DNA from: Chloroflexi bacterium TSY
GTDB lineage: Bacteria; Chloroflexota; Anaerolineae; Caldilineales; Caldilineaceae
DNA length: 64,000 bases
Direction: 5' to 3'
Assembly: GCA_019217005.1 (NCBI GenBank)
Contig: JAHBNG010000009.1
Coordinates: 62,001-126,000 of the forward strand
Shown here piece by piece: positions 1 through 64,000 of the stretch. A program made the translations under genes and the position numbers. The notes beneath the pieces were generated by a model. That model had not been told where the DNA came from and made no database searches. It saw only the letters and a program-made list of their open reading frames with translations. Positions within the stretch are counted from its first letter, which is position 1; every line of letters starts with the position of its first letter.

Positions 1-977
1 ACGGGATTCTCGGATTCCACTTGCGGCTCTGGCTGATCGATTGACTGATCTGACAGATTGATTTTGGGGATAGCTGTCGCTGTTGGCGCCAAAACTAGGC
101 CCTTTGTGGATGAAGCTACGGCAACTGCAACAGCTTCTTTCGGCTTGATAACGAAATTGGTTGTGACTTTTGGTGTTGATTTCGTTTCGGCAGCAATCGC
201 CTGAGCCGTTTCCGTTGCAAGAAGATGCGCGATTGATGGTCGAGTTGATTGTGGAGCAATTCGAGGGAATGGGTTAAGGTGACGTTCTGCTTCTAAAGTC
301 GCTAGAAAGGTAGTCGCTACTGCATCGGCTATGGTCAGTGCAACTCTATTTCTCGGAGGTCGTTTCGCAATGGATGGCGTATTGAGCGGCAAGGCGTCAG
401 TTGGTAAAGAGATATCGATTTTTTTTCAGTAGCAGCAAAAGTCGGGTACAAATTTTTCATGCAAACAGAGGGCTGCTCTAGGATTTCACCCCTTATGGTC
501 ATTTTTTGTACCCGACTTTTGCCGTAGCTGTTTTTTTACAGGCGTTGAGCGGGTTGTGTCCCCGCTAGACTCAGTGATTGGTTGCGTCAAGTTTGGGGAA
601 GAAGCAACTTTTGGAAGCAAGAAACTTGAGGCGTCCGTAAGTATGCGTGCCAATCCCATACCTAGCTTTTCGAATCGCTTCATTGTGCCGTCTGCGGCCA
701 TCTTTCGATACTGCTCTAGTTGTTGATCAAATTCCAAGAGGATTGAATCATTTGTTGAAAATTGTGTCAAGATCCCCTCTAGATTTTCATTTGCTGGCGA
801 GTAGCTCAAGGCAGAATAGCCGGCAAATTCTGTCACGGTTTGCGCCGCGGGCAAAATGAAAACCACTGAGTCATCAAGCACTAGTGGCTCTGTCAAACCA
901 TATAACCCTGTGGCGACCAACACCACATTGATGGTTATACTAACAAAAAATCCCCTGAGACGTCCGCGTTTATCCAT
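1..977 (-). pseudogene. Unknown single-pass membrane protein, split by mini-element N and cut by the window edge
   Basis: The gene starts with ATG at 977, 20 bp after the stop of the MscS-type gene, so the two probably form an operon. Residues 8-28 are one hydrophobic segment; the rest is hydrophilic, Ser/Thr/Pro-rich and low in complexity. At about 531 the frame runs into a 104 bp mini-element. Beyond it (426 down to 1) the same reading frame stays open to the window edge with a similar Thr/Ala/Pro-rich composition. Removing 104 bp plus a 7 bp A-tract duplication rejoins the frame exactly through Val-Lys-Lys-Ile-Asp. I do not recognise a family. The inserted copy would stop after 163 residues. 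No function is claimed. Confidence 0.6.
427..530. mobile_element. Mini-element N (104 bp), non-autonomous derivative of the IS at 27267-29294
   Basis: Both ends carry imperfect terminal inverted repeats: CAGTAGCAGCAAAAGTCGGG on the left, and ending CCCGACTTTTGCCGTAGCTG on the right. These match the ends of the 2 kb IS at 27267-29294. The element is flanked by runs of 8 and 7 T, consistent with a roughly 7 bp duplication of a T tract. It has no coding capacity, so it would have to be moved in trans by that IS family. Confidence 0.85.
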
Positions 978-997
978 GACGAGCTATCCGGGTTTGC

Positions 998-1777
998 TTA
1001 TTGTCCGTCAATCACGATTCGTTCACCAAGCTCAATCCCGCGCTCATTGAGTCTATCCGCCGCTGCCAACAACAAATTTGTTTGATGAGGTTCTATAGCT
1101 GCTTCTTCAACGTATACGCGTAAGATGTAGACGTCGCAAGTCGTAAGGTTATAGTGTACGACCGGTGCCCAGATCTCTTGACCTTCGTCATCATATTCTT
1201 GAAGACGCTCAGGATAGGCATATCCGACACCGAGCAACAATCGGATCACATCGGTTCGATTATGTAACGAACGGATAGGAATGCGAGCTGAAATGCGAGT
1301 CACGGGAAAGCCGCTATGCACGGTCAACATTTCTGATAAGACATCAGAGTTGTTCAAGATAATTTTATCATGATCAAAGGTGCGAAGAACCGTATTAAAA
1401 GCCGTGATCTCTTCAACTTTACCTTTGATCCCTTTGACCGTGATCACGTCCGCCACTCGATAGTAGCTATACATAATGAGCTTTGCCGTTGAGACTAAGT
1501 CACCGATGCTCGAATGCAAAGCCAGCGACGCGCCAGCACCGATAATCGTGATCAAGGTCAAAAAGACGGCAGCCTTAACACCCGTTACGAAGACGATTGT
1601 GCTGGCACCCAAGAGGAGCACCAACATTTGTGCGATTCCGGCAATTAAATTCGCGTAATTAGGCGTGATATGTTTTAGAATTAGAAGGAGGGCTTGCCGT
1701 ATGCCGAATGATGCACCAACAAAGAGTAGTCCCAAAATGATACCAACAATGATATTAATTAGGATGCTGTCAAACAT
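998..1777 (-). CDS. Small MscS-family mechanosensitive channel protein (260 aa)
   Basis: About three transmembrane segments (residues roughly 5-30, 42-62 and 70-100) are followed by the MscS-type pore helix. That helix is rich in Gly and Ala, then the chain runs Ser-Ile-Gly-Asp-Leu and into an Arg-Val-Ala-Asp-Val-Ile stretch that begins the cytoplasmic beta domain. Members open under membrane tension and release solutes during hypo-osmotic shock. The ATG at 1777 is chosen because an AAGGA lies about 11 bases upstream. The frame continues upstream to 1918, but that part is repeat B and MITE A sequence. At 260 aa it is close to the minimal MscS core. The downstream gene at 977 follows after 20 bp. 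Confidence 0.8.
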   Translation of the reverse strand: MFDSILINIIVGIILGLLFVGASFGIRQALLLILKHITPNYANLIAGIAQMLVLLLGASTIVFVTGVKAAVFLTLITIIGAGASLALHSSIGDLVSTAKLIMYSYYRVADVITVKGIKGKVEEITAFNTVLRTFDHDKIILNNSDVLSEMLTVHSGFPVTRISARIPIRSLHNRTDVIRLLLGVGYAYPERLQEYDDEGQEIWAPVVHYNLTTCDVYILRVYVEEAAIEPHQTNLLLAAADRLNERGIELGERIVIDGQ

Positions 1778-1806
1778 TTGATCGCGATGTCCTTGTGTCA
1801 AAATAA

Positions 1807-2082
1807 GTTCTTTGAGGTTTTGTGGCGTAAACGTTGGATAGTTGGTTGGTTTGCTCGTTTGTTCACCAACCATCTGGGGTGGTTCAAAATTAGGTTTACA
1901 CTTTTGATATATAGACAAAAATCTATATGAGACCGTTTTCTCTCTGAGAACCGGCGAAATCAGAGAATATAAACGTTCTTTCTGTTTCTAAAAGTGTAAA
2001 CCTATCTATCCAGCTAAAATGAACCACCCCAACCATCTAACCAGCAAACCAACTGAAAACTACACAATTCCTCAGACAACCT
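1807..2082. repeat. Repeat B copy 1, a palindromic element split by MITE A
   Basis: The left half (1807-1875) and right half (2031-2082) together match the uninterrupted copy at 6660-6764. Both have arms built from a GAGGTTTTGTGG-like left end and a CTCAGACAACC-like right end, with a central GTTGGATAGTT palindrome. MITE A sits exactly between the halves, so B was here first. B lies about 30 bp upstream of the MscS start and must have replaced or separated its native promoter. Confidence 0.7.
1876..2030. mobile_element. MITE A copy 1 (155 bp)
   Basis: Ends are GGGGTGGTTC and GAACCACCCC, with longer imperfect inverted arms that include AGGTTTACACTTTTGA. It is flanked by a perfect 8 bp direct repeat, AACCATCT, at 1868-1875 and 2031-2038. 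It lies inside repeat B. There is no transposase, so it is a non-autonomous element. Confidence 0.93.
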
Positions 2083-2117
2083 CAAAATATTCACTCATAA
2101 GATGAGCCATAATGTTC

Positions 2118-2879
2118 TTAAAAATCCACAAACCAATCCCAATTCCGCTCATCTTCTGCTACTTTCTGAAACGCAATCATAGAAGAGTCCAAATTTAGTG
2201 ACAGGTCAGAGCGCAGAATTGAGTCGTCGAAAATCTCTTGCATGTATCGATGGGCAAACATGTTTGGCACCAGACCGACAACCTGTTTTGCACGGTGTAC
2301 TGTTTGTCTTTTCCAAGATCGATCAGTCCGCACAGAGCCAAGTAGTTGGTAACATGGATAGTTGCTGATATAGCGTGCAGCTTTGTTGATCGACGGAAAA
2401 TAGACATCATCAATCACGACAATTCCACCAGGCTTCAGCAGCCGATTAATGTAGAAAAAATCGAGAAGTGTGTGATCAAATGTATGCCAGCCATCGATCA
2501 AGGCGAAGTCGAAGCTTCTTCCTTCTTCCAAGAGTGCGGGAAGACCAAGCTCTGATGGTTTTTCGAGCAGCTCAAAAAAGTGAAAATTGGCTTTTTTGAG
2601 ATTGTTAACACCGATTCTGTGCCACCATTCTGTTTGATAAGGATCAATGATCACATGATGGGGAGATTCTTTGCGGGAGAGCGCATCACAAATAGCGAGT
2701 GAGGCAAGCCCATAGGCACATCCAATCTCCAGTGAATGGTTGATGGGATGGTTGTCGATGAGAGAACTGATAAATTCACCTTCTGGTGGATCAATCGAGG
2801 CACGCAACTTATAAATATTTCCAGACTCATCGGCAATTTGACGAGTTGAAAAGATCTCTTTTAGTAAAGGATTCATCAT
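2118..2879 (-). CDS. Class I SAM-dependent methyltransferase (Methyltransf_24-like)
   Basis: The SAM-binding motif I appears as Leu-Glu-Ile-Gly-Cys-Ala-Tyr-Gly near residue 50. It is followed by an acidic residue after strand 2 (Ile-Ile-Asp-Pro-Tyr) and by a Phe-Ala-Leu-Ile-Asp-Gly-Trp-His stretch. That stretch, with the later Gly-Gly-Ile-Val-Val-Ile-Asp-Asp, is typical of small-molecule or sugar O-methyltransferases of the Methyltransf_24 type. The acceptor cannot be read from sequence. The ATG at 2879 is preferred over the GTG at 2885; neither has a strong ribosome binding site. It is co-oriented with the receptor upstream, but 140 bp with a decayed repeat (C) separate them, so joint transcription is uncertain. 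Confidence 0.75.
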   Translation of the reverse strand: MMNPLLKEIFSTRQIADESGNIYKLRASIDPPEGEFISSLIDNHPINHSLEIGCAYGLASLAICDALSRKESPHHVIIDPYQTEWWHRIGVNNLKKANFHFFELLEKPSELGLPALLEEGRSFDFALIDGWHTFDHTLLDFFYINRLLKPGGIVVIDDVYFPSINKAARYISNYPCYQLLGSVRTDRSWKRQTVHRAKQVVGLVPNMFAHRYMQEIFDDSILRSDLSLNLDSSMIAFQKVAEDERNWDWFVDF

Positions 2880-2913
2880 ACTCACTTTATCGATAAAATA
2901 TTATGACTTACTA

Positions 2914-3019
2914 GGATCCCATATGGTTGACAAAGGCCAGGAAGATAAGCGCCGGTTGAGTGATGAAGTCGTATCGAAACCAAAGCGGGTCTATCACATG
3001 AGATCCTGTTGAGCCAATA
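2914..3019. repeat. Repeat C copy 1, decayed coding remnant
   Basis: This stretch aligns at roughly 80% by eye with 42451-42559. Read on the minus strand it gives a short peptide containing Gly-Ser-His-Val-Ile-Asp-Pro-Leu-Trp, and the other copy encodes the same peptide start. It looks like the tail of a formerly duplicated gene rather than a transposable element, as there are no terminal inverted repeats. Confidence 0.55.
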
Positions 3020-3022
3020 CTA

Positions 3023-6000
3023 TTAAGGGAAGTTGGGCGGACAAGCTTGATCAAAGTAACGAAATGCACCATCGACTACCTGGATAATCACTGCGCACTT
3101 TTGTGGATCGCCCTCTTCGTTGAAACTCATAACGCCGGTGACCCCATCAAAGCGATCAATCCGATCAAGGGCGTCACGGATGGCCGCTTTTTCGATCACA
3201 TTGACATTTTGGATAGCGTGAAATAACAGTTGGAAAGCATCATAGGTCAGAGCCGCCGTGTCATCCGGTACTTCCTCATAAACTTCTTGATACGCCGGCA
3301 CAAACTTCTGCGCGACATCGCTGACAATATCGGGCGCATAATGTGCGCTAAAGATGAGTCCCTCACAGGCATCGCCGCATTGCTCCAGCAAGACAGATTT
3401 TCCCCAACTATCGCCACCGATCAATGGCACATCAATCCCAATTGCGCGGGCTTGCTGGGCAATATTGACTGTATCCTGAACGAGGCTTGGTGCGAAGATC
3501 AGATCGGGATTACTTGCTTGAATGCGAGCCAATTGGTCCCCAAAATCGCTGTCATCAGTTTCAAAGCTCTCAAAGGAGACGATCAGACCCCCTAATGCCT
3601 CAAAGCTATCACGAAAATTCAGCGCCAACCCTGTCGAATAGTTGTTATTTACATCATACAGAATTGCAGCTCTTGTGGCCCTTAGTTCTCTTGTGACAAA
3701 GTCGGCCATTACCTGACCTTGGAAGGGATCCAGGTACGGCACGCGGAAGACCCAAGGTCGATCCTTTGTTGTCGCTGGGTTTGTCGACTTGGGGCTAATC
3801 AGCGGCGTCTGCTGTTCGTTGGCAAATCTGCCTGTTGGCACAGCCTGTCTGGAGGATTGAGGACCAATGATGGCGACCACATTTTCTTGTGCAATCAAAC
3901 GACTGGCGCTTTCCACTGACATACTCGGTTCCGTTTGGTTGTCCTCGATCAGGAGCTTTAGCGTGTAGGTACGACCGGCGACTTTCAGACCACCCGCTGC
4001 ATTGATCTCTTGGACAGCAAAATCAGCCGCATTCTTCGTGCTCTTGCCATTGGTAGAGCCACCGCTAAGTGGAGCAATGAGACCAATGCGGATGTTGCCT
4101 CCCTCTTGACGAAAGATTGGCTCAACGGCAGCAGAACTTTCGCTGCGAACTGAGGGTGGTAGTAGAAAGACAATTGATATGGCTAGAAAGACACCCGTTA
4201 CCAGGGGCCAATAAAGTAATTTGGGCAGGAGGTTGTGATGGAATCTGTTGACAATAGTCTTGACATTTGAATGATAGAGGATCGAATTGAGCGATATCGA
4301 TAGGATGGTGATATACAGAACAATATATCCGCTTTCCAGATAGACAACGCCAGGAATCTCTAACTCGTCACGAAGTCCGATATGTGAAACGGCCACAACA
4401 AAGAAAAGGGAAGCACCATATCCCAGTACCGTGAAGGAGCCGTCAACTTCGACGAGAAGCACAGCAAAGGCTAAGGCAAAGACAATAAGCATTGTGACAG
4501 CATGAGCAACGACTGGCGAGATGATGGCACGACGAATGATTACGTTGAAGTAGAGATCGGGTACATTGCGCTTGCGGATCAAATTTTGGCTGCCAAAATC
4601 TGCATTGTAGTCATCATAGCGATAGCTGAAGTAGCTGCGGTCGATTTTCCAATTTTCTAGTACCAAAACGTCAACAATACCTGGATTCTTGCTCGGGATC
4701 GTGAATTCATAACCGCTTAAATCGGGGATAAGAACAATATGTGGGGAAAGCGATTGGGGCCAAATTTGGATCTGGACAGTCGCTTCATCAAGCGGATATT
4801 TTTCTACGCTCGGTTCCTGACGCAATGTGGCACGGAAAAACCAAACAATTAATTCGTGGCCATCTTCTTCTATGCGATACAACTCCTCAACTTGACCGGC
4901 CAGCGGATCGACCACGTCGGTCAAGAGAAAGCCCTTTTCAATATCGTCTGGGAGATCGAGTGGATATTTCTGCCAAATGTAGCCACTCGCCACATTCTCA
5001 TTGCTGTTGGCAAAGCCGATTGTCTCCAGCATCACCCCCGTTGGAATTTGAATTGGTGGTGGCAGCGCATCGCGTTCGAAAGCAAGGTTGACCTGGGCTA
5101 GATGTTGATCGACCGTGCCTTGGTTGACGAGCACATTCTGTGTCGGGTCGCGTGGAGTATATTCAATTGAGAGATACCAAAGGACAACGATGAATGTGAC
5201 AAAGAGGAGCGAGACGATAATCGATATGGTCCACAAGTTGGAATCTGAGATACGGTCAATGCGCAAAAAGAGAACAATGAGCAGAATGAGCAATAGGGTC
5301 CCTGAGAGCATGACCCAAATGAGTGTCCGCACAAAGGCATTCGGTCTATCTTGCTCAATGGTCTTATCGAACACGACGCCAATCGACCACTCTGCTTGAT
5401 CAAGATGGCGATGAAAGATCCAGGCATCCCGTTCTGTCACTGGATCAAGACCTCCGATATCGAACTCTTTTTCATTTGAAAGACGATCGCCAATGTTGCG
5501 CAATATCTCACTATCTAATTCATTCGCCTTGTCATAGATAGATTGTCGGATAAAATCGGGGTCGGGGTGTGAGATAAATTTGCCGTCATTGGTCAGGAGG
5601 TAGGTAAACCCTTCTTCGCCTGTATCCACCGATTTGAGCAACTGATTGAATGTTTCGAGGGAATGAACGACGGAGACCAGGCCAATTGGATCTTGGGGTT
5701 CTGCAAGGATCTCTGGATTTTGCGTTGCTTTGTAGAAAGGGACGTTGTAATTCACCAACCACTCCTGTGAAGCCCGCCCAAAGTAGGGATCGTGCCAGCT
5801 CCCTGTGCCGCTCATTGCTTCTCGATACCAGGCTGCCGCAGTCAAATCTGGATCGGTATAGTCATAGAAATCTTCTACATAAATTAGCTCGAACTCACCA
5901 TTTAAACTTTTTTTGTAGTATGGCGCATAGAGTTTGTCTGGTTCATATACGCCACGCGCAAAAACAACGCTCAATCCAAAGATGTCTTTGTAACCTTTGA

Positions 6001-6313
6001 GTTCGTTTTCCATGCGTTCGTTGATCTGGTCATATTTCAGAGCCCCGATCGAAAGATCTGTAGAGATCCGGTCGGCTAACGCCTGTAAGCGAGCAAGCTC
6101 CAGATCAATCTTCGCGGCGATCTTGTTGGCATTTTCGTTGGCGATCCTATATGAAGTGGCTGTTTTAACTGTGATTTCCTGATAGAGCTGATTGCCAAAG
6201 TATAAGGTAGAACCCAATGCGGCAAGACAGAGGAGAGTGAGCGAAATAATCACGAAATTGGGGCGACGTTGGATCGCAGCGTGATAGGCGGAGGTTTTGG
6301 TTAGTTGTGCCAT
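3023..6313 (-). CDS. Giant receptor: Cache sensor + pentameric ligand-gated channel-like body + Leu/Ile/Val-type periplasmic binding domain (1096 aa)
   Basis: Numbering is from the ATG at 6313; upstream in-frame codons lie in hairpin D. TM1 is at about 20-42. An extracellular double-Cache domain spans about 45-320 (Trp-Tyr-Arg-Glu-Ala near 162, Pro-Tyr-Phe-Gly near 176). TM2 is at about 330-351 and TM3 at about 361-382. Residues about 415-595 follow the Cys-loop receptor ectodomain pattern: Gly-Tyr-Ile-Trp at 444, Tyr-Pro-Leu-Asp at 506 in the pro-loop position, and an Ile-Ile-Arg-Arg pre-M1 motif at 592. Four helices follow (about 599-622, 626-646, 660-682, 699-718), with Glu-Ile-Pro-Gly in the M2-M3 loop. 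Residues about 740-1096 are a type I periplasmic binding fold with four Cys near the end. The predicted topology is self-consistent: both ligand domains and the C-terminus lie outside. No kinase, HAMP or methyl-accepting domain is present. The channel assignment is from motif pattern only. Confidence 0.75.
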   Translation of the reverse strand: MAQLTKTSAYHAAIQRRPNFVIISLTLLCLAALGSTLYFGNQLYQEITVKTATSYRIANENANKIAAKIDLELARLQALADRISTDLSIGALKYDQINERMENELKGYKDIFGLSVVFARGVYEPDKLYAPYYKKSLNGEFELIYVEDFYDYTDPDLTAAAWYREAMSGTGSWHDPYFGRASQEWLVNYNVPFYKATQNPEILAEPQDPIGLVSVVHSLETFNQLLKSVDTGEEGFTYLLTNDGKFISHPDPDFIRQSIYDKANELDSEILRNIGDRLSNEKEFDIGGLDPVTERDAWIFHRHLDQAEWSIGVVFDKTIEQDRPNAFVRTLIWVMLSGTLLLILLIVLFLRIDRISDSNLWTISIIVSLLFVTFIVVLWYLSIEYTPRDPTQNVLVNQGTVDQHLAQVNLAFERDALPPPIQIPTGVMLETIGFANSNENVASGYIWQKYPLDLPDDIEKGFLLTDVVDPLAGQVEELYRIEEDGHELIVWFFRATLRQEPSVEKYPLDEATVQIQIWPQSLSPHIVLIPDLSGYEFTIPSKNPGIVDVLVLENWKIDRSYFSYRYDDYNADFGSQNLIRKRNVPDLYFNVIIRRAIISPVVAHAVTMLIVFALAFAVLLVEVDGSFTVLGYGASLFFVVAVSHIGLRDELEIPGVVYLESGYIVLYITILSISLNSILYHSNVKTIVNRFHHNLLPKLLYWPLVTGVFLAISIVFLLPPSVRSESSAAVEPIFRQEGGNIRIGLIAPLSGGSTNGKSTKNAADFAVQEINAAGGLKVAGRTYTLKLLIEDNQTEPSMSVESASRLIAQENVVAIIGPQSSRQAVPTGRFANEQQTPLISPKSTNPATTKDRPWVFRVPYLDPFQGQVMADFVTRELRATRAAILYDVNNNYSTGLALNFRDSFEALGGLIVSFESFETDDSDFGDQLARIQASNPDLIFAPSLVQDTVNIAQQARAIGIDVPLIGGDSWGKSVLLEQCGDACEGLIFSAHYAPDIVSDVAQKFVPAYQEVYEEVPDDTAALTYDAFQLLFHAIQNVNVIEKAAIRDALDRIDRFDGVTGVMSFNEEGDPQKCAVIIQVVDGAFRYFDQACPPNFP

Positions 6314-6338
6314 AGTAAAAGATGAAGATTCTAGGACA

Positions 6339-6411
6339 GTGTGTCCCACAGTGTGTAAATGGAGACCGTTCAGTCAGAGAGTCTGCACCATTTACACACT
6401 TTGTGGTACAC
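6339..6411. repeat. Hairpin repeat D copy 1 (73 bp)
   Basis: The left arm begins GTGTGTCCCACAGTGTGTAA and the right arm ends with ACACACTTTGTGGTACAC; they pair with few mismatches. The loop includes a CAGTCAGAGAG motif kept in other copies. It sits 26 bp upstream of the receptor start, so it lies in its 5' leader or promoter. Confidence 0.85.
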
Positions 6412-6787
6412 GCCCGATTCTAGAGGAAGAGCATGCAATTAAATATTGCTAACTTACAATTTACTTACATGTTCATTGAGTATATCACAATTCGAACCGA
6501 AAAATGGGAGAACGAATCACTTATTTTGTTACAACTGTCTTACAATATATCTTGCAATTATATCTTGCATTATTTTCAAATAATGTTTGCAACTAAACTA
6601 AGCTTCGTATGAAAACATGGTTTTACGTTATCTGGTGGGGTTGTAGGAAAAACCTTGTTGGTTCTGTGAGGTTTTGTGGGGTATACGTTGGATAGTTTGC
6701 TGGTTTGTTCGCCAACTATCTAACCATCAAACCAACTGAAAACCACACAATTCCTCAGACAACCACAGAATAAATAGATAAACACCA
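6412..6787. other. Gene-free stretch between the two receptor genes, with repeat B copy 2
   Basis: The first 250 bp are AT-rich with no reading frame that looks coding. They may contain the promoter of the intact receptor, but I cannot place one with confidence. Repeat B copy 2 occupies 6660-6764. Confidence 0.6.
6660..6764. repeat. Repeat B copy 2 (uninterrupted, about 105 bp)
   Basis: The outer arms pair GGTTCTGTGAGG with CCTCAGACAACC (imperfect). The inner part is a second palindrome around GTTGGATAGTT and AACTATCTAAC. It matches the two halves around MITE A copy 1, giving the ancestral form of that locus. Confidence 0.7.
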
Positions 6788-6903
6788 CTATGGAAAATCA
6801 GGTGGACAAGCCTGATCGAAATATTGAAAGCTTTCATCCACAATCCGAACAATTACGGCGCACTTCTGTGGATCGCCGTTTTGACCAAATCTCATTGTGC
6901 CCG
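6788..6903 (-). pseudogene. 3' remnant of the second receptor gene (end of the periplasmic binding domain)
   Basis: Read on the minus strand this gives about 38 residues ending at a TAG at 6788-6790. They align closely with the last residues of the intact receptor: both contain Gly-Asp-Pro-Gln-Lys-Cys-Ala-Val-Ile and end Tyr-Phe-Asp-Gln-Ala-Cys-Pro-Pro-X-Phe-Pro. It shows the disrupted paralogue once carried the same C-terminal binding domain. The piece abuts the ISAzo13 fragment at a TAA. Confidence 0.9.
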
Positions 6904-6906
6904 TAA

Positions 6907-7446
6907 GGCTAAACCAAAAAAATAATTATACGCGAACGAGAGAATGGAGAGGGGGAATAAGGACAAACCATTTTTCTAAACCAGGTAAACGTTGGAAGCG
7001 TTGTTCCAAACGGTCCATCTCTTTCTGAGTGAGTTTGACGCCGGTCTCATAAAGAGTGGAATTCAGGTGAACGAAGGGTTGTAGTTGGTTAAAGCGAAAA
7101 GAACCGTTCCAGTGTTTTTCAAGATGGCCCCAAACCCGTTCGATGGGGTTGTATTTACTGTGATAAGGAGGGTAGCAGGCGAGCTGAATAGAGAGACGAT
7201 AGTGCTCAACAAACTGAGTGAGACGATACATAAACTGAGTCCGACGGGTATGATTTTCGGGACCATTGCCCTGATTGATCACGAGGGTCTTGACGTGAGG
7301 AAAGTGTTCACGTACGCTTTCCCAAAAATCAATCAGGCAGTCGACAATACAGTCACTCGTCACTTTCGACTGAGTCAAGTAAAGAAAGAGTTCCTTGGTT
7401 GAAGGGAGGTAAATGCCAAAAGGAGTGACTTTCTCGGTCTTCTTAT
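6907..7446 (-). mobile_element. ISAzo13-family IS fragment (copy 1), 3' part only
   Basis: The sequence is nearly identical to 38225-38780 of the longer copy, including the end GGCTAAACC. It encodes the C-terminal catalytic part of the transposase (6926-7378): Asn-Gly-Pro-Glu-Asn, then Pro-Pro-Tyr-His-Ser-Lys-Tyr-Asn-Pro-Ile-Glu-Arg, which carries the DDE glutamate. It lacks 42 bp present in copy 2 and retains 27 bp that copy 2 lacks. The 5' half of the IS is gone, together with the middle of the host receptor gene, so a deletion followed insertion. Confidence 0.9.
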
Positions 7447-9656
7447 GCTGTTGTAATTGCGAGGAAAAAACCCGTGATCAAGGGCCAGTAAAGGAGTTTG
7501 GGCCAGAGATTATCTTTGTACCGGACAAATTCATAGATCCAACTCGATACGTTTCGTTCTGTCTTTGCCGTAGGAGACGCAGGACTGGATAGAGTTGAAG
7601 AATGAGGGTGAATCTTCGAATAGTAAAGAATCGAATTTAAGGAGATCGACAATATCGTTAAGTAGAGAAGGATATACCCATATTCGAGATAGACAACGCC
7701 CGGAATCTCTAATTCGTCGCGCAGACCAATGTGTGAGATAGCCACCACAAAAAAGAGGCTGGCACCATATCCCAGAACCGTAAAGGAGCCATCAACTTGA
7801 ACCAAAAGGACTCCGAAGGCCAACGCAGCAACAATCACCATTGTTATCGCATTGGCGACCAATGGTGAGATGATGGCGCGCCGAATAATGACATTGAAGT
7901 AGAGATCTGGGACGTTGTGTTTGCGGATCTGTTTGCGGCTGCCAAAATTGGCATTATAATCATCATAGCTATAAAAACTGCGATCAAGCTGCCAGTTTTC
8001 TAAAACAATCACATCAACAATACCAGGTGTCTTACTTGGAATTGTCAACTCGTAACCATCTAAATCGGGAACCAGGATAATGCGCGGGGAGAGGGACTTG
8101 GGCCATATTTGAATCTGTACAGTCGCCTCATCAAGCGGGTACTTTTCGACACTGGGTTCTTGCCGCAATGTAGCACGAAAGAACCAGACAATCATTTCAT
8201 AACCATCTTCTTGTACACGGTAGAGCTCTTTGACTTGCCCAGCAAATGGATCCACTGCGTCTGTGAACAAGAATCCTCTTTCAATGTCATCTGGTAGATC
8301 AAGAGGATATTTCTGCCAAAGATAGCCACTCACCAAGTTCTCATTGCTGTTGGCGAAACCAATTGTTTCCACCATAATGCCTGTTGGAATCTGAATGGGA
8401 GGTTGGAGATCATCACGCTCGAATGCCAGGTTCACTTGGGTCAGATGCTCATCCACATCCAGTTGATTGGTTAAGACGTTCTGTGAGGTATCGCGTGGCG
8501 TATAATGAATTGATAGATACCAAAGGATCACCATCGCACCCGTAAATAGAATTGAAACAAGAATCGACATGGTCCAGAGGCGTGCAAGCGAGGGATGATC
8601 GATCTGTAAAAGGAGCGCGACAAGGGTTAGAACGAATAGATTCCCCAAAAGCATGACCCAAATAAATTGACGCAATAGATTGTTTGGATCACTTTGACCA
8701 ACGCTTTTATCGAAAACAACACCGACGGACCAGTCGGCCCGCGCAATCTGATGGTGAAAGGTCCAAGTAGAACCTCCCGTGATTGGATCGATGCCTTCTA
8801 CATAGAACTCCTCTCGATTGAGAACTCCTTCGCGAATACTATTGAGCAACGAACTGTTTAATTCGCTGGCTTTATCTATGATCGATTGCTGGACATAATC
8901 AGGATCAGGATGTGAAATATAATTCCCTTCATTCGTTAGTAGGTAGCTAAACCCTTCCTCACCTGTATCAACCGATTCGAGTAGCTGATTCAATGTCTTG
9001 AGCGAGTGATTTACGTAAACAATGCCAACGGGAGATTGGCGTTCTTCCTGTCCCTCCAGATTTTGTACAGGTTGAAAGAAGGGGACATTGTATTCAACAA
9101 GCCATTCTTGAGATGCTTGCCCAAAATAGGGTTCAAGCCACAAACCATTGCTAGCGATTGCTTCTCGATACCAAGCCGCCGATGTCAAAACAAGATCGGT
9201 ATAATCATAAATATCCTCTATCTGAATGAGTTCAAATTCATCATCCTGATTTTTTTTGAAATAAGGGGCATATAGCTGATCGGGTTCGTAGATGCCACGT
9301 TTAAAAGCAACGCCCAATCCAAAAATATCTTGGTAATTTCGGAGCTCATCTTCAAGACGATTGGGAATCTGCTCATAGTGAAGCGATCCGGTCGATAGAT
9401 CGCGAGCAATTCGGTTGGCCAACATCTGTAAACGGGCCAACTCCCGGTCAATTTTCTGTGCACTATGGCTTGCGTTCTCTTTGGCAGTCTCCAGTGATGC
9501 AGCTCTTTGTGCTCTTGTGTCTTGATAGAAATGGTAACCAAGATAGAGGGTCGAACTTAGACTAGCAAGGCAAAACAGGATGAGTAGGCCAAGAAGTATT
9601 GTTGAGCGATTCTCGTGAATAGATAGTCGAACCGAAGTCCGTTTGTTCTGAAACAT
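7447..9656 (-). pseudogene. Second Cache + ligand-gated channel-like receptor, truncated before its binding domain
   Basis: This is a paralogue of the receptor at 3023-6313 along its whole length: signal/TM1, Cache domain, TM2-TM3, channel-like ectodomain (Gly-Tyr-Leu-Trp, Tyr-Pro-Leu-Asp, Ile-Ile-Arg-Arg all kept) and M1-M3. The loop between M3 and M4 is about 28 residues longer than in the intact copy, while M4 aligns again. This fits the variable cytoplasmic M3-M4 loop of pentameric channels. The frame ends in M4, where the ISAzo13 fragment begins. About 340 residues, nearly the whole binding domain, are deleted; only the tail survives at 6788-6903. The ATG at 9656 is preferred; an in-frame ATG at 9731 has no ribosome binding site. 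A truncated channel without the binding domain might still be made, but I call it a pseudogene. Confidence 0.8.
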
Positions 9657-9731
9657 AATGCGTTGTGAGAAATGGAGAAAACCCGTATACGCCAGTCGGA
9701 AGCTTGATAGTTGTACGGGACATTGCTGCAA

Positions 9732-10233
9732 AGTATGACGCTAGAATAGGAGATAAAGTACACGAATTATATTACATTTGGCTTACAATAAATATTGCAA
9801 ATAATCATCATTCACATACCAATAATTGTCTACATCAAAAAGGGCGGTATACAACAAAAATTAATGGATCTACGCGAGAAAGTGGGAGAACAGATTGAAA
9901 CCATGTTCATGGCAAGACCGATCGTCGACCTTCGAGGACGGCATCCGACTTCGTCCACGAAGGTCGACGATCGGCTGACAAGCACCGTTTTGCGCCTTCA
10001 GTCCCCTCCTTTGGTACACTTTGTCGCGTAGACCCAAATTAATGAATCGGAGACATCGGAAGCGGGGAGCGAAATAGAGGAGATTTTGTGAAGTTCAGTT
10101 ACTGCGGAGTATATGAAGTTCGGCGGTTCCAGAAAAATAAGGATCCACAGATGAACAGGATTAGAAGAGGGAAAAACAACCTCGTCCTGTCCATCTAAAG
10201 ATCAGTTAACAATTGGATTGACCTTATACCAAT
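9732..10233. other. Gene-free stretch with element E and a small inverted repeat
   Basis: No coding frame is convincing here. The first 130 bp are AT-rich and may hold the promoter of the truncated receptor. Element E fills 9860-10042. At 10149-10196, AGATGAACAGGA pairs with TCCTGTCCATCT (one mismatch), a short stem that could end transcription from the aquaporin remnant. Confidence 0.6.
9860..10042. repeat. Element E, nested inverted repeats (about 183 bp)
   Basis: Outer arms TCTACGCGAGAAAGTG (9869-9884) and CACTTTGTCGCGTAGA (10017-10032) pair with one mismatch and extend outward through ATTAAT. Inside, CCGATCGTCGACCTTCG (9918-9934) pairs perfectly with 9958-9974 over 17 bp, with a 23 base loop. 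No coding sequence. It is probably a MITE, but only one copy is seen here. Confidence 0.65.
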
Positions 10234-10750
10234 TTAATCGCCCTCTACAGCTGGTTGGTCTGCCAATAGCCACGAACAGATAATCAGGCCACAAAAAGCG
10301 CCGGCAAATTGTGCGGCGATAAAGAACGGCATATCAAGTGGTCGGATACCGGCAAATGTATCCGAAAACGTACGCGCGATTGTGACGGCAGGATTCGCAA
10401 ACGATGTAGATGCCGTAAACCAATAAGCAGCCGTAATGTAGAGCCCAACTGCCATTGCAACAGCACTTTCCTTCGCACGCAACGTGGCAAGGATCGTGAA
10501 CACCAGCCCAAACGTTGCCACCAATTCCGCAAACCACTGCGATGGCCCTGCCCGCTATCTTCGCCGAGTATTGAAAAACCACCTCTTCGAACATTAGATG
10601 TGCAACCCAAACACCAATCAGGCCGCCAAGGATCTGGGCAAGAATGTACCAGATGCTATCGAGAGCGGGCATATCACGTTTTGCAGCAAAGATAGCTGTG
10701 ACCGCGGGATTAAAATGCGCCCCTGAGATTGGCTCCAGCATTGTGATCAA
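10234..10750 (-). pseudogene. MIP/aquaporin-family channel remnant
   Basis: Two pieces of a major intrinsic protein are readable. The first (from 10750) has the NPA motif in Ser-Gly-Ala-His-Phe-Asn-Pro-Ala-Val-Thr. The second (10234-10524) has the second NPA box in Ser-Phe-Ala-Asn-Pro-Ala-Val-Thr-Ile-Ala-Arg, with the selectivity-filter Arg. The pieces are in different frames, joined by a single-base shift near 10530. The first transmembrane helix (about 40 residues) is missing upstream of 10750. The protein family conducts water, glycerol or metalloids. With two lesions it is unlikely to work. Confidence 0.8.
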
Positions 10751-11325
10751 AACAACCAGTCTACTTCAAGCCATCCAATGACGCAAACAGTGGGAGAGTA
10801 TCGTCAGCCTGTGCCTTAACGGGCTGTCAAAATAGGACAATCGCGAACCTTAGAAAGCGGTGTTATTCGGCAACCGCCATCGGTTAATGGACATTAAGAA
10901 AATAGTCCGGCAAAAAAGTCCATTCAGCACGCCTCGTGCGAGTGGCGTCCCGTCAAGACCCGCACGGGGCGTGCTCGCTGAACGATTACCGAACTTAATT
11001 TTGAATCTTCATAAACCGACGTCTAGCAACCAAAGTACGCTGAAGCGCACTCCAGTTCAACCCGCTTGAGCGGGGTTACGCTTAGTAGACCGGCGTTTTT
11101 TCGTGCAACGGGCGCTTCGCCAACGCTGGGCGGCAAAGTTCGCGATTGCCCTAACTGTCAAAATGACAGATACAGACAGAGATGGTATGATATTTTTATC
11201 TTCCAAATCCCGTATCTATACCGCACTCGCTCATAACTTTAACATAAATTCGTCTGTTCCACTCGACTGAGTAAGGTCAAATTTATGTTAAAGAACTGGC
11301 AGTGCTCAGTATACTTGACACGACT
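10751..11325. other. Gene-free stretch holding element I copy 1 and a palindrome in front of the sugar ABC genes
   Basis: Element I lies at 10834-11154. At 11237-11250, CTTTAACATAAATT pairs perfectly with 11280-11293 (14 bp stem, 29 base loop), just upstream of the first permease. The second arm lies 32 bp before the ATG. It could be an operator or a small element. No coding signal is seen. Confidence 0.6.
10834..11154. mobile_element. Element I copy 1 (321 bp, MITE-like)
   Basis: The ends AGGACAATCGCGAAC and GTTCGCGATTGCCCT are inverted repeats. The element is flanked by a perfect 10 bp direct repeat, CTGTCAAAAT, at 10824-10833 and 11155-11164, a likely target duplication. Inside is a GC-rich stem with arms at 10923-10940 and 10961-10982. 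No transposase. Confidence 0.75.
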
Positions 11326-12255
11326 ATGATCAACTCACTTTCGCCACTCCGTCCTTGGGCACGTCTGGGTAAACTAGGCCGGCGAGAGGCATTGGCCTGT
11401 TATCTGTTTATATTGCCCTGGTTTCTGGGTTTCTTACTCTGGCAGTTGGGGCCTATGGTCGCCTCGTTCTATTTGAGCCTGACGCGCTACAGTATTGCCA
11501 AAGCACCCCTCTGGATTGGCATGAGAAACTACGTCGAGATCTATAACGACGAGTTATTTTGGCAATCGCTGAAAGTCACGCTTTTCTACACGGCTGGTGC
11601 GGTACCGTTAGGCGTGCTGGGCGCGCTCTTTGTGGCAACATTGATGTATCAAAAGATCCCTGGCCGCTCCTTCTTCCGCACACTCTACTATCTCCCAACT
11701 GTCACTTCCGGTGTGGCCGTTGCGTTGCTTTGGGCATGGGTCTTCCAACCGCAGTTTGGGTTGGCCAATGCATTTCTGTGGCAAGTCTTTGGCATCGAAG
11801 GACCAGACTGGTTCTTTAGCGAGGCATGGGTGCTTCCTGCCTTTATCATCATGAGTCTGTGGAGTGTTGGCGGACCAATGCTCATCTATCTGGCTGGCAT
11901 GCAAGGTGTGCCAACCGATCTGTACGAAGCCGCTGATCTGGATGGTGCAAATGGTGTTCAAAAGTATATCCATATTACGATCCCCATGATCACTCCCGTG
12001 ATCCTCTTTAACATGATCATGAGCATTATTGGTTCATTCCAGGTGTTTGTCAGCGCCTATGTAATTACGCAGGGCGGTCCCAACTACGGTTCATTTTTCT
12101 ATGTGCTCTATTTGTATCAAAACGCATTCCAATATTTCCGAATGGGGTTTGCGTCGGGATTAGCCTGGATTCTTTTCCTCATTGTTTTGTGCTTTACCCT
12201 GCTCACATTGCGTTCGTCGCGCAGCTGGGTCTATTATGCAGGACAGGGGAAGTAG
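11326..12255 (+). CDS. Sugar ABC transporter permease, MalF/UgpA type
   Basis: A 309-residue inner-membrane protein with six predicted helices. It carries the EAA loop that docks on the ATPase (Tyr-Glu-Ala-Ala-Asp-Leu-Asp-Gly-Ala near residue 203, ending Ile-Pro-Met-Ile-Thr-Pro). This places it in the carbohydrate uptake type 1 (CUT1) family, where such permeases pair with a MalG-type partner, here the next gene. The ATG at 11326 is used; a GTG at 11302 is also in frame and neither has a clear ribosome binding site. The native promoter region is interrupted by repeats. No ATPase gene is nearby; CUT1 systems often share one encoded elsewhere. Confidence 0.9.
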   Translation: MINSLSPLRPWARLGKLGRREALACYLFILPWFLGFLLWQLGPMVASFYLSLTRYSIAKAPLWIGMRNYVEIYNDELFWQSLKVTLFYTAGAVPLGVLGALFVATLMYQKIPGRSFFRTLYYLPTVTSGVAVALLWAWVFQPQFGLANAFLWQVFGIEGPDWFFSEAWVLPAFIIMSLWSVGGPMLIYLAGMQGVPTDLYEAADLDGANGVQKYIHITIPMITPVILFNMIMSIIGSFQVFVSAYVITQGGPNYGSFFYVLYLYQNAFQYFRMGFASGLAWILFLIVLCFTLLTLRSSRSWVYYAGQGK

Positions 12256-12336
12256 TTGAAAGGCTGAGGCGAAGGCTAATATTAAGGTTGAAGAAGACGA
12301 GAAGAAAGAAGACGCGTAAGAGGAAGAAGGGCAAGA

Positions 12337-13245
12337 ATGGCTGTTCGAGATATTTCACAATCTGCGTCCTCAACAACAGATAGGCGTTCGCTGGGAGATG
12401 CGTTGCGTGGTCGACGCGCGCGCAATGCTGTCTGGATCAGCATCTGTACGATGATCGTGATCATGGGAATGTTATTTGTCATTACGCCTATTCTGTGGAT
12501 GCTTTCTACATCGCTGAAGTCGATGGGTGAAGTCTTTCTGGTTCCGCCCGTTTGGATCCCGGAACAGATACAGTGGCAAAACTACCCAGACTCACTCAGC
12601 TTTATGCGTGCGACTACTGTCTATCAGAACACGACCATTGTCACATTGATGGCCATCGTCGGCGAAACGTTGGCCTCCTCTTTGGCTGCTTTTGGCTTTT
12701 CGCGCGTTCGAGCGCCTGGACGCAATCTTCTCTTTGTCGTCATGCTGAGCACGATGATGCTGCCCTTTCAGGTGACGCTGATTCCACAGTTCATTATGTT
12801 CACACAGTTGGGGTGGGTTGATTCATTAAAGCCACTCATCGTGCCAGCATTCTTTGGTACGCCCTTCTTTATTTTTCTATTGCGTCAGTTTTATTTGACA
12901 ATATCGTCGGAAATGGATGATGCGGCCCGGATCGATGGCTGTGGCTATTTGGGGCTTTGGTGGCGCATCATTGTTCCGCTTTCTAAGCCAGCATTGGGCG
13001 TAGTCGCCATCCAATCCTTTATGTTCCACTGGAACGAATTTATGAAGCCACTCATCTATCTAAATACACGCTCAAAGTATACAGCAGCCTTGGCCTTACG
13101 CAACTTCACAGCCGAATATGGCGCAACGCCTTGGAATGAATTGATGGCTGCCTCGCTCGTGATGCTTCTCCCCTGCATCTTGCTTTTCTTTATTGCCCAG
13201 CGTTATTTTATCGAAGGAATCGTGTTTACAGGCGTCAAAGGGTAA
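12337..13245 (+). CDS. Sugar ABC transporter permease, MalG/UgpE type
   Basis: A 302-residue polytopic protein with a hydrophilic N-terminus of about 30 residues, then six helices. The EAA loop reads Met-Asp-Asp-Ala-Ala-Arg-Ile-Asp-Gly-Cys-Gly near residue 193 and ends with Ile-Val-Pro-Leu-Ser-Lys-Pro. The C-terminal Phe-Ile-Glu-Gly-Ile-Val-Phe-Thr-Gly-Val-Lys-Gly is a hallmark ending of CUT1 MalG-type permeases. The start has a GAAGGGC a few bases upstream. It is the second permease of the cassette, 81 bp after the first, with a purine-rich spacer, and is followed by the binding-protein gene after 35 bp. Confidence 0.92.
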   Translation: MAVRDISQSASSTTDRRSLGDALRGRRARNAVWISICTMIVIMGMLFVITPILWMLSTSLKSMGEVFLVPPVWIPEQIQWQNYPDSLSFMRATTVYQNTTIVTLMAIVGETLASSLAAFGFSRVRAPGRNLLFVVMLSTMMLPFQVTLIPQFIMFTQLGWVDSLKPLIVPAFFGTPFFIFLLRQFYLTISSEMDDAARIDGCGYLGLWWRIIVPLSKPALGVVAIQSFMFHWNEFMKPLIYLNTRSKYTAALALRNFTAEYGATPWNELMAASLVMLLPCILLFFIAQRYFIEGIVFTGVKG

Positions 13246-13280
13246 TATACAATGCAAATTTCATACGAAAGGAACCAACG

Positions 13281-14886
13281 ATGAATAGACTCAACCGACG
13301 GAATTTCCTACGCCTCTCCGGTGCTGGTGCGACAATGGCCGTATTCGCTGCCTGTGCACCCGCTGCAGCCCCTGCGCCCGATCCAGCTCGTTCTGCTGAC
13401 GAGCCGGCATCCGAACCCGTTCAACTCTCGTGGATCATGCGCAGCCAGCCGCGCGAGAATGAGTGGGAAGAAGAACGAGTCGCAACCTGGCAAGAACAAA
13501 ATCCAGGCCAAGAGGTCAATCTGATTATCGTGCCGTTTAACGAGATGGATCCCAAGCTCAATGCCATGATCGCCGCTGGCACACCGCCAGACATCTTTTC
13601 CCAATGGGGACAATCGGGTTTTGGAGACTCAGTAGATCCAAATTTCAGGTTTTGAGAGAGAATTCTGGCTAAACAGTTGACATAAATACAAATTTGCCGG
13701 TCGATATCTAGTTTTTGCGTTAGATTTGGGCGATTTTCAGATATGAAATAGGTTGTTTTCTGTAACCGAAATCTGAATAAATGACTCCAAAATCCCTGCA
13801 ATCTCGACTGAAAATAGCCAAAAACGCCAAATTTGGATCTACTGAGTCTACTTTGCGCGGGATCTGATGCTCGATTTAACACCCTTTATTGAACGTGATG
13901 ATTATGATATGGGCCAGTTCCTGGAGGCTTCAATTGTGCCTTACGAGCGCGATGGCAAGTTCTTCTTCCTGCCACAGGTCAATAACTTTGCCATCATGTT
14001 CTTCTATAACAAAGATCTCTTTGATGAAGCAGGATTGGACTATCCAACCACAGATTGGACAGACACCGAATCTTGGAATTGGGATGTAATGCTTGACTAT
14101 GCCCAAACCTTAACCAAAAATTATGGCCAGGGTCTGGATGCCCAGTATGGCATCAACTTAACCCGCGGTGTTCATCATTTGGCTTATCTTTATGGCGGCG
14201 ACGCGTTTACGCCAGAACATTACGAGACGGGGCTTTCCCAAACCAGTCAGCTCGATAGCGATCTGGTCATAGAGGCCGTTCAAGCGCGCGCCGATCTCGT
14301 CTATAAAGATGAAGTGTCGCCCTCACCCGCTGATCTGGAAAGTCTTTCGCAGTTGGGCAATATCTTCATGACGGGCAAGATCGGCATGGTCGACAGCGGC
14401 TCGTGGGGAATGCGCGTCTTCCAAGATGCAGCGTTCCGTTTTGGCGTTGCTCCTCTCCCTGGCAAGTATGACAACAAACGCTACGCCTTTACTGGTACAT
14501 GGCTCTTCGCCCGCGAAACGCCCAATCCAGACGCGGCATGGGAATTTGGCAAATACTTGGTGAGTGAAGAATCTTGTCGCCTTCTGGCAGATGTAGGCTT
14601 TGGTTCACCACGCGATAATGTCAACAAAGAAGTTTGGCTTCCTAAATATTCTGATAAGACCGAGATGACGACCGAGGAACTCCAGAGTGTAATCTTTGGG
14701 TCACTCGACTATAGTGTTGAACATGTGAATCACCTGTTCGTTGGTTGGCCTCAAATTAACCAAACCATCAACCAGGACACCGATCCAATTTGGCTCGGCA
14801 ACGCCTCTGCTGCCGACGTGCTAAGCGAAACCAAGGGCAAACTGGACACAGTACTGGGCAATATTTACGATGAATTTGCAGGGTGA
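13281..14886 (+). pseudogene. Extracellular sugar-binding lipoprotein (CUT1), split by MITE F
   Basis: The N-terminus has a twin-arginine signal (Asn-Arg-Arg-Asn-Phe-Leu-Arg) followed by a lipobox ending Phe-Ala-Ala-Cys, so the product would be a Tat-exported lipoprotein. The body matches family 1 solute-binding proteins: Ala-Gly-Thr-Pro-Pro-Asp-Ile near residue 95, and Asp-Ser-Gly-Ser-Trp-Gly and Phe-Thr-Gly-Thr-Trp further on. MITE F at 13630-13844 introduces a stop after about 125 residues; a remnant frame resumes at 13867. Removing the 215 bp plus a 5 bp target duplication restores one frame through Gly-Phe-Gly-Asp-Tyr-Phe-Ala-Arg-Asp. AAAGGA lies 8 bases before the start. With the binding protein broken, the transporter would be inactive unless another binding protein substitutes. 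Confidence 0.9.
13630..13844. mobile_element. MITE F copy 1 (215 bp)
   Basis: Ends CAGTAGATCCAAATTTC and AATTTGGATCTACTG are inverted repeats. The flanks are AGACT on the left (13625-13629) and AGTCT on the right (13845-13849), one base off a perfect duplication. Same orientation as copy 2, nearly identical in sequence, and opposite to copy 3. One strand carries a roughly 70-codon open frame in all three copies, but nothing suggests it is translated. Confidence 0.93.
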
Positions 14887-14890
14887 TCCG

Positions 14891-16252
14891 ATGAATTCTC
14901 CCACCAATTCGACTCCTCCCAATATCATCTGGATCTTTGGTGATCAAATGCGCGCACAGGCAATGGGTTTTACAGGCGATCCCAATGTCTATACGCCCAA
15001 TATCGATCGGCTGGCTGCAGAGGGACTTAGCTTTACAGCTGCTGTGGGAGGCTGTCCACTCTGTTGTCCCTATCGGGGTTCGTTGCTCAGTGGTCGCTAT
15101 CCACACAATGCCGTTCCTGGGCATGAATACCAGCTGCCGCCAGAATATCCAACAATTGCTACTGCCTTCAAGGAAAATGGTTACCATACAGCTTACTTTG
15201 GTAAATGGCACGTGGATGGGTTCAAGGAACGAACGGGGCGGGCCGGTCTACATATTGTGCCACCGGAACGTCGTGGCCAGTTTGATGAGTGGATCGGCGA
15301 CGAGAATAATAATAGCCAGTGGGACTGCTGGGTCCATGGTGGACGCGGCGATGATGCATTCCACTATCGTCTCCCAGGTTACGAAACGGACGAGCTGACC
15401 AATCTCTTGATCGATTATATCGATCGCAGAAGCAACGAAGCAATTGCATCTGCTCAACCTGATACCACCCCTTTCTTTGCTGTTTTGTCGGTTCAACCGC
15501 CACATGATCCCTATGTAGCTCCTGAAGAGTGGATGCGACGCCACACTCCTGCTGAGCTGCAACTGCGACCCAACGTGCCCGATATTCCTTGGCTTGTGGA
15601 TCAAGCGCGACGAGATCTGGCTGGCTATTATGGAATGATCGAGAATTTGGATTGGAATTTGGGACGGATCCGCACAGCTTTGGATGAAGCGAATTTGGCT
15701 CACAATACACACATTGTCTTCTTCTCCGATCATGGCGACATGCATGGATCCCATGGTCAATTCCGCAAGACATCTCCCTGGGAAGAGTCGATTCGAGTGC
15801 CATTCATCATCGGTGGTCACATTCCTCGCTATGCCAACAAGTCAGGACATCTCCCTGTGCCGATCAACCACGTGGACATTGGACCGACGTCACTGGGACT
15901 CTGCGGGATCGACAAGCCAGACTGGATGGTGGGAACGGATTATTCTGGCTATCGCCTGCATGACAGAGAGATAACTGACGAACCAGATTCGGCTTTTCTC
16001 CAGTTGGTGGTTGCCACAGGTCATGGATATAGCACCGATCGACCCTGGCGCGGGATCGTAACCCGCGACGGGTGGAAATACGCCGTGTTGGAAGGACAAC
16101 CATGGATGCTCTTCAACTTAAATGAAGATCCCTATGAGCAAGCAAACTGCGCCTACAATACACGCTTTGCTGTCGAGCGCCAGCGGCTGCAAGATCGGTT
16201 GGCGGGGTGGATCAACGATACGGGGGATGCATTTGAGTTGCCCGCAATTTAG
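14891..16252 (+). CDS. Type I sulfatase / alkaline phosphatase superfamily hydrolase
   Basis: About 453 residues. Metal-binding Asp lies in Phe-Gly-Asp-Gln-Met-Arg near the N-terminus. The sulfatase signature Cys-Cys-Pro-Tyr-Arg-Gly (about residue 58) gives the cysteine that would be converted to formylglycine. Lys-Trp-His follows at Gly-Lys-Trp-His-Val-Asp, and Ser-Asp-His-Gly-Asp near residue 280 supplies further metal ligands. It probably hydrolyses sulfate esters on a sugar. Placement after a CUT1 sugar uptake cassette suggests sulfated glycan use (inference). There is no signal peptide, so it would act in the cytoplasm. The ATG at 14891 is chosen because a GGGTG precedes it; an ATG at 14870 overlaps the binding-protein gene. 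An activating enzyme is not in the window. Confidence 0.9.
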   Translation: MNSPTNSTPPNIIWIFGDQMRAQAMGFTGDPNVYTPNIDRLAAEGLSFTAAVGGCPLCCPYRGSLLSGRYPHNAVPGHEYQLPPEYPTIATAFKENGYHTAYFGKWHVDGFKERTGRAGLHIVPPERRGQFDEWIGDENNNSQWDCWVHGGRGDDAFHYRLPGYETDELTNLLIDYIDRRSNEAIASAQPDTTPFFAVLSVQPPHDPYVAPEEWMRRHTPAELQLRPNVPDIPWLVDQARRDLAGYYGMIENLDWNLGRIRTALDEANLAHNTHIVFFSDHGDMHGSHGQFRKTSPWEESIRVPFIIGGHIPRYANKSGHLPVPINHVDIGPTSLGLCGIDKPDWMVGTDYSGYRLHDREITDEPDSAFLQLVVATGHGYSTDRPWRGIVTRDGWKYAVLEGQPWMLFNLNEDPYEQANCAYNTRFAVERQRLQDRLAGWINDTGDAFELPAI

Positions 16253-16268
16253 AACGTGTGAATAAGTT

Positions 16269-17483
16269 ATGCCATCTGGCCTAAATATGCCAAGTGACGA
16301 TTACTATAAGTGGCACCAACATCCCGTAACTGTCCATGGTCAAACATGGAATACTCACCGAAAAGCTGGTATGCCAGTCTTCGAGGATGAGGAAGCAGCG
16401 GCAATATTGCTTGCTGAACAACTTGTGATTGCGCCGGATGCTACCTTGTATGATTTTCACTGTGGATCTGGGTTGGTAGGTTGCATTGCTGGGACATTGG
16501 CACCAGAGGGCAGGATATTTCTGACGGATGCCAATGTCATACCTATCGAAGCAGCTCGCTGGACGTTGGCTTCAAATGACGTTACCAATGGCGAGCTTGT
16601 CTGTAGTCATGGTCGTAGCCATTTAAGCGATCAACCTGCCGCCGATATTGTGACCCTTCACTTGCCCAAAGGTAAGCAGCCTGCACTCCAACTCATCTGG
16701 GATGGCTTTCAGCTTCTAAAACCAAATGGACGTCTCTACCTCGCCGGAGCGAATCGCAGCGGCATTAAAACCCAGTTACGCTATATGGAAGAACTCTTTG
16801 GAAATAGCCAGGTGCTTGCTTATCGCCAAGGGTGTCGTGTGGGGATGGCTGTTAAACTCGATCAAAATGTATCAATCCCGGAAATTTTCTCTAAACCGTG
16901 GTTGGATCACCAACATTACCATCGCTTTGAGATCGATCACAAAGGTGAATCCTATACGATTTGCGGCAAACCTGGCGTCTTTTCTTGGGATCGCGTCGAT
17001 GGAGGAACAGAGCGATTGTTGCGCGTCATGGAGATTGATCCAACAGATCGCGTGCTTGATCTAGGGTGTGGATATGGTATTTTAGGTGTTATCGCTGCAA
17101 GGTCGGCACGCGAAGGAACGGTCACAATGGTTGATGCCAACATCATCGCAGTAGAATCAGCACGACAAACCGTTGCCGCAAATGGTTGCTCAAATTGCCA
17201 AGTTCATTTGAGTGATTGTGCACAAGCTATCTGCCATCAAGCATTTGATGTCGTTCTCTCGAATGCACCATTTCATCAGGCAAAATCAGCACAATACGAT
17301 GTCGCACATCAATTCATAGACGATGCGGCAACTGTTCTCAAACCCAATGGGCGCTTTTATCTTGTCGCCAACCGATTTCTGCCATATGAAGCTCGAATGA
17401 AGGCGCAATTTGCGAGCGTGCAAACCGTATTTCAGGATGCAAAGTTTAAGGTGCTTTTGGGTATTCAAAGTTTGGGACATTAG
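16269..17483 (+). CDS. Two-domain class I methyltransferase, RsmC/RlmG-like
   Basis: About 404 residues in two similar Rossmann halves, as in 16S/23S rRNA guanine-N2 methyltransferases. The N-terminal half is degenerate (Tyr-Asp-Phe-His-Cys-Gly-Ser-Gly near 63). The C-terminal half has a full SAM site (Asp-Leu-Gly-Cys-Gly-Tyr-Gly near 260) and an acidic loop Met-Val-Asp-Ala-Asn. The catalytic motif, Asn-Pro-Pro-Phe-His in RsmC, reads Asn-Ala-Pro-Phe-His here, a substitution at the first proline. The gene starts 17 bp after the sulfatase stop and is probably co-transcribed with it. Substrate is most likely rRNA by family; nothing links it to the sulfatase. Confidence 0.75.
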   Translation: MPSGLNMPSDDYYKWHQHPVTVHGQTWNTHRKAGMPVFEDEEAAAILLAEQLVIAPDATLYDFHCGSGLVGCIAGTLAPEGRIFLTDANVIPIEAARWTLASNDVTNGELVCSHGRSHLSDQPAADIVTLHLPKGKQPALQLIWDGFQLLKPNGRLYLAGANRSGIKTQLRYMEELFGNSQVLAYRQGCRVGMAVKLDQNVSIPEIFSKPWLDHQHYHRFEIDHKGESYTICGKPGVFSWDRVDGGTERLLRVMEIDPTDRVLDLGCGYGILGVIAARSAREGTVTMVDANIIAVESARQTVAANGCSNCQVHLSDCAQAICHQAFDVVLSNAPFHQAKSAQYDVAHQFIDDAATVLKPNGRFYLVANRFLPYEARMKAQFASVQTVFQDAKFKVLLGIQSLGH

Positions 17484-18780
17484 CCAGCCAAAATCCAGCT
17501 ACTAATCAACCCAAAGAGGATAGCACCACCTAGGCCGACAGACATATAGAGGGCAAAAATACGTCGATTGACGATACCGAAGACAGCAGTCATGGCGGGC
17601 AACGTTGTCACCGGTCCGGCAATTAAGAAAGCAATTGCAGCTCCCGGTACCATGCCTTGTGCCATCAGCCCTGATACGATCGGCAATGCGCTAATCTCCG
17701 TCAGGTACAATGGAATGCCCACCAGGGCTGAAAGCGGGATGGCAAACCAGTTGCGGCTGCCCAGTGTTTGTGCCACTGCCTCCTGTGGGACGTAACGCAG
17801 AATCAATGCTTCCATCACAAAGGCCACCAGTAACCAGCGACCCCATTTCCAGCTTTCACGTGCGACATCCGGGGTGGTTCAAAATTAGGTTTACACTTTT
17901 GATATATAGACAAAAATCTATATGAGACCGTTTTCTCTCTGAGAACCGGCGAAATCAGAGAATATAAACGTTCTTTCTGTTTCTAAAAGTGTAAACCTAT
18001 CTATCCAGCTAAAATGAACCACCCCCGACATCCAGCCCAAATTGGGACCAGTCAATTGCCTGCCAATTTGTTTTTACATAAGACCCCCAGCCACCAGATG
18101 GTGATGTTTCTGGCCCGGCAGCACTGCCGCTAACTGCACAGCTTTCAGCGCAACCATGTGCGTTTGTTGTTGGTTGCACAAATCCCGTAATTGGTCCGGA
18201 AATGGAACCCGCCGATTCTAATGCAAGGGCCATAGACGGTTGAGGAGCGTGCAAGTGAACTGCTGGTTCGGAGGCACAGCAAGAAGTCGATGAGTCTATC
18301 TTTATAGCGACATCGGTTTGTTCAGAGGCTTCCAGTGTCGCAGGTCCATCTTCACGCAACAACCACCTCTTCCCTAGCAACCATGTGATATACCCTGCAC
18401 CCAAGCTCAATAGCTAATGACGCAACCAGCCGCATCACGGCCAAAGGCCAACCCAAAATTCCAACGCTTAAGGTAAAAATCTCTGGATCCATCGTCGGTG
18501 AAGCGATCCAAAAGGCCATGATTGGGGCTAAAGGTACGCCACTGCCCAACAAACCGGCAATAACTGGTACGACTGTGCAGGAACAGAGGGGACTAAAGGC
18601 GCCGACCAGCGTAGCCAACAAAATCGCGACCCCAATCCGATTGGCAAATGCCCTTTGAACCATACCCTCCATCTTTAGCGCCTGTACGAATACACTTAAG
18701 CCAATACTCACCATGAAAAAAGGCAGCGTGTACCATACATTATTCAAGACAAATATGACGATGTCTATTAGCGTATTCAT
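17480..18780 (-). pseudogene. ArsP/DUF318-type permease, split by MITE A and a frameshift
   Basis: Three reading-frame pieces make up one PF03773-type permease. The N-terminal piece has the motif Pro-Leu-Cys-Ser-Cys-Thr-Val-Val-Pro near residue 65. The middle piece has a long Cys/His-rich hydrophilic loop (Cys-Cys, His-Leu-His, His-Gly-Cys). The C-terminal piece has Ala-Gly-Pro-Val-Thr-Thr-Leu-Pro-Ala-Met. A one-base shift near 18415 separates the first two; MITE A (17871-18025) separates the last two. Relatives export metal ions or organoarsenicals. The ATG at 18780 is preferred because AAAGGT lies 8 bases upstream. An ArsR-family gene and two copies of an operator-like palindrome flank it. 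Two independent lesions make function unlikely. Confidence 0.85.
17871..18025. mobile_element. MITE A copy 2 (155 bp)
   Basis: Nearly identical to copies 1 and 3. Flanked by a perfect 8 bp duplication, CGACATCC, at 17863-17870 and 18026-18033. Inserted in the permease gene. Confidence 0.95.
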
Positions 18781-18794
18781 GATCATCACCTTTC

Positions 18795-18810
18795 ATCGTA
18801 TTTTTACGAT
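18795..18810. promoter_or_regulatory. ArsR operator-like palindrome upstream of the permease
   Basis: ATCGTA-N4-TACGAT lies 15 bp upstream of the permease start. The identical 16 bp sequence occurs upstream of the ArsR gene at 19218-19233. The position would let a bound repressor block transcription. Confidence 0.75.
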
Positions 18811-18863
18811 AATCAAGGATAAAAAAATTGAACGAGAGGGGCTTTCTGGACTGATTGAATTCA

Positions 18864-19193
18864 CTAAAAAATTTTACCGACCTTTTGCCGAAACCAGGCG
18901 ATGTTTTCCTCATGTAAACAATATTCTCGCGCTGGCCCCTCAATTTCGCCGTGGATCCACCCTGCTTCTCGTAGCACGCTTAGATGTTGGGATACAGTCG
19001 ATTGCGCCAGCGGTACATAGTCAACAATATCTCCCGTAATGCAATAGGGATGGGTCACTAAAAATTTCATAATTTCAAAGCGCTGGGGGTTGCCCAATGC
19101 CTTGAACATTTTAACCAGACGCGCCTGCTCGGTGCCAGAAATGTCGAGCGTGCAGCAAGGTTCATACCGCTGTTTCGTTGCTTCCCGGCTCAT
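18864..19193 (-). CDS. ArsR/SmtB-family transcriptional regulator
   Basis: A 109-residue winged-helix protein. The ArsR core is clear: Lys-Ala-Leu-Gly-Asn-Pro-Gln-Arg-Phe-Glu-Ile near residue 31, then the recognition helix region Ala-Gln-Ser-Thr-Val-Ser-Gln-His-Leu near 64. A Cys-Cys pair at residues 13-14 could be part of a metal(loid) site, as in several ArsR subfamilies. Proteins of this family repress by binding palindromes and release DNA when metal binds. Here the same palindrome lies in front of this gene and the permease, so autoregulation plus control of an efflux pump is the natural reading. The regulator is intact while its target permease is broken. Confidence 0.92.
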   Translation of the reverse strand: MSREATKQRYEPCCTLDISGTEQARLVKMFKALGNPQRFEIMKFLVTHPYCITGDIVDYVPLAQSTVSQHLSVLREAGWIHGEIEGPAREYCLHEENIAWFRQKVGKIF

Positions 19194-19217
19194 GCTAAAA
19201 GCTCCATTAGTACTTAT

Positions 19218-19233
19218 ATCGTATTTTTACGAT
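19218..19233. promoter_or_regulatory. ArsR operator-like palindrome upstream of the arsR-type gene
   Basis: ATCGTA-N4-TACGAT, identical to 18795-18810 over all 16 bases including the T-rich centre, 25 bp before the ArsR start codon. Confidence 0.75.
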
Positions 19234-19408
19234 GAATAGAATTCTAGCAGCAATTGACCAATCTGTCAACCATCTCAACTCAAAGAAAAATAGAATCTAT
19301 GTATGTTAATGGATTGGGGTGTAGCGAGCGGCTGGAGCGAGTTGCGTGTCATCGACCCCCGCCATATGACTTGTCAAGTATACTTTGTCGCGTCGTTTCG
19401 GAAAAAAA

Positions 19409-19840
19409 TTACGATTCGTTGCTCTGCCGTCGACTTTGTAGAATCCATAGATAGATGATGGTAAACAGATTTGGTCCCAGGAACATAACAAACGGCTGCA
19501 GAAAGCCCATCAGATTCGGATCAAGCATGCTTGTGCGGAATCCGGCAACTGTGTCGAAGATATCCATGGTCAAGCGCACGATGAGACCCGTTAATACTGA
19601 TTTGAGTGTTCGAAAGATCCAGATCCCAAGTGCCATCGCCATTGCAATACCTAAGTAACGCGAGGCCGAGGTCTGGAGAATAAACGGCTCGGCCTGGGTT
19701 GGAATGCCAAAGGTTGCAAATGCCCCCACGCTGTCTACCAAGAACCAGATCGAAAACCCGATGCTCCAGAGGGTCAATAGGGCTGGATAGATGAGTAGCC
19801 AATTTGGTATTTTGAAACCGTTTTCACCTTGTAGTCGCAT
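19409..19840 (-). CDS. Four-helix membrane protein of unknown function
   Basis: 143 residues with about four hydrophobic segments (roughly 13-33, 60-80, 83-105 and 112-132) and a short charged C-terminus. I do not recognise a family with confidence. AAAGGAGA lies 7 bases upstream, a strong ribosome binding site. It follows the small membrane protein gene at 20066 by 13 bp and is probably the last gene of a three-gene operon led by the APCDD1-like lipoprotein. Confidence 0.7.
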   Translation of the reverse strand: MRLQGENGFKIPNWLLIYPALLTLWSIGFSIWFLVDSVGAFATFGIPTQAEPFILQTSASRYLGIAMAMALGIWIFRTLKSVLTGLIVRLTMDIFDTVAGFRTSMLDPNLMGFLQPFVMFLGPNLFTIIYLWILQSRRQSNES

Positions 19841-19853
19841 TGCAATTCTCCTT

Positions 19854-20066
19854 TCACTCTTGGGTGGAGCTATATTTTGTTCTATTTGACATAATCTTCC
19901 TTACTATTTTTTGTGGAAACATTTTGGCCTCTGAGTGAGTTATTTCCTCCTCGTCTGGTTCAAGCTCAGGAAAGAACATTGGCTGAACAATACCTCCTAG
20001 TGCGACAGCTACAACAATGAGCGGTATGGCGAGTGCAAGAAAGCTTACAAAAATACTACTGTACAC
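19854..20066 (-). CDS. Small single-pass membrane protein, unknown
   Basis: 70 residues: an N-terminal hydrophobic segment (about 5-30) followed by an acidic stretch (Glu-Leu-Glu-Pro-Asp-Glu-Glu-Glu) and a basic tail. The start is a GTG inside the last codons of the upstream lipoprotein gene (11 bp overlap), typical of translational coupling. No family recognised. The overlap and co-orientation support it being real. Confidence 0.6.
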   Translation of the reverse strand: MYSSIFVSFLALAIPLIVVAVALGGIVQPMFFPELEPDEEEITHSEAKMFPQKIVRKIMSNRTKYSSTQE

Positions 20067-20724
20067 GCATCAACGGAATCTGCAACTGGTGCGGACGCCG
20101 CTCAGGCCGGTCAAAAGGCGTACCATCGACATGCTTGGCACCCATGAAAAGCATTCCATCTTTGAAGTAAATTAAATCATAGTCAACTGCGATATCTCCC
20201 TCGGCCAGGTTAAACAGGGGAAATGCCTTTTGCAGAATATCCTGCTTTACGCCTATTTCAAATGGCTCCAGGCCTTCTACTGGAACCTGATTGAGCATCT
20301 CAGCTGCAGGTTCGCTGAGTGGGGTGACGCCAAAGCCTTCATTTAGCACATAATCAATTTCCCAGGCCCCATCGGCAATCGGATGTACATTGCCCCAGAC
20401 CAGCTCCCCGATAAACTCAAACTCCATCAACGGAAGTTCACCATAGTTATCGCCATACATGGTGATAATGCCTATGAATCGATCATCTTCTAAGTAGGTG
20501 AAATTGCGCGTGAGGTAGGTCGGTAAAATCACACCCGAACCGGTTCGGTCTTCTGTCGGCCGCAGTTCAATGCTGATGCTCTCCCATTCGCCCATTGCGT
20601 ACTCTTTGACTTCGTCAAGCGTTTTTGGATCATTTGCCTGCAGCAGCATATCGTCCGATATAGCACAACCACTCAAGATTATAAGTGTCAGGATCAGTGA
20701 GATTGTTGCGATTTGTGTTTTCAT
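20056..20724 (-). CDS. Lipoprotein with an APCDD1-like (APCDDC) domain
   Basis: A 222-residue protein with a signal peptide and lipobox ending Leu-Ser-Gly-Cys near residue 21. The mature part recalls the repeated domain of animal APCDD1. Shared features are Gly-Glu-Trp-Glu-Ser followed by Arg-Pro and an Leu-Thr-Arg-Asn-Phe strand; Val-Thr-Pro with Leu-Asn a few residues later; an Ile-Gly-Val-Lys-Gln-Asp strand; and a C-terminal Asp-Gly-Thr-Pro-Phe-Asp-Arg-Pro-Glu-Arg-Arg leading to Gln-Ile-Pro-Leu. In animals that domain binds lipidated ligands and antagonises Wnt; no such role can be assumed here. AAGGA lies 9 bases before the ATG. First gene of a likely three-gene operon. The homology is from memory of the family and needs a profile search. 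Confidence 0.65.
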   Translation of the reverse strand: MKTQIATISLILTLIILSGCAISDDMLLQANDPKTLDEVKEYAMGEWESISIELRPTEDRTGSGVILPTYLTRNFTYLEDDRFIGIITMYGDNYGELPLMEFEFIGELVWGNVHPIADGAWEIDYVLNEGFGVTPLSEPAAEMLNQVPVEGLEPFEIGVKQDILQKAFPLFNLAEGDIAVDYDLIYFKDGMLFMGAKHVDGTPFDRPERRPHQLQIPLMRVQ

Positions 20725-21044
20725 TGAGTTTGTTTCCTTATAGATGTTGTAGATATTTACGTTTGATTGCAATCTATACATGGCAACAGAATCTACTCGT
20801 TCTGTTCGATCTATTTTGCGCGTAAGTAATAGTACTTAACAGGTCAGTGACGGGTGATGCGCAATTCGCCACCCGCTACACCGCCTGCCAGCTTTTTCAG
20901 AAGCCTTGACAAGCAACGTGCAATAGCGTATCATGTTGGTCTATGGATAGCAAGTAGTTATTTTTTTCTTTCCTAGTCATAAAAACTAGACTAATAGGGA
21001 AAAGGGGCTAATTTCAACAGAGCTACACGATAGAAGAGGCAATC
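20725..21044. promoter_or_regulatory. Divergent intergenic region between the APCDD1-like operon and the HxlR regulator
   Basis: 320 bp with no coding frame. CTAGT and ACTAG flank a 7 base spacer at about 20973-20989, upstream of the HxlR gene; HxlR proteins often bind such short palindromes near their own promoter. The site assignment is tentative. Confidence 0.4.
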
Positions 21045-21404
21045 ATGGAAACTTTATCCACAAAAGCAATAGAGGATATCGAGCTTGAACCGGTCAATTG
21101 TCCGGTGACCTTCTGTCTCAAGCGCATTGGCGGCAAGTGGAAACCGGTCATCATCTATCTGATTTTCAACGGTTGCAATCGTTTTGGGGCGATGAATCGT
21201 ACGATTACAGGCGTCAGCAAACAGATGTTGACAAATCAACTGCGCGAGCTAGAGGCAGACGGGATTATAGACAGGACTATCTATGCGGAGATTCCGCCGC
21301 GGGTCGAGTATTCAATCACTGAATATGGTGAATCACTGTTACCGATTATCGATGCGATGAAGGCATGGGGAGAAAAGCAGATGGAGATTGACAAACATGC
21401 ATGA
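21045..21404 (+). CDS. HxlR-family transcriptional regulator
   Basis: 119 residues of winged-helix type. The HxlR signature is present: Cys-Pro-Val-Thr followed by Arg-Ile-Gly-Gly-Lys-Trp-Lys near residue 28, Arg-Phe-Gly-Ala-Met-Asn, then Ser-Lys-Gln-Met-Leu-Thr-Asn-Gln-Leu-Arg-Glu-Leu in the recognition helix, and Pro-Pro-Arg-Val-Glu-Tyr in the wing. Cysteines at 19 and 24 could sense thiol or aldehyde stress, as in some HxlR proteins. GAGG lies 6 bases before the ATG. It is divergent from the APCDD1-like operon and may regulate it. Confidence 0.92.
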   Translation: METLSTKAIEDIELEPVNCPVTFCLKRIGGKWKPVIIYLIFNGCNRFGAMNRTITGVSKQMLTNQLRELEADGIIDRTIYAEIPPRVEYSITEYGESLLPIIDAMKAWGEKQMEIDKHA

Positions 21405-21488
21405 TCGTTGGAGCGGGCAAGTTCGCAAGAGACTTTGGACACGGGTTTTTAAGATGTGCAGGATTTACGCAATTTCCTGAACATCGTA

Positions 21489-21968
21489 TCAGTCTGATTG
21501 TGCCGCCAACGTACGTTGAATCTGATCAAGATGAGCTTCCCCATGGTTGCTATAGATGCGCACATACTCATCGATTGACCGTTCATTGCCCTGACTATTG
21601 ACGCCTACGCGAGCATATTCATCATCGCTCAAGCTGGTGAGCAATTGGACCCAGCGTCGGTGGAGATTTTCGAGGATGCTTAAGGACAGTTCGATGTCAG
21701 CATGATTAGCATCAGCCATATCGGCCCAACAATCCGCATCATAGCCCCGCAGCGGCCATCGTTCTTCGCTGAGAATCCGCTTGAAAAGAATAAAGCTATT
21801 CATGTGTGCATCAGCCAGATGATGAACGTTTTGCGCAACGCTCCACTCGCCCTCTAGATAATGTGTCGTCAACTGCTCAGCACTCAGATTCGCAACCAAG
21901 GTGCGCAGCTGCGAGGGCAAGCGGCGAATTTTCTCGATGTGAAGGCGTCGTTCTTCTGGTGTGAGCAT
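21489..21968 (-). CDS. DinB/YfiT-family putative metal-dependent protein
   Basis: 159 residues, the usual length for the DinB four-helix bundle. Three candidate metal-binding histidines are visible: His-His-Leu-Ala-Asp-Ala-His near residue 49 and His-Gly-Glu-Ala-His near 144, matching the His triad of the family. Members include thiol-dependent transferases for bacillithiol or mycothiol and amidohydrolase-like proteins; substrate cannot be assigned. AAGGGA lies 8 bases before the ATG. Confidence 0.85.
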   Translation of the reverse strand: MLTPEERRLHIEKIRRLPSQLRTLVANLSAEQLTTHYLEGEWSVAQNVHHLADAHMNSFILFKRILSEERWPLRGYDADCWADMADANHADIELSLSILENLHRRWVQLLTSLSDDEYARVGVNSQGNERSIDEYVRIYSNHGEAHLDQIQRTLAAQSD

Positions 21969-22080
21969 AAAATGGATCCCTTACCATATATTGCTAATTG
22001 ATGACGTCCAGTATAGTGTATCGTGTAATGAACCGCCAAAAGAAGAAAAACTCCAAGATATTCTGCTGGAAGATGCGGGA

Positions 22081-22153
22081 GTGTGTCCCAAAGTGTGTAA
22101 ATCCAACAGATTCTCTGACTGAGCGGTGTCCATTTACACACTTTGTGGTACAC
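22081..22153. repeat. Hairpin repeat D copy 2 (73 bp)
   Basis: Arms GTGTGTCCCAAAGTGTGTAA and TTACACACTTTGTGGTACAC pair almost fully; the loop contains CTCTGACTGAGCGGT, shared with copy 3. Confidence 0.88.
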
Positions 22154-22239
22154 AATCGAGATGGCAGACTCTCTTGGTCACGAGGCATCCATTTTATTGT
22201 TCGGTGCTCCGCGATTTTATGGGGCGCCAAGGAAAATGG

Positions 22240-22276
22240 AAAGTGGCTGGCCCCATTGCAAATAGCCAGCCACTTT
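22240..22276 (-). terminator. Strong stem-loop, possible terminator of the lipoprotein gene
   Basis: AAAGTGGCTGGC (22240-22251) pairs perfectly with GCCAGCCACTTT (22265-22276), loop 13 bases. It lies about 55 bp after the stop of the lipoprotein gene at 22333. There is no long T run, so intrinsic termination is only possible. Confidence 0.45.
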
Positions 22277-22331
22277 GACCTGCATTCTCACTTGAGAAGC
22301 CAGTCGGACTCACAACGATTTTTCGAATAGG
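22277..22331. repeat. Repeat G copy 1 (partial)
   Basis: Matches the 3' two thirds of the hairpin at 48866-48940: shared TGCATTCTCAC, GAGAAGCC and TTTTCGAATAGG. The left arm is missing. It begins right after the stop codon of the truncated lipoprotein gene, so its insertion or a linked deletion may have cut that gene. Confidence 0.7.
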
Positions 22332-22332
22332 C

Positions 22333-23322
22333 TTAGTCGATATTCTGAATCTCACCACTGAAAGAAGCCGAAACGTAGATCATGTCATCGCGTGCAGCAA
22401 TTGATTCAGGGAAAAACAGATCACCAACAACGGCAACCGATGGAGCGGCGGGGACTGATGCACCGTCCGTAGTTGTGCCGCGGGCATCAAAAGATGCGTA
22501 ACCAGTCACGAGCGGGTAGTTCCCCGCAAAGTCTTGCGTTGCCTGGGATTGAACAAATTCGGATGAGTAGATGGCCTGGTAGGCATCGGCGCTTTCGTAG
22601 ACGGTCATACCAACGACAAGATTGGGGTCGAAGAGAGAAACCCATTGCATCTCAGCGATCCATCCTGGTTGCTGGGAGAGGGCTTCGAGGAAGGCATCGC
22701 GCTTGGCTTCGTAGTCAGCTGCATCAAAGTTCTCGTACGAAGAAAGATCGCGGGTGGCAACTTCAAGCACCTGCCCTGGCTCTAAGGCAAAGGTGGAGAG
22801 ATCATAACGGTCGTCGGGATTGAGTGGTCGCAGGACTGTGAAGACTTCTGGGGTAAAGGTTGAAAAAAATGCACCAGCTTCCGCACCGTCACTGAGTGTG
22901 CTGCTGGCAGCTTCAAATGCGGCCAGATTCTCAAATGCGGTCATTCCAATGAAGACGGGCGGTTCGGGTGGCCCAAAAGTAAGAAAGTCGACAAACGGTG
23001 CAAATTCTCGGTCGCTGCTGACGCCCGGTTGTTCCTTGAGAAGGGCCACAAACGCATCACGGGCAGCGGCAAACTCATCCACATTTTGATCTTCGTTCAG
23101 GCGACGAATGGCAATTTCGGTGGCAGATCCATCATAGCCAGATTCACTGTTGAGGATTTCTGGCTCCATCCCCATATGATCATTTGAGGAATTCTCCGAT
23201 GTTTCACCTCCACCGTGCATGGCATCACCCTGTTCAGGCATGACACAACCCGCGAGGATCAGGATAGCGAGAATTCCGAGCCAGAAGAGATTCATTCTGT
23301 TCCATAGATGGTTTCTATTCAT
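22333..23322 (-). CDS. Lipoprotein with two ABM-like alpha/beta barrel repeats, apparently C-terminally truncated
   Basis: 329 residues. The ATG at 23322 has AGGAG 6 bases upstream. A signal peptide ends in a lipobox Leu-Ala-Gly-Cys near residue 25, then a His/Met-rich linker. Two repeats of about 100 residues follow, each with a Phe-X-X-X-Arg-Asp-Ala-Phe helix, a Gln-Pro-Gly turn and a Val-Gly-Met-Thr strand. The pattern resembles the dimeric ferredoxin-like fold of antibiotic-biosynthesis monooxygenase domains. The last 30 residues (Val-Val-Gly-Asp-Leu-Phe-Phe-Pro-Glu-Ser-Ile) look like the first blade of an SMP-30/NHL-type beta-propeller, then stop next to repeat G. The original protein was probably longer. 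Function unknown. Confidence 0.65.
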   Translation of the reverse strand: MNRNHLWNRMNLFWLGILAILILAGCVMPEQGDAMHGGGETSENSSNDHMGMEPEILNSESGYDGSATEIAIRRLNEDQNVDEFAAARDAFVALLKEQPGVSSDREFAPFVDFLTFGPPEPPVFIGMTAFENLAAFEAASSTLSDGAEAGAFFSTFTPEVFTVLRPLNPDDRYDLSTFALEPGQVLEVATRDLSSYENFDAADYEAKRDAFLEALSQQPGWIAEMQWVSLFDPNLVVGMTVYESADAYQAIYSSEFVQSQATQDFAGNYPLVTGYASFDARGTTTDGASVPAAPSVAVVGDLFFPESIAARDDMIYVSASFSGEIQNID

Positions 23323-23356
23323 AGATTGCTCCTGTTTGAGTCGAGAGACGACGTTA

Positions 23357-23383
23357 TATAACCGGATCATTTTCCCGGTTATA
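23357..23383. promoter_or_regulatory. Interrupted palindrome upstream of the lipoprotein gene
   Basis: TATAACCGG and CCGGTTATA pair perfectly around a 9 base centre, 35 bp upstream of the lipoprotein start. The position suits an operator. Confidence 0.5.
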
Positions 23384-23394
23384 CTCTGGAGTGC

Positions 23395-23459
23395 CATAGA
23401 TGAAAATAAATTTGACTGATTTTAGTCGAGCAGAATAGACGAATTTATTCTCATCTATG
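23395..23459. repeat. Repeat H copy 1 (65 bp hairpin)
   Basis: CATAGATGAAAATAAATT pairs with AATTTATTCTCATCTATG at 17 of 18 positions. A decayed relative lies at 48063-48125 between rpsD and rpoA. Confidence 0.65.
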
Positions 23460-23626
23460 AGCGAGTCCAACATAAATATTGTGGATCAATAGGAGTATAT
23501 CGGAGAGGCGCTAACACAGGCGCTAACAGATCGTTAGCATGAAAAAATCTCGTTGCCATTCCGTCCATCAGCTTTCCGAAGATCAGGCAAAGGTAAGAAA
23601 TTTCATTGAGCGGATGAAGCTTTTGT

Positions 23627-23649
23627 GCTAAACTATGACATAGTTTAGC
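23627..23649. promoter_or_regulatory. Perfect 23 bp palindrome upstream of the DUF4058 gene
   Basis: GCTAAACTATG and its exact complement flank one central base, 43 bp before the DUF4058 start. Length and symmetry fit a dimeric repressor operator; no regulator gene is adjacent. Confidence 0.55.
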
Positions 23650-23691
23650 CAGTGAATAGAGGGACTTGATAGCAAGAGAATGGAGACAACA

Positions 23692-24470
23692 ATGCCATCA
23701 CCTTTTCCAGGGATGGATCCCTATTTAGAAGGTCGTGAGTGGATGAGTTTTCATGCTGAATTCAGTGTGGAACTAGCTCGCCAGTTGCGACCAGCACTAC
23801 GACCACGATATACGGCATTAACGATCCGCCGTTCTGTGATGGACACACCTGATAATTTGGCAACCACCGCCAAGAGTAATAACGTCTATCCCGATGTAGG
23901 TGTTGTTGAACGCTCACCAGTGCCACTGCCAGCGAAAGGTGAAGGCATAACGGTGTTAGAACCGACTCCTCAAAGTGCAACAATTATGCCTGAGATGGTA
24001 CCTCAATATGCCGTCGAAATTCGAGATATGGAAGAACGCCAGCTGGTCACCCTAATTGAGGTGTTATCCCCAGCCCATAAGCGAGGGGCCGGCTATCGTG
24101 AGTACGTAGAAAACGCAACCGCATCTTGCTGAGCACCTCCCACCTTGTGGAGATTGATCTATTGCGTAATGGCACCCGTGTCCCGATGAGCGAGGAGCTT
24201 CCCAAGTCCCCCTACTTCGTCTTTCTGAGCCGGTGGCAACGTCGCCCCATGACTGACATTTGGGAAATTGGTCTGAATCAACCACTGCCTACGATACCGA
24301 TTCCACTTCTGCCAGAAGATAAAGACGTAGCCCTGGATTTGCAGCAGGCATTTACGAACGTTTACGACTCGGTTGCGTATGATCTACTACTAGACTACAC
24401 GCGCCCAGCCGATGTTACCCTTAAGGGCAAAGCAGCCAAGTGGGCGGCGGAGCTGTTAGCGGATAAATAA
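23692..24470 (+). pseudogene. DUF4058-family protein with a one-base frameshift
   Basis: The N-terminal piece begins Met-Pro-Ser-Pro-Phe-Pro-Gly-Met-Asp-Pro-Tyr-Leu-Glu, the standard start of DUF4058 proteins, with GGAGA 7 bases upstream. It contains Leu-Ile-Glu-Val-Leu-Ser-Pro near residue 121. At about 24110 the frame breaks in a short A run; adding one A would continue as Lys-Arg-Asn-Arg-Ile-Leu-Leu into the second piece, which has His-Leu-Val-Glu-Ile-Asp-Leu-Leu-Arg. The joined product would be about 259 residues, normal for the family. The function of DUF4058 is unknown; the Glu plus Glu-Ile-Asp pattern hints at a nuclease-like core (weak inference). The shift could be a sequencing error. 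Confidence 0.85.
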
Positions 24471-24500
24471 ATCGTTTGTTTTCGCTCTTATTTTCCGTCG

Positions 24501-25367
24501 TCATCGTTCCACTAGATGCTGAAACCCATATTCTTCAGCCATCAAACGAACCATTTCTATCTGCTGAGCACCATCTTTAGACGGTAAGATCGGTGCCATC
24601 CAAAGACGTATTTGAGCAACCAAATAGTGGTGGTCCATCGCTTCAGCAAGCGTCAAAGAAGTTTGCAATAGTTCCAGTGCTCTTTTCTTTTCACCTCGTT
24701 CTTTGGCGACCAGACCTAAGTTTGCCGTCAATCCAGCAATTCGCTCTGGCGCGTCAAACTGTTGCGCCAGGGTCAGCCCTTCTTGAAAGTAGGCTTCAGC
24801 AGTATCAACCTCATGACGGCTGAGTGCGATTTCGCCATTCGTCGAAAGCAAGTAGGGCAGCGCAGACAGAACACCCCGTTCACGTGCCAATGCAAGTGCT
24901 GTTTCTGCATGTTCACGAGCGGTGGGGTCGCCTTGCAGGTGAAGGTGATAGGCCAGATTGTTGTGAAACATAACGTACATATCCACCGGTTCATTGTCGG
25001 ACTGGGGGCGGCTTGACTCCAAACCTTCCCGGTAGAGCTTGATGGCGTTGGTCAAATCTCCCTGTTTGGCATAGATTTGAGCCATCTCGAACTTGGCACC
25101 GCCCAAACCGAAAGTGCTATTATTTGCTGCGCTTGGATCCTTACTTCGCCATTCTTCCAATAGTTCCGCTACTTGCCGGAAATGGGCAATCGCTAACTCT
25201 AAATTTGTGCCCAGTTGAGAATAAATATTGCCGCGAGCAAATGCGATGCTGATTCGATTGGCGTATCCTTCCGCAGGAATTTCTTCTACAACCTGAGCGA
25301 GCTCTGCATACCGTCCACTTTGAACCAAGGCCAAAGCTAACTTGGCATAAAGCATACTCTCTTCTAA
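24501..25367 (-). pseudogene. C-terminal part of a TPR-repeat protein, 5' end removed by an IS
   Basis: About 288 residues of tetratricopeptide repeats: helical pairs with the usual Ala-X-X-X-Tyr/Phe spacing, including Ala-Ile-Lys-Leu-Tyr-Arg-Glu-Gly-Leu and Ala-Glu-Ala-Tyr-Phe-Gln-Glu-Gly-Leu. The arrangement resembles the C-terminal TPR half of large regulators (LuxR- or AfsR-type, or AAA-domain proteins). The frame extends upstream to 25592, but from 25368 it is IS sequence, so the true N-terminal part is lost. The fragment is unlikely to be expressed as a working protein. Confidence 0.75.
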
Positions 25368-26875
25368 CTTTACTTTCTGGTAAAGGCTTGAGTGACAAAG
25401 GGCAAACCGAAAGGGGCGGAAAAAAGAATCCACCCTGAAAAAACGGGATAAAATGTAAAAATAGTGCTCGGCTAGTTTAAGCAGCGGCATTGAGGCGGCG
25501 ATGAGCGAGAACGCCTTTAGGTAAATGGTGTGAAACCGAGGCCTTTTTCCGAAAGTCAGGGTCGAGTTGGTCGGGAGTTGGAAAAAGAGCACTCGAGAGA
25601 ACGCGGCGCAGCCTGCCGGGAGTGGCTTGAGGCTCTCGATCCCAGTAGCCAGTCGGTATGGGAGGAAGAGAAGCGGCTAAATGGGAAAGAAGATTGCCAG
25701 CCAGCAGCCCCAGTTCAGGTAAGCGGAAGCAAGCCTCATCGGCATGAACAAATTGACGATGTAAGCCAATCATCTGCTTGGAAGCCAAGGGGGGGGGGAT
25801 GTTCAACAGGCCAGCGCTCCAGATAGAAAAGATAAATGGTTTCAGCTTGTAAAGCCATGACGGTCGCCAGAACCAAAGGTGTGTGATAAGCAGGATCCTG
25901 AAAGACGTAAATCGAATAGGTGCGGTTGGCTGTATCCACCTTGGTTGTCCTGGGGACGAGATTGTGCCATGCTTGATAGCGAATCAGGCGACCACTATAG
26001 ACAAATTGACCAAACGAGTCTGGAGTTGTGGCCTCGAGTCGCTTTCCCCTATAGCATCGAGAGAGCGGACGCACAATATCACCATATTCGGGTGGTCTGC
26101 CTTTTTCCTTACGTTCGGGTAACTCATTGCGGCGCGCTGTGCAGTTAATCGCTTCCCGAAGGACAAATCGGTCGACGTCGCTTTCTAGCATTTCTCTGAT
26201 TGTAAACCCGGCATCGACCACCGCCACTTCGTCTGACTCCAGTGATTTCTTGGTCTCTTTCAGCAGCTTTTTCCGAAACTCACTTTCCTTTGTGCCTACC
26301 TCGCATCTCATGATTGCCTTGAGCAGTGGCACTCGTTTCCCGCCTATCTCCCCCGAGCTTATCATCACTCCAAAGATGAGCGCGGGCAATGCCCGACGAG
26401 CCGTTGAGTTATAGAGTCGGTTCACTTTCCCTTGCAGCTTCGGTCGCCAGAACCCTGTGATATCTATGCTTTTCACTCGGTATCCTTCTAACTTTTTTGC
26501 CTCCCATTCCCCTTTCCACTCCACTTCTTCTTGCCACGATGAGAGCAGGCTTGCAATATCCCATGATCCATATCGAAAGCTCCACCAGCTTCGCCGGAGC
26601 TCCTCATCTTCAAACCCGCTTTCACTCAATCCACTATGGATTGCTCCTCGACTTTTCAGAAACGACCCATTCAGCATTGCCCACATCAGACGCATTACAT
26701 TTACGTTTGTTCCCACCGGCGTTACTTGCAATACATTCATCAGTACTGCTATAGTTATTTCTGGCGCAGTTAGCATTCCTTCCTCCTTTTTGGTTTCGCT
26801 ACCTTTAGGATGAAACGCTAACCGCTTTTTGTCACATTTCTCACCTCATCTCTTTTCTTTTACCAGAAAGTAAAG
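25368..26875 (-). mobile_element. IS element of about 1.5 kb with a frameshifted DDE transposase
   Basis: Ends CTTTACTTTCTGGTAAA (25368) and TTTACCAGAAAGTAAAG (26859-26875) are inverted repeats. No target duplication is seen: the left flank is a TPR gene, the right flank a membrane protein gene. Hence the present arrangement probably arose by recombination or deletion between IS copies. Confidence 0.85.
25477..26776 (-). pseudogene. DDE transposase of the 25368 IS, frameshifted in a G10 tract
   Basis: The N-terminal 320 residues (from 26776) and the C-terminal roughly 100 residues (25477-25806) lie in different frames that meet at a run of ten G near 25790. Joined, they give Glu-Arg-Trp-Pro-Val-Glu then Lys-Gln-Met-Ile-Gly-Leu, close to the Tyr-X-X-Arg-Trp-X-Ile-Glu-X-X-X-X-X-X-Lys motif of IS4/IS701-like transposases. 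An Asp candidate lies in Val-Ala-Val-Val-Asp-Ala-Gly. The homopolymer break could be mutation, sequencing error or programmed frameshifting. Confidence 0.8.
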
Positions 26876-27390
26876 GAGCAACCAACTTCAAAAAACTTGG
26901 TTTTGTGGGGTCTCTTTAGCCTGTTGAGTGTTTACAGTCATTATGGTACGGCAATTATCATATTTGCCGTAACCTTGGCCGTTTTTCTAGAAGATATTTT
27001 TCATTGGCGGTGGAGGGAGATATTTCAACGGGTGTGGGTATCATGTAGTTGTGTCGTTCTAGGAATACCGCTGTTTTTCTATTTCTTGCCCGATCAAATG
27101 CCTGAGCGAAGCGGATATGTCTCAGCATCGATTAGCAGCCTTGTCCAGGAAGTCAATTTACTAGAAGCTGCGCTTAGCAATACATTCTCTTTTCCTATAA
27201 GCGGTTGGCCTTTTGCCAGCGTCCCTAAATACTTTAGCTCGATTCCAATATATATCATCTTTTTTTCAGTTACAGCAAAAGTCGGGTACAGAAATATTAT
27301 GACAAGTAAATGATTGCGACCAAAAAGAGATAAATTGAAGACCTCCGGAAGAAAAGGCTAGAATAGGAGAGGCCAAGGAGGTCCGGAAAA

Positions 27391-29264
27391 ATGCACAAAA
27401 AGAAGGAGAAGCAGGTAGAGAAACGATACTACCGACCAACAAAGAAGCGCTGTCCGAACTGCAAAAGCAAACTGAAAAGAAGCTATAAATTATGGCATAA
27501 GTATCTGGAAACACTGGAGGGCAGATATTATGTGGTAAGTCATGGATATCGGTGTCAAAATGAGAACTGCTTGCAGCAAGAAGTGGTCTATCGTTCCCAA
27601 GAAGCAGAAGAGTTGGGTGTACCCGAATGCGGTTATGGGTTAGATGTAATCGTCGAAATAGGATACCAACGATTTTGGCATCAACGAAGAGTGGCCGAAA
27701 TCCATAAAGGACTAAAAGAGCGGATAACGATATCTGAAAGACAAGTGCTGAACTTAATCGGTACATTTTTAGCCTTGTTGCGAGCTGGACAGCCAGCGAA
27801 GGTAGTAAACCAGCAGAAAAAATGGAAAAGGTTGGGCGGACTAATCCTCTCCATAGATGGGATGCAACCAGAGAAAGGAAGTCCAGCGCTCTATGTGGTT
27901 CGAGAAGTCCAGTTAGACATCACTTTGATGGCAGAAGTGTTGGAATCAGGGACTCACAAGACTCAGTAGATCCAAATTTCAGGTTTTGAGAGAGAATTCT
28001 GGCTAAACAGTTGACATAAATACAAATTTGCCGGTCGATATCTAGTTTTTGCGTTAGATTTGGGCGATTTTCAGATATGAAATAGGTTGTTTTCTGTAAC
28101 CGAAATCTGAATAAATGACTCCAAAATCCCTGCAATCTCGACTGAAAATCGCCAAAAACGCCAAATTTGGATCTACTGAGACTCTGGTTTCAGCACTGTT
28201 GGAACCGATAAACGAATGGGAAATCCCTATCAAGGGCATCATCAGTGACGCCCAGGAAAACATCCAACTTGCTGTTGCTCAAGTGTGGCCGAATTGCCCC
28301 CCATCAGACTTGTCAGTTCCATTGCATTAAAGAAGCTGGGCGACTCACTTATGCGCTTGACCGTACAATGAAAACTCAACTCAAAAAGAAGCTGCGTGGC
28401 TTTTTGAATCGGGTCTACAAAACGGTTCGAGAATTGGCGGAAACCGATCCCTACAAAGCAGTTCTTTTGCAATATACTCGCTATCTGCGGTTCACTTTAT
28501 TGACAAGAGGATTGACTCCTTTTGAATTAGGTGGCTTACAGATGGTTCAACAATTAATCACGATTGAAGCATCATTATTACGGGCTCAGGAAAAAGGGGG
28601 CATCCGTTACTGACCCGCTTAATCAAGATTGCTGGTTTTCATCGTTTTTTGCACTGTTCAAGCCAACCGCTTACGACGGCAACTTGGGTGGTTGGTGGCA
28701 CTCCAACGGCTTTTGTCGCCTGACTCTCAAGCCGACGACCAGGTACAGGTCACTGCTCATTCCGTTGCATCAGCTGTTGATCAATATTTAGTCGCACTGA
28801 CACAGGATACGACTCTCGATGACGCAGATCGCTCGATTGTTCAGCATATCAACACAACATTTCGCAACCGTTGGTGGGGGCTCTTTGTCTGCTACGATGT
28901 CTCGGGTCTTCCTTCCACTAACAATGCCCTGGAGGGCTTCTTTGGCCGCTTGAAAACCAATCAACGACTTATCACTGGACGCAAAAGTGTTAATAACTTC
29001 GTCCTTCGCTATGGCTCTTTTGCTGCCTTCGTCGATCCGACTGAAACCAAAGACGAATTGCTCTTCCGGCTGCGATCCGTTGACCGGTCCGCTTATTTAT
29101 TTGAACGGCAACGTTTACATTCGATCCTGGCTGAACGCAAAGATTATTTTCGCTTTTGCCATCACCTTGATTCAGTCGTTTCTGAACTTGAAATCGCTTG
29201 GGAGTCTGCTCTTCTTTCAAATACAAATCGTCATGATTCTGACTCCCCTTCTAACTCAACATAA
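27391..29264 (+). pseudogene. Transposase of the 27267 IS, split by MITE F and frameshifts
   Basis: The N-terminus has a four-Cys zinc ribbon (Cys-Pro-Asn-Cys near residue 21, then Cys-X4-Cys near 54). Candidate catalytic acids are Ser-Ile-Asp-Gly-Met near 151, Ser-Asp-Ala-Gln after the MITE, and Asn-Asn-Ala-Leu-Glu-Gly-Phe-Phe-Gly-Arg near 28935, a DDE set. MITE F interrupts at 27964-28178; excising 215 + 5 bp restores the frame. A further shift occurs in a C6 run near 28296, and another break with stops near 28611. The copy cannot make active transposase. I could not place it in a named IS family. Confidence 0.85.
27964..28178. mobile_element. MITE F copy 2 (215 bp), nested in the 27267 IS
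   Basis: Flanked by a perfect AGACT duplication at 27959-27963 and 28179-28183. Differs from copy 1 by very few bases (for instance TAGCC versus CGCC near the right end). Nested insertion: F into an IS, itself in a membrane protein gene. Confidence 0.95.
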
Positions 29265-30348
29265 TAAATTTGTACCCGACTTTTGCTGTAACTGTTTTTT
29301 TAGCCTTCTTCGCCTTCATATTTGGCACAAGACAGACGAAAAGGATTTTCATCTGGTTTTGGGCTTCCTTCATCACATATTATGTCGTTACTCGGATGGG
29401 ATTCTACGGATACGGAAGCTATGGTTTTCGATATGGACTGATCCTCGTTCCGCTTTTTGTTCCGTTAATCTCAATCACCCTCGTCATCCCCCTCTTTCTA
29501 CAATCACAATCCACCCGCACACCAAAAATGCTCCTGCGAACAATCGGATTTCTTGCGAGTCTATCGGTTTTGGTAATCGCCGGGCTATCAATCTATTCCC
29601 TCCCGAATCGAACCCTCTCGCAAATTACGCGTCCTCATTCTCATTGGCCTGAGACTCAAGACGTCTATGATGTTGTACAATATTGGATAGCGAACCGAAA
29701 ACCGACTGAGCATACATATATCTATTACGGCGCAGTTCCAGCATTTCGATATTATCTACATTTTGAAAGCTACGAGGCCAATATTCCTTTTCTGTCGCAA
29801 CCATATACCGAGTGTTGGAAAGCACACAAGGGGAATGATTGTGCGCCAGAAAATGTCTTTTATGGACGTTGGTTTCGGGCTCTATCCCCCGAAGAAAAAT
29901 ATACTTCGATAAACGAAACAATAGGTACGATGCCAGACACTCTTTGGGTAGTTTATTCGCATATATATCTCGATGAAGATGAGGTGATCTTAGACATGCT
30001 GTCCCGTAACTATGAGATAATTGATAGCAGAGAATTTCAGAATGCTTCGATCTATCATTTGAGGCGTGTCTAATAGAGACGCCACTTAAACTTCGGACAA
30101 TAGATTGGGACCAGCGAGACCTATCAGCTGCGAGTGATGAGTTCAAGCCTGTTTTTTTCACGCGACCGATCTGTTTGCATAGGGTCGCGTCCACCAGAAC
30201 TCGTCCACGCTATCTACCGGTTCATACATTCGTCTCTTTTCTGGGACCTATCTCTCCGGTAAACCTATTTTGCATCGTCGAGGGGAAAGTGATACACTTC
30301 TTGACCAAATCGCTCATCCACGCAATTTACCCATCGTAGGCGCATCTT

Positions 30349-31725
30349 ATGCAAAATGTCCGTTGTGCGAACTGTGGACAACTTGTCCAAGTGTCGCCTG
30401 ATGTCGAACTCTGTTCAAAATGTGGTGCTGATCTAACGGGTCAGATATCGCCACAAGACGCGTCTGGTTATTTTTATCAACGTGCAAAAGAATTAGCCGA
30501 AGCAGGTAATTTAGACGCCGCATTAGACGAAGCCCAGCGGGGAGCACATTATGCCCAAAGCTCTGATCTCTATCTGTTAGCCGCTATCCTTGCTGAACAG
30601 GTGAGCAAATATGATGTAATGCGGCAGCACGTTGCATCGATTCCCCTTGACGACGCATTGCGCGATGAAGGAGAGTGGTTGTTACGTGCCCATCAAGAAC
30701 GACAACGGACGCGACGGCGAGGCGAAATACCAAACACATCTCAACTTCAGCGTCATGGTCGCTATGCTCATATATCGTCACCATCCTCATCGCCATCAGA
30801 ACTAGATGAGTTCATTGATGAGCCAATTCCATTGCGGCCAATTCAACGCTGGCGATCCATTACCGCAGTTGCTCTTATTTCTATTGGACTTCTGTGGTTT
30901 GGCCGTGGTTTTCTAGGGTCACTCATACCGGATCTTGCCATTATCGAGGCGATGGTGCCGTTTGGAAATAGAGAATCAGCAGACAGCCCATCAGAAGAAG
31001 AGTCCAATGATTCATCTGAAACCGGAATTATGTCTGGGAATGCAGACATCGCACCAACTCCACCATCGACGGTGACTCCCGCCCAGATAGAGCAGCCAAC
31101 CAATCCTAGCGAATTGCCGCCTGATGAACAACCGACAAATCCCTCACCTGAGGAAGAAACACCAAACAACACTGTCGCCTCGGACATGCGCTCCGCAGGA
31201 AATCGTGCCGCGCTAGAAGGCACATCAAATAATGGCTTACTCAGAAATGGGATCACTCGTTCTGTTAACAGTTCTATGCTTTCAGACCAAACGCCGAGAG
31301 CACAACCAATTGCACAAGGACAACCGGAACGGGTCGTCGAGATTGTTGACACCCGTCCGTTTGATATTCTCGCTTATTTAAGTGAAGCTGGACGGCCCGA
31401 CCTGGCACAGCTGGTTGTCGACGCACAGGTGCAAAATGGAACCTTAACGCTCGTTGGCGCAGTGCCTTGGGCAGAACACCGGCGAGACATCATCGAACTG
31501 GCAGGATTAGTACAGGGTGTGGACGAGGTCAATAGTGTGCATCTGGTTGTTCGGTTACCAGAAACCTATCGGGTTCAGGCAGGCGATTCGCTCTGGACAA
31601 TTGCCTACCGTCTCTACGATGATCCCGTCCGTTGGAAAGAGATCATTGTCTTTAATCGGACTCTAATCTCGTCACCAGAAGCATTACGCGCGGGGATGAT
31701 ATTGCGAATCCCACCCAGTGAATGA
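30349..31725 (+). CDS. Membrane protein: zinc ribbon - TPR-like - transmembrane - BON-like - LysM
   Basis: 458 residues. An N-terminal zinc ribbon (Cys-Ala-Asn-Cys ... Cys-Ser-Lys-Cys, residues 6-25) is followed by a helical region of about 70 residues with TPR character. One transmembrane segment lies at about 167-190. A long Ser/Pro/Glu/Asn-rich linker (about 200-325) leads to a BON-like domain (about 330-405, with Val-Glu-Ile-Val-Asp and Gly-Ala-Val-Pro-Trp) and a C-terminal LysM domain (about 407-455: Tyr-Arg-Val-Gln-Ala-Gly-Asp-Ser-Leu-Trp ... Leu-Arg-Ile-Pro). The outside half should bind peptidoglycan and the envelope; the zinc ribbon is cytoplasmic. The layout suggests an envelope anchor or sensor. 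It stands alone with no operon partner. Confidence 0.8.
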   Translation: MQNVRCANCGQLVQVSPDVELCSKCGADLTGQISPQDASGYFYQRAKELAEAGNLDAALDEAQRGAHYAQSSDLYLLAAILAEQVSKYDVMRQHVASIPLDDALRDEGEWLLRAHQERQRTRRRGEIPNTSQLQRHGRYAHISSPSSSPSELDEFIDEPIPLRPIQRWRSITAVALISIGLLWFGRGFLGSLIPDLAIIEAMVPFGNRESADSPSEEESNDSSETGIMSGNADIAPTPPSTVTPAQIEQPTNPSELPPDEQPTNPSPEEETPNNTVASDMRSAGNRAALEGTSNNGLLRNGITRSVNSSMLSDQTPRAQPIAQGQPERVVEIVDTRPFDILAYLSEAGRPDLAQLVVDAQVQNGTLTLVGAVPWAEHRRDIIELAGLVQGVDEVNSVHLVVRLPETYRVQAGDSLWTIAYRLYDDPVRWKEIIVFNRTLISSPEALRAGMILRIPPSE

Positions 31726-31765
31726 AGAAATCGAGGTTCAATAGATTGAATGAGGTACCCTCACT

Positions 31766-34700
31766 CTACTTGACCACGACTGAGTAGTTCTCCTCTGCCA
31801 ACATGGGCTTCAGAAAATTAGCCGTATAACTCTTCTCATTTTCCGCCACGTGCTCTGGTGTTCCTTCTGCAATGACTTCCCCGCCTTTGATGCCACCTTC
31901 GGGACCCATATCGATAATCCAGTCGCAGTTTTTGATCACATCTAAGTTGTGCTCAATGACGAGTACTGTGTTGCCCTTGTTGACCAGTTCTTGAAGCACA
32001 ACGAGTAGGCGATTTACATCTTCAAAGTGTAGGCCCGTTGTTGGCTCATCCAGAATGTATAGCGTGTTGCCGGTCGCCCGACGGCTGAGCTCTTTGCTCA
32101 ACTTGATTCGTTGCGCTTCACCGCCTGAGAGAGTTGTTGCTGGCTGCCCTAGGCGGATATAGCTGAGACCCACAGCATTTAGAGTTTCAAGCTTACTGCG
32201 AATGCGCGGAATATTCTGGAAAAAGTCCAACCCTTCTTCGATGGTCATATTCAACACATCTGCAATGGATTTTCCACGGAAGCGAATTTCGAGCGTATCA
32301 CGATTGTAGCGATTCCCTTTACACTCCTCGCACGGCACATAAACATCGGGGAGGAATTGCATTTCAATGCAGATGATGCCATCACCCTGGCAATTCTCGC
32401 AGCATCCCCCTTTGACATTGAAGCTGAAACGTCCAGGCTTGTAGCCACGTGCTTTGGCTTCGGGAATAGTCGCAAAAAGTTCGCGGACTGCTGTAAAGAC
32501 ACCTACGTAGGTAGCCGGGTTGCTTCTCGGTGTTCGTCCGATGGGACTTTGATCGATCTCAATCACTTTGTCGAGATGTTCAATCCCATCTAAACTCTTG
32601 TGCTTTCCAGGGCGTGCCTTGGCCCGATACATCAACTGGGCAAGCTTCTTGTAGAGCACCTCAACCACAAAAGTCGATTTACCACTGCCGCTGACGCCCG
32701 TAATCGCCACAAATTTACCCAAGGGAATGCGGACATCCACATTCTTCAAGTTGTTCTCGGTTGCGCCGCGTACAATCAGCTCATTTCCGTTCCCCTCTCG
32801 TCGCTCTAGCGGAATATGAATGCGTTTTTCACCGCGCAGATACTGAGCCGTTAAGCTCTTCTGATGCTTGACAAAACGCGGTTGTGTGGCAGAACAGACA
32901 ACATGCCCACCATGCTCACCGGCACCTGGCCCCATATCGACGATCCAATCAGCGGCCCGGATAGTGTCCTCATCATGTTCCACAACGAGCACCGTGTTCC
33001 CCAAGTCGCGCATGTTCTGCAATGTTTGGATGAGACGCGCATTGTCGCGCTGATGCAATCCGATACTCGGTTCATCCAGAATATAGAGAACCCCCATTAA
33101 TTGGCTACCAATCTGCGTTGCTAGACGAATGCGTTGCGCTTCACCACCAGAAAGTGTTGCTGCCGTGCGGTTGAGCGTCAAATATTCGAGACCCACATTC
33201 ACCATAAAACGTAGACGCTCTACGATCTCTTTGAGAACTTGACCTGCAATGGCCAAATCGCGTGCGGAAAGCGGCTCCGGAGGATTCGTATGGACTTGGC
33301 CATTTGATCCAATCGCTTTGGGCAATAAAATCTTGTCTTGGGTACTCAGCTCGCTGCTCGTGCCATTTGTCAATATCGTGCCATTAGTGTTGTTGGAGGG
33401 TTTAGAGTTTTTTGGATCATGGCTCAGTTGTTGAACCCAAAAGAGCGTATCGCTTACGGGCATTTGCGTCAGTTCATCAATGTTTTTGTCCTGAACCGTG
33501 ACCGCCAGGGCAACCTCATTGAGCCGCCGACCGTGACATGTTGGACAAGGTCGTACGCTCATATACTCTTCAAGTTGACCGCGATAATAGTCACTACTGG
33601 TCTCATTGTAGCGCTGTTTGAGACTGTTGATTACGCCATCAAACGTGGTTTCATACTCACGCCATTCCTGACCCGCCGCCGTGCGATAGCGCATTTTGAT
33701 CACGTTATTGTTGCGGCCACCGCCGTAAAGTATGATATCTCTTTGCTTGCGACTAAACTCGCCAACAGGCACCTGAAAGGGGATGCCATATTGGTCACAG
33801 ACGTTGCGCAGCAGTTGGCGACGATAACCATCACCATCGTTCTCGTTCTTGCGCCGCCACGGTATCACTGCACCTTCCTCGAGTGAAACCTTTTCGTCCA
33901 ACACCAATTCAGGATCAAATTCTTGAAGTACACCCAGTCCGCTGCAATTTTGACAGGCGCCGTGAGGGCTGTTGAAACTAAACGTTCGAGGCTCGATTTC
34001 AGGTAGACTGATGCCACATTTTGTACAGGCAAAGAACTCACTAAATGTGCGGTCGACTGGATTGTCTCGGTCGCTGACGTCTGAGACAATCAGAATTCCT
34101 TCGCCCAGCTTCAAAGCTGTTTCAACCGAATCACTGAGTCGTGTCAGGTCGGTGCCTGGCACATCTTCGGCAGGATTGTCTGGATCTGAGCTATCTTGTC
34201 GTACGACAATGCGATCAATCACGGCTTCGATGTTGTGCATCTTATACCGATCCAAGTCGGGAACTTCGGTGACTTCATAGATCTCATCATCCACACGTAC
34301 ACGCATGTAGCCTTGTTTCTGGAGATCTTCAAAAACACTCTTATGATGACCTTTTCGATTGTTGATGACGGGGGCCATAATCATGAGGCGACTTCCTTCA
34401 TCCATTTCCATGATGCCATCAACAATCTGGGTTGCTGTCTGTTGGCTGATTGGATCGCCACATTGTGGACAGTGGGGTTGACCTATACGGGCATAAAGCA
34501 GGCGCAGATAGTCGTAGACTTCAGTTACTGTGCCAACAGTAGAGCGTGGGTTACGGCTTGAACCTTTCTGGTCAATAGAGATGGCTGGACTCAGGCCTTC
34601 GATCTGGTCTACATCGGGTTTTTCCATCAACCCCAAAAATTGGCGCGCATATGCCGAGAGCGATTCCACATAACGACGCTGGCCTTCAGCATAGATCGTA

Positions 34701-34834
34701 TCAAACGCCAAGCTGCTTTTGCCGCTGCCACTCAGGCCAGTGATAACGACCAGCTTGTCGCGCGGAATTTCTAGATCGATATTCTGCAGGTTGTGTTCGC
34801 GGGCACCACGAACGATTAGTTTGTCTAGAGCCAT
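31766..34834 (-). CDS. uvrA: Excinuclease ABC subunit A (UvrA)
   Basis: 1022 residues. The damage-recognition ATPase of nucleotide excision repair; a UvrA dimer scans DNA and loads UvrB. Both ABC halves are complete: Walker A Gly-Leu-Ser-Gly-Ser-Gly-Lys-Ser near 33 and Gly-Val-Ser-Gly-Ser-Gly-Lys-Ser near 715; two Leu-Ser-Gly-Gly-Glu-Ala-Gln-Arg signatures; two Asp-Glu-Pro Walker B boxes. Zinc-binding Cys clusters are visible (Cys-Thr-Lys-Cys with Cys-Gln-Asn-Cys, and Cys-Glu-Asn-Cys with Cys-Glu-Glu-Cys). It is about 80 residues longer than E. coli UvrA, mainly from a low-complexity Asn/Thr/Ser insert around residues 475-515. The start lacks a clear ribosome binding site. Single gene. Confidence 0.98.
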
Positions 34835-35572
34835 AGGTTTATTTATTTACGATTTTAAATGCTTCGGCTTTACTCAGCACAGGTTTACGATTGACGAAGA
34901 GGCAAGAAACAACATTCACCACTCATGCAGGTCTCTTATCCAAAAATCGTAGAACCCTTATGCGAACAGGTGTTCTTGCAACAGTGTATTATAGTGGAAG
35001 TTGACGCGAAATGCAATATGCATAGCGAATATTCGTCTCTGGCGGTCCTCTGGCTAGGTTTTTCCTCTGGTTTTTCGAATTGATTGCGCCATCTTTATCC
35101 TGTCAATCCTTCTGCCAAACGACTAGAGACTGCGACTCGTGAATTGTAACACAAGTATTTTTAAGGGACAATGGTTCTCTTAAATTAGGGGCAATCGCGT
35201 ACCTTAAAAAAGTGGCATTGTTCCTGGAAGGAGCCACCCGCAATCCCGAATTGGACCAAGAACTCTCTCTTGAGCGGATCATTGAGTGGTCCAATCCGGG
35301 ATTGCTCGCCCCTTGGTTATGGCCATCTTGACTTCCTTGTGATCTTGGCTGCAAATTTCGCGAGTGCCCTATCTTGAGTTGATAGTACAATTGACCCCAT
35401 CTGCTTTTGGGGGTAGACTGATTAGGCATAATGCATAGGAGTCCTTCTACAAGACAAAGCATGTCAATATATTCCCTGTGGCAGCGCAACAAATTACTGT
35501 TTATCCGAGTAAACACGTACCTGTGTGGCGCTGTTACACATATCACACAAACGACAGACAAGTTTATACCCC
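34835..35572. other. Gene-free stretch of about 740 bp with element I copy 2
   Basis: AT-rich leader regions of the two divergent genes uvrA and the MEMO gene lie at the ends. Element I copy 2 occupies 35187-35371. I see no RNA gene and no coding frame with protein-like composition. No SOS-box-like palindrome was recognised upstream of uvrA. Confidence 0.6.
35187..35371. repeat. Element I copy 2 (185 bp)
   Basis: Ends TAGGGGCAATCGCGTACCTT and TTTCGCGAGTGCCCTA match the ends of copy 1 at 10834-11154. The interior differs: arms of 19 bp at 35240-35258 and 35287-35305 pair with one mismatch. No clear target duplication here. Confidence 0.65.
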
Positions 35573-36838
35573 ATGACCGCCTCGACATATAGTATAGATT
35601 ATCCTAAATTACGTGAAATCGACATCCGTCCTCACAATCATTATGGTCACCCTTATTTGGTCTTCAGCGATCCATTACAGATAACCGATAAAACGCTCAT
35701 GGTGCCGCAGTCTCTGGCTGTTGCTCTAGCCTTTTGTGATGGCACACGCGATGTGAGTGGCATCCGCGCGGCATATATCTTACAGTATGGCGTGGAGATC
35801 GAGGAGCATCAGGTGTGCGAGCTGCTTAATGCATTGGATGAAGCGCTTATGCTCGACAATGAGCGCTTCGAAGATGCTTATCAGCAGACTCTCATAAGAT
35901 ATCAAGCAGCTGAGTTTCGAAAACCTGCATTGGCTGGGCCATCATATCCTAGTGAGCCGGAACAGCTGCATAAGCTATTGGATCATTATCTTGCCCAAAC
36001 GATTCATTTACAGGTTGATTGGGATACGATGAATGCAAACCCTGGTCGTGGGCTCGTGAGTCCACATATTGATTACCAACGTGGCGGCAAAGTTTATGCC
36101 CAATCATGGGCACGTGCAGAAGAGGCAGCGCGCAACGCGGATCTTGTCATCATGTTTGGAACTGATCACAAAAGCAACGCTCCTTTTACACTGACAAAGC
36201 AAAATTATGCAACACCCTTTGGGATATTGCCAACAGAGCAGACGATCACAGATGCTCTTGCAACTGCGATTGAGAGGAGTATGGGAGAACAGGAAGCCTA
36301 TCGCGGTGAATTACGACATATAAGTGAGCATTCGCTCGAACTCGTGGCTGTTTGGCTGCATCACATGCGTCAAGGAAAGCCAGTAGAGATGGTACCCATT
36401 CTAGTTGGTGGTTTTCATCATTTTATTGAGAACGGGACATTCCCAAAAGAAGATCCACTGCTGAATAATGTACTCAACACGCTTGTTCACTCAACGAGCA
36501 AGCGCAATGTTCTTGTGGTAGCGTCTGGTGACTTGGCCCATGTCGGTCCTGCATTTGGTGGTAAGCCACTCAATGCACAGACGCGTCTAACCTTGCGTCA
36601 TGATGATGAAGAGTTATTGAATGCGATGATGGCCGGTGACAAGTGCGCTTTTTTCGAATCAATCCGTCGTGTCGAAGATAGCAATAATGTTTGTGGCGTT
36701 TCTCCGATCTATCTGACGATCAGTTTATTGGAGCTGCTGGGGTGTCCTACTGTGGGCGAACAGACTGGCTATGCAACTTGCCCAGCTGACACTGAAAACA
36801 ACTCTGTTGTTACAGTGGGTGGTATGCTATTTTCATAA
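35573..36838 (+). CDS. MEMO-family protein (AmmeMemoRadiSam system protein B-like) with an N-terminal PqqD-like domain
   Basis: 421 residues. Residues about 130-415 match the MEMO1 fold: Ser-Pro-His-Ile-Asp-Tyr near 164, Gly-Thr-Asp-His-Lys near 196, Glu-His-Ser-Leu-Glu near 258, Ala-Ser-Gly-Asp-Leu-Ala-His near 320, and Cys-Gly-Val-Ser-Pro-Ile near 378. These supply the conserved His/Asp/Cys pocket. Bacterial MEMO proteins usually occur with AMMECR1 and a radical SAM protein; neither is next to this gene. The first 110 residues look like a small winged-helix PqqD-type peptide-binding domain, an unusual addition. The ATG at 35573 is used; upstream in-frame codons exist but lack support. Biochemical role of the family is unsettled. 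Confidence 0.85.
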   Translation: MTASTYSIDYPKLREIDIRPHNHYGHPYLVFSDPLQITDKTLMVPQSLAVALAFCDGTRDVSGIRAAYILQYGVEIEEHQVCELLNALDEALMLDNERFEDAYQQTLIRYQAAEFRKPALAGPSYPSEPEQLHKLLDHYLAQTIHLQVDWDTMNANPGRGLVSPHIDYQRGGKVYAQSWARAEEAARNADLVIMFGTDHKSNAPFTLTKQNYATPFGILPTEQTITDALATAIERSMGEQEAYRGELRHISEHSLELVAVWLHHMRQGKPVEMVPILVGGFHHFIENGTFPKEDPLLNNVLNTLVHSTSKRNVLVVASGDLAHVGPAFGGKPLNAQTRLTLRHDDEELLNAMMAGDKCAFFESIRRVEDSNNVCGVSPIYLTISLLELLGCPTVGEQTGYATCPADTENNSVVTVGGMLFS

Positions 36839-36947
36839 TATATTAAAACTGCTTTTTTGGTCCATAGGAGCTCACTTTTGACGTGAAACAAAGTCAATGG
36901 TATCCTCGTCCGTGTGCATTGGTGTCTGTACGCGATCTCCGAAATAA

Positions 36948-37974
36948 ATGGATATACATTCTTCTGGCCGAATAAACGCTGGCCATTTTTTTATTCCACT
37001 TCTTGCGATTGGTATTTTTTTGCTGCTGACACTTCCTGTGTGGCGGTGGCTTTGGCAAGAGTGGATGGGCAATACGTACTATAGTCACGGGCTCTTGATT
37101 CCCCCTTTGTCCTTGTTTTTGGCACTTCAGCGTATGCGACGTGATAGCTCGTTTGCTTGGATTCCCGGACAAAATAGTTTTGCCGGAATGACTGTACTTG
37201 CGGTCAGCTTGACTGTTTTTTTATATGCTCTAAACAACAAGGCTTTTTACATCGCTAGTTTTGCGATGATAGGTTTAATTGTAGGTTTGGTTTGGACAAC
37301 AGGTGGGATAATCGCCATCAGCAAACTTATTTTCCCTATCCTCTATCGGGGTGGTTCAAAATTAGGTTTACACTTTTGATATATAGACAAAAATCTATAT
37401 GAGACCGTTTTCTCTCTGAGAACCGGCGAAATCAGAGAATATAAACGTTCTTTCTGTTTCTAAAAGTGTAAACCTATCTATCCAGCTAAAATGAACCACC
37501 CCCCTCTATCTTGGATTTATGATCCCCCTCCCCTTTATTGACTACGCAACTCTCCCCCTTGCACTCTTCACAGGTATCTGTTCCAGTGGACTGGTGCGTC
37601 TCTTGGGTTTGGATGTAACCATTGTCGGCAATGCTGTTACATTGCCCAATGCCGACCTTGTCATCGGTGCACAGTGTAGTGGCATTAATTCTATGATTAC
37701 ATTAATTGCTTTGACAACATTAGCTGCATATCTTTTCCACGGCCCTTGGTGGGGGCGAATATTGCTAGTCTTTTGTGCAATCCCATTGGCACTTTTGGGT
37801 AATATTTTGCGTGTTTCCTCTCTTCTCTTTGTGGCCCGATCATATGGTGTTGAGGTCGGTTTTTCATTTTATCATGACTACTCTGGTGGGGTCTTTTTTG
37901 TCGTAGCACTTGTGTTGCTCTATCCACTGGCGAAGCTTCTGCAATGTCGTACGTTACGTTCTGAAGTGATTTAA
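36948..37974 (+). pseudogene. Exosortase/archaeosortase-family membrane transpeptidase, split by MITE A
   Basis: Rejoined without the 155 bp MITE and one 8 bp duplication, the frame encodes about 287 residues with roughly eight transmembrane helices, the normal size. The exosortase catalytic set is complete in the second half: Cys in Gly-Ala-Gln-Cys-Ser-Gly-Ile, Arg in Gly-Asn-Ile-Leu-Arg-Val-Ser, and His in Phe-Tyr-His-Asp-Tyr-Ser-Gly. Exosortases recognise PEP-CTERM-type C-terminal signals and act with extracellular polysaccharide export. The following gene is EpsI-like, the usual partner. As it stands, translation stops inside MITE A, before the active site. Excision would fully restore it. 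Confidence 0.9.
37348..37502. mobile_element. MITE A copy 3 (155 bp)
   Basis: Flanked by a perfect 8 bp duplication, CCTCTATC, at 37340-37347 and 37503-37510. Near-identical to copies 1 and 2. Confidence 0.95.
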
Positions 37975-38224
37975 GTGCTTGATATGGATTCAATAAGCAA
38001 ATCTAGTCCGAAGACGAACCTCTATAGCTTCATTGTCATTGCGCTACTTGGTATTGGTGTTTTAGGTGCCTATGCACCGCGATTTCTTGGTCAAGTCTCT
38101 ACCAGTGAATCTCCAGATGTTCCTGATCATTATCAGTATGTGGTCGATCTTGACTATTGGCAACGCACTGAACGAGAAAAAAGCGTCTTGACCACCGCTC
38201 GTTTTGATTTGGATGCGAACCTAA

Positions 38225-39494
38225 GGCTAAACCAAAAAAATAATTATACGCGAACGAGAGAATGGAGAGGGGGAATAAGGACAAACCATTTTTCTAAACC
38301 AGGTAAACGTTGGAAGCGTTGTTCCAAACGGTCCATCTCTTTCTGAGTGAGTTTGACGCCGGTCTCATAAAGAGTGGAATTCAGGTGAACGAAGGGTTGT
38401 AGTTGGTTAAAGCGAAAAGAACGGGCAAAATTGAGAACGGTCTCAAGAGAATCGAGAAGAGAACCGTTCCAGTGTTTTTCAAGATGGCCCCAAACCCGTT
38501 CGATGGGGTTGTATTTACTGTGATAAGGAGGGTAGCAGGCGAGCTGAATAGAGAGACGATACATAAACTGAGTCCGACGGGTATGATTTTCGGGACCATT
38601 GTCCTGATTGATCACGAGGGTCTTGACGTGAGGAAAGTGTTCACGTACGCTTTCCCAAAAATCAATCAGGCAGTCGACAATACAGTCACTCGTCACTTTC
38701 GACTGAGTCAAGTAAAGAAAGAGTTCCTTGGTTGAAGGGAGGTAAATGCCAAAAGGAGTGACTTTCTCGGTCTTCTTATCTTGAAAGTCATGATCGAGCG
38801 CTTTGACAACCACTCGACTTATCCCTTCTCTCGAGAAACGGTCAAGTAAAATCGTCGCTTTGGCATCCCAAGAGAGGCGCAGAACCGTCTCGTCTGCATC
38901 CGCTTCTTGATTGATCTGATGAATTCTATCAAAGATCGCATCGGTCTCTGGGATCTTTTTCACTGGTTGACTTTTTTTGACCCGGTTTGAGCCATAGCCT
39001 AACTCATTGAGCTTCAAGCGGATGGCCTCTTCGCCAGGCAATTCCTCATCTGTGTATCCTTTCTGCTCGATGAGCTGGGTACGCATTTCGGCGGCGGTTA
39101 GTCGAGTGTACAATTGGGGTTCGAAAGGTGGGATCGGTCTGGCTGAATTGATCGGCGATTTCAACCATATCGGCCAGTAAAGTGGGGATATGGTCTTCGG
39201 CTTTTGCGACCACGTCGGTGGCTTTGGTCGACATAACAGAAGCCGCCTTCTAGTTCTTCCAGGGCTTTGGCTATCGTCGCCCGATTCCAGCCCAACTCTC
39301 GTTCTGCTTTCGTCGGACTCCCTTCGCATATCGTTTTGACCGTTTGGGCCATGAAGTGCCTTCTTTCGTATCCACTTAACATGGCCTTCGTCTCTTTCAA
39401 GACTTCAACCATTTCTGGCGAGATTGTCATTTTTGCTCCTTTTGGAGAGCTAGTTTAACACCTTCTCGCGTATATTTTATTTTTTGGATTGGCC
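38225..39494 (-). mobile_element. ISAzo13-family insertion sequence (copy 2, 1270 bp)
   Basis: Ends GGCTAAACCAAAAAAATAAT and (inverted) GGCCAATCCAAAAAATAAAA are imperfect inverted repeats of about 29 bp. A TAA duplication flanks it (38222-38224 and 39495-39497). A second, truncated copy is at 6907-7446, also next to TAA. Confidence 0.93.
38244..39430 (-). pseudogene. ISAzo13-family transposase, two frameshifts and a small in-frame deletion
   Basis: Three frames together give the family's full length. The N-terminal helix-turn-helix piece is at 39161-39430, a middle piece with Gln-Thr-Asp-Pro-Thr-Phe at 39046-39234, and the catalytic part at 38244-39100. The last contains Leu-Tyr-Thr-Arg-Leu-Thr-Ala-Ala-Glu, Trp-Asp-Ala-Lys-Ala-Thr, Asn-Gln-Asp-Asn-Gly-Pro-Glu-Asn and Lys-Tyr-Asn-Pro-Ile-Glu-Arg. 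Shifts lie near 39230 and 39130. Relative to copy 1, 27 bp between two GAGACGATA repeats are missing, removing nine residues. Not expected to be active. Confidence 0.88.
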
Positions 39495-39959
39495 TAAATG
39501 ACATTCCTTTAACAGTAGGCAAGTGGCAGAGCCAAAAAGAGTCTCTCATTGATCGTGAAGTCGAGATTTTGTTGGACCCTGAGCAATATGTTCGTCGTTT
39601 GTATCAGCACCAAAACGGTCAATATATCTGGCTGACTCTGATTGGTGGCCGTAGTTCACGAGCATTTCACCCACCCGATATCTGCTATGATGTTGCGGGT
39701 TGGCAATACAATCTGGGTTCACGCACGATTATGCTCAACAGTGGTGATGAGATTCAAGCTTTGTGGATGGAGGCCGAAAAACATGAAGAGAATCAGCAAA
39801 CGCTCACGGAGCATGTTATTTCATATTTCTTTATTTTTCCAGATGAAGAGAGAGAACTCGTTGACGGAATCGTCCTATTTAAGCTAACCTCAACTCGTTT
39901 AGTGGGCGCCGATGAAACGCTAAACCTTCACGCTGATTTTGTTCGGAACTTCTTTATCA

Positions 39960-40607
39960 ATGCACAGTAAGGGCTCGTATAGGAATAACCCAGATATAGA
40001 TTCTTCGGTATATGAAATAGCTAATTTGCTGACTTATGGCCAGTTTTTCTTCATTTGGATACCCTTTCTTTTTTTGCTATCTGGATGTGGATTTGGGACA
40101 ACAGACCGGGAATCTGTTCCTGACGACACATTATCAACTGCTGAGGTAGATCAGGATGCCGTTGACTCTGCTCACGTAGAGACTATGAACGAAAACTGTG
40201 GATTGGACATCTCTACGAATATGACTGACGCTGATGCAATTCGAGTTGTTCTGGAGTCTGAAGGACAGCTCGTTGTGGCTCAAGATATTGATTCTCTCAT
40301 GAAATTATGGGCACCTGGCAGCAAGATTCACGACGCGAAGAATACGCCAACCAGTACCATTGATGATCAGACATGGGAGGATAAAGATGCGATCCGTCAT
40401 CGCTATGTACGAATTGTATTTCCTGGCGCTCCTTCCTCTGTGCAACCTTCGAACCTCCAGATAACGATTGAAGACACCACCGCAATTGTTACTTCAACAA
40501 CCCAAATCGATAGCGAGATATCACCCGCAGGCGATCGATGGGTATTGAGTAAACAGGACGGTTGCTGGCGTATTCAATCGCTTACCTATAATCTGGAAAG
40601 CAACTAA
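39960..40607 (+). CDS. Lipoprotein with an NTF2-like C-terminal domain
   Basis: 215 residues. The ATG at 39960 overlaps the EpsI-like stop by 11 bp, so the two are translationally coupled. A long hydrophilic lead of about 25 residues precedes the hydrophobic signal (about 28-40), which ends in a lipobox Leu-Leu-Ser-Gly-Cys. From about 95 on, the pattern Ala-Ile-Arg-Val-Val-Leu ... Asp-Ile-Asp-Ser-Leu-Met-Lys-Leu-Trp, then a strand-rich half ending Trp-Arg-Ile-Gln-Ser-Leu, fits the SnoaL/NTF2-like fold. Its place behind exosortase and EpsI suggests an envelope polysaccharide role (inference). Ligand unknown. Confidence 0.65.
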   Translation: MHSKGSYRNNPDIDSSVYEIANLLTYGQFFFIWIPFLFLLSGCGFGTTDRESVPDDTLSTAEVDQDAVDSAHVETMNENCGLDISTNMTDADAIRVVLESEGQLVVAQDIDSLMKLWAPGSKIHDAKNTPTSTIDDQTWEDKDAIRHRYVRIVFPGAPSSVQPSNLQITIEDTTAIVTSTTQIDSEISPAGDRWVLSKQDGCWRIQSLTYNLESN

Positions 40608-40643
40608 ACTATGCAAAGCTCTGTATGAAAATATGCTTTCATT

Positions 40644-41396
40644 ATGCCTGCCTTAGAAACAGCATTTCTTTCTTTCACCTTTTTTATGGTGAGCCTCTTG
40701 ATCCTGATTTGGCTTAGCCTCCAAATCAGTCGACATATCCTATTAGCTACGTATGGTTTGACGCAGTCCAAAGATATAGCAAATGTTGTGCTTTTTCTGG
40801 TGTTATTACCAGGCATCATCATTCATGAGGCAGCGCATTGGGTAACAGCACGTCTCTTGGGGTTAAAAGCAGGAAAATTTCGTGTTTGGCCTAAAAAACG
40901 GGGAAAATATTTGGGGCTAGGTAGTGTTACAGTCCAAAGCGGAGGGATCTGGCTCGACAGCGTTGTCGGTTTGGCTCCGATTTTAATTGGATCGACTCTT
41001 ATCGTTCTAATTAGTCACAATATTTTCAACGCCTATGAAGTGACAAATGCCTTGGAACAAGGACGTTGGCAAACGGCGCTCGAAGAATTTATCGTTGCAC
41101 TACGTCGTGCCGACGGGCCACTTTGGGCATATGGGCTGTTTGCAATTGGCAATGCAATGATGCCAAGTGCGAGTGATAGAGAACCCGTCAAAATATTGTT
41201 GCTTTACGTTGCTGTAGCAGCGTTGCTCTACTTTTTTGTCGGTTTACCGCTTGCTCCTGTTGGCTCAGCGTTTGTCTGGCTAGCTTCGTCAGTCCAGGAT
41301 CTGAGTAGTGCGTTCTTCTTCATTATTTTGATCGATCTCTTGGTGCTTGCTCCGCTGCTGATGCTCCAAGCCATTTTTCCAGTACGAGCGATATAA
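40644..41396 (+). CDS. Polytopic membrane protein with an HExxH metallopeptidase motif (M50-like)
   Basis: 250 residues with about six transmembrane segments. His-Glu-Ala-Ala-His-Trp at about residue 58 sits in a hydrophobic helix, as in site-2 and related intramembrane zinc proteases. A second metal-ligand motif (Asn/Asp-X-X-Pro-Gly in S2P) is not obvious; an Asp in Trp-Leu-Asp-Ser at about 98 is a candidate. No PDZ domain. It follows the lipoprotein by 36 bp and may belong to the same operon as the exosortase and EpsI genes. It could process envelope proteins, but that is a guess. Confidence 0.6.
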   Translation: MPALETAFLSFTFFMVSLLILIWLSLQISRHILLATYGLTQSKDIANVVLFLVLLPGIIIHEAAHWVTARLLGLKAGKFRVWPKKRGKYLGLGSVTVQSGGIWLDSVVGLAPILIGSTLIVLISHNIFNAYEVTNALEQGRWQTALEEFIVALRRADGPLWAYGLFAIGNAMMPSASDREPVKILLLYVAVAALLYFFVGLPLAPVGSAFVWLASSVQDLSSAFFFIILIDLLVLAPLLMLQAIFPVRAI

Positions 41397-41466
41397 AGAT
41401 TTACGGCTTTTGAGGCAGAGTCAACCTACAGAATATATCGCGAGTCAACTCCAAAAAACGACGAGA

Positions 41467-41539
41467 GTGTGTCCCAAAGTGTGTAAAACCGCTCGAGTCT
41501 CTGACTGAGCGGTGACCATTTACACACTTTGTGGTACCA
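41467..41539. repeat. Hairpin repeat D copy 3 (73 bp)
   Basis: Arms GTGTGTCCCAAAGTGTGTAA and TTACACACTTTGTGGTAC pair; the loop has CTCTGACTGAGCGGT as in copy 2. It lies between convergent genes (the HExxH protein and thioredoxin). A looser stem at 41557-41596 follows. Confidence 0.88.
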
Positions 41540-41623
41540 CTCAAAATGCGGACAGAACAGGACACTTCTACTCCTGCAAATGTAAAAGTATCCTGTCGAC
41601 GTATTACACTTTCTTCAGAGCTA

Positions 41624-41950
41624 CTAATTTAGATGCTCTGCAAGCTCGCCCATCAGTTGTGGTTTTGGACGGAACCCGGTAATGCGCTTTACAACTTCAC
41701 CATCCTTGAAGAGTAACAGGGCTGGAATACCCAAAATTCCATATGCATGCATCGTCGATGGGTGTTCATCGACGTTCAATTTGCCGATTATAATCTGACC
41801 ATCAAGCTCTGTGGCAACCTCATCCAGAACTGGGGCAATCATCTTGCAGGGTCCACACCACTCAGCCCAAAAATCGACCAAAACAGGTGTTGAGGATTGA
41901 ATCACCTCAGCATCAAAGTTACCATCAGTTAGCGTTACTGCATTTCCCAT
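41624..41950 (-). CDS. trxA: Thioredoxin
   Basis: 108 residues, the standard length. The active site Trp-Cys-Gly-Pro-Cys-Lys is at about 31-36, followed by Pro-Val-Leu-Asp-Glu and the cis-proline in Ile-Pro-Ala-Leu. It is a cytoplasmic disulfide reductase serving reductases, peroxidases and protein repair. The ATG at 41950 is chosen: GGAG lies 8 bases upstream and the protein begins as thioredoxins do; an in-frame ATG at 41998 would add 16 unsupported residues. Single gene. Confidence 0.97.
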   Translation of the reverse strand: MGNAVTLTDGNFDAEVIQSSTPVLVDFWAEWCGPCKMIAPVLDEVATELDGQIIIGKLNVDEHPSTMHAYGILGIPALLLFKDGEVVKRITGFRPKPQLMGELAEHLN

Positions 41951-42108
41951 AATATTTTCTCCGTAAATTTTCTTTTCTGAGCCATACACAAGAGCCATAT
42001 ATCAGGTTATTCCAGAAAACGGGTTACCCATAAAGCGAACATATTGCGTGATATCAGTCAAGAATCTGGTTGGATTACAAGAGACCATCCTGATCTTCCA
42101 TTTATACT

Positions 42109-42170
42109 TAGTAGACCGCTCTCGTTAGATTCTTCGCTTCACTCGAGAATGACAAGATTGCGGTCTACTA
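42109..42170. repeat. Hairpin K (62 bp)
   Basis: TAGTAGACCGC at 42109-42119 pairs perfectly with 42160-42170. The loop contains CTTCACTCGAGAATGACA. A TAGTAGACCGG half-match occurs near 11085. Confidence 0.5.
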
Positions 42171-42450
42171 ATACTCCACGTGAGCACATCAGTACTTTTT
42201 TGTTACAGACAACAATTGCTCTGCGGCTCTTGCCTAGTGTAAGTTTAACAAAAACTGTTAAAGAGCGAAATTTTTATAAGCTCCGATAGTTAATCTCCTC
42301 CATTTACGGTCCAACTACTGTAATAGCTGCTACATTTGCCGTGACACAAACAATTTTCTAACACATAACTTATTCGCTTCATGAAGCGTAGCAGTCCCGG
42401 AATGCGACGCGACAAGGGATCTCTTTTATTGAAACAACTCTGCTTCTTTT

Positions 42451-42559
42451 GGAATCCATGTGTTTGACAAACGCCAGAAAGATTAGCGTCGGTTGAGTAG
42501 CCGAAGGCGTATCGACACCAAAGCGGGTCAATCACATGAGATCCTGTTGAACCAAAACT
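42451..42559. repeat. Repeat C copy 2, decayed coding remnant
   Basis: About 80% identical by eye to 2914-3019, with small insertions that change the frame. Both copies share CACATGAGATCCTGTTGA and CCAAAGCGGGT. Confidence 0.55.
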
Positions 42560-42651
42560 CTAAAATGCAAACGCGGCATTATCTAATAGATGTGATATAT
42601 TACATGAATCTTACTTCCAGTTTTTATCAGAACGAGATATAATAGTCTCTC

Positions 42652-42712
42652 GACTTAAACTTTGGACAATCGACTTTGACAGAAAACGATGCTATTGTCC
42701 GAAATTTAAGTG
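42652..42712. repeat. Hairpin J upstream of transaldolase (61 bp)
   Basis: ACTTAAACTTTGGACAAT pairs with ATTGTCCGAAATTTAAGT at 16 of 18 positions. Single arms resembling it occur at about 30087, 49643 and 60205. It ends 53 bp before the transaldolase start. Confidence 0.6.
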
Positions 42713-42765
42713 ACGTGGCTACAAGCGGATTAGTTTTCTGGCAGTCATATAAAAGGGTTCATACT

Positions 42766-43917
42766 ATGAATAGCTCGTCTACCTCTACATTATATGCATT
42801 GAACAATGCAGGGCAGAGTATCTGGCTCGATTTTATAGAACGTGACATGGTTCAATCAGGTAAATTAGCCAGCCTCGTGCGGGATGGTGTGACAGGTGTT
42901 ACATCAAATCCCTCAATTTTTCAACAAGCCATCACGACAAGTGATGCTTACTTTGCCGATTTACAATCGTTGATGCCTGGGAATTTAAATGCCAAAGGAA
43001 TTTTCGAAACGTTAGCGATTTCAGATATCCAAGCCGCGGCAGACGTTCTTCGATCCGTTTACAATGAGACCAATAAGCAAGATGGCTATGTTAGCATAGA
43101 GGTGGCACCCGATCTGGCGTACGATACGGAGGCCACGATTGTTGAAGCCCGTCGACTGTGGCAGTCAGTCGATCGACCCAACCTAATGGTGAAAGTTCCT
43201 GCAACCAAGGAAGGTATACCTGCTATTCGCGAATTGATCGGCGAAGGGATTAATATCAATGTAACGCTTATCTTTGGCCTGGAGCGCTATGCTGAGGTAA
43301 AAGATGCCTATCTTCGAGGGTTAGAACAACGTGTAGATTCAGGGCAGCCGGTAGAACAAATTGCATCTGTTGCTAGTTTTTTCATCAGTCGGGTAGACAG
43401 CAATATTGATGATCAGCTGAACGAACTGATGACGAAGAATCCTGCAAACAAAGTGGCTTTGCAACCATTAATGGGGAAGGCAGCAATCGCCAACGCAAAA
43501 CTTGCCTATGCTCAGTTCCAAGATGTTTTTGGTATCAATACACCCAATCAGCGGTGGCAGCCACTCGCAGACGCCGGTGCTCAACTTCAGCGTCCGTTGT
43601 GGGCGAGCACAAGCACCAAGAACCCCGATTATTCAGATGCTCTCTATGTTGATACATTGATCGGTCCCCACACGGTGAATACCATGCCTCCTGCAACGCT
43701 TGACGCCTTCAAAGATCATGGCACAGTGGCGCGTACAATTGACGCAGATCTGCCTGCGGCCGATAAAGTGATGCAAGATCTCGCAGATGCTGGCATTTCT
43801 ATGTTAGAAGTGACCGAGATATTAGAAGATGAAGGAGTACAAAAATTCGCAGATTCTTATCAACAACTATTAAATGCGATTGAAGAAAGGCAGAAGGAAT
43901 TAGTCGCCACAGTCTAG
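42766..43917 (+). CDS. tal: Transaldolase
   Basis: 383 residues. Moves a dihydroxyacetone unit between sugar phosphates in the non-oxidative pentose phosphate pathway. Family signatures: Gly-Val-Thr-Ser-Asn-Pro-Ser-Ile-Phe near 43, and the Schiff-base lysine in Leu-Met-Val-Lys-Val-Pro-Ala-Thr near 143. Ser-Phe-Phe-Ile-Ser-Arg-Val-Asp follows near 205, and Trp-Ala-Ser-Thr-Ser-Thr-Lys-Asn-Pro near 286. The length fits the longer bacterial/actinobacterial-type transaldolases. The ATG at 42766 has AAGGG about 8 bases upstream; the frame extends to 42676 but that part overlaps hairpin J. Confidence 0.96.
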
Positions 43918-43918
43918 T

Positions 43919-44581
43919 TTATACGTCACCTGATCTGGATGATCGACGGCTCAAAAAATCAGCGAACTCAGCCGGGTCAAGCTTCGATTCTATATGTAGA
44001 CTTGGCCCGCTCTTATTTTCGGTCAATTGTGTAGATGTTTGTGATATTTCTTGATGTGGATCCAAAGTTGGCTCAGTCAGTTCAAGAACGTCAGATAGCC
44101 GTGGCGCTCTGCTTTCCCCATATAAATGTGCAATGATAGGCTCAATCGTTTCTACGACGCTTTCTAGAAAAAGCAAAGCAGCAGCAGCGCCCTCGGGCAA
44201 ATTGATGATCAGTGAACGACCGCGAATCCCGGCCACGCTTCGATCTAACATAGCCAAATGGGTTTCTTCTTGCGCACAAGCTCGCATCGTTTCCGGAATT
44301 CCAGGGAGCATTCGTTCAACAATGGCGATCGTCGCTTCGGGGATTATTTCATGAGGGCCGGGCCCAGCCGCAGGAAATGTCGCTCCGATTGTGATCACAA
44401 GATCATATTCTTCTTCATCACACCATCTGCGTAGAATCTCTTCGATCCAATGACGCTGACTGGCTGCGCTGGATATCTCAACAATGGCCAAGCTCTCGAG
44501 TGCAGAGTGAAGTAACTCGGTGACGACTTTGATCGATTCCTCGTCATGCTCTGGGACTGAAAGAATTCCAGCTCGTATCAT
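43919..44581 (-). CDS. MoaB/MogA-like molybdopterin-binding protein
   Basis: 220 residues. Residues about 5-160 follow the MoCF-biosynthesis fold: Tyr-Asp-Leu-Val-Ile-Thr-Ile-Gly-Ala-Thr near 60 (Gly-Gly-Thr in typical members, here Gly-Ala-Thr), Ile-Ile-Pro-Glu-Ala-Thr near 80, and Val-Ala-Gly-Ile-Arg-Gly-Arg-Ser-Leu-Ile-Ile-Asn-Leu-Pro near 117. Relatives adenylylate molybdopterin or are inactive homologues. The changed glycine motif and a 60-residue acidic C-terminal tail make the exact activity uncertain. Convergent with transaldolase (1 bp apart) and downstream of the ribosomal cluster terminator. Confidence 0.75.
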   Translation of the reverse strand: MIRAGILSVPEHDEESIKVVTELLHSALESLAIVEISSAASQRHWIEEILRRWCDEEEYDLVITIGATFPAAGPGPHEIIPEATIAIVERMLPGIPETMRACAQEETHLAMLDRSVAGIRGRSLIINLPEGAAAALLFLESVVETIEPIIAHLYGESRAPRLSDVLELTEPTLDPHQEISQTSTQLTENKSGPSLHIESKLDPAEFADFLSRRSSRSGDV

Positions 44582-44596
44582 AGCACAATAGTTTTA

Positions 44597-44648
44597 ACAA
44601 AAAAACCTTGATGATTTGGAGTAGCCCAAGCTATCCAAGTCATCAAGG
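44597..44648 (-). terminator. Rho-independent terminator of the ribosomal cluster
   Basis: Read on the minus strand, a 15 bp stem (arms at 44634-44648 and 44606-44620, one mismatch) with a 13 base loop is followed by seven T. It lies 80 bp after the rpsI stop. Confidence 0.92.
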
Positions 44649-44729
44649 CGAAAAACCAAACGCGCTGCTCAAGAAGCAATCAGTGAAGTTTCTCTTTACT
44701 CTACTTGATTAAAAGATACACTTTTATCC

Positions 44730-45119
44730 TTAGCGCTTGGTGTACTGCTTTGCTTTCCGTGCTCGCTTGAGCCCCGGTTTCTTACGTTCTTTTGCGCGTG
44801 CATCACGCGTCAAATATCCAGCGGCCTTGAGCGGTGGGCGTAAATTTGTATCTGTTTCACAGAGCGCACGAGCGATCCCATGACGTACAGCAGATGCTTG
44901 TCCTGCATCACCACCACCCTTTACACGAATGCTGATATTAAAAGCAGCTTCAGTCCCCGTCAATACAAGGGGTTGTTTCATAATCATTTGATCCAACGCC
45001 CGCCCGAAATATTTCTCCATGGGCCGATCATTTACAACAATCTCTCCGGTGCCGGGATACAGTCGCACTCGAGCTGTGGATGTTTTGCGTCGACCAATCG
45101 CCTCGACATATTCAGCCAT
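44730..45119 (-). CDS. rpsI: Ribosomal protein S9 (uS9)
   Basis: 129 residues. Small-subunit head protein whose C-terminal tail reaches the P-site tRNA. [10 protein letters not shown] at the start, Gly-Gly-Gly-Asp-Ala-Gly-Gln in the middle, and the tail Lys-Lys-Pro-Gly ... Lys-Ala-Lys-Gln-Tyr-Thr-Lys-Arg are all present. The ATG at 45119 gives the usual N-terminus; an ATG four codons upstream overlaps the likely ribosome binding site. Last gene of the cluster, paired with rplM as in most bacteria. Confidence 0.97.
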
Positions 45120-45218
45120 TATCTTTCGCATTCCTTTTATTGATCCCTCATCAGATAAATTTATGCATCTACTATAACTTTGTCTGATGAGCTTTTATTA
45201 ACACGTTTTGCGAGAAAT

Positions 45219-45653
45219 TTATAACTCAAGCTCTTTGGGTTGTTGCGCAGCATGTGGATGCTCACTGCCTGCATAAATTTTCAGCTTCTTCATCTGCGCT
45301 CGCCCCAATTTGGTCTTTGGCATCATGCCTTTGACCGCTTCGAAGACGACGCGATCTGGAAAGCGATCCAATTGCTCGCGCATCGTTCGACTCTTCAAAC
45401 CACCTGGGTAGCGAGAATGACGATAGTAACGCACATTGTCCAGTTTATTACCAGTTACATAAATACGCTCACAGTTCGTAACAATCACGAAATCCCCTCC
45501 ATCGATATGGGGGCTAAAGGTTGGTTTGTGTTTACCACGCAAAATCTTGGCGATTTCTGAAGCAAGTCGCCCTAACGTTTGACCCGACGCGTCTACAACC
45601 CACCATTCGCGGCTCGCCTTGGCCTCTGCAGCGCTTAAATTCAACGTCTTCAC
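45219..45653 (-). CDS. rplM: Ribosomal protein L13 (uL13)
   Basis: 144 residues. Early-assembling large-subunit protein. Typical motifs: Trp-Trp-Val-Val-Asp-Ala near 17, Gly-Arg-Leu-Ala-Ser-Glu-Ile-Ala near 28, [10 protein letters not shown], and Lys-Gly-Met-Met-Pro-Lys. Start is GTG with GAGGAG 8 bases upstream. The gap to rpsI (99 bp) holds nothing clear. Confidence 0.97.
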
Positions 45654-45682
45654 ACCTTTATCTCCTCTAAAAGTTCATTCGC

Positions 45683-46513
45683 TTATGTAAAAAGAGCCGG
45701 ATAATCTGGATAAGACACTCGCTCCAAAACTAAACCTTGTGGAGGTGCGGGCGCACCGGACAAAGTACGATCACAAGCTTCTAAGGCTCTTGTTATTTCA
45801 GAAACAGTTCGTTCTTGTCGACCAACCTCTAATAATGTTCCGACAATGTTGCGTACCATATGGCGCAAAAAAGCATTGGCCGTAATTGTAAACACAATCA
45901 TGCGCCCGGCAGAAGCTGGCTTTGTAAGATTATCAACAACAACCTGCCACTCCGCTTGAATAATCCTCCGGATTGTTTTGTCGCCATCTGGCGGCTGTCC
46001 AAATGTCGCAAAATCATACTCCCCAATCAGAGAGGCTGCAGCGTGATTCATTGCCTCTAGGTCTAGCATCCGAGTTTCAAGCAAAACATACCGCTCTTTA
46101 AGCGGTGCACGGCGCAACTGAGGGATTCCAACTTCTGGAACCTGTTGGTAAACCCAGTAACGATACGTTCTCGCACGGGCGCTAAATCGAGGATGAAAAC
46201 CTTCAGGTGCCTGGGCAACTGCCTCAATTCCGATCGATGATGGTAAATGGGCGTTCCAGGCACGTTGTAAGTCGCTGAGATGGTGGCGCCAATATACCTT
46301 GGCTAAAATGACTTGCCCTTGGGCATGAACGCCGGTATCCGTACGGCCCGATCCAACAATACGACCTTGGTATTGAGCAAAGGCTCCGAGAGCATCTTCA
46401 AGGCTACCTTGGATTGTTGGTTGTTCAACCTGATACTGGAATCCGCAGTAATCAGTACCATCGTAAGCGACAATCGCGACAATTGATAAAACTGAAGCTG
46501 TTTTATCCGACAT
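45683..46513 (-). CDS. truA: tRNA pseudouridine(38-40) synthase TruA
   Basis: 276 residues. Converts uridines 38-40 of tRNA anticodon stems to pseudouridine. The catalytic Asp lies in Gly-Arg-Thr-Asp-Thr-Gly-Val-His near residue 58, preceded by Tyr-Asp-Gly-Thr-Asp-Tyr-Cys-Gly-Phe near 18; Phe-Leu-Arg-His-Met-Val-Arg-Asn near 210 is also conserved. The ATG at 46513 is used; a TTG lies one codon upstream. It sits between L17 and L13, a common arrangement. Confidence 0.96.
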   Translation of the reverse strand: MSDKTASVLSIVAIVAYDGTDYCGFQYQVEQPTIQGSLEDALGAFAQYQGRIVGSGRTDTGVHAQGQVILAKVYWRHHLSDLQRAWNAHLPSSIGIEAVAQAPEGFHPRFSARARTYRYWVYQQVPEVGIPQLRRAPLKERYVLLETRMLDLEAMNHAAASLIGEYDFATFGQPPDGDKTIRRIIQAEWQVVVDNLTKPASAGRMIVFTITANAFLRHMVRNIVGTLLEVGRQERTVSEITRALEACDRTLSGAPAPPQGLVLERVSYPDYPALFT

Positions 46514-46549
46514 CAACGATACTCGCTCGAACTCAACAATGGATTTCAG

Positions 46550-46930
46550 CTAAAAGTCTGAATCAACAAGCTCTAAAACAACCATATCAGCTGCGTCACC
46601 AAAGCGTTTACCGATTTTGATCATGCGTGTATAACCGCCTGCTCGATCTTCGAAACGTGGCGCCAACTCATCAAAGACCTTTTGGGTGATGTCTTTGTCA
46701 TGTAGATATGCAACAACTTGACGCTGTGCATGAACGCGATCGACTTTTCCCGCTAAACCATGTTTGGCCTTTGTGATCAGCTTTTCAGCATCTGAGCGGA
46801 CTGCACGAGCCTTGGCCTCAGTTGTTCTGATCCGTTCGTAAACGAACAGATCTTTGATTAAATTCCGAAAGAGTGCCTTGCGGTGACTGGAGTCTCGTCC
46901 CAAAACACGCCCAGATATTCGGTGTCGCAT
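46550..46930 (-). CDS. rplQ: Ribosomal protein L17 (bL17)
   Basis: 126 residues, bacterial-specific large-subunit protein near the exit tunnel. Begins Met-Arg-His-Arg-Ile-Ser-Gly-Arg and carries His-Arg-Lys-Ala-Leu-Phe-Arg-Asn-Leu and Gly-Gly-Tyr-Thr-Arg-Met-Ile-Lys. AGGA precedes the ATG. It follows rpoA by 23 bp as usual. Confidence 0.97.
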   Translation of the reverse strand: MRHRISGRVLGRDSSHRKALFRNLIKDLFVYERIRTTEAKARAVRSDAEKLITKAKHGLAGKVDRVHAQRQVVAYLHDKDITQKVFDELAPRFEDRAGGYTRMIKIGKRFGDAADMVVLELVDSDF

Positions 46931-46953
46931 AATTCAAATTCCTGATCTCTATC

Positions 46954-47979
46954 CTATTCGTTATTGCTTTCGGTAACTCCAGCTTCTTCACCCCTGGCTT
47001 CAGCTGCAGACGCGGCAATTTCATCCAGAAACGAAGAAAGATCGACACCTGGAACATTCAAATAATTCTTTTCTTGCAACTTGTCGACCAACTCGTCTAA
47101 GGATTTTTTGCCAAAATTTCGGATGGCGAGCATCTCTTCTTCGCCTTTTTCCATCCGGCGCAGAATTTCACCAACTTTCGTGATACCGGCACGCTTTAGA
47201 CAATTATAGGCTCGAACCATTAGTTCAAGCTCTTCAATTGGTGCATCAAACACGCGACTTGGAATTCCTTCCTCTTGCGTCTCAGGTTGTTCAACCTCTA
47301 CTGTTTCTGCACCTGCCAAAAGCGTCAAATATTGGACCAAAATATTGGCGGACTTGCGAACGGCGTCCTCCGGCGAAATCGTACCGTCTGTCCAGACTTC
47401 CAGGTTTAGTTTATCGTAGTCAGTCTGCTGCCCAATACGTGTACGCTCTACTCGATATGATGATTTTTTGATTGGACTATAGATTGCATCGATCGGAATC
47501 TCACCCAATGGCAACTTCTGGCGTTCTTCCGCTGGACTATAGCCTCGCCCCTGCTCCACTACCATCTCGACGCCCAGATCAACATCGTTAGAATCCGCCG
47601 TAAGCAGGTATAAATCTGGATTAACAATTTCTACTTCTGGAGGGCAAATCAGATCGCCAGCTGTAATCGGCCCTTCATTCGATACTTCAACGTGGATACG
47701 CACTGGCTCGTCACTTTCACTATGCAAACGGATTTGCTTAATGTTTAGGATGAGTTGTGTTGTATCTTCCCTTACATTTGGAATCGATGAAAACTCATGA
47801 TGAATCCCGCTAAGTCGGATTGATGTAACTGCTGCTCCAGTCAAGCTGGATAACAAAACGCGCCGTAGTGCGTTGCCTAATGTAATACCATAGCCACTTT
47901 CAAGCGGACTGATCACAAAGTGTCCATAGTTTTGCGAACTTGCTTCAATTTCTATCTTCGGTAAAACCATATTTAACAA
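46954..47979 (-). CDS. rpoA: RNA polymerase alpha subunit
   Basis: About 341 residues. The N-terminal domain dimerises and nucleates polymerase assembly (Gly-Tyr-Gly-Ile-Thr-Leu-Gly-Asn-Ala-Leu-Arg-Arg-Val-Leu-Leu-Ser near 30). The C-terminal domain binds UP elements and activators (Leu-Lys-Arg-Ala-Gly-Ile near 262, Asn-Phe-Gly-Lys-Lys-Ser-Leu near 289). A short acidic tail ends the protein. The start is set at a TTG (47979) because GGAGG lies exactly 8 bases before it; an ATG three codons on (47970) and a GTG at 47994 are alternatives. The 165 bp before it hold decayed repeat H. Confidence 0.96.
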   Translation of the reverse strand: MLNMVLPKIEIEASSQNYGHFVISPLESGYGITLGNALRRVLLSSLTGAAVTSIRLSGIHHEFSSIPNVREDTTQLILNIKQIRLHSESDEPVRIHVEVSNEGPITAGDLICPPEVEIVNPDLYLLTADSNDVDLGVEMVVEQGRGYSPAEERQKLPLGEIPIDAIYSPIKKSSYRVERTRIGQQTDYDKLNLEVWTDGTISPEDAVRKSANILVQYLTLLAGAETVEVEQPETQEEGIPSRVFDAPIEELELMVRAYNCLKRAGITKVGEILRRMEKGEEEMLAIRNFGKKSLDELVDKLQEKNYLNVPGVDLSSFLDEIAASAAEARGEEAGVTESNNE

Positions 47980-48062
47980 TGGCGAATCCTCCACAACAGC
48001 TTGGTGTACAATACACAGGAATACTGGATAATATCGACAGTTGCGATATATTGAGCACTGTT

Positions 48063-48125
48063 ACAGATGAAAATAAATTTGACGATTCAGTCGGTAAATC
48101 AATCGAATCGATTCTCATCCGCGGG
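48063..48125. repeat. Repeat H copy 2 (decayed), between rpsD and rpoA
   Basis: Shares CAGATGAAAATAAATTTGAC and GATTCTCATC with the intact hairpin at 23395-23459, but its arms no longer pair well. Confidence 0.5.
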
Positions 48126-48144
48126 CAGGTGCGGTATATCTTGC

Positions 48145-48783
48145 TTACCGACTATAATATTCAACGATTAGCTGCTCGTTCAGAGGAATTTCAATATCTT
48201 CCCGAGTCGGCTCATTTAGAACTGAGCCCCGCATTGTGTTTACGTCGATTTGCAACCATCCTGGTGTATTGTGACCTGATTGGAGCATTTGAGCACGTTC
48301 TTTGAAATATTCGTTTGAGCTGCTTTTTGTCCGTACAGTAACAATATCCTCGGGATTTACAATAAAGGAAGGAATATCCGTCTTCCGTCCATTCACATCA
48401 AAATGTCCGTGACGGACAAGTTGACGTGCCTGTGCTCGACTATCTGCAAACCCTAAACAGTATACAACATTATCCAACCGTGTCTCCAAAATCGTCAGCA
48501 GTGTCTCGCCTGTTAGCCCTTTACGTCTACTAGCTTCTTTAAAGTAACGACGAAACTGCTTTTCCATAATGCCATAAATTCGGCGCGCTTTTTGTTTCTC
48601 GCGCAGCTGCATGCCAAAATCAGATACTTTTCGTCGGAACGAAGCCTGACGTCCATGATCGCCGGGTGGATATGCGCGACGTTCAATCGCACATTTGGGA
48701 CTTAGACAGCGATCTCCCTTTAAAAAGAGCTTTTGTCCCTCTCTGCGACACAGCCTACATACTGCGTCTGTATATCTTGCCAT
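48145..48783 (-). CDS. rpsD: Ribosomal protein S4 (uS4)
   Basis: 212 residues. Primary 16S rRNA binding protein, often an autoregulator of its operon. It is the zinc-binding form: Cys-Arg-Leu-Cys near 9, with Cys-Leu-Ser-Pro-Lys-Cys near 26. The S4 RNA-binding domain follows (Leu-Asp-Asn-Val-Val-Tyr near 100; [10 protein letters not shown] near 117). The ATG at 48783 has GGGGGA upstream; an upstream ATG adds nine unsupported residues. Confidence 0.97.
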
Positions 48784-49205
48784 TTTTCCCCCAGTCTCTG
48801 AAAACATCATTTTCGTAACTATTTAGCCGCGCTTGGTGAAAGATTAGTGATTGTGACGCTAAGTGCTTATCCGAAAAGTTCTGTGACGATCCATTCTCAC
48901 TCGAGAAGTTGGATGGACTCACAACCACTTTTCGGATAGGTTCTAAGTCTAAACAGTTACCATTCTTGGATAATTATTCAACGGCTCTATAGAGCTCAGG
49001 TTAAATATCCATAAGACATTAATAAGTTGTCGTCTTTTTGTGAGCGAAGCAGGTGCCGCTACGTCTAGCGAACACCTACTCTATATCGATCAAGTAATTT
49101 GTTTTTTGAAATATTGCTCTATTCTCAGGCTCGTGCAAATAAATACAGAACTCTCAAACAAGGTTCCCTGTCGAGCACATTTGTGATAAATGGGCCGAGG
49201 AAACG
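48784..49205. other. Gap of about 420 bp between rpsK and rpsD with hairpin G copy 2
   Basis: Unusually long for this operon. Besides hairpin G (48866-48940) there is a weak stem around 49045-49075. No gene or RNA is recognised. Confidence 0.65.
48866..48940. repeat. Hairpin repeat G copy 2 (75 bp, complete)
   Basis: CTTATCCGAAAAG pairs with CTTTTCGGATAGG at 12 of 13 positions. The interior has a TTCTCAC ... GAGAAG stem also found in copies 1 and 3. Confidence 0.8.
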
Positions 49206-49610
49206 TTAGACGCGACGTCGCTTTGGTGGTCTGCATCCATTGTGTGGTAATGGTGTTAAATCGGTTATTGATACAACAGTAATACCGGTTGCTTGAATCG
49301 AACGAATAGAACTTTCGCGGCCCGGTCCCGGCCCCTTGACAAACACATCAACTTCACGCATGTTAAAGTCGTTTCTGGCTGTATTCGCCACGCTCTGGGC
49401 TGCCAACTGCGCCGCAAAAGGTGTTGATTTTCTACTGCCCTTAAAGCCAGCTGTGCCACTACTCGCCCAAGAAAGTGTATTTCCTGACAGATCTGTCACG
49501 GTGATGATCGTGTTATTGAATGATGCATGAATGTGAACCTGACCACGTGGAACACTCTTTTTTTCACGTCGGCTTGACCGCCGATCTCTTCTTCGTTGTG
49601 GTCGCGCCAT
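49206..49610 (-). CDS. rpsK: Ribosomal protein S11 (uS11)
   Basis: 134 residues; lines the mRNA exit platform of the small subunit. [11 protein letters not shown] near 28, Phe-Lys-Gly-Ser-Arg-Lys-Ser-Thr near 56, and the tail [12 protein letters not shown]. AAGGAG lies 6 bases before the ATG. Confidence 0.98.
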
Positions 49611-49762
49611 AATCGCTCCTTAATCTTATAGAAAAGCCACCTAAACTTGAGACAATGCGCGTAAAATCTACTGCAAAAAATATTATCTCAGGGTCAAACA
49701 TGTGGCCATTATAGAAAAGCCACGCAAATGATATGAGGAAATCTCATCGAGAAGACACAGTC

Positions 49763-50140
49763 TTACTTGCGTGCGCGTTTCTTTCCTGCAACGGTCTTCT
49801 TCGAACCTCGCAACGTACGCGCATTTGTCCGCGTGCGCTGGCCACGTGATGGCAAATTGCGGCGATGACGTAATCCACGATAGCTCCCGATTTCGATCAA
49901 GCGCTTAATATTCATGTTGACTTCGCGTCGCAAGTCACCTTCAACTTGATAGTTGCGATCAATATATTCACGCAATCGACCTAGTTGATTTTCATCCAGA
50001 TCTTTGACGCGTATGTTCGGATCGACTTGCGTCGCCTCCAAAATTTCCAAGCTAGTTGATCGACCGATGCCATAAATATACGTCAATGCAACTTCAACTC
50101 GCTTATCTCGCGGAACGTCTACACCAGATATACGTGCCAT
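49763..50140 (-). CDS. rpsM: Ribosomal protein S13 (uS13)
   Basis: 125 residues; contacts the P-site tRNA and L5 across the subunit bridge. Ala-Arg-Ile-Ser-Gly-Val-Asp-Val-Pro at the start, Tyr-Gly-Ile-Gly-Arg near 24, and [11 protein letters not shown] near 104 are diagnostic. AAGGA precedes the start. In most bacteria infA and rpmJ come just before it; here map does, with an 82 bp gap to its conserved end, too short for rpmJ. Confidence 0.98.
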
Positions 50141-50222
50141 TATGTTTGATCCTTTATTCCTTTGTACTATTTCGCATAGATTGACGACCTATTGCAGCAT
50201 AACTTTACTAGTTACCATAATA

Positions 50223-51047
50223 TTATGGAAGTGTCAAAATTTGTGGGCCATCCGCGGTAATTGCAACTGTGTGTTCAAAGTGGGCCGTCAAACTATGGTC
50301 CTTACTGATAACTGTCCACTGATCTTTTAAGGTTTCCGTTTCCCAGGTTCCCGTCTGAACCATCGGCTCAATCGCAATGACCAGACCTGGTTGGAGCACA
50401 AAATTTCCGTCCGCATCCCCACCATCATAATTTAAGACTTGGGGAGATTCATGCATCGCTCGACCAACACCATGTCCCGTGTAATCTCGTACGACGTGAA
50501 ATCGATTCTTTTCCACAAAACGCTGAACCGCTCGACTGATATCGACGACACGGTTTCCTACCACAGCCTGTTCGATTCCTTGAAACAGACTTTTTTCGGT
50601 GACACGCATTAATTCCGCTGCCGCATCATCAATCTCTCCGACCGGATAACTCCATGCACTGTCACCAATAAAGCCACGATACCGGACACCGACGTCGATA
50701 CTGATAATGTCCCCATTTTTTAATTTACGAGATTTTTTGGGTATGCCATGTACCAACTCTTCATTGACACTCGTACAAACATGGGCCGGATAACCATTAT
50801 AATGATAAAAGCTGGATGTTGCGTTGTATCGCTGGATTACCTCAAACGCAAGCTGATCAATGTCCCATGTACTAATACCCGGACGAATCGCTTCTTTCAA
50901 CTGTGCATGGACACGAGCCACAATCCGGCCCGCTTCACGCATAACCTGTATCTCTCGCGGCTTTTTAAGCGTTGGCGGAGGAGATTTTTGTTGGGTCTTC
51001 CTGGTTCTTTTCTTTCGCAGCAATTTACGACTTGTACGCCTAAACAT
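50223..51047 (-). CDS. map: Methionine aminopeptidase, type I
   Basis: 274 residues. Removes the initiator methionine from nascent proteins. Metal ligands: Asp in Ser-Ile-Asp-Val-Gly-Val near 108 and Gly-Asp-Ser-Ala near 120, His in Gly-His-Gly-Val-Gly-Arg near 183, Glu in Ile-Glu-Pro-Met near 216, and Glu in Phe-Glu-His-Thr near 247. An extra, very basic N-terminal stretch of about 30 residues (many Arg/Lys) could bind the ribosome (inference). The ATG at 51047 overlaps the adk stop by 8 bp and its ribosome binding site (AGAGGT) lies inside adk, so translation is coupled. Confidence 0.95.
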   Translation of the reverse strand: MFRRTSRKLLRKKRTRKTQQKSPPPTLKKPREIQVMREAGRIVARVHAQLKEAIRPGISTWDIDQLAFEVIQRYNATSSFYHYNGYPAHVCTSVNEELVHGIPKKSRKLKNGDIISIDVGVRYRGFIGDSAWSYPVGEIDDAAAELMRVTEKSLFQGIEQAVVGNRVVDISRAVQRFVEKNRFHVVRDYTGHGVGRAMHESPQVLNYDGGDADGNFVLQPGLVIAIEPMVQTGTWETETLKDQWTVISKDHSLTAHFEHTVAITADGPQILTLP

Positions 51048-51711
51048 CTTGGTGACCTCTTTCAATTAATTGAGACAGCATGGCTTGATGTACATCGGCA
51101 ATAGATTGTGTTCCATCAAGTTCTGCTAACAATGAATGTGCGAAGTAGTAACCTATCAATGGCGCGGTCTGTTTATAATACACAAATAACCGATTGCGCG
51201 CAGTCTCTGGCTTGTCGTCGTCGCGTTGATATAACTCACCACCATCGATATCGCAAATATTTTCCACTTTCGGCGGATTGAATTTGACATGATAAACAGC
51301 ACCACAAGTACGGCATTCTCTGCGGCCTGTAATGCGCTCCATGGCTTCATCATCAGAAATCGCGATGAGGGGTACAGTGGCAACACCCCCATATTTGGCT
51401 GTCATCTCATCAAACGCTTGAGCTTGTACCAGATTGCGTGGGAAACCATCCATAATGGCACCCATTACTGCATCTTGTTGCTGCAGCCGATCTTCAACCA
51501 TTTTGACGGTCACTTCATCAGGTACCAAGTTACCCTGATCCATGAATCTTTTTGCAAGCAACCCTAGCTCAGTTTCATTCTTTAAATTATAACGAAAGAT
51601 CTCACCAGTCGAAATTTGGGGCAATTTCAACTTTTCTGATAACAAACGAGCTTGTGTCCCTTTCCCTGCTCCTGGGACACCCAATAGCACGATATACGTG
51701 CGATTCTCCAT
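51040..51711 (-). CDS. adk: Adenylate kinase
   Basis: 223 residues, the long form with a zinc-type lid. Interconverts ATP + AMP and 2 ADP. P-loop Gly-Val-Pro-Gly-Ala-Gly-Lys-Gly-Thr near 12; AMP-site Asp-Gly-Phe-Pro-Arg near 88. The lid has Cys-Arg-Thr-Cys near 133 and a later Cys-X2-Asp, a Cys3-Asp zinc set. GAGGG precedes the ATG. It lies between secY and map as in most spc operons. Confidence 0.97.
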   Translation of the reverse strand: MENRTYIVLLGVPGAGKGTQARLLSEKLKLPQISTGEIFRYNLKNETELGLLAKRFMDQGNLVPDEVTVKMVEDRLQQQDAVMGAIMDGFPRNLVQAQAFDEMTAKYGGVATVPLIAISDDEAMERITGRRECRTCGAVYHVKFNPPKVENICDIDGGELYQRDDDKPETARNRLFVYYKQTAPLIGYYFAHSLLAELDGTQSIADVHQAMLSQLIERGHQDV

Positions 51712-51851
51712 ATTATCCCTCTATCTCAACTTCTAGGTAGGTATACTACTAAAGGCCCATCTTAAAATTGCGCAAATCAATACGTTCATCAAGGCCAAAA
51801 TAAATATCGTATTTGTGCAATTTCATCCAATGAGCGTGCCGCAGATTGTGT

Positions 51852-53207
51852 TTAGCGAATAAAACCTTCGTAATTGCGCATAAGCAACTGCGCCTCAATC
51901 TGCTTCATCGTATCTAAGACGACGCCGACCACAATCAACAGTCCGGTACTACTAATGATGAGCGTATTATAGTTCGTTAATGCTCCCGCACCCTGGCTGG
52001 AAACTAAATCAGCGACGCGACCAACCAGATAAGGGAGGACAGCAATGAGCCCCAAAAATAGAGCACCGACGAGTGTAATACGCCCCAATATACCATTCAA
52101 ATAGGCTTCGGTCCGTGGACCAGGACGGATTCCAGGGATAAATCCGCCTTGTTTTTGCAACGTTTCTGGTAAGTTTTGCTGTCGAAACATTACATCAGTA
52201 TAGAAATAAGTAAAGGCGACAGTTAATAGAAAATAGAATATCCAATAAAATACGCTACTTGGGTTAAAGCCATTAAAAACGGCTGACGCGATACTGTTGA
52301 TCCATGGCGTAGCACTGCCAACAAAATAGCTCGCAACTGTACTGGGCAAAATCAATAAGCTGTTGGCAAAAATCAGTGGAATCATACCCGCTGTATTGAC
52401 ACGCATCGGAACATGTGTGCTTTGGCCACCGACCATCATGAGCCGATTGCCCCGCATTGTCCGCACGCGTTTTCCATATTGCACTGGAATTCGACGTTGA
52501 CCTTCCTGGACCCACACAATCAATGCAATTGTCAAAATTGTGATGACTGTAAAAATCAATAGCATTACAACATTAGATGAGAGCTGTCGAATCTGTCCCG
52601 GCACAGCTGACAAAATTCCGGCAAATATAATGAGCGACACACCATTACCGACGCCTTGTTCAGTCAATAACTGCCCCAACCAAACAGCAAATAATGTGCC
52701 AGCCGTCATGCCAATAATAAGCGTAAATGAGGTCAGAAACGCATCCCCCGTAAATCCCCAATTTGTCAGAAGATTAGAAAACTGTCGGTTTAGCAAAGTT
52801 GCTTGCGTAATGCCTTGCAACAAAGCCAGAGGCACAGTAAGCCAATACGTATATTGGTTAATTTTTTGCCGTCCTTGCTCTCCCTCTTTGCTCAATTCTT
52901 CAAGTGCGGGAACTATCGGCGTCAGAAGCTGCATAATAATCGAGGAAGTAATATAGGGATAAACACCCAATGCCATTACCCCCATCTGCGCAAGGCCACC
53001 ACCGCTAAAGAAATTTAAAAAACTTAACAGCGTCTGAATCCCACCTTCTCCCCCTTCACCGCTAAACGCTTGGGCGAGCACTTCTCGATTCACGCCTGGC
53101 AAAGGAATATTGGCTGCAAACCGATAGAGAACCAGAATTCCAAACGTAATTAACAGTTTGCGGCGTAGATCGGGCAGACGAAACGCATTTTGTACAGCTT
53201 CAAACAT
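51852..53207 (-). CDS. secY: Protein translocase subunit SecY
   Basis: 451 residues with ten transmembrane helices, the channel of the general secretion pathway. Starts with a short amphipathic helix (Phe-Arg-Leu-Pro-Asp-Leu-Arg-Arg-Lys), has Asn-Ile-Pro-Leu-Pro-Gly-Val near the plug, and a Lys-Arg-Val-Arg loop around 255 in the SecA-binding region. GGAG lies 9 bases before the ATG. It follows rplO by 34 bp. Confidence 0.97.
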   Translation of the reverse strand: MFEAVQNAFRLPDLRRKLLITFGILVLYRFAANIPLPGVNREVLAQAFSGEGGEGGIQTLLSFLNFFSGGGLAQMGVMALGVYPYITSSIIMQLLTPIVPALEELSKEGEQGRQKINQYTYWLTVPLALLQGITQATLLNRQFSNLLTNWGFTGDAFLTSFTLIIGMTAGTLFAVWLGQLLTEQGVGNGVSLIIFAGILSAVPGQIRQLSSNVVMLLIFTVITILTIALIVWVQEGQRRIPVQYGKRVRTMRGNRLMMVGGQSTHVPMRVNTAGMIPLIFANSLLILPSTVASYFVGSATPWINSIASAVFNGFNPSSVFYWIFYFLLTVAFTYFYTDVMFRQQNLPETLQKQGGFIPGIRPGPRTEAYLNGILGRITLVGALFLGLIAVLPYLVGRVADLVSSQGAGALTNYNTLIISSTGLLIVVGVVLDTMKQIEAQLLMRNYEGFIR

Positions 53208-53241
53208 GAGGATATGCTCCTATTTTCATACAGAGCTTCGC

Positions 53242-53721
53242 TTAAGAACGTGGCATCCGTCGATTAACAACCGAAGGCAATAACTCTATTGTACCTCCTG
53301 CTGCTTCGATTTTTTCTTTGGCGCTGCCACTTACGCGATGAACTTTTAAGTGCAGGGTTTTTTGGAGATCGCCTCGTCCCAAAATTACCACTGGATCCTT
53401 TGCGCTGCGCAACAAGCCCGCCTCAGATAAAGTTTCCGAAGTTACTTCTGCATTGTTTTCAAATCGCTGTTCCAAAGCATCTAAATTAACAGGTGTATAA
53501 TAAACTTTGAAGCGATTGTTAAAACCTCTCAGCTTTGGTAGTCGTTTAACAAGGGCCATTTGGCCGCCCTCAAAGGTAATTCTTGTCCCGCCACCTGTAC
53601 GTGAGTTCTGTCCCTTTGTACCGCGACCGCTTGTTTTGCCTCTGCCGGAACCAGTGCCCCGACCTACTCGCTTTCGCTTTTGTGTGGACCCTTTTGCGGG
53701 ACGCAGGTCATGGAGTTTCAT
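53242..53721 (-). CDS. rplO: Ribosomal protein L15 (uL15)
   Basis: 159 residues. Starts Met-Lys-Leu-His-Asp-Leu-Arg-Pro-Ala-Lys-Gly, then the glycine-rich Arg-Val-Gly-Arg-Gly-Thr-Gly-Ser-Gly-Arg-Gly-Lys-Thr region that threads into the large subunit, and Phe-Glu-Gly-Gly-Gln near 50. AAGGAAAAG precedes the start. MITE A copy 4 separates it from rpmD. Confidence 0.97.
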   Translation of the reverse strand: MKLHDLRPAKGSTQKRKRVGRGTGSGRGKTSGRGTKGQNSRTGGGTRITFEGGQMALVKRLPKLRGFNNRFKVYYTPVNLDALEQRFENNAEVTSETLSEAGLLRSAKDPVVILGRGDLQKTLHLKVHRVSGSAKEKIEAAGGTIELLPSVVNRRMPRS

Positions 53722-53753
53722 ATAATCTTTTCCTTATATTTACACAAAATAAC

Positions 53754-53908
53754 GGGGTGGTTCAGAATTAGGTTTACACTTTTGATACATAGACAAAAAT
53801 CTATATGAGGTCATTTTCTGCCTGAGCATGGCTCAAATTAGAAAATATAAACATCTTTTCTCTTTGCAAAAATGTAAACCTAATTGTCCGCCTAAAATGA
53901 ACCACCCC
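53754..53908. mobile_element. MITE A copy 4 (155 bp), inside the spc operon between rpmD and rplO
   Basis: Same length and ends as the other copies but more diverged internally. Flanked by a perfect 8 bp duplication, AAAATAAC, at 53746-53753 and 53909-53916. It is transcribed within an essential operon without breaking a gene. Confidence 0.95.
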
Positions 53909-53927
53909 AAAATAACCGCTAAGAAAT

Positions 53928-54107
53928 TTATTCCTCTACTGTCACCAGATGCGAAACCTTATTAATCATCCCCCGAATGACAGGTGTATCTTCTTTTTCT
54001 ACCGTCTGATTCATTTTGCGCAAACCAAGCGCCCGGACCGTGGCTTTTTGAGATTTCTCGTACCCAATTGGGCTTTTTACGAGTGTTACGCGAATCTTGT
54101 TAGCCAT
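53928..54107 (-). CDS. rpmD: Ribosomal protein L30 (uL30)
   Basis: 59 residues. [11 protein letters not shown] near the start and [10 protein letters not shown] are standard. The ATG at 54107 lies 8 bp before the rpsE stop, with GGGAGGCG just upstream inside rpsE, so translation is coupled. A longer in-frame start at 54158 lies within rpsE and is not used. Confidence 0.96.
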
Positions 54108-54648
54108 GTGTCGCCTCCCGATACCAGAACGGTGCAATCCGTCGTGGCTCCACACCACGTCGTCCTGCTTCTAGGCGAAAGTCTTGAAGCTGCTGCAGCG
54201 CCATAAAGGTTGCTTGTACAACATTCAAGATGTTGTCGCTGCCAAGAGATTTACTCAAAATGTTTTTGACCCCACAAGCTTCAACAACTGCTCGCACGCC
54301 GCCACCTGCAATGACGCCCGTTCCTGGGCTGGCAGGCTTCAACAATACCTTACCTGCGCCAAAGCGAGCTTCAATCGGATGCGGAATTGTCGTTTCTAGA
54401 AGAGGAATCGAAACCATCGATTTCTTGGCCCCCTCGGACGCCTTTCGAATCGCATCGGGAACTTCACGCGCTTTGCCAATTCCTACACCGACGCGTCCAT
54501 TTTGATCGCCCACTACCACAACTGCTCGGAATGCAAAACGCCGACCACCTTTAACAACCTTGGCTGTGCGTGCAATATGCACGACGCGCTCGTCCAGATC
54601 GTCTCGTTCTTCTTTTTCTCGCTCTTTGCGTCTCTCTCGTCGTGCCAT
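54100..54648 (-). CDS. rpsE: Ribosomal protein S5 (uS5)
   Basis: 182 residues; contributes to decoding accuracy. Acidic/basic N-terminal extension, then Val-Val-Lys-Gly-Gly-Arg-Arg-Phe near 33, [10 protein letters not shown] near 50, and Gly-Thr-Gly-Val-Ile-Ala-Gly-Gly near 110. Overlaps rpmD by 8 bp. Confidence 0.97.
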
Positions 54649-54727
54649 ATCATTCTCTCATCTTATTTGTCAGTTCGAATTTCATCGAAAATCCGTTGCA
54701 AATCTTAGTCAGACTGCGATGTCCGGC

Positions 54728-55093
54728 TTAAAAGATCAAGCCCCCTTCGCGGCTACCTTCCGCCAATGCTTTAACACGCCCATGGTATGGATAACCACCT
54801 CGATCAAAAACGACAACTTCAATGCCGTGCTCTTTTGCTCGCTGCGCAACAGTTAATCCGACAGATTTTGCCTGTTCTATTGGGCTTTTCTCTGCCAACT
54901 CTGATCGCAAATTTTTGTCGAGCGTTGAAGCCGACACCAACGTGTCGCCAGCAACGTCATCAATGATCTGCGCATAAATGTGATTGATGCTACGATATAC
55001 ATTTAAACGCGGACGGTCTCCCGTGCCCATGATTTTTTTGCGCACTCTTGCATGTCTTCGCCGACGAGCTTGTGTGCGAGTTTCCTTTGCCAT
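54728..55093 (-). CDS. rplR: Ribosomal protein L18 (uL18)
   Basis: 121 residues; binds 5S rRNA with L5. [10 protein letters not shown] near 12, Arg-Leu-Asn-Val-Tyr-Arg-Ser near 29, and the ending [15 protein letters not shown]. AAGGG precedes the ATG. Confidence 0.97.
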
Positions 55094-55187
55094 TATTCTC
55101 GACCCTTATCATTCCCAAAACGCTGCCTATCACATTCTAAAAGAGATAGGATAGGACATTTCCAGATAGGTAAGTAATATTGAGTGT

Positions 55188-55742
55188 TTATGCACCAACT
55201 TTGCCGGCTTTACCAGCCTTGCTCCGTACATATTCGCCTTGATAGCGAATTCCTTTCCCTTTATACGGTTCTGGTGGACGCGATTTACGAATGACTGCCG
55301 CAAGTTCGCCCACCTCAGCCTTGTCTATCCCGCTGACAACAAATGAACGACCATCCTTGGCCACATCAAAATTAATCTCTTTGCTGGTCGGCTTAAACTC
55401 AACTGGATGGCTTTTGCCCACCTGCAAAACGAGATTGTTTCCTTTCTTTTCGGCCCGATACCCAGTTCCATGGATTTCTAAGTGCTTTGAAAAACCTTCG
55501 CTAACGCCGATAACCATATTATTAAGCAGGGCACGAGTTAATCCATGCTGTGCTTTGTGATGACGCATATCTGTCGGTCGCGTGACTACCACTTTACCGT
55601 TATCTTGGCTGATCCCCATATCTGGACTGAATTGCTGATCAAGCGTACCTTTTGGTCCAGAGACAGTCACAACATTTCCTTTATCAATTTTGACGGAGAC
55701 TCCTGACGGTACAGGAATGGGCAAACGTCCGATTCTAGACAT
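55188..55742 (-). CDS. rplF: Ribosomal protein L6 (uL6)
   Basis: 184 residues with the duplicated L6 fold. Ser-Arg-Ile-Gly-Arg-Leu-Pro-Ile-Pro-Val-Pro at the start, Val-Ser-Gly-Pro-Lys-Gly near 33, and Arg-Pro-Pro-Glu-Pro-Tyr-Lys-Gly-Lys-Gly-Ile near 154, the RNA-binding signature. GGAGG lies about 12 bases before the ATG. Confidence 0.97.
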   Translation of the reverse strand: MSRIGRLPIPVPSGVSVKIDKGNVVTVSGPKGTLDQQFSPDMGISQDNGKVVVTRPTDMRHHKAQHGLTRALLNNMVIGVSEGFSKHLEIHGTGYRAEKKGNNLVLQVGKSHPVEFKPTSKEINFDVAKDGRSFVVSGIDKAEVGELAAVIRKSRPPEPYKGKGIRYQGEYVRSKAGKAGKVGA

Positions 55743-55772
55743 AATCTTAAGTTTCCTCCGGATTTATATAAC

Positions 55773-56168
55773 CTACCACACATTACAGACGATTTCGCCA
55801 CCCATCCGTGCGCGTCGAGCATCTCGACCTGTCATCAATCCTTTTGGCGTGGAGACAATATTAATACCTAATCCACTGCGGACCCAAGGAATGTCTCGAT
55901 GTCCGGTGTAGATTCGACGTCCAGGTTTACTCACACGTTGTAGTCCAGTAATCACAGCTGAACCCTTCCCTGTATATTTTAGAGTGAGCGACAACCGTGC
56001 TTGAGGCTTTTCATCGATGACGTTGTAATCCTCAATAAACCCTTCATCAGCCAAAATTTTTGCAATTCCTTCTTTCATTTTTGAGCTTGGCATCACCAGT
56101 TGTCGGTGCTCTGCCACACTAGCATTTCGGATACGTGTTAACATATCCGCAATCGGATCTGTGTTCAT
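55773..56168 (-). CDS. rpsH: Ribosomal protein S8 (uS8)
   Basis: 131 residues; binds the central domain of 16S rRNA and in enterobacteria represses the spc operon. [12 protein letters not shown] at the start and Ile-Val-Ser-Thr-Pro-Lys-Gly near 106. GGAG lies 7 bases before the ATG. rpsN, which usually precedes it, is absent: the 92 bp gap to rplE is too short. Confidence 0.97.
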
Positions 56169-56260
56169 TTAATTCTCCAAACTACCAGACGCATTGGTTT
56201 TTGACTGCACGAAAAGAAAAGCAGATACTACCTGTTTCTCAGCAGGGACACATGAACGTT

Positions 56261-56833
56261 CTATGAACGTCTAAATGGCATATCCATTAAGCTCAATAGC
56301 CGACGAGCTTCTTCATCAGTCTTGGCTGTGCTCACAATTGTCACTTCGAGACCGCGGATTTTATCAATATCATCATAATCGATCTCTGGAAAAACCAGCT
56401 GCTCGCGCAATCCAATGCTATAATTGCCGCGTCCGTCAAATGAGTCAGGTGAAATGCCCTGAAAATCACGTTGTCGTGGCAAAACTACATTGATCAAACG
56501 GTCAAGAAAGTCCCACATCCGATTGCCACGTAGCGTTACTTTGGCTCCAATCGACATTCCCTCACGTAATTTATAGGTTGCAATCGAAACCCGAGCCTTT
56601 GTCACAACAGGCCTTTGGCCAGTCATAATTGTCAGATCATTCGTCGCGGCCTCAATTGCGCGGCTGTTTTGTAAAGCTTCCCCCAGCCCGATGTTAACAG
56701 CAATTTTAAGCAGGCGCGGAACTTGCATGACATTCTTGTATGCAAACTCATTCATCATTGCGGGAACAAGCTCTTCTGTATAACGAACTTTTAAGCGCGG
56801 CACTGGTGCCGGACCCGACCCATTTTCACTCAT
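56261..56833 (-). CDS. rplE: Ribosomal protein L5 (uL5)
   Basis: 190 residues; 5S rRNA binding and central protuberance bridge. [10 protein letters not shown] near 43, Gly-Gln-Arg-Pro-Val near 72, and Leu-Arg-Glu-Gly-Met-Ser-Ile-Gly near 90. About ten residues longer at the N-terminus than usual. AAGGAG precedes the ATG. Confidence 0.97.
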
Positions 56834-56910
56834 TGTTCACTCCTTGCCCGCAAGCACCGGTTTTGTCCGGCACCAGGTCAGGCGAAAATTGGACGCTTAT
56901 CTTCTTATAA

Positions 56911-57270
56911 TTATTCGGTTGCTTTCGGAAGTGGTTGTCTCGTTCGACGATCAATACGTGTCTTATCGCCATTGTTGGCAACTTCATATCCTGCCCGCGT
57001 GGGCTCATCATCTGTACCAACCAACATGACATTACTAATATGAATGGGTGCTTCCCGTTCGATACGGCCAGTTTGAGTACGCACTTGGCCTGTCGGTCTT
57101 TGATGCTTGACGACAATATTTGCGCCGGAGATTATCACATAGACCCGATTTGGATCGTACGAACCATCTTTATTCCGCTTACGAATCACGCTTTGGACTT
57201 CACCACGCTCACCTTTGTCGTTCCCAGCAATGATTTCGACTGTATCGCCTTTGATGATCTTGACACTCAT
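56911..57270 (-). CDS. rplX: Ribosomal protein L24 (uL24)
   Basis: 119 residues with a KOW motif: Lys-Gly-Asp-Thr-Val-Glu-Ile-Ile-Ala-Gly-Asn-Asp-Lys-Gly near 7, and Gly-Ala-Asn-Ile-Val-Lys-Lys-type Gly-Ala-Asn-Ile-Val-Val-Lys-His near 49. An assembly initiator of the large subunit. It abuts rplN with 2 bp between the genes. Confidence 0.96.
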   Translation of the reverse strand: MSVKIIKGDTVEIIAGNDKGERGEVQSVIRKRNKDGSYDPNRVYVIISGANIVVKHQRPTGQVRTQTGRIEREAPIHISNVMLVGTDDEPTRAGYEVANNGDKTRIDRRTRQPLPKATE

Positions 57271-57272
57271 AT

Positions 57273-57641
57273 CTAAAGTACCTCTGGAGCAAGAGAAACA
57301 ATTCTCATATATCCCCCCTCGCGCAATTCACGCGCCACGGGACCAAATATGCGAGTACCACGAGGAGCTCGATTTTCGTCAACAATTACGGCTGCATTTT
57401 CGTCAAAGCGTATGTAGCTGCCATCTTGACGACGTAATTGACGTTTCGTTCGCACAATTACAGCGCGAACCACATCCCCCTTCTTAACACTGCTATTTGG
57501 TGCCGCTGATTTGACAGTTGCAACGATTTCGTCGCCAACACCACCATATCGCCGTGTACCTCCACCTCTAACCCGAATGGTTAACAACTCCTTCGCACCC
57601 GTATTATCAGCAACCTTGAGTCTGCTTTCCTGCTGAATCAT
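57273..57641 (-). CDS. rplN: Ribosomal protein L14 (uL14)
   Basis: 122 residues. [16 protein letters not shown] is the canonical start, with GGGAG in front of the ATG at 57641; the frame extends further upstream but is not needed. [12 protein letters not shown] near 91. Confidence 0.97.
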
Positions 57642-57903
57642 CTTCTCCCGCTCCCTGCTTGTCCAAAGTCTACTCAACCTGATTCAAAAAGTCGTGACCA
57701 TGTACGCCAAAGAATGTAAATGGAAACTGCCTAGTCAGAGAATCTTTCCATATATCCTCTTTGTGGTACGTACCAAAAACTCCGTACTTTCGCAGCATCT
57801 TTTACTCTGGCAGAATTGCGGACGAAAGTACGAAGTTTAAATAATGTGACTATGAGCCTCGTTGCATAGACATTCGGATTGATTATGCATATCGTTTGTT
57901 CAT
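57642..57903. other. Gap between rpsQ and rplN with hairpin D copy 5 and a second stem
   Basis: Hairpin D copy 5 at 57699-57772. At about 57783-57834, CGTACTTTCG pairs perfectly with CGAAAGTACG across a loop of about 30 bases. No coding sequence. Confidence 0.65.
57699..57772. repeat. Hairpin repeat D copy 5 (diverged)
   Basis: Shares AATGTAAATGG, CTAGTCAGAGAATC and CTTTGTGGTACG with the other copies; arms pair less well. Located inside the S10/spc operon. Confidence 0.65.
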
Positions 57904-58161
57904 CTAAACAAGTTCTGCTCGTTTAATGACTTCCTCAACAAAGAAAGTCTTATCTTTGCTAATCGGTCGGCACTCACGGATGCGCACAACGTCGCCGATT
58001 TGGACGGCATTTTCCTCGTCATGGGCCTTATACTTACGGTTTACTTTGATCACTTTCCCATATAATCGATGCCGCGTCACCCTCTGTACGACAACTACAA
58101 CAGTTTTATCCATCTTATTGCTGGTCACAGTGCCAACTAATGCCTTGCGACGTTCGCGCAT
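57904..58161 (-). CDS. rpsQ: Ribosomal protein S17 (uS17)
   Basis: 85 residues. Val-Gly-Thr-Val-Thr-Ser-Asn-Lys-Met-Asp-Lys-Thr near 10 and Gly-Asp-Val-Val-Arg-Ile-Arg-Glu-Cys-Arg-Pro near 57. AGGAG lies 8 bases before the ATG. The spacer to rpmC is 163 bp, longer than usual, with no recognisable element. Confidence 0.97.
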   Translation of the reverse strand: MRERRKALVGTVTSNKMDKTVVVVVQRVTRHRLYGKVIKVNRKYKAHDEENAVQIGDVVRIRECRPISKDKTFFVEEVIKRAELV

Positions 58162-58324
58162 ATCAACTTTCTCCTGAAATAGGGGTCACGGTTCCGTGGT
58201 AAACAGTCAAATCTTATCGAATTCTGCTTGTACCGAACAACCCGCTTTGTGGCCATAATTCATCAATTATTTGCCGGCCACTATCAAATCTTCTCGTCGG
58301 ACAGAAGCACTTCAGGTGGCGTCT

Positions 58325-58531
58325 CTATTCGGTTCTGCTTCCACTCAATTCGCGTTCGCGCAAAATCGTTTTCATCCGAGCAATATCACGACGCACCTGA
58401 AGTTTTCGTGCCGTGTTTTTCAATTGACCCGTGGCACGTTGAAAACGCAAATTAAACAACTCTTGATATGCATCATCGAGGTCATTTGCTAGCTCGACAT
58501 TTGTCTTGGAACGCAGTTCGCTTGCTTTCAT
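58325..58531 (-). CDS. rpmC: Ribosomal protein L29 (uL29)
   Basis: 68 residues, a helical hairpin at the tunnel exit. Lys-Ala-Ser-Glu-Leu-Arg at the start, Glu-Leu-Phe-Asn-Leu-Arg-Phe-Gln near 24, and Arg-Arg-Asp-Ile-Ala-Arg-Met-Lys-Thr near 47. GAGG lies 9 bases before the ATG. Confidence 0.96.
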
Positions 58532-58548
58532 CTTGCATTGCCTCTTCT

Positions 58549-58968
58549 TTATCCGCCATACTCCTCGCGTGCTACAAATTGCGTCTTCATCGGCAGCTTG
58601 TGCGATGCTAGTCTCATTGCCTCGCGCGCCACATCCTCGCTTACACCTGCAATCTCAAACAATACACGACCTGGTTTTACTGGCGCTACATAATGTTCGA
58701 CATTGCCTTTACCCGACCCCATGCGCGTTTCGGCTGCTCGTTTTGTATATGGTTTGTCTGGAAAGATACGGATCCATACTTTACCGCCGCGACGAATATA
58801 GCGGGTTGCAGCACGTCGAGCGGACTCTATCTGGCGGCTCGTCACATAGTGAGGCTCAACAGCTTGTAAACCATAACTTCCAAACGCAACTGTATTTCCG
58901 CGAGAAGCCAATCCACGCAAACGACCACGCATTTTTTTACGATATTTTACACGTTTCGGCATCAACAT
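58549..58968 (-). CDS. rplP: Ribosomal protein L16 (uL16)
   Basis: 139 residues; near the A-site tRNA. [10 protein letters not shown] at the start; Gly-Ser-Gly-Lys-Gly-Asn-Val-Glu near 82; Arg-Val-Leu-Phe-Glu-Ile near 100. GGAGAG lies 6 bases before the ATG; a second ATG two codons later is possible. Confidence 0.97.
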
Positions 58969-58982
58969 GATAAGCTCTCCCT

Positions 58983-59660
58983 TTACGTTGATCGACTCCG
59001 TTCACCGTTCAGGCGAGACTCGATTTGCTCGCCAGGAATGATTTCGCCGTGATAGATCCAAACCTTAATTCCGATCACGCCAAAGGTCGTATTCGCTTCA
59101 GCAGTCCCATAATCGATATCAGCACGGAGTGTATGGCGTGGAATCTGACCATCACTCACTTTATCGACACGCCCCATATCGCTGCCACCCAATCGGCCAG
59201 AAACTGAAATCATGATGCCTTTGGCACCAGCATGCATTGTCTTTTGAACAGCTTGCTTCATCGCGCGTTTCCAACTAATACGCCGTTCAAGCTGTTCCGC
59301 AATGCTTTCTGCAACAAGTAAGGAATCAAGTTCCGGCTTGCTAATCTCGCGGACATCAATTCTAACCTGCTTTTGAGTCAATTCCTTAAGACTATTTCGC
59401 AGTTGGTTGACACTTGCACCCTTCCGACCGATAATCACACCAGGACGCGCCGTATCAATAATGACATGAACCTGGTTTGGCTGACGCTCGATTTCTACTC
59501 CACTAATGCCTGCTTTAGGGAGCTGTTTCATAACTGTACGACGAATCGAACGATCCTCATCGAGCTGTGCAGTATAGTTTTTCCCAACTGCAAACCATCT
59601 ACTCTTGTGTTCTTTAATGATGCCCAGGCGAAAGCCTACTGGATGTACTTTTCGACCCAA
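58983..59660 (-). CDS. rpsC: Ribosomal protein S3 (uS3)
   Basis: 225 residues with a KH domain (Val-Ile-Ile-Gly-Arg-Lys-Gly near 73) and the C-terminal Gly-Arg-Leu-Gly-Gly-Ser-Asp-Met near 155 that forms the mRNA entry pore. The start is TTG with GGAGG 6 bases upstream. 19 bp after rplV. Confidence 0.97.
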
Positions 59661-59679
59661 GTGATCCTCCTAAAGTTTA

Positions 59680-60024
59680 TTAATAATCATCAATACGTTC
59701 TTCTAGAACAACTGTAATATGTGACGAACGACGGATCCATGGTTTGAAACGACCACGTGCCCCGAAACGTCGCCAACGTCGCGTTGGTGCCTCATCCGCC
59801 ATGATCTGCGAAATATACATATCTTCTTCATCGAGGCCAAAATTTTCAGTTGCGTTGGCTAGAGCACTTTGAATCGTTTTAGCAACAGCCTTTGCAGCGG
59901 ATTGAGGCATAAACTGTAAGATATCTAATGCCTCTTGTGCCTGACGCCCGCGCATTTCATTGATCACCAATCGCGTCTTTTGTGCACTAATTCCAGTGAA
60001 TTTTGTTATTGATCGTACTTCCAT
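59680..60024 (-). CDS. rplV: Ribosomal protein L22 (uL22)
   Basis: 114 residues; its loop lines the exit tunnel near the macrolide site. Ser-Ala-Gln-Lys-Thr-Arg-Leu-Val near 12, and the tunnel-loop Pro-Thr-Arg-Arg-Trp-Arg-Arg-Phe-Gly-Ala-Arg-Gly-Arg near 82, in which the usual Lys/Arg-Ile/Met positions are changed. GGGGAC precedes the ATG. Confidence 0.96.
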   Translation of the reverse strand: MEVRSITKFTGISAQKTRLVINEMRGRQAQEALDILQFMPQSAAKAVAKTIQSALANATENFGLDEEDMYISQIMADEAPTRRWRRFGARGRFKPWIRRSSHITVVLEERIDDY

Positions 60025-60109
60025 GCTCGTCCCCTATTTATTGTTGCAATGCGACAAGTCATTGCCTACTTCAGTTGTCAAACAGAGCCAAGTATAGATA
60101 CCCACATAG

Positions 60110-60187
60110 GTATCGATCCAAAAAGATCCGTGACGATGCATTCTCACACGAGAAGCCGATCGGGCTCACAATTACTTGTCGAATAGG
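60110..60187. repeat. Hairpin repeat G copy 3
   Basis: Shares ATCCGTGACGATGCATTCTC-type sequence, GAGAAG and CGAATAGG with copies 1 and 2. It lies in the unusually long (245 bp) gap between rpsS and rplV. A single arm of J follows at about 60205. Confidence 0.75.
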
Positions 60188-60269
60188 TTCTTATAGCCAA
60201 ATCATTTAAATTTCGGACAATCGTCTCTCGCTAAAACCCGCTCCGGCTGTCCAAAGCTCCAGCGGCATA

Positions 60270-60554
60270 TTAGCCTCGTGCTCTCGTCCCTTTCTCAGAG
60301 CGTATATGTCCGCGGAAAAAACGCGTTGGGGCAAATTCACCAAGTTTATGCCCGACCATGTTTTCCGTAATGTAAATAGGCACGTGTCGACGACCATCGT
60401 GGACAGCGATTGTGTGTCCGATGAATTGCGGAAAAATTGTCGATGCTCGAGACCAGGTTTTGATCGCTTTTCGATTGCCGCTACGATTCATCTCTTCAAC
60501 TTTCGACAAAAGCTTGGGTTCAATATATGGCCCCTTTTTCATCGATCTCGACAT
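60270..60554 (-). CDS. rpsS: Ribosomal protein S19 (uS19)
   Basis: 94 residues. Ser-Arg-Ser-Met-Lys-Lys-Gly-Pro-Tyr at the start, and [11 protein letters not shown] near 68, the family signature. GGGAG precedes the ATG. Confidence 0.98.
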
Positions 60555-60684
60555 GATCTAATATCTCCCTATACTCAATCCATCATCAGTTCTATTTACG
60601 CATCAAACGAAGTTATACAGACATTCGACTCTGCATTCAACGACGACAGGGTCTCACACGATTTCATTGGCTAAAGACTTAAAT

Positions 60685-61515
60685 TTATCGATTGCCACCG
60701 CGACGCACAATGAATTTCTCTGTTCGCTTATTGCGTCGCGTCTTTTTGCCTAATGCTGGTTTCCCCCAAGGTGTCTTTGGTCCAGGCATACCAACAGGCG
60801 AGCGTCCTTCGCCACCACCATGGGGATGAGAAGCTGGATCCATTGCTACACCACGAACCGTTGGGCGACGACCGAGCCAGCGCTTCCGGCCTGCCTTCCC
60901 CATCTTGATATTCGCGTGATCCGGATTGGACACCTGTCCAACTGTTGCCAAGCAATTGATATCAATATACCGCACTTCACCACTGGGCAATCGTACCTGA
61001 GACATTGTGCCCTCTTTGGCTACCAATTGTGCGGCATTCCCGGCACTACGAACAAGTTGACCACCACGCCCTGGATAGAGCTCAATATTATGAATCAATG
61101 TGCCAAGAGGAATAAAGCGAATCGGCAATGCGTTCCCTGGTCGTATCTCTGCATCAGGGCCAGCCATAATCGTATCCCCCACTTGGATACCGGCCGGTGC
61201 CAAAATATAACGTTTTTCGCCATTGTCAAAAACAATGAGCGCAATCCGTGCACTTCGATTTGGATCATACTCAATTGAATTAACCCGACCAGAAACACCA
61301 AAGTTATCGCGTTTAAAATCAATAATTCGATAGCGACGCTTGTGCCCACCGCCACGATGCCGGACTGTCACCACGCCTCGATTGTTGCGACCACCTTTCT
61401 GTTTAAGGGGGGCCAACAACGAGCGTTCTGGCTCTGTACGCGTAATATCCTCAAATGTAGAAACGCTCATATCTCGACGCCCAGGTGATGTTGGGCGATA
61501 CACTTTGACTGGCAT
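60685..61515 (-). CDS. rplB: Ribosomal protein L2 (uL2)
   Basis: 276 residues; needed for subunit association and peptidyl transfer. Pro-Thr-Ser-Pro-Gly-Arg-Arg near 8, and [17 protein letters not shown] near 221 carries the conserved His. AGGAG precedes the ATG. The 130 bp gap to rpsS has no clear element. Confidence 0.98.
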
Positions 61516-61535
61516 AACGGTCTCCTGATTAAAGA

Positions 61536-61610
61536 GCGTGTCTCTCTAAGTGTATAAGTGGAGCACACTCTCTGACTAAGCGGTCTCTATTACACACTTT
61601 GGGACACACT
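61536..61610. repeat. Hairpin repeat D copy 4, between rplB and rplW
   Basis: GCGTGTCTCTCTAAGTGTAT and TTACACACTTTGGGACACAC are diverged arms of hairpin D, with CTCTGACTAAGCGGT in the loop as in copies 2 and 3. Confidence 0.8.
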
Positions 61611-61616
61611 GTCTGA

Positions 61617-61907
61617 TTAAACACCTTCAAACAATTGGATATAATCACCTTGCGCTAATTCCACGATAGCCTTTTTCCACTTTGGCTTTCGAATTGCGGT
61701 CCCCCGGCGTGTTCTTCGCGTCTTAGCAGGCATCACCATAACATGAACGTGCTCAACAGATACGTCAAAGGCGGTCTCTACAGCTTCTGCAACGAGAAGT
61801 TTGTTGGCACGCATATCAACTTCAAACGTATATTTATTTTCAAAATCCGCCAGATCTGAAGATTTTTCGGTTACTACAGGACGCTTGATTACTTCGTAGA
61901 TGTGCAT
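61617..61907 (-). CDS. rplW: Ribosomal protein L23 (uL23)
   Basis: 96 residues; docking site for trigger factor and SRP at the tunnel exit. Arg-Pro-Val-Val-Thr-Glu-Lys-Ser near 9 and Tyr-Thr-Phe-Glu-Val near 26. GGAG precedes the ATG. Only 3 bp from rplD. Confidence 0.97.
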   Translation of the reverse strand: MHIYEVIKRPVVTEKSSDLADFENKYTFEVDMRANKLLVAEAVETAFDVSVEHVHVMVMPAKTRRTRRGTAIRKPKWKKAIVELAQGDYIQLFEGV

Positions 61908-61910
61908 TGT

Positions 61911-62705
61911 CTATTGCTCCTCACTCTCTTCCGGTATTTCGTCTATCGCTGTCGCAACAGAACCATCGCTCCCATCCACATCAGCTTCCATTTCGTCCAC
62001 TGCATCATCCATATCGTCATTTGACGTTTGCTCTACGCCAATCTCTGGTGGAGCAGCCTCGCTGCTGGGTTGCGCATCGGCAACATCTAGCCACGCTTCA
62101 ATATAGGCAACACTATCTTTAGACAAAAGAATTGTATCGTATCCAAGCAAATCTCGAATGTTCAGATAACCTGCCTGTAACGTTTTTACACCCAGCAAAT
62201 TACTTGCGCTACGTTGAACATTGCTATTTTTCTCTGGAAGAACAATTAAGACTGTTTGCTCACTCAAATCCAATACGTGCAAAATCTCAATCATTGCCTT
62301 TGTTTTGGGCACCTCCATCGATAATTCGTCCAAAACAAGCAACTGCTCAGAACTCGCTTTGACTGACAATGCACTGCGCAGTGCTGCACGACGCATTTTA
62401 CGTGGCATCTGTTTTGTATATTTCCGCGGCTGCGGTCCAAAGACAGTTCCACCGCCGACAAAATTGGGAGAGCGTCTCGAACCTTGTCGCGCGCGACCTG
62501 TCCCCTTTTGACGCCAAGGTTTACGACCACCACCGCGAACCTCGCTTCGACCTTTGGTCTTATGCGTCCCCAAACGGGCGTTTGCCAACTGGCGCACCAA
62601 AGCCTGATGCATCAATGCATTATTTATCGGGGCTGCAAAAACCCCGTCACTAAGCTCGATTTCACCTATCTGGTTCCCGGCCATATTTTTCATTTCAACA
62701 AACAT
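61911..62705 (-). CDS. rplD: Ribosomal protein L4 (uL4) with an acidic C-terminal extension
   Basis: 264 residues. The core (1-205) is normal: Thr-Lys-Gly-Arg-Ser-Glu-Val-Arg-Gly-Gly-Gly-Arg-Lys-Pro-Trp near 49 and Gly-Thr-Gly-Arg-Ala-Arg near 66. About 60 extra residues follow, rich in Asp, Glu and Ser, with no obvious fold. L4 lines the exit tunnel. GGAGAG lies 5 bases before the ATG at 62705. Confidence 0.96.
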   Translation of the reverse strand: MFVEMKNMAGNQIGEIELSDGVFAAPINNALMHQALVRQLANARLGTHKTKGRSEVRGGGRKPWRQKGTGRARQGSRRSPNFVGGGTVFGPQPRKYTKQMPRKMRRAALRSALSVKASSEQLLVLDELSMEVPKTKAMIEILHVLDLSEQTVLIVLPEKNSNVQRSASNLLGVKTLQAGYLNIRDLLGYDTILLSKDSVAYIEAWLDVADAQPSSEAAPPEIGVEQTSNDDMDDAVDEMEADVDGSDGSVATAIDEIPEESEEQ

Positions 62706-62863
62706 GATTTCTCTCCTGCATGTTTTGTAAGAAATCCATCAATGATAAAGAGTTTTATGAAAGGCTCATCTTTGAAAAGAGTAATGACTTCTAGAGAATA
62801 TAGACTTGATTTACTCTTTTGGCTGATGCGCATCGTCAAAAGGATCTAAGTGTATACAAAGCG

Positions 62864-63502
62864 TTATGACTTTTTCTTCTTGATGGCTTCTCTTACAAAA
62901 ACAAGACCACCTTTTGGTCCGGGAACTGCACCTTTTACTGCCAGCAAGTTCCGTTCAGCATCGACCAGTGCCACCCGCAAGTTTTGAATGGTGACATGCT
63001 GATTACCCATTTGCCCTGGTGCTTTGGCACCAGGAAAGGTGCGCCCTGGTGTTGTTCCAGCACCACGAGAACCAGTCGCGCGATGACGGTCGGATTGTCC
63101 GTGTGTCTTGGGACCGCCAGCAAATCCGTGGCGTTTGACCGCACCGGCGAACCCTTTGCCTTTGGATATGCCAACGATATCGACGGAATCGCCTTCTTCG
63201 AAGACATCCGCTTTAATTACATCACCAAGTGATAAATCTGGGGTGTCTGCGTAGCGAACCTCGCGCAGACGACGAAGGAGAGGAGTTCCAGCTTGATTTA
63301 GATGACCCCGCTGCCCTTTAGTCAGCTTTTTTTCAGCAACTTCTTCAAACCCGATCTGGACGGAATTATACCCATCCGTCTCAGATGTTTTCACTTGTGT
63401 TACATAGCAGGGGCCGGCTTCAATTACTGTTACCGGCACAACCACACCACTCTCGTCGAAGAGTTGGGTCATGCCAACTTTTCTACCTAAAATGCCTCGC
63501 AT
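62864..63502 (-). CDS. rplC: Ribosomal protein L3 (uL3)
   Basis: 212 residues. Met-Arg-Gly-Ile-Leu-Gly-Arg-Lys-Val-Gly-Met-Thr-Gln at the start, and the core loop Gly-X-Gly-Phe-Ala-Gly then Gly-Ser-Arg-Gly-Ala-Gly-Thr-Thr-Pro-Gly-Arg near 144. GGGAGG precedes the ATG. It is the first gene of the cluster here; rpsJ, normally next upstream, is not in the following 500 bp. In the 158 bp gap to rplD, AAAAGAGTAA pairs with TTACTCTTTT. Confidence 0.98.
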   Translation of the reverse strand: MRGILGRKVGMTQLFDESGVVVPVTVIEAGPCYVTQVKTSETDGYNSVQIGFEEVAEKKLTKGQRGHLNQAGTPLLRRLREVRYADTPDLSLGDVIKADVFEEGDSVDIVGISKGKGFAGAVKRHGFAGGPKTHGQSDRHRATGSRGAGTTPGRTFPGAKAPGQMGNQHVTIQNLRVALVDAERNLLAVKGAVPGPKGGLVFVREAIKKKKS

Positions 63503-64000
63503 ATATTCCTCCCAGGACTGCCGGTTGATCTACGAATAGATCGAAAGCTGTTAGACTCAGTAGATCCAAATTTGGCGTTTTTGGCTATTTTCAGTCGAGA
63601 TTGCAGGGATTTTGGAGTCATTTATTCAGATTTCGGTTACAGAAAACAACCTATTTCATATCTGAAAATCGCCCAAATCTAACGCAAAAACTAGATATCG
63701 ACCAGCAAATTTGTATTTATGTCAACTGTTTAGCCAGAATTCTCTCTCAAAACCTGAAATTTGGATCTACTGAGACTACACAACTTTATACTCTACAGCA
63801 CGATATAAACAATGAACATTTTTACAAAAGTAAAGAGTGTTCTATGCAATGCTGATGAGCATGAAAAGATCAATCCTCATCATCCTGCTGAAAAGACGTA
63901 AGAACGTCCATCCAGATGATAATTATTTTAGGATTATCAATTTCTCTTCCCCAAAATTGCGCAATTTTTGTATCTCAGGAAGATAAACAGAAATTGCACA
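63503..64000. other. Upstream region of the ribosomal cluster: MITE F copy 3 and non-coding sequence
   Basis: After 55 bp of leader comes MITE F (63558-63772). The last 228 bp have no coding frame resembling rpsJ or another gene on either strand. AAAATTGCGCAATTTT at 63953-63968 is a perfect 16 bp palindrome. The cluster promoter should lie in or beyond this region; MITE F now lies between the leader and any original upstream promoter. Confidence 0.65.
63558..63772. mobile_element. MITE F copy 3 (215 bp), inverted, upstream of rplC
   Basis: Reverse orientation relative to copies 1 and 2, near-identical in sequence. Flanked by a perfect AGACT duplication at 63553-63557 and 63773-63777. Confidence 0.95.

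Follow-up and report, generated by a model that had tools for sequence, protein, structure and literature searches.

Gene and domain organization

Does a single bacterial polypeptide that carries one sensor ahead of an ion-channel core and another behind it form a channel, and what would gate it? This question is raised by a gene of Chloroflexi bacterium TSY lying within the 64,000-nt stretch of DNA analysed here (the window). The initial annotation had described a 1096-residue frame without giving its strand. The frame is present, on the minus strand (3023..6313): it opens with an ATG at 6313, closes with a stop at 3023-3025 and runs without interruption, and a GTG at 6349, 12 codons upstream, offers an alternative start that would yield 1108 residues. 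The plus strand over the same interval contains many stops. A protein database search returned an entry (P0001) identical to the ORF over the query.

The domain order proposed for the frame was borne out by Pfam for the Cache and binding-protein regions, and by a full-length AlphaFold2 model of the monomer, which comprises a transmembrane (TM) helix, a Cache domain, two linking helices, a beta ectodomain, four helices and an alpha/beta binding protein. All of these features are on the minus strand. TM1 (residues 17-40; 6194..6265), seen by hydropathy and in the model, is followed by a dCache_1 sensor (residues 64-313; 5375..6124; Pfam PF02743) that also matched PctA-type Cache structures, and by the linking helices TM2 and TM3 (residues 324-349 and 357-384; 5162..5344), again seen in both the model and hydropathy. 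The ectodomain of a pentameric ligand-gated ion channel (pLGIC), a helix plus beta strands identified by structure and profile-profile comparison, spans residues 393-595 (4529..5137) and includes a pro-loop, Tyr-Pro-Leu-Asp, at residues 506-509 (4787..4798). Four helices follow in the model: M1 (residues 598-620; 4454..4522), with the pre-M1 Arg 595 just before it, M2 (residues 626-651; 4361..4438), presumed to line the pore, M3 (residues 658-681; 4271..4342) and M4 (residues 695-717; 4163..4231); M1 and M2 were also placed by alignment. The C-terminal tail is a type I (Leu/Ile/Val-type) solute-binding protein (residues 741-1082; 3068..4093), matched by Peripla_BP_6 and the structure 3td9. Three motifs that had been read from the sequence, Gly-Tyr-Ile-Trp, Tyr-Pro-Leu-Asp and Ile-Ile-Arg-Arg, were located at residues 444, 506 and 592. 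The ORF contains two Lys-Tyr-Pro-Leu-Asp runs.

Hydropathy analysis gave seven hydrophobic segments, matching the helices of the model, and residues 1-22 hold three Arg/Lys and no acid. Helix count and charge together suggest an N-terminus inside the cell, which would place the Cache domain, the ectodomain and the C-terminal binding protein all outside. About 23 residues link the outer end of M4 to the binding protein; since the latter is of low confidence in the full model, the model does not predict where the tail is placed.

Homology of the core to pentameric ligand-gated ion channels

Searches of Pfam and NCBIfam, and of the PDB with the single sequence, returned nothing for the core of the ORF, and likewise nothing for the cores of two relatives (L067 and L045). 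No Neur_chan match appeared in the ORF at E ≤ 1, the Pfam channel models matched none of 53 aligned family sequences at E ≤ 0.01, and a sequence-profile search of the PDB with the family reached GLIC only at E of about 4, over the pro-loop. The initial annotation had named the lack of a channel match for residues 400-720 as the result that would count against its reading of this region as a ligand-gated channel. That is what Pfam alone returns, but structure and profile-profile comparison were both positive and overturn it, so the Pfam result is taken as a limit of those models. The predicted core model has the ectodomain and four-helix fold of GLIC and ELIC at 10-15% identity, with moderate TM-scores of 0.50-0.65 against pLGIC structures among the matches listed. 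In hhalign, a core profile of 51 rows aligned with 46 canonical sequences over 251 columns (probability 99.3, E 9.8e-21), compared with E 0.019 for a column-reversed profile and 0.31-0.58 for five column shuffles. The canonical set started from eight loci with Pfam Neur_chan_LBD, present in 8 of the 146 genomes examined in the phylum of one genome (G003, reached from a Microcystis locus); one of them (L092) was expanded to 41 proteins, and 46 of these sequences made up the canonical rows. Against the eight loci only, E was 9.6e-14. Membership of the ORF in the pLGIC superfamily is thus near certain.

GLIC and ELIC also resemble the ORF in having no Cys-loop cysteines. Residues 380-738 contain no cysteine, so the core has no disulfide-bonded Cys-loop, and assignment as an animal-type Cys-loop receptor was rejected. 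The ORF differs from GLIC and ELIC in its Cache domain, two extra TM helices, C-terminal binding protein and presumed 9′ Phe and 19′ Arg, as well as in escaping the Pfam channel models.

Signature residues and the M2 segment

Residues were counted in 89 family rows, including the ORF and its paralog (see below), and in the 46 canonical rows. The pro-loop Pro is invariant in both (89/89 and 46/46). The Asp two positions after it (86/89 family, 45/46 canonical; Asp or Glu in 88/89 family rows) and the pre-M1 Arg (87/89 and 45/46; Arg or Lys in 88/89 family rows) are likewise shared between the family and canonical bacterial pLGICs, and the Trp of Gly-Tyr-Ile-Trp is found in 89/89 family and 38/46 canonical rows. 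A proline in the M2-M3 loop, also claimed initially, is present in the ORF but was dropped as a family mark, since the position is occupied by other residues in many relatives. Nor is it aligned with the canonical Leu-Pro proline, opposite which the family has a gap.

Within M2, the presumed 9′ position is Phe in 86/89 family rows as against Leu in 39/46 canonical rows, and the presumed 19′ position is Arg in 89/89 family rows as against Asn (29), Ser (12) or Arg (1) among the 46 canonical rows. These labels are provisional, since the register was taken from the alignment and matching prolines instead moves it by two; for the same reason, ion selectivity was not read from M2. One canonical row (L088) has a similar run, LRQELP.

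The presumed 9′ Phe would suit a core that keeps the channel fold but no longer conducts, with Cache and tail acting purely through conformational change, in the manner of a scaffold or a signalling receptor. Consistent with this, no conserved acid was seen at the inner end of M2 among the 10 family rows listed, and in two cyanobacterial loci (L008 and L020) the Cache is preceded by a TPR array, found among the best 25 of 40 and the best 25 of 35 families respectively, that could make cytoplasmic contacts. However, the M2 segment is kept, with its presumed 19′ Arg invariant, and Pfam detected neither a kinase nor an MCP nor any further known signalling output domain in the proteins scanned (for L008 and L020, among those same best families). 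A non-conducting receptor is therefore considered unlikely, and a conducting pLGIC is preferred.

The two sensors

The Cache domain of the ORF scores above the Pfam cut-off (dCache_1, E 1.9e-13, 50.9 bits against 45). In the amino-acid Cache motif (dCache_1AA), R126 and D173 of PctA are key residues according to the available text of PMC10104139. Their equivalents are Ala and Val in the ORF's own sequence, and Ala and Asn in its paralog by an alignment counted by hand. Since both are absent, the Cache is not an amino-acid Cache by the PctA motif, and that identity was dropped.

The tail matches Peripla_BP_6 over nearly the whole profile (2-342 of 343; E 1.6e-59, 202.8 bits against a cut-off of 31.7). 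Residues 741-1082 align over nearly the whole domain with Leu/Ile/Val-type binding proteins, among which 3td9, 4gnr and 1usg gave E values from 2.8e-55 (3td9) to 3.8e-26. These proteins differ from the tail in being free or lipid-anchored rather than covalently joined to a channel. We take the ligand contacts in 1usg to be Ser79, Thr102, Tyr202 and Glu226, with Ser79, Thr102 and the acid at 226 contacting the amino-acid backbone. In a hand-counted alignment, Ser79, Thr102 and Glu226 correspond to Ser, Thr and Asp in the tail, and Tyr202 to Leu. An amino-acid-like ligand, suggested initially for the receptor, is therefore plausible for the C-terminal module, but not for the Cache, in which the two key amino-acid residues are missing.

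A tandem paralog and the genomic neighbourhood

Upstream on the same strand lies a tandem paralog (7443..9656, minus strand), 65% identical over residues 1-713, with a Cache (dCache_1, 37.9 bits, under the cut-off of 45) and a complete pLGIC core; its frame ends just after M4. At the expected place of its binding protein is a fragment of an ISAzo13-type transposase (6926..7378, minus strand; PF07592, E 1.7e-32, profile 152-245 of 308), followed by a remnant of that binding protein (6791..6907, minus strand), recognized by tblastn at 67% identity to the last 39 residues of the ORF (1058-1096). The paralog, judged from its frame, may still yield a subunit without a tail, and pentamers of mixed composition are then conceivable.

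The transposase fragment marks the locus as unstable and would fit a dead gene, or a fusion that is merely an artefact of assembly or annotation. This is very improbable, however, given 1096 uninterrupted codons, the same fusion in a second protein (P0002, below) and the remnant of the same tail in the paralog. Since P0002 shares the Cache-channel-binding protein architecture and the tandem paralog repeats it, the architecture is not due to chance. Among the three phyla compared, SecY of the window (51852-53207) is closest to the phylum of G001, an Anaerolineales genome, where it reaches 64% identity over its length (297 of 301 genomes matched); full-length matches reach no more than 44% in the phylum of G003 (55 of 59 matched), and the phylum of G004, reached from a Marinobacterium locus, gives 46% at most (59 of 60 matched). 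The window is Chloroflexota-like by this measure.

Relatives of the core and their tails

Relatives were sought among 5.8 billion proteins with residues 345-750 as query; the 7992 candidates sharing most words were scored, giving 52 relatives including the ORF. A second search, length-limited to long fusions, gave 22 matches, ten of them new. In the combined set of 62 proteins, the part following the core exceeds 250 residues in 18 and is 250 residues or shorter in 44 (a few being fragments), proportions that do not represent a natural frequency since the first search scored only those 7992 candidates and the second favours long proteins. The same domain order recurs in P0002, on a 61-kb contig, which has the architecture of the ORF; its identity to the ORF is 67% in the core and 57% for the entire protein.

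Related cores carry at least five kinds of tail, some of them double, a variety that the initial annotation did not foresee: Peripla_BP_6 (the ORF and P0002); a UrtA type followed by SBP_bac_1 (P0007, P0009 and P0008, which ends inside its tail and was assigned from precomputed Pfam domains and tree position); SBP_bac_1 alone (P0004); SBP_bac_5 (P0011, P0012, P0015, P0017 and P0095-P0098); and PnrA/Bmp followed by ABC_sub_bind (P0099-P0102). Eleven of the 17 tailed relatives (P0002, P0004, P0007, P0009, P0012, P0017 and P0097-P0101) and locus L003 were scanned singly, and for the other six the tail kind was taken from the domains given in the search results. UrtA belongs to urea ABC transporters, and its NCBIfam cut-off of 492.75 is exceeded by both P0007 (498.5) and P0009 (503.9). 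Extra N-terminal helices that looked MscS-like by eye in P0010, P0014, P0018 and P0094 were set aside, with no Pfam support in P0010, P0018 and P0094; P0014 was scanned by Pfam only within the aligned set.

Measured against the core of the UrtA-tailed P0009, SBP_bac_5-tailed cores show 50-52% identity and Peripla_BP_6-tailed cores 53-57%, but PnrA-tailed cores only 37-38%. Tail-less proteins can also be close to the ORF, with cores of P0003, P0005 and P0006 56-60% identical. Among 67 loci from named species genomes, some with frames cut by stops or contig ends, only three have a tail (L001-L003, from Anaerolineales HSG24 and HSG25) and 64 are tail-less; the part before the core is shorter than 120 residues in 16, 120-200 in two (L048 and L053), 200-500 in 47 and longer than 600 in two (L008 and L020). 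A core match was found in 11 of 400 genomes of the phylum of one Anaerolineales genome (G001), two of them weak (E 4e-6 and 7e-4), and among these 11 only G001 has tail-length frames (1323 and 1397 codons). Tailed members are Chloroflexota wherever a phylum is named. Since tail-less members form the majority of both the proteins and the loci, the tail is not needed for the core's job.

The tail-less relatives favour an arrangement in which Cache and ectodomain alone gate, presumably as they do without a tail, and the C-terminal binding protein merely concentrates ligand and passes it to the ectodomain, an idea proposed for accessory domains in the available text of Tasneem et al. (PMC549065). 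Similar cores carry different tail classes, however, which would demand a single ectodomain site able to receive all those ligands, and this arrangement is regarded as improbable. Each of the five kinds of tail comes from families whose usual role is to supply ABC transporters, and two tails pass the UrtA cut-off; together with a binding-protein gene and two genes for ABC permeases, which lie nearby in the window on the opposite strand, this could indicate that the tail is a tethered substrate-binding protein serving an ABC transporter in trans, with the channel only an anchor or an unrelated partner. Yet that transporter has its own binding-protein gene (13867-14886), of SBP_bac_1 type and thus of another class than the tail, a channel fold is not needed for anchoring, and the signature residues are equally kept in tailed and tail-less rows. 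Service in trans is accordingly judged doubtful, and a tail acting on its own channel is preferred.

The history of the tail was examined in a rapidly built tree of 93 core sequences, which represent 59 of the other 61 proteins, 28 loci selected from the 67, the ORF, the paralog and four of the eight canonical loci; the tree search was short and left 29 of 88 inner branches open. P0037, a split match, was excluded from the alignments, and both it and P0018 are absent from the tree. L001 and L002 were assigned the SBP_bac_5 kind of tail, their cores being identical to those of P0011 and P0015; P0016, a fragment ending in M3, was labelled tail-less and the paralog by its tail remnant. A single clade of 31 rows (support 90, not starred) contains every tailed row, with tail-less rows mixed in, and the Peripla_BP_6 rows including the paralog form one group (support 96). 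The tree needs eight tail-state changes, where five is the least possible. Some tail-less rows may be fragments, such as P0016, which would inflate the count. The reading drawn from the tree is that the channel core persisted and that tails were gained, lost or exchanged on it.

Discussion

Fusions of sensors to channels of this superfamily have precedent. As the initial annotation mentioned, accessory Cache and binding-protein domains have been reported: the available text of Tasneem et al. (PMC549065) describes N-terminal Cache/MCP-N fusions to ART-LGIC in Methanosarcina, Cytophaga and Microbulbifer, N-terminal PBP-I fusions in Magnetospirillum and Bradyrhizobium, and PBP-II genes adjoining pLGIC genes, and proposes that accessory domains serve ligand concentration and allostery. 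The first class shares with the ORF an N-terminal Cache joined to a pLGIC core, and the tail-less relatives, set beside it by description, appear to resemble it; no C-terminal binding protein is mentioned there in that text. The second class likewise carries a binding protein on a pLGIC subunit, but at the N-terminus, whereas that of the ORF lies after M4 with a Cache in front. DeCLIC is also a bacterial pLGIC with extra extracellular modules (PMC12664993; PMC9897478), but the module sits at the N-terminus and consists of two lobes that have been compared to calcium-binding domains, and the available text of PMC12664993 names neither a Cache nor a tail after M4. The words Cache, PBP and periplasmic are absent from the available text of Jaiteh et al. 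(PMC4795631), and no report of a binding protein after M4 of a pLGIC was found among the open-licence papers listed, although one may exist in print elsewhere; for M4 extensions, the listing gave a paper on muscle nicotinic receptors. Hence the superfamily and the theme of Cache fusion are known, and the exchangeable C-terminal sensor position is new.

Taken together, these data favour, at a probability of roughly 60%, a subunit of a Cys-less (pro-loop) bacterial pLGIC with two outside sensors that jointly gate it. Five subunits would form the channel. Ligand would close the C-terminal binding protein, probably placed beside the base of the ectodomain, and the closed domain would pull or push on M4 and the pro-loop; the Cache would provide a second input, set through its helices. 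Tail and Cache together would shift the channel between closed and open, so that extracellular nutrient levels would be converted into ion flux. For the tail taken by itself, the odds that it gates or tunes the channel are about even.

Differing binding-protein families occupy the tail position of related cores, and this may extend to a broader scheme, which could equally well prove right or wrong, in which one clade has become a general ion-channel chassis: a single Cache would be combined with interchangeable solute-binding proteins borne at the outer M4 end, one or two in series, and the same core would be gated or tuned by each of various solutes, among them urea, peptides and amino acids. 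If true, the clade would contain the first channels whose gating depends on transporter-type binding proteins attached behind the pore, at the M4/pro-loop lever. The UrtA, Opp/Dpp-type and Leu/Ile/Val-type tails belong to well-studied transporter families and so provide predicted ligands for otherwise orphan channels; since these families suggest urea, peptides and amino acids, the question of bacterial pLGIC ligands becomes directly testable. A core that Pfam does not see, in loci titled as many phyla, also widens the visible spread of the pLGIC superfamily. Fast nerve signalling is the work of members of this superfamily, and a sensor attached to M4 would offer a way to study the control of gating by the M4 end and the pro-loop, which is of interest for human receptors.

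Tandem paralog and neighboring genes

The receptor gene is accompanied in the window by a tandem paralog (7443-9656, minus strand), whose channel part is whole up to the end of M4. The place expected for most of its C-terminal binding protein is occupied by a fragment of an ISAzo13-type transposase (6926-7378, minus strand), and a remnant of that binding protein lies at 6791-6907, also on the minus strand. Upstream of the paralog, an aquaporin (MIP) match at 10334-10750 (minus strand) covers only positions 60-113 of the 222-position profile, and the gene looks broken. The binding protein of a nearby ABC locus shows up as two separate plus-strand ORFs (13281-13655 and 13867-14886), which are perhaps one split gene. 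The second gene downstream of the receptor encodes a MscS-type mechanosensitive channel (998-1918, minus strand; MS_channel_2nd match).

Variation among related proteins

Relatives of about 380-500 aa, lacking a full Cache-sized N-terminal part, were found at loci L045, L067, L050, L044, L060, L052 and L053, among others, in sequences whose titles name Proteobacteria, Zixiibacteriota and Streptomyces. Pfam gave no channel match for the six relatives of this size that were scanned (L052, L053, L045, L067, L057 and L061) or for L037. N-terminal additions were also seen. A TPR array precedes the Cache-channel unit in cyanobacterial loci L008 (5115-8990) and L020 (5241-8990), P0103 carries a tandem pair of Cache domains upstream of the channel, and an extra multi-helix membrane part of about 200 residues is present at the N-terminus of P0010, P0014, P0018 and P0094; individual Pfam scans of P0010, P0018 and P0094 assigned this part to no family.

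Loci L015, L016 and L019 each have a second core copy no more than a few kilobases away. Two further relatives, P0012 and P0013, one with and one without a binding protein after M4, are sisters on the core tree, and the longest contig given for each is 89,849 bases. In this sisterhood of a tailed and a tail-less core they resemble the receptor and its paralog.
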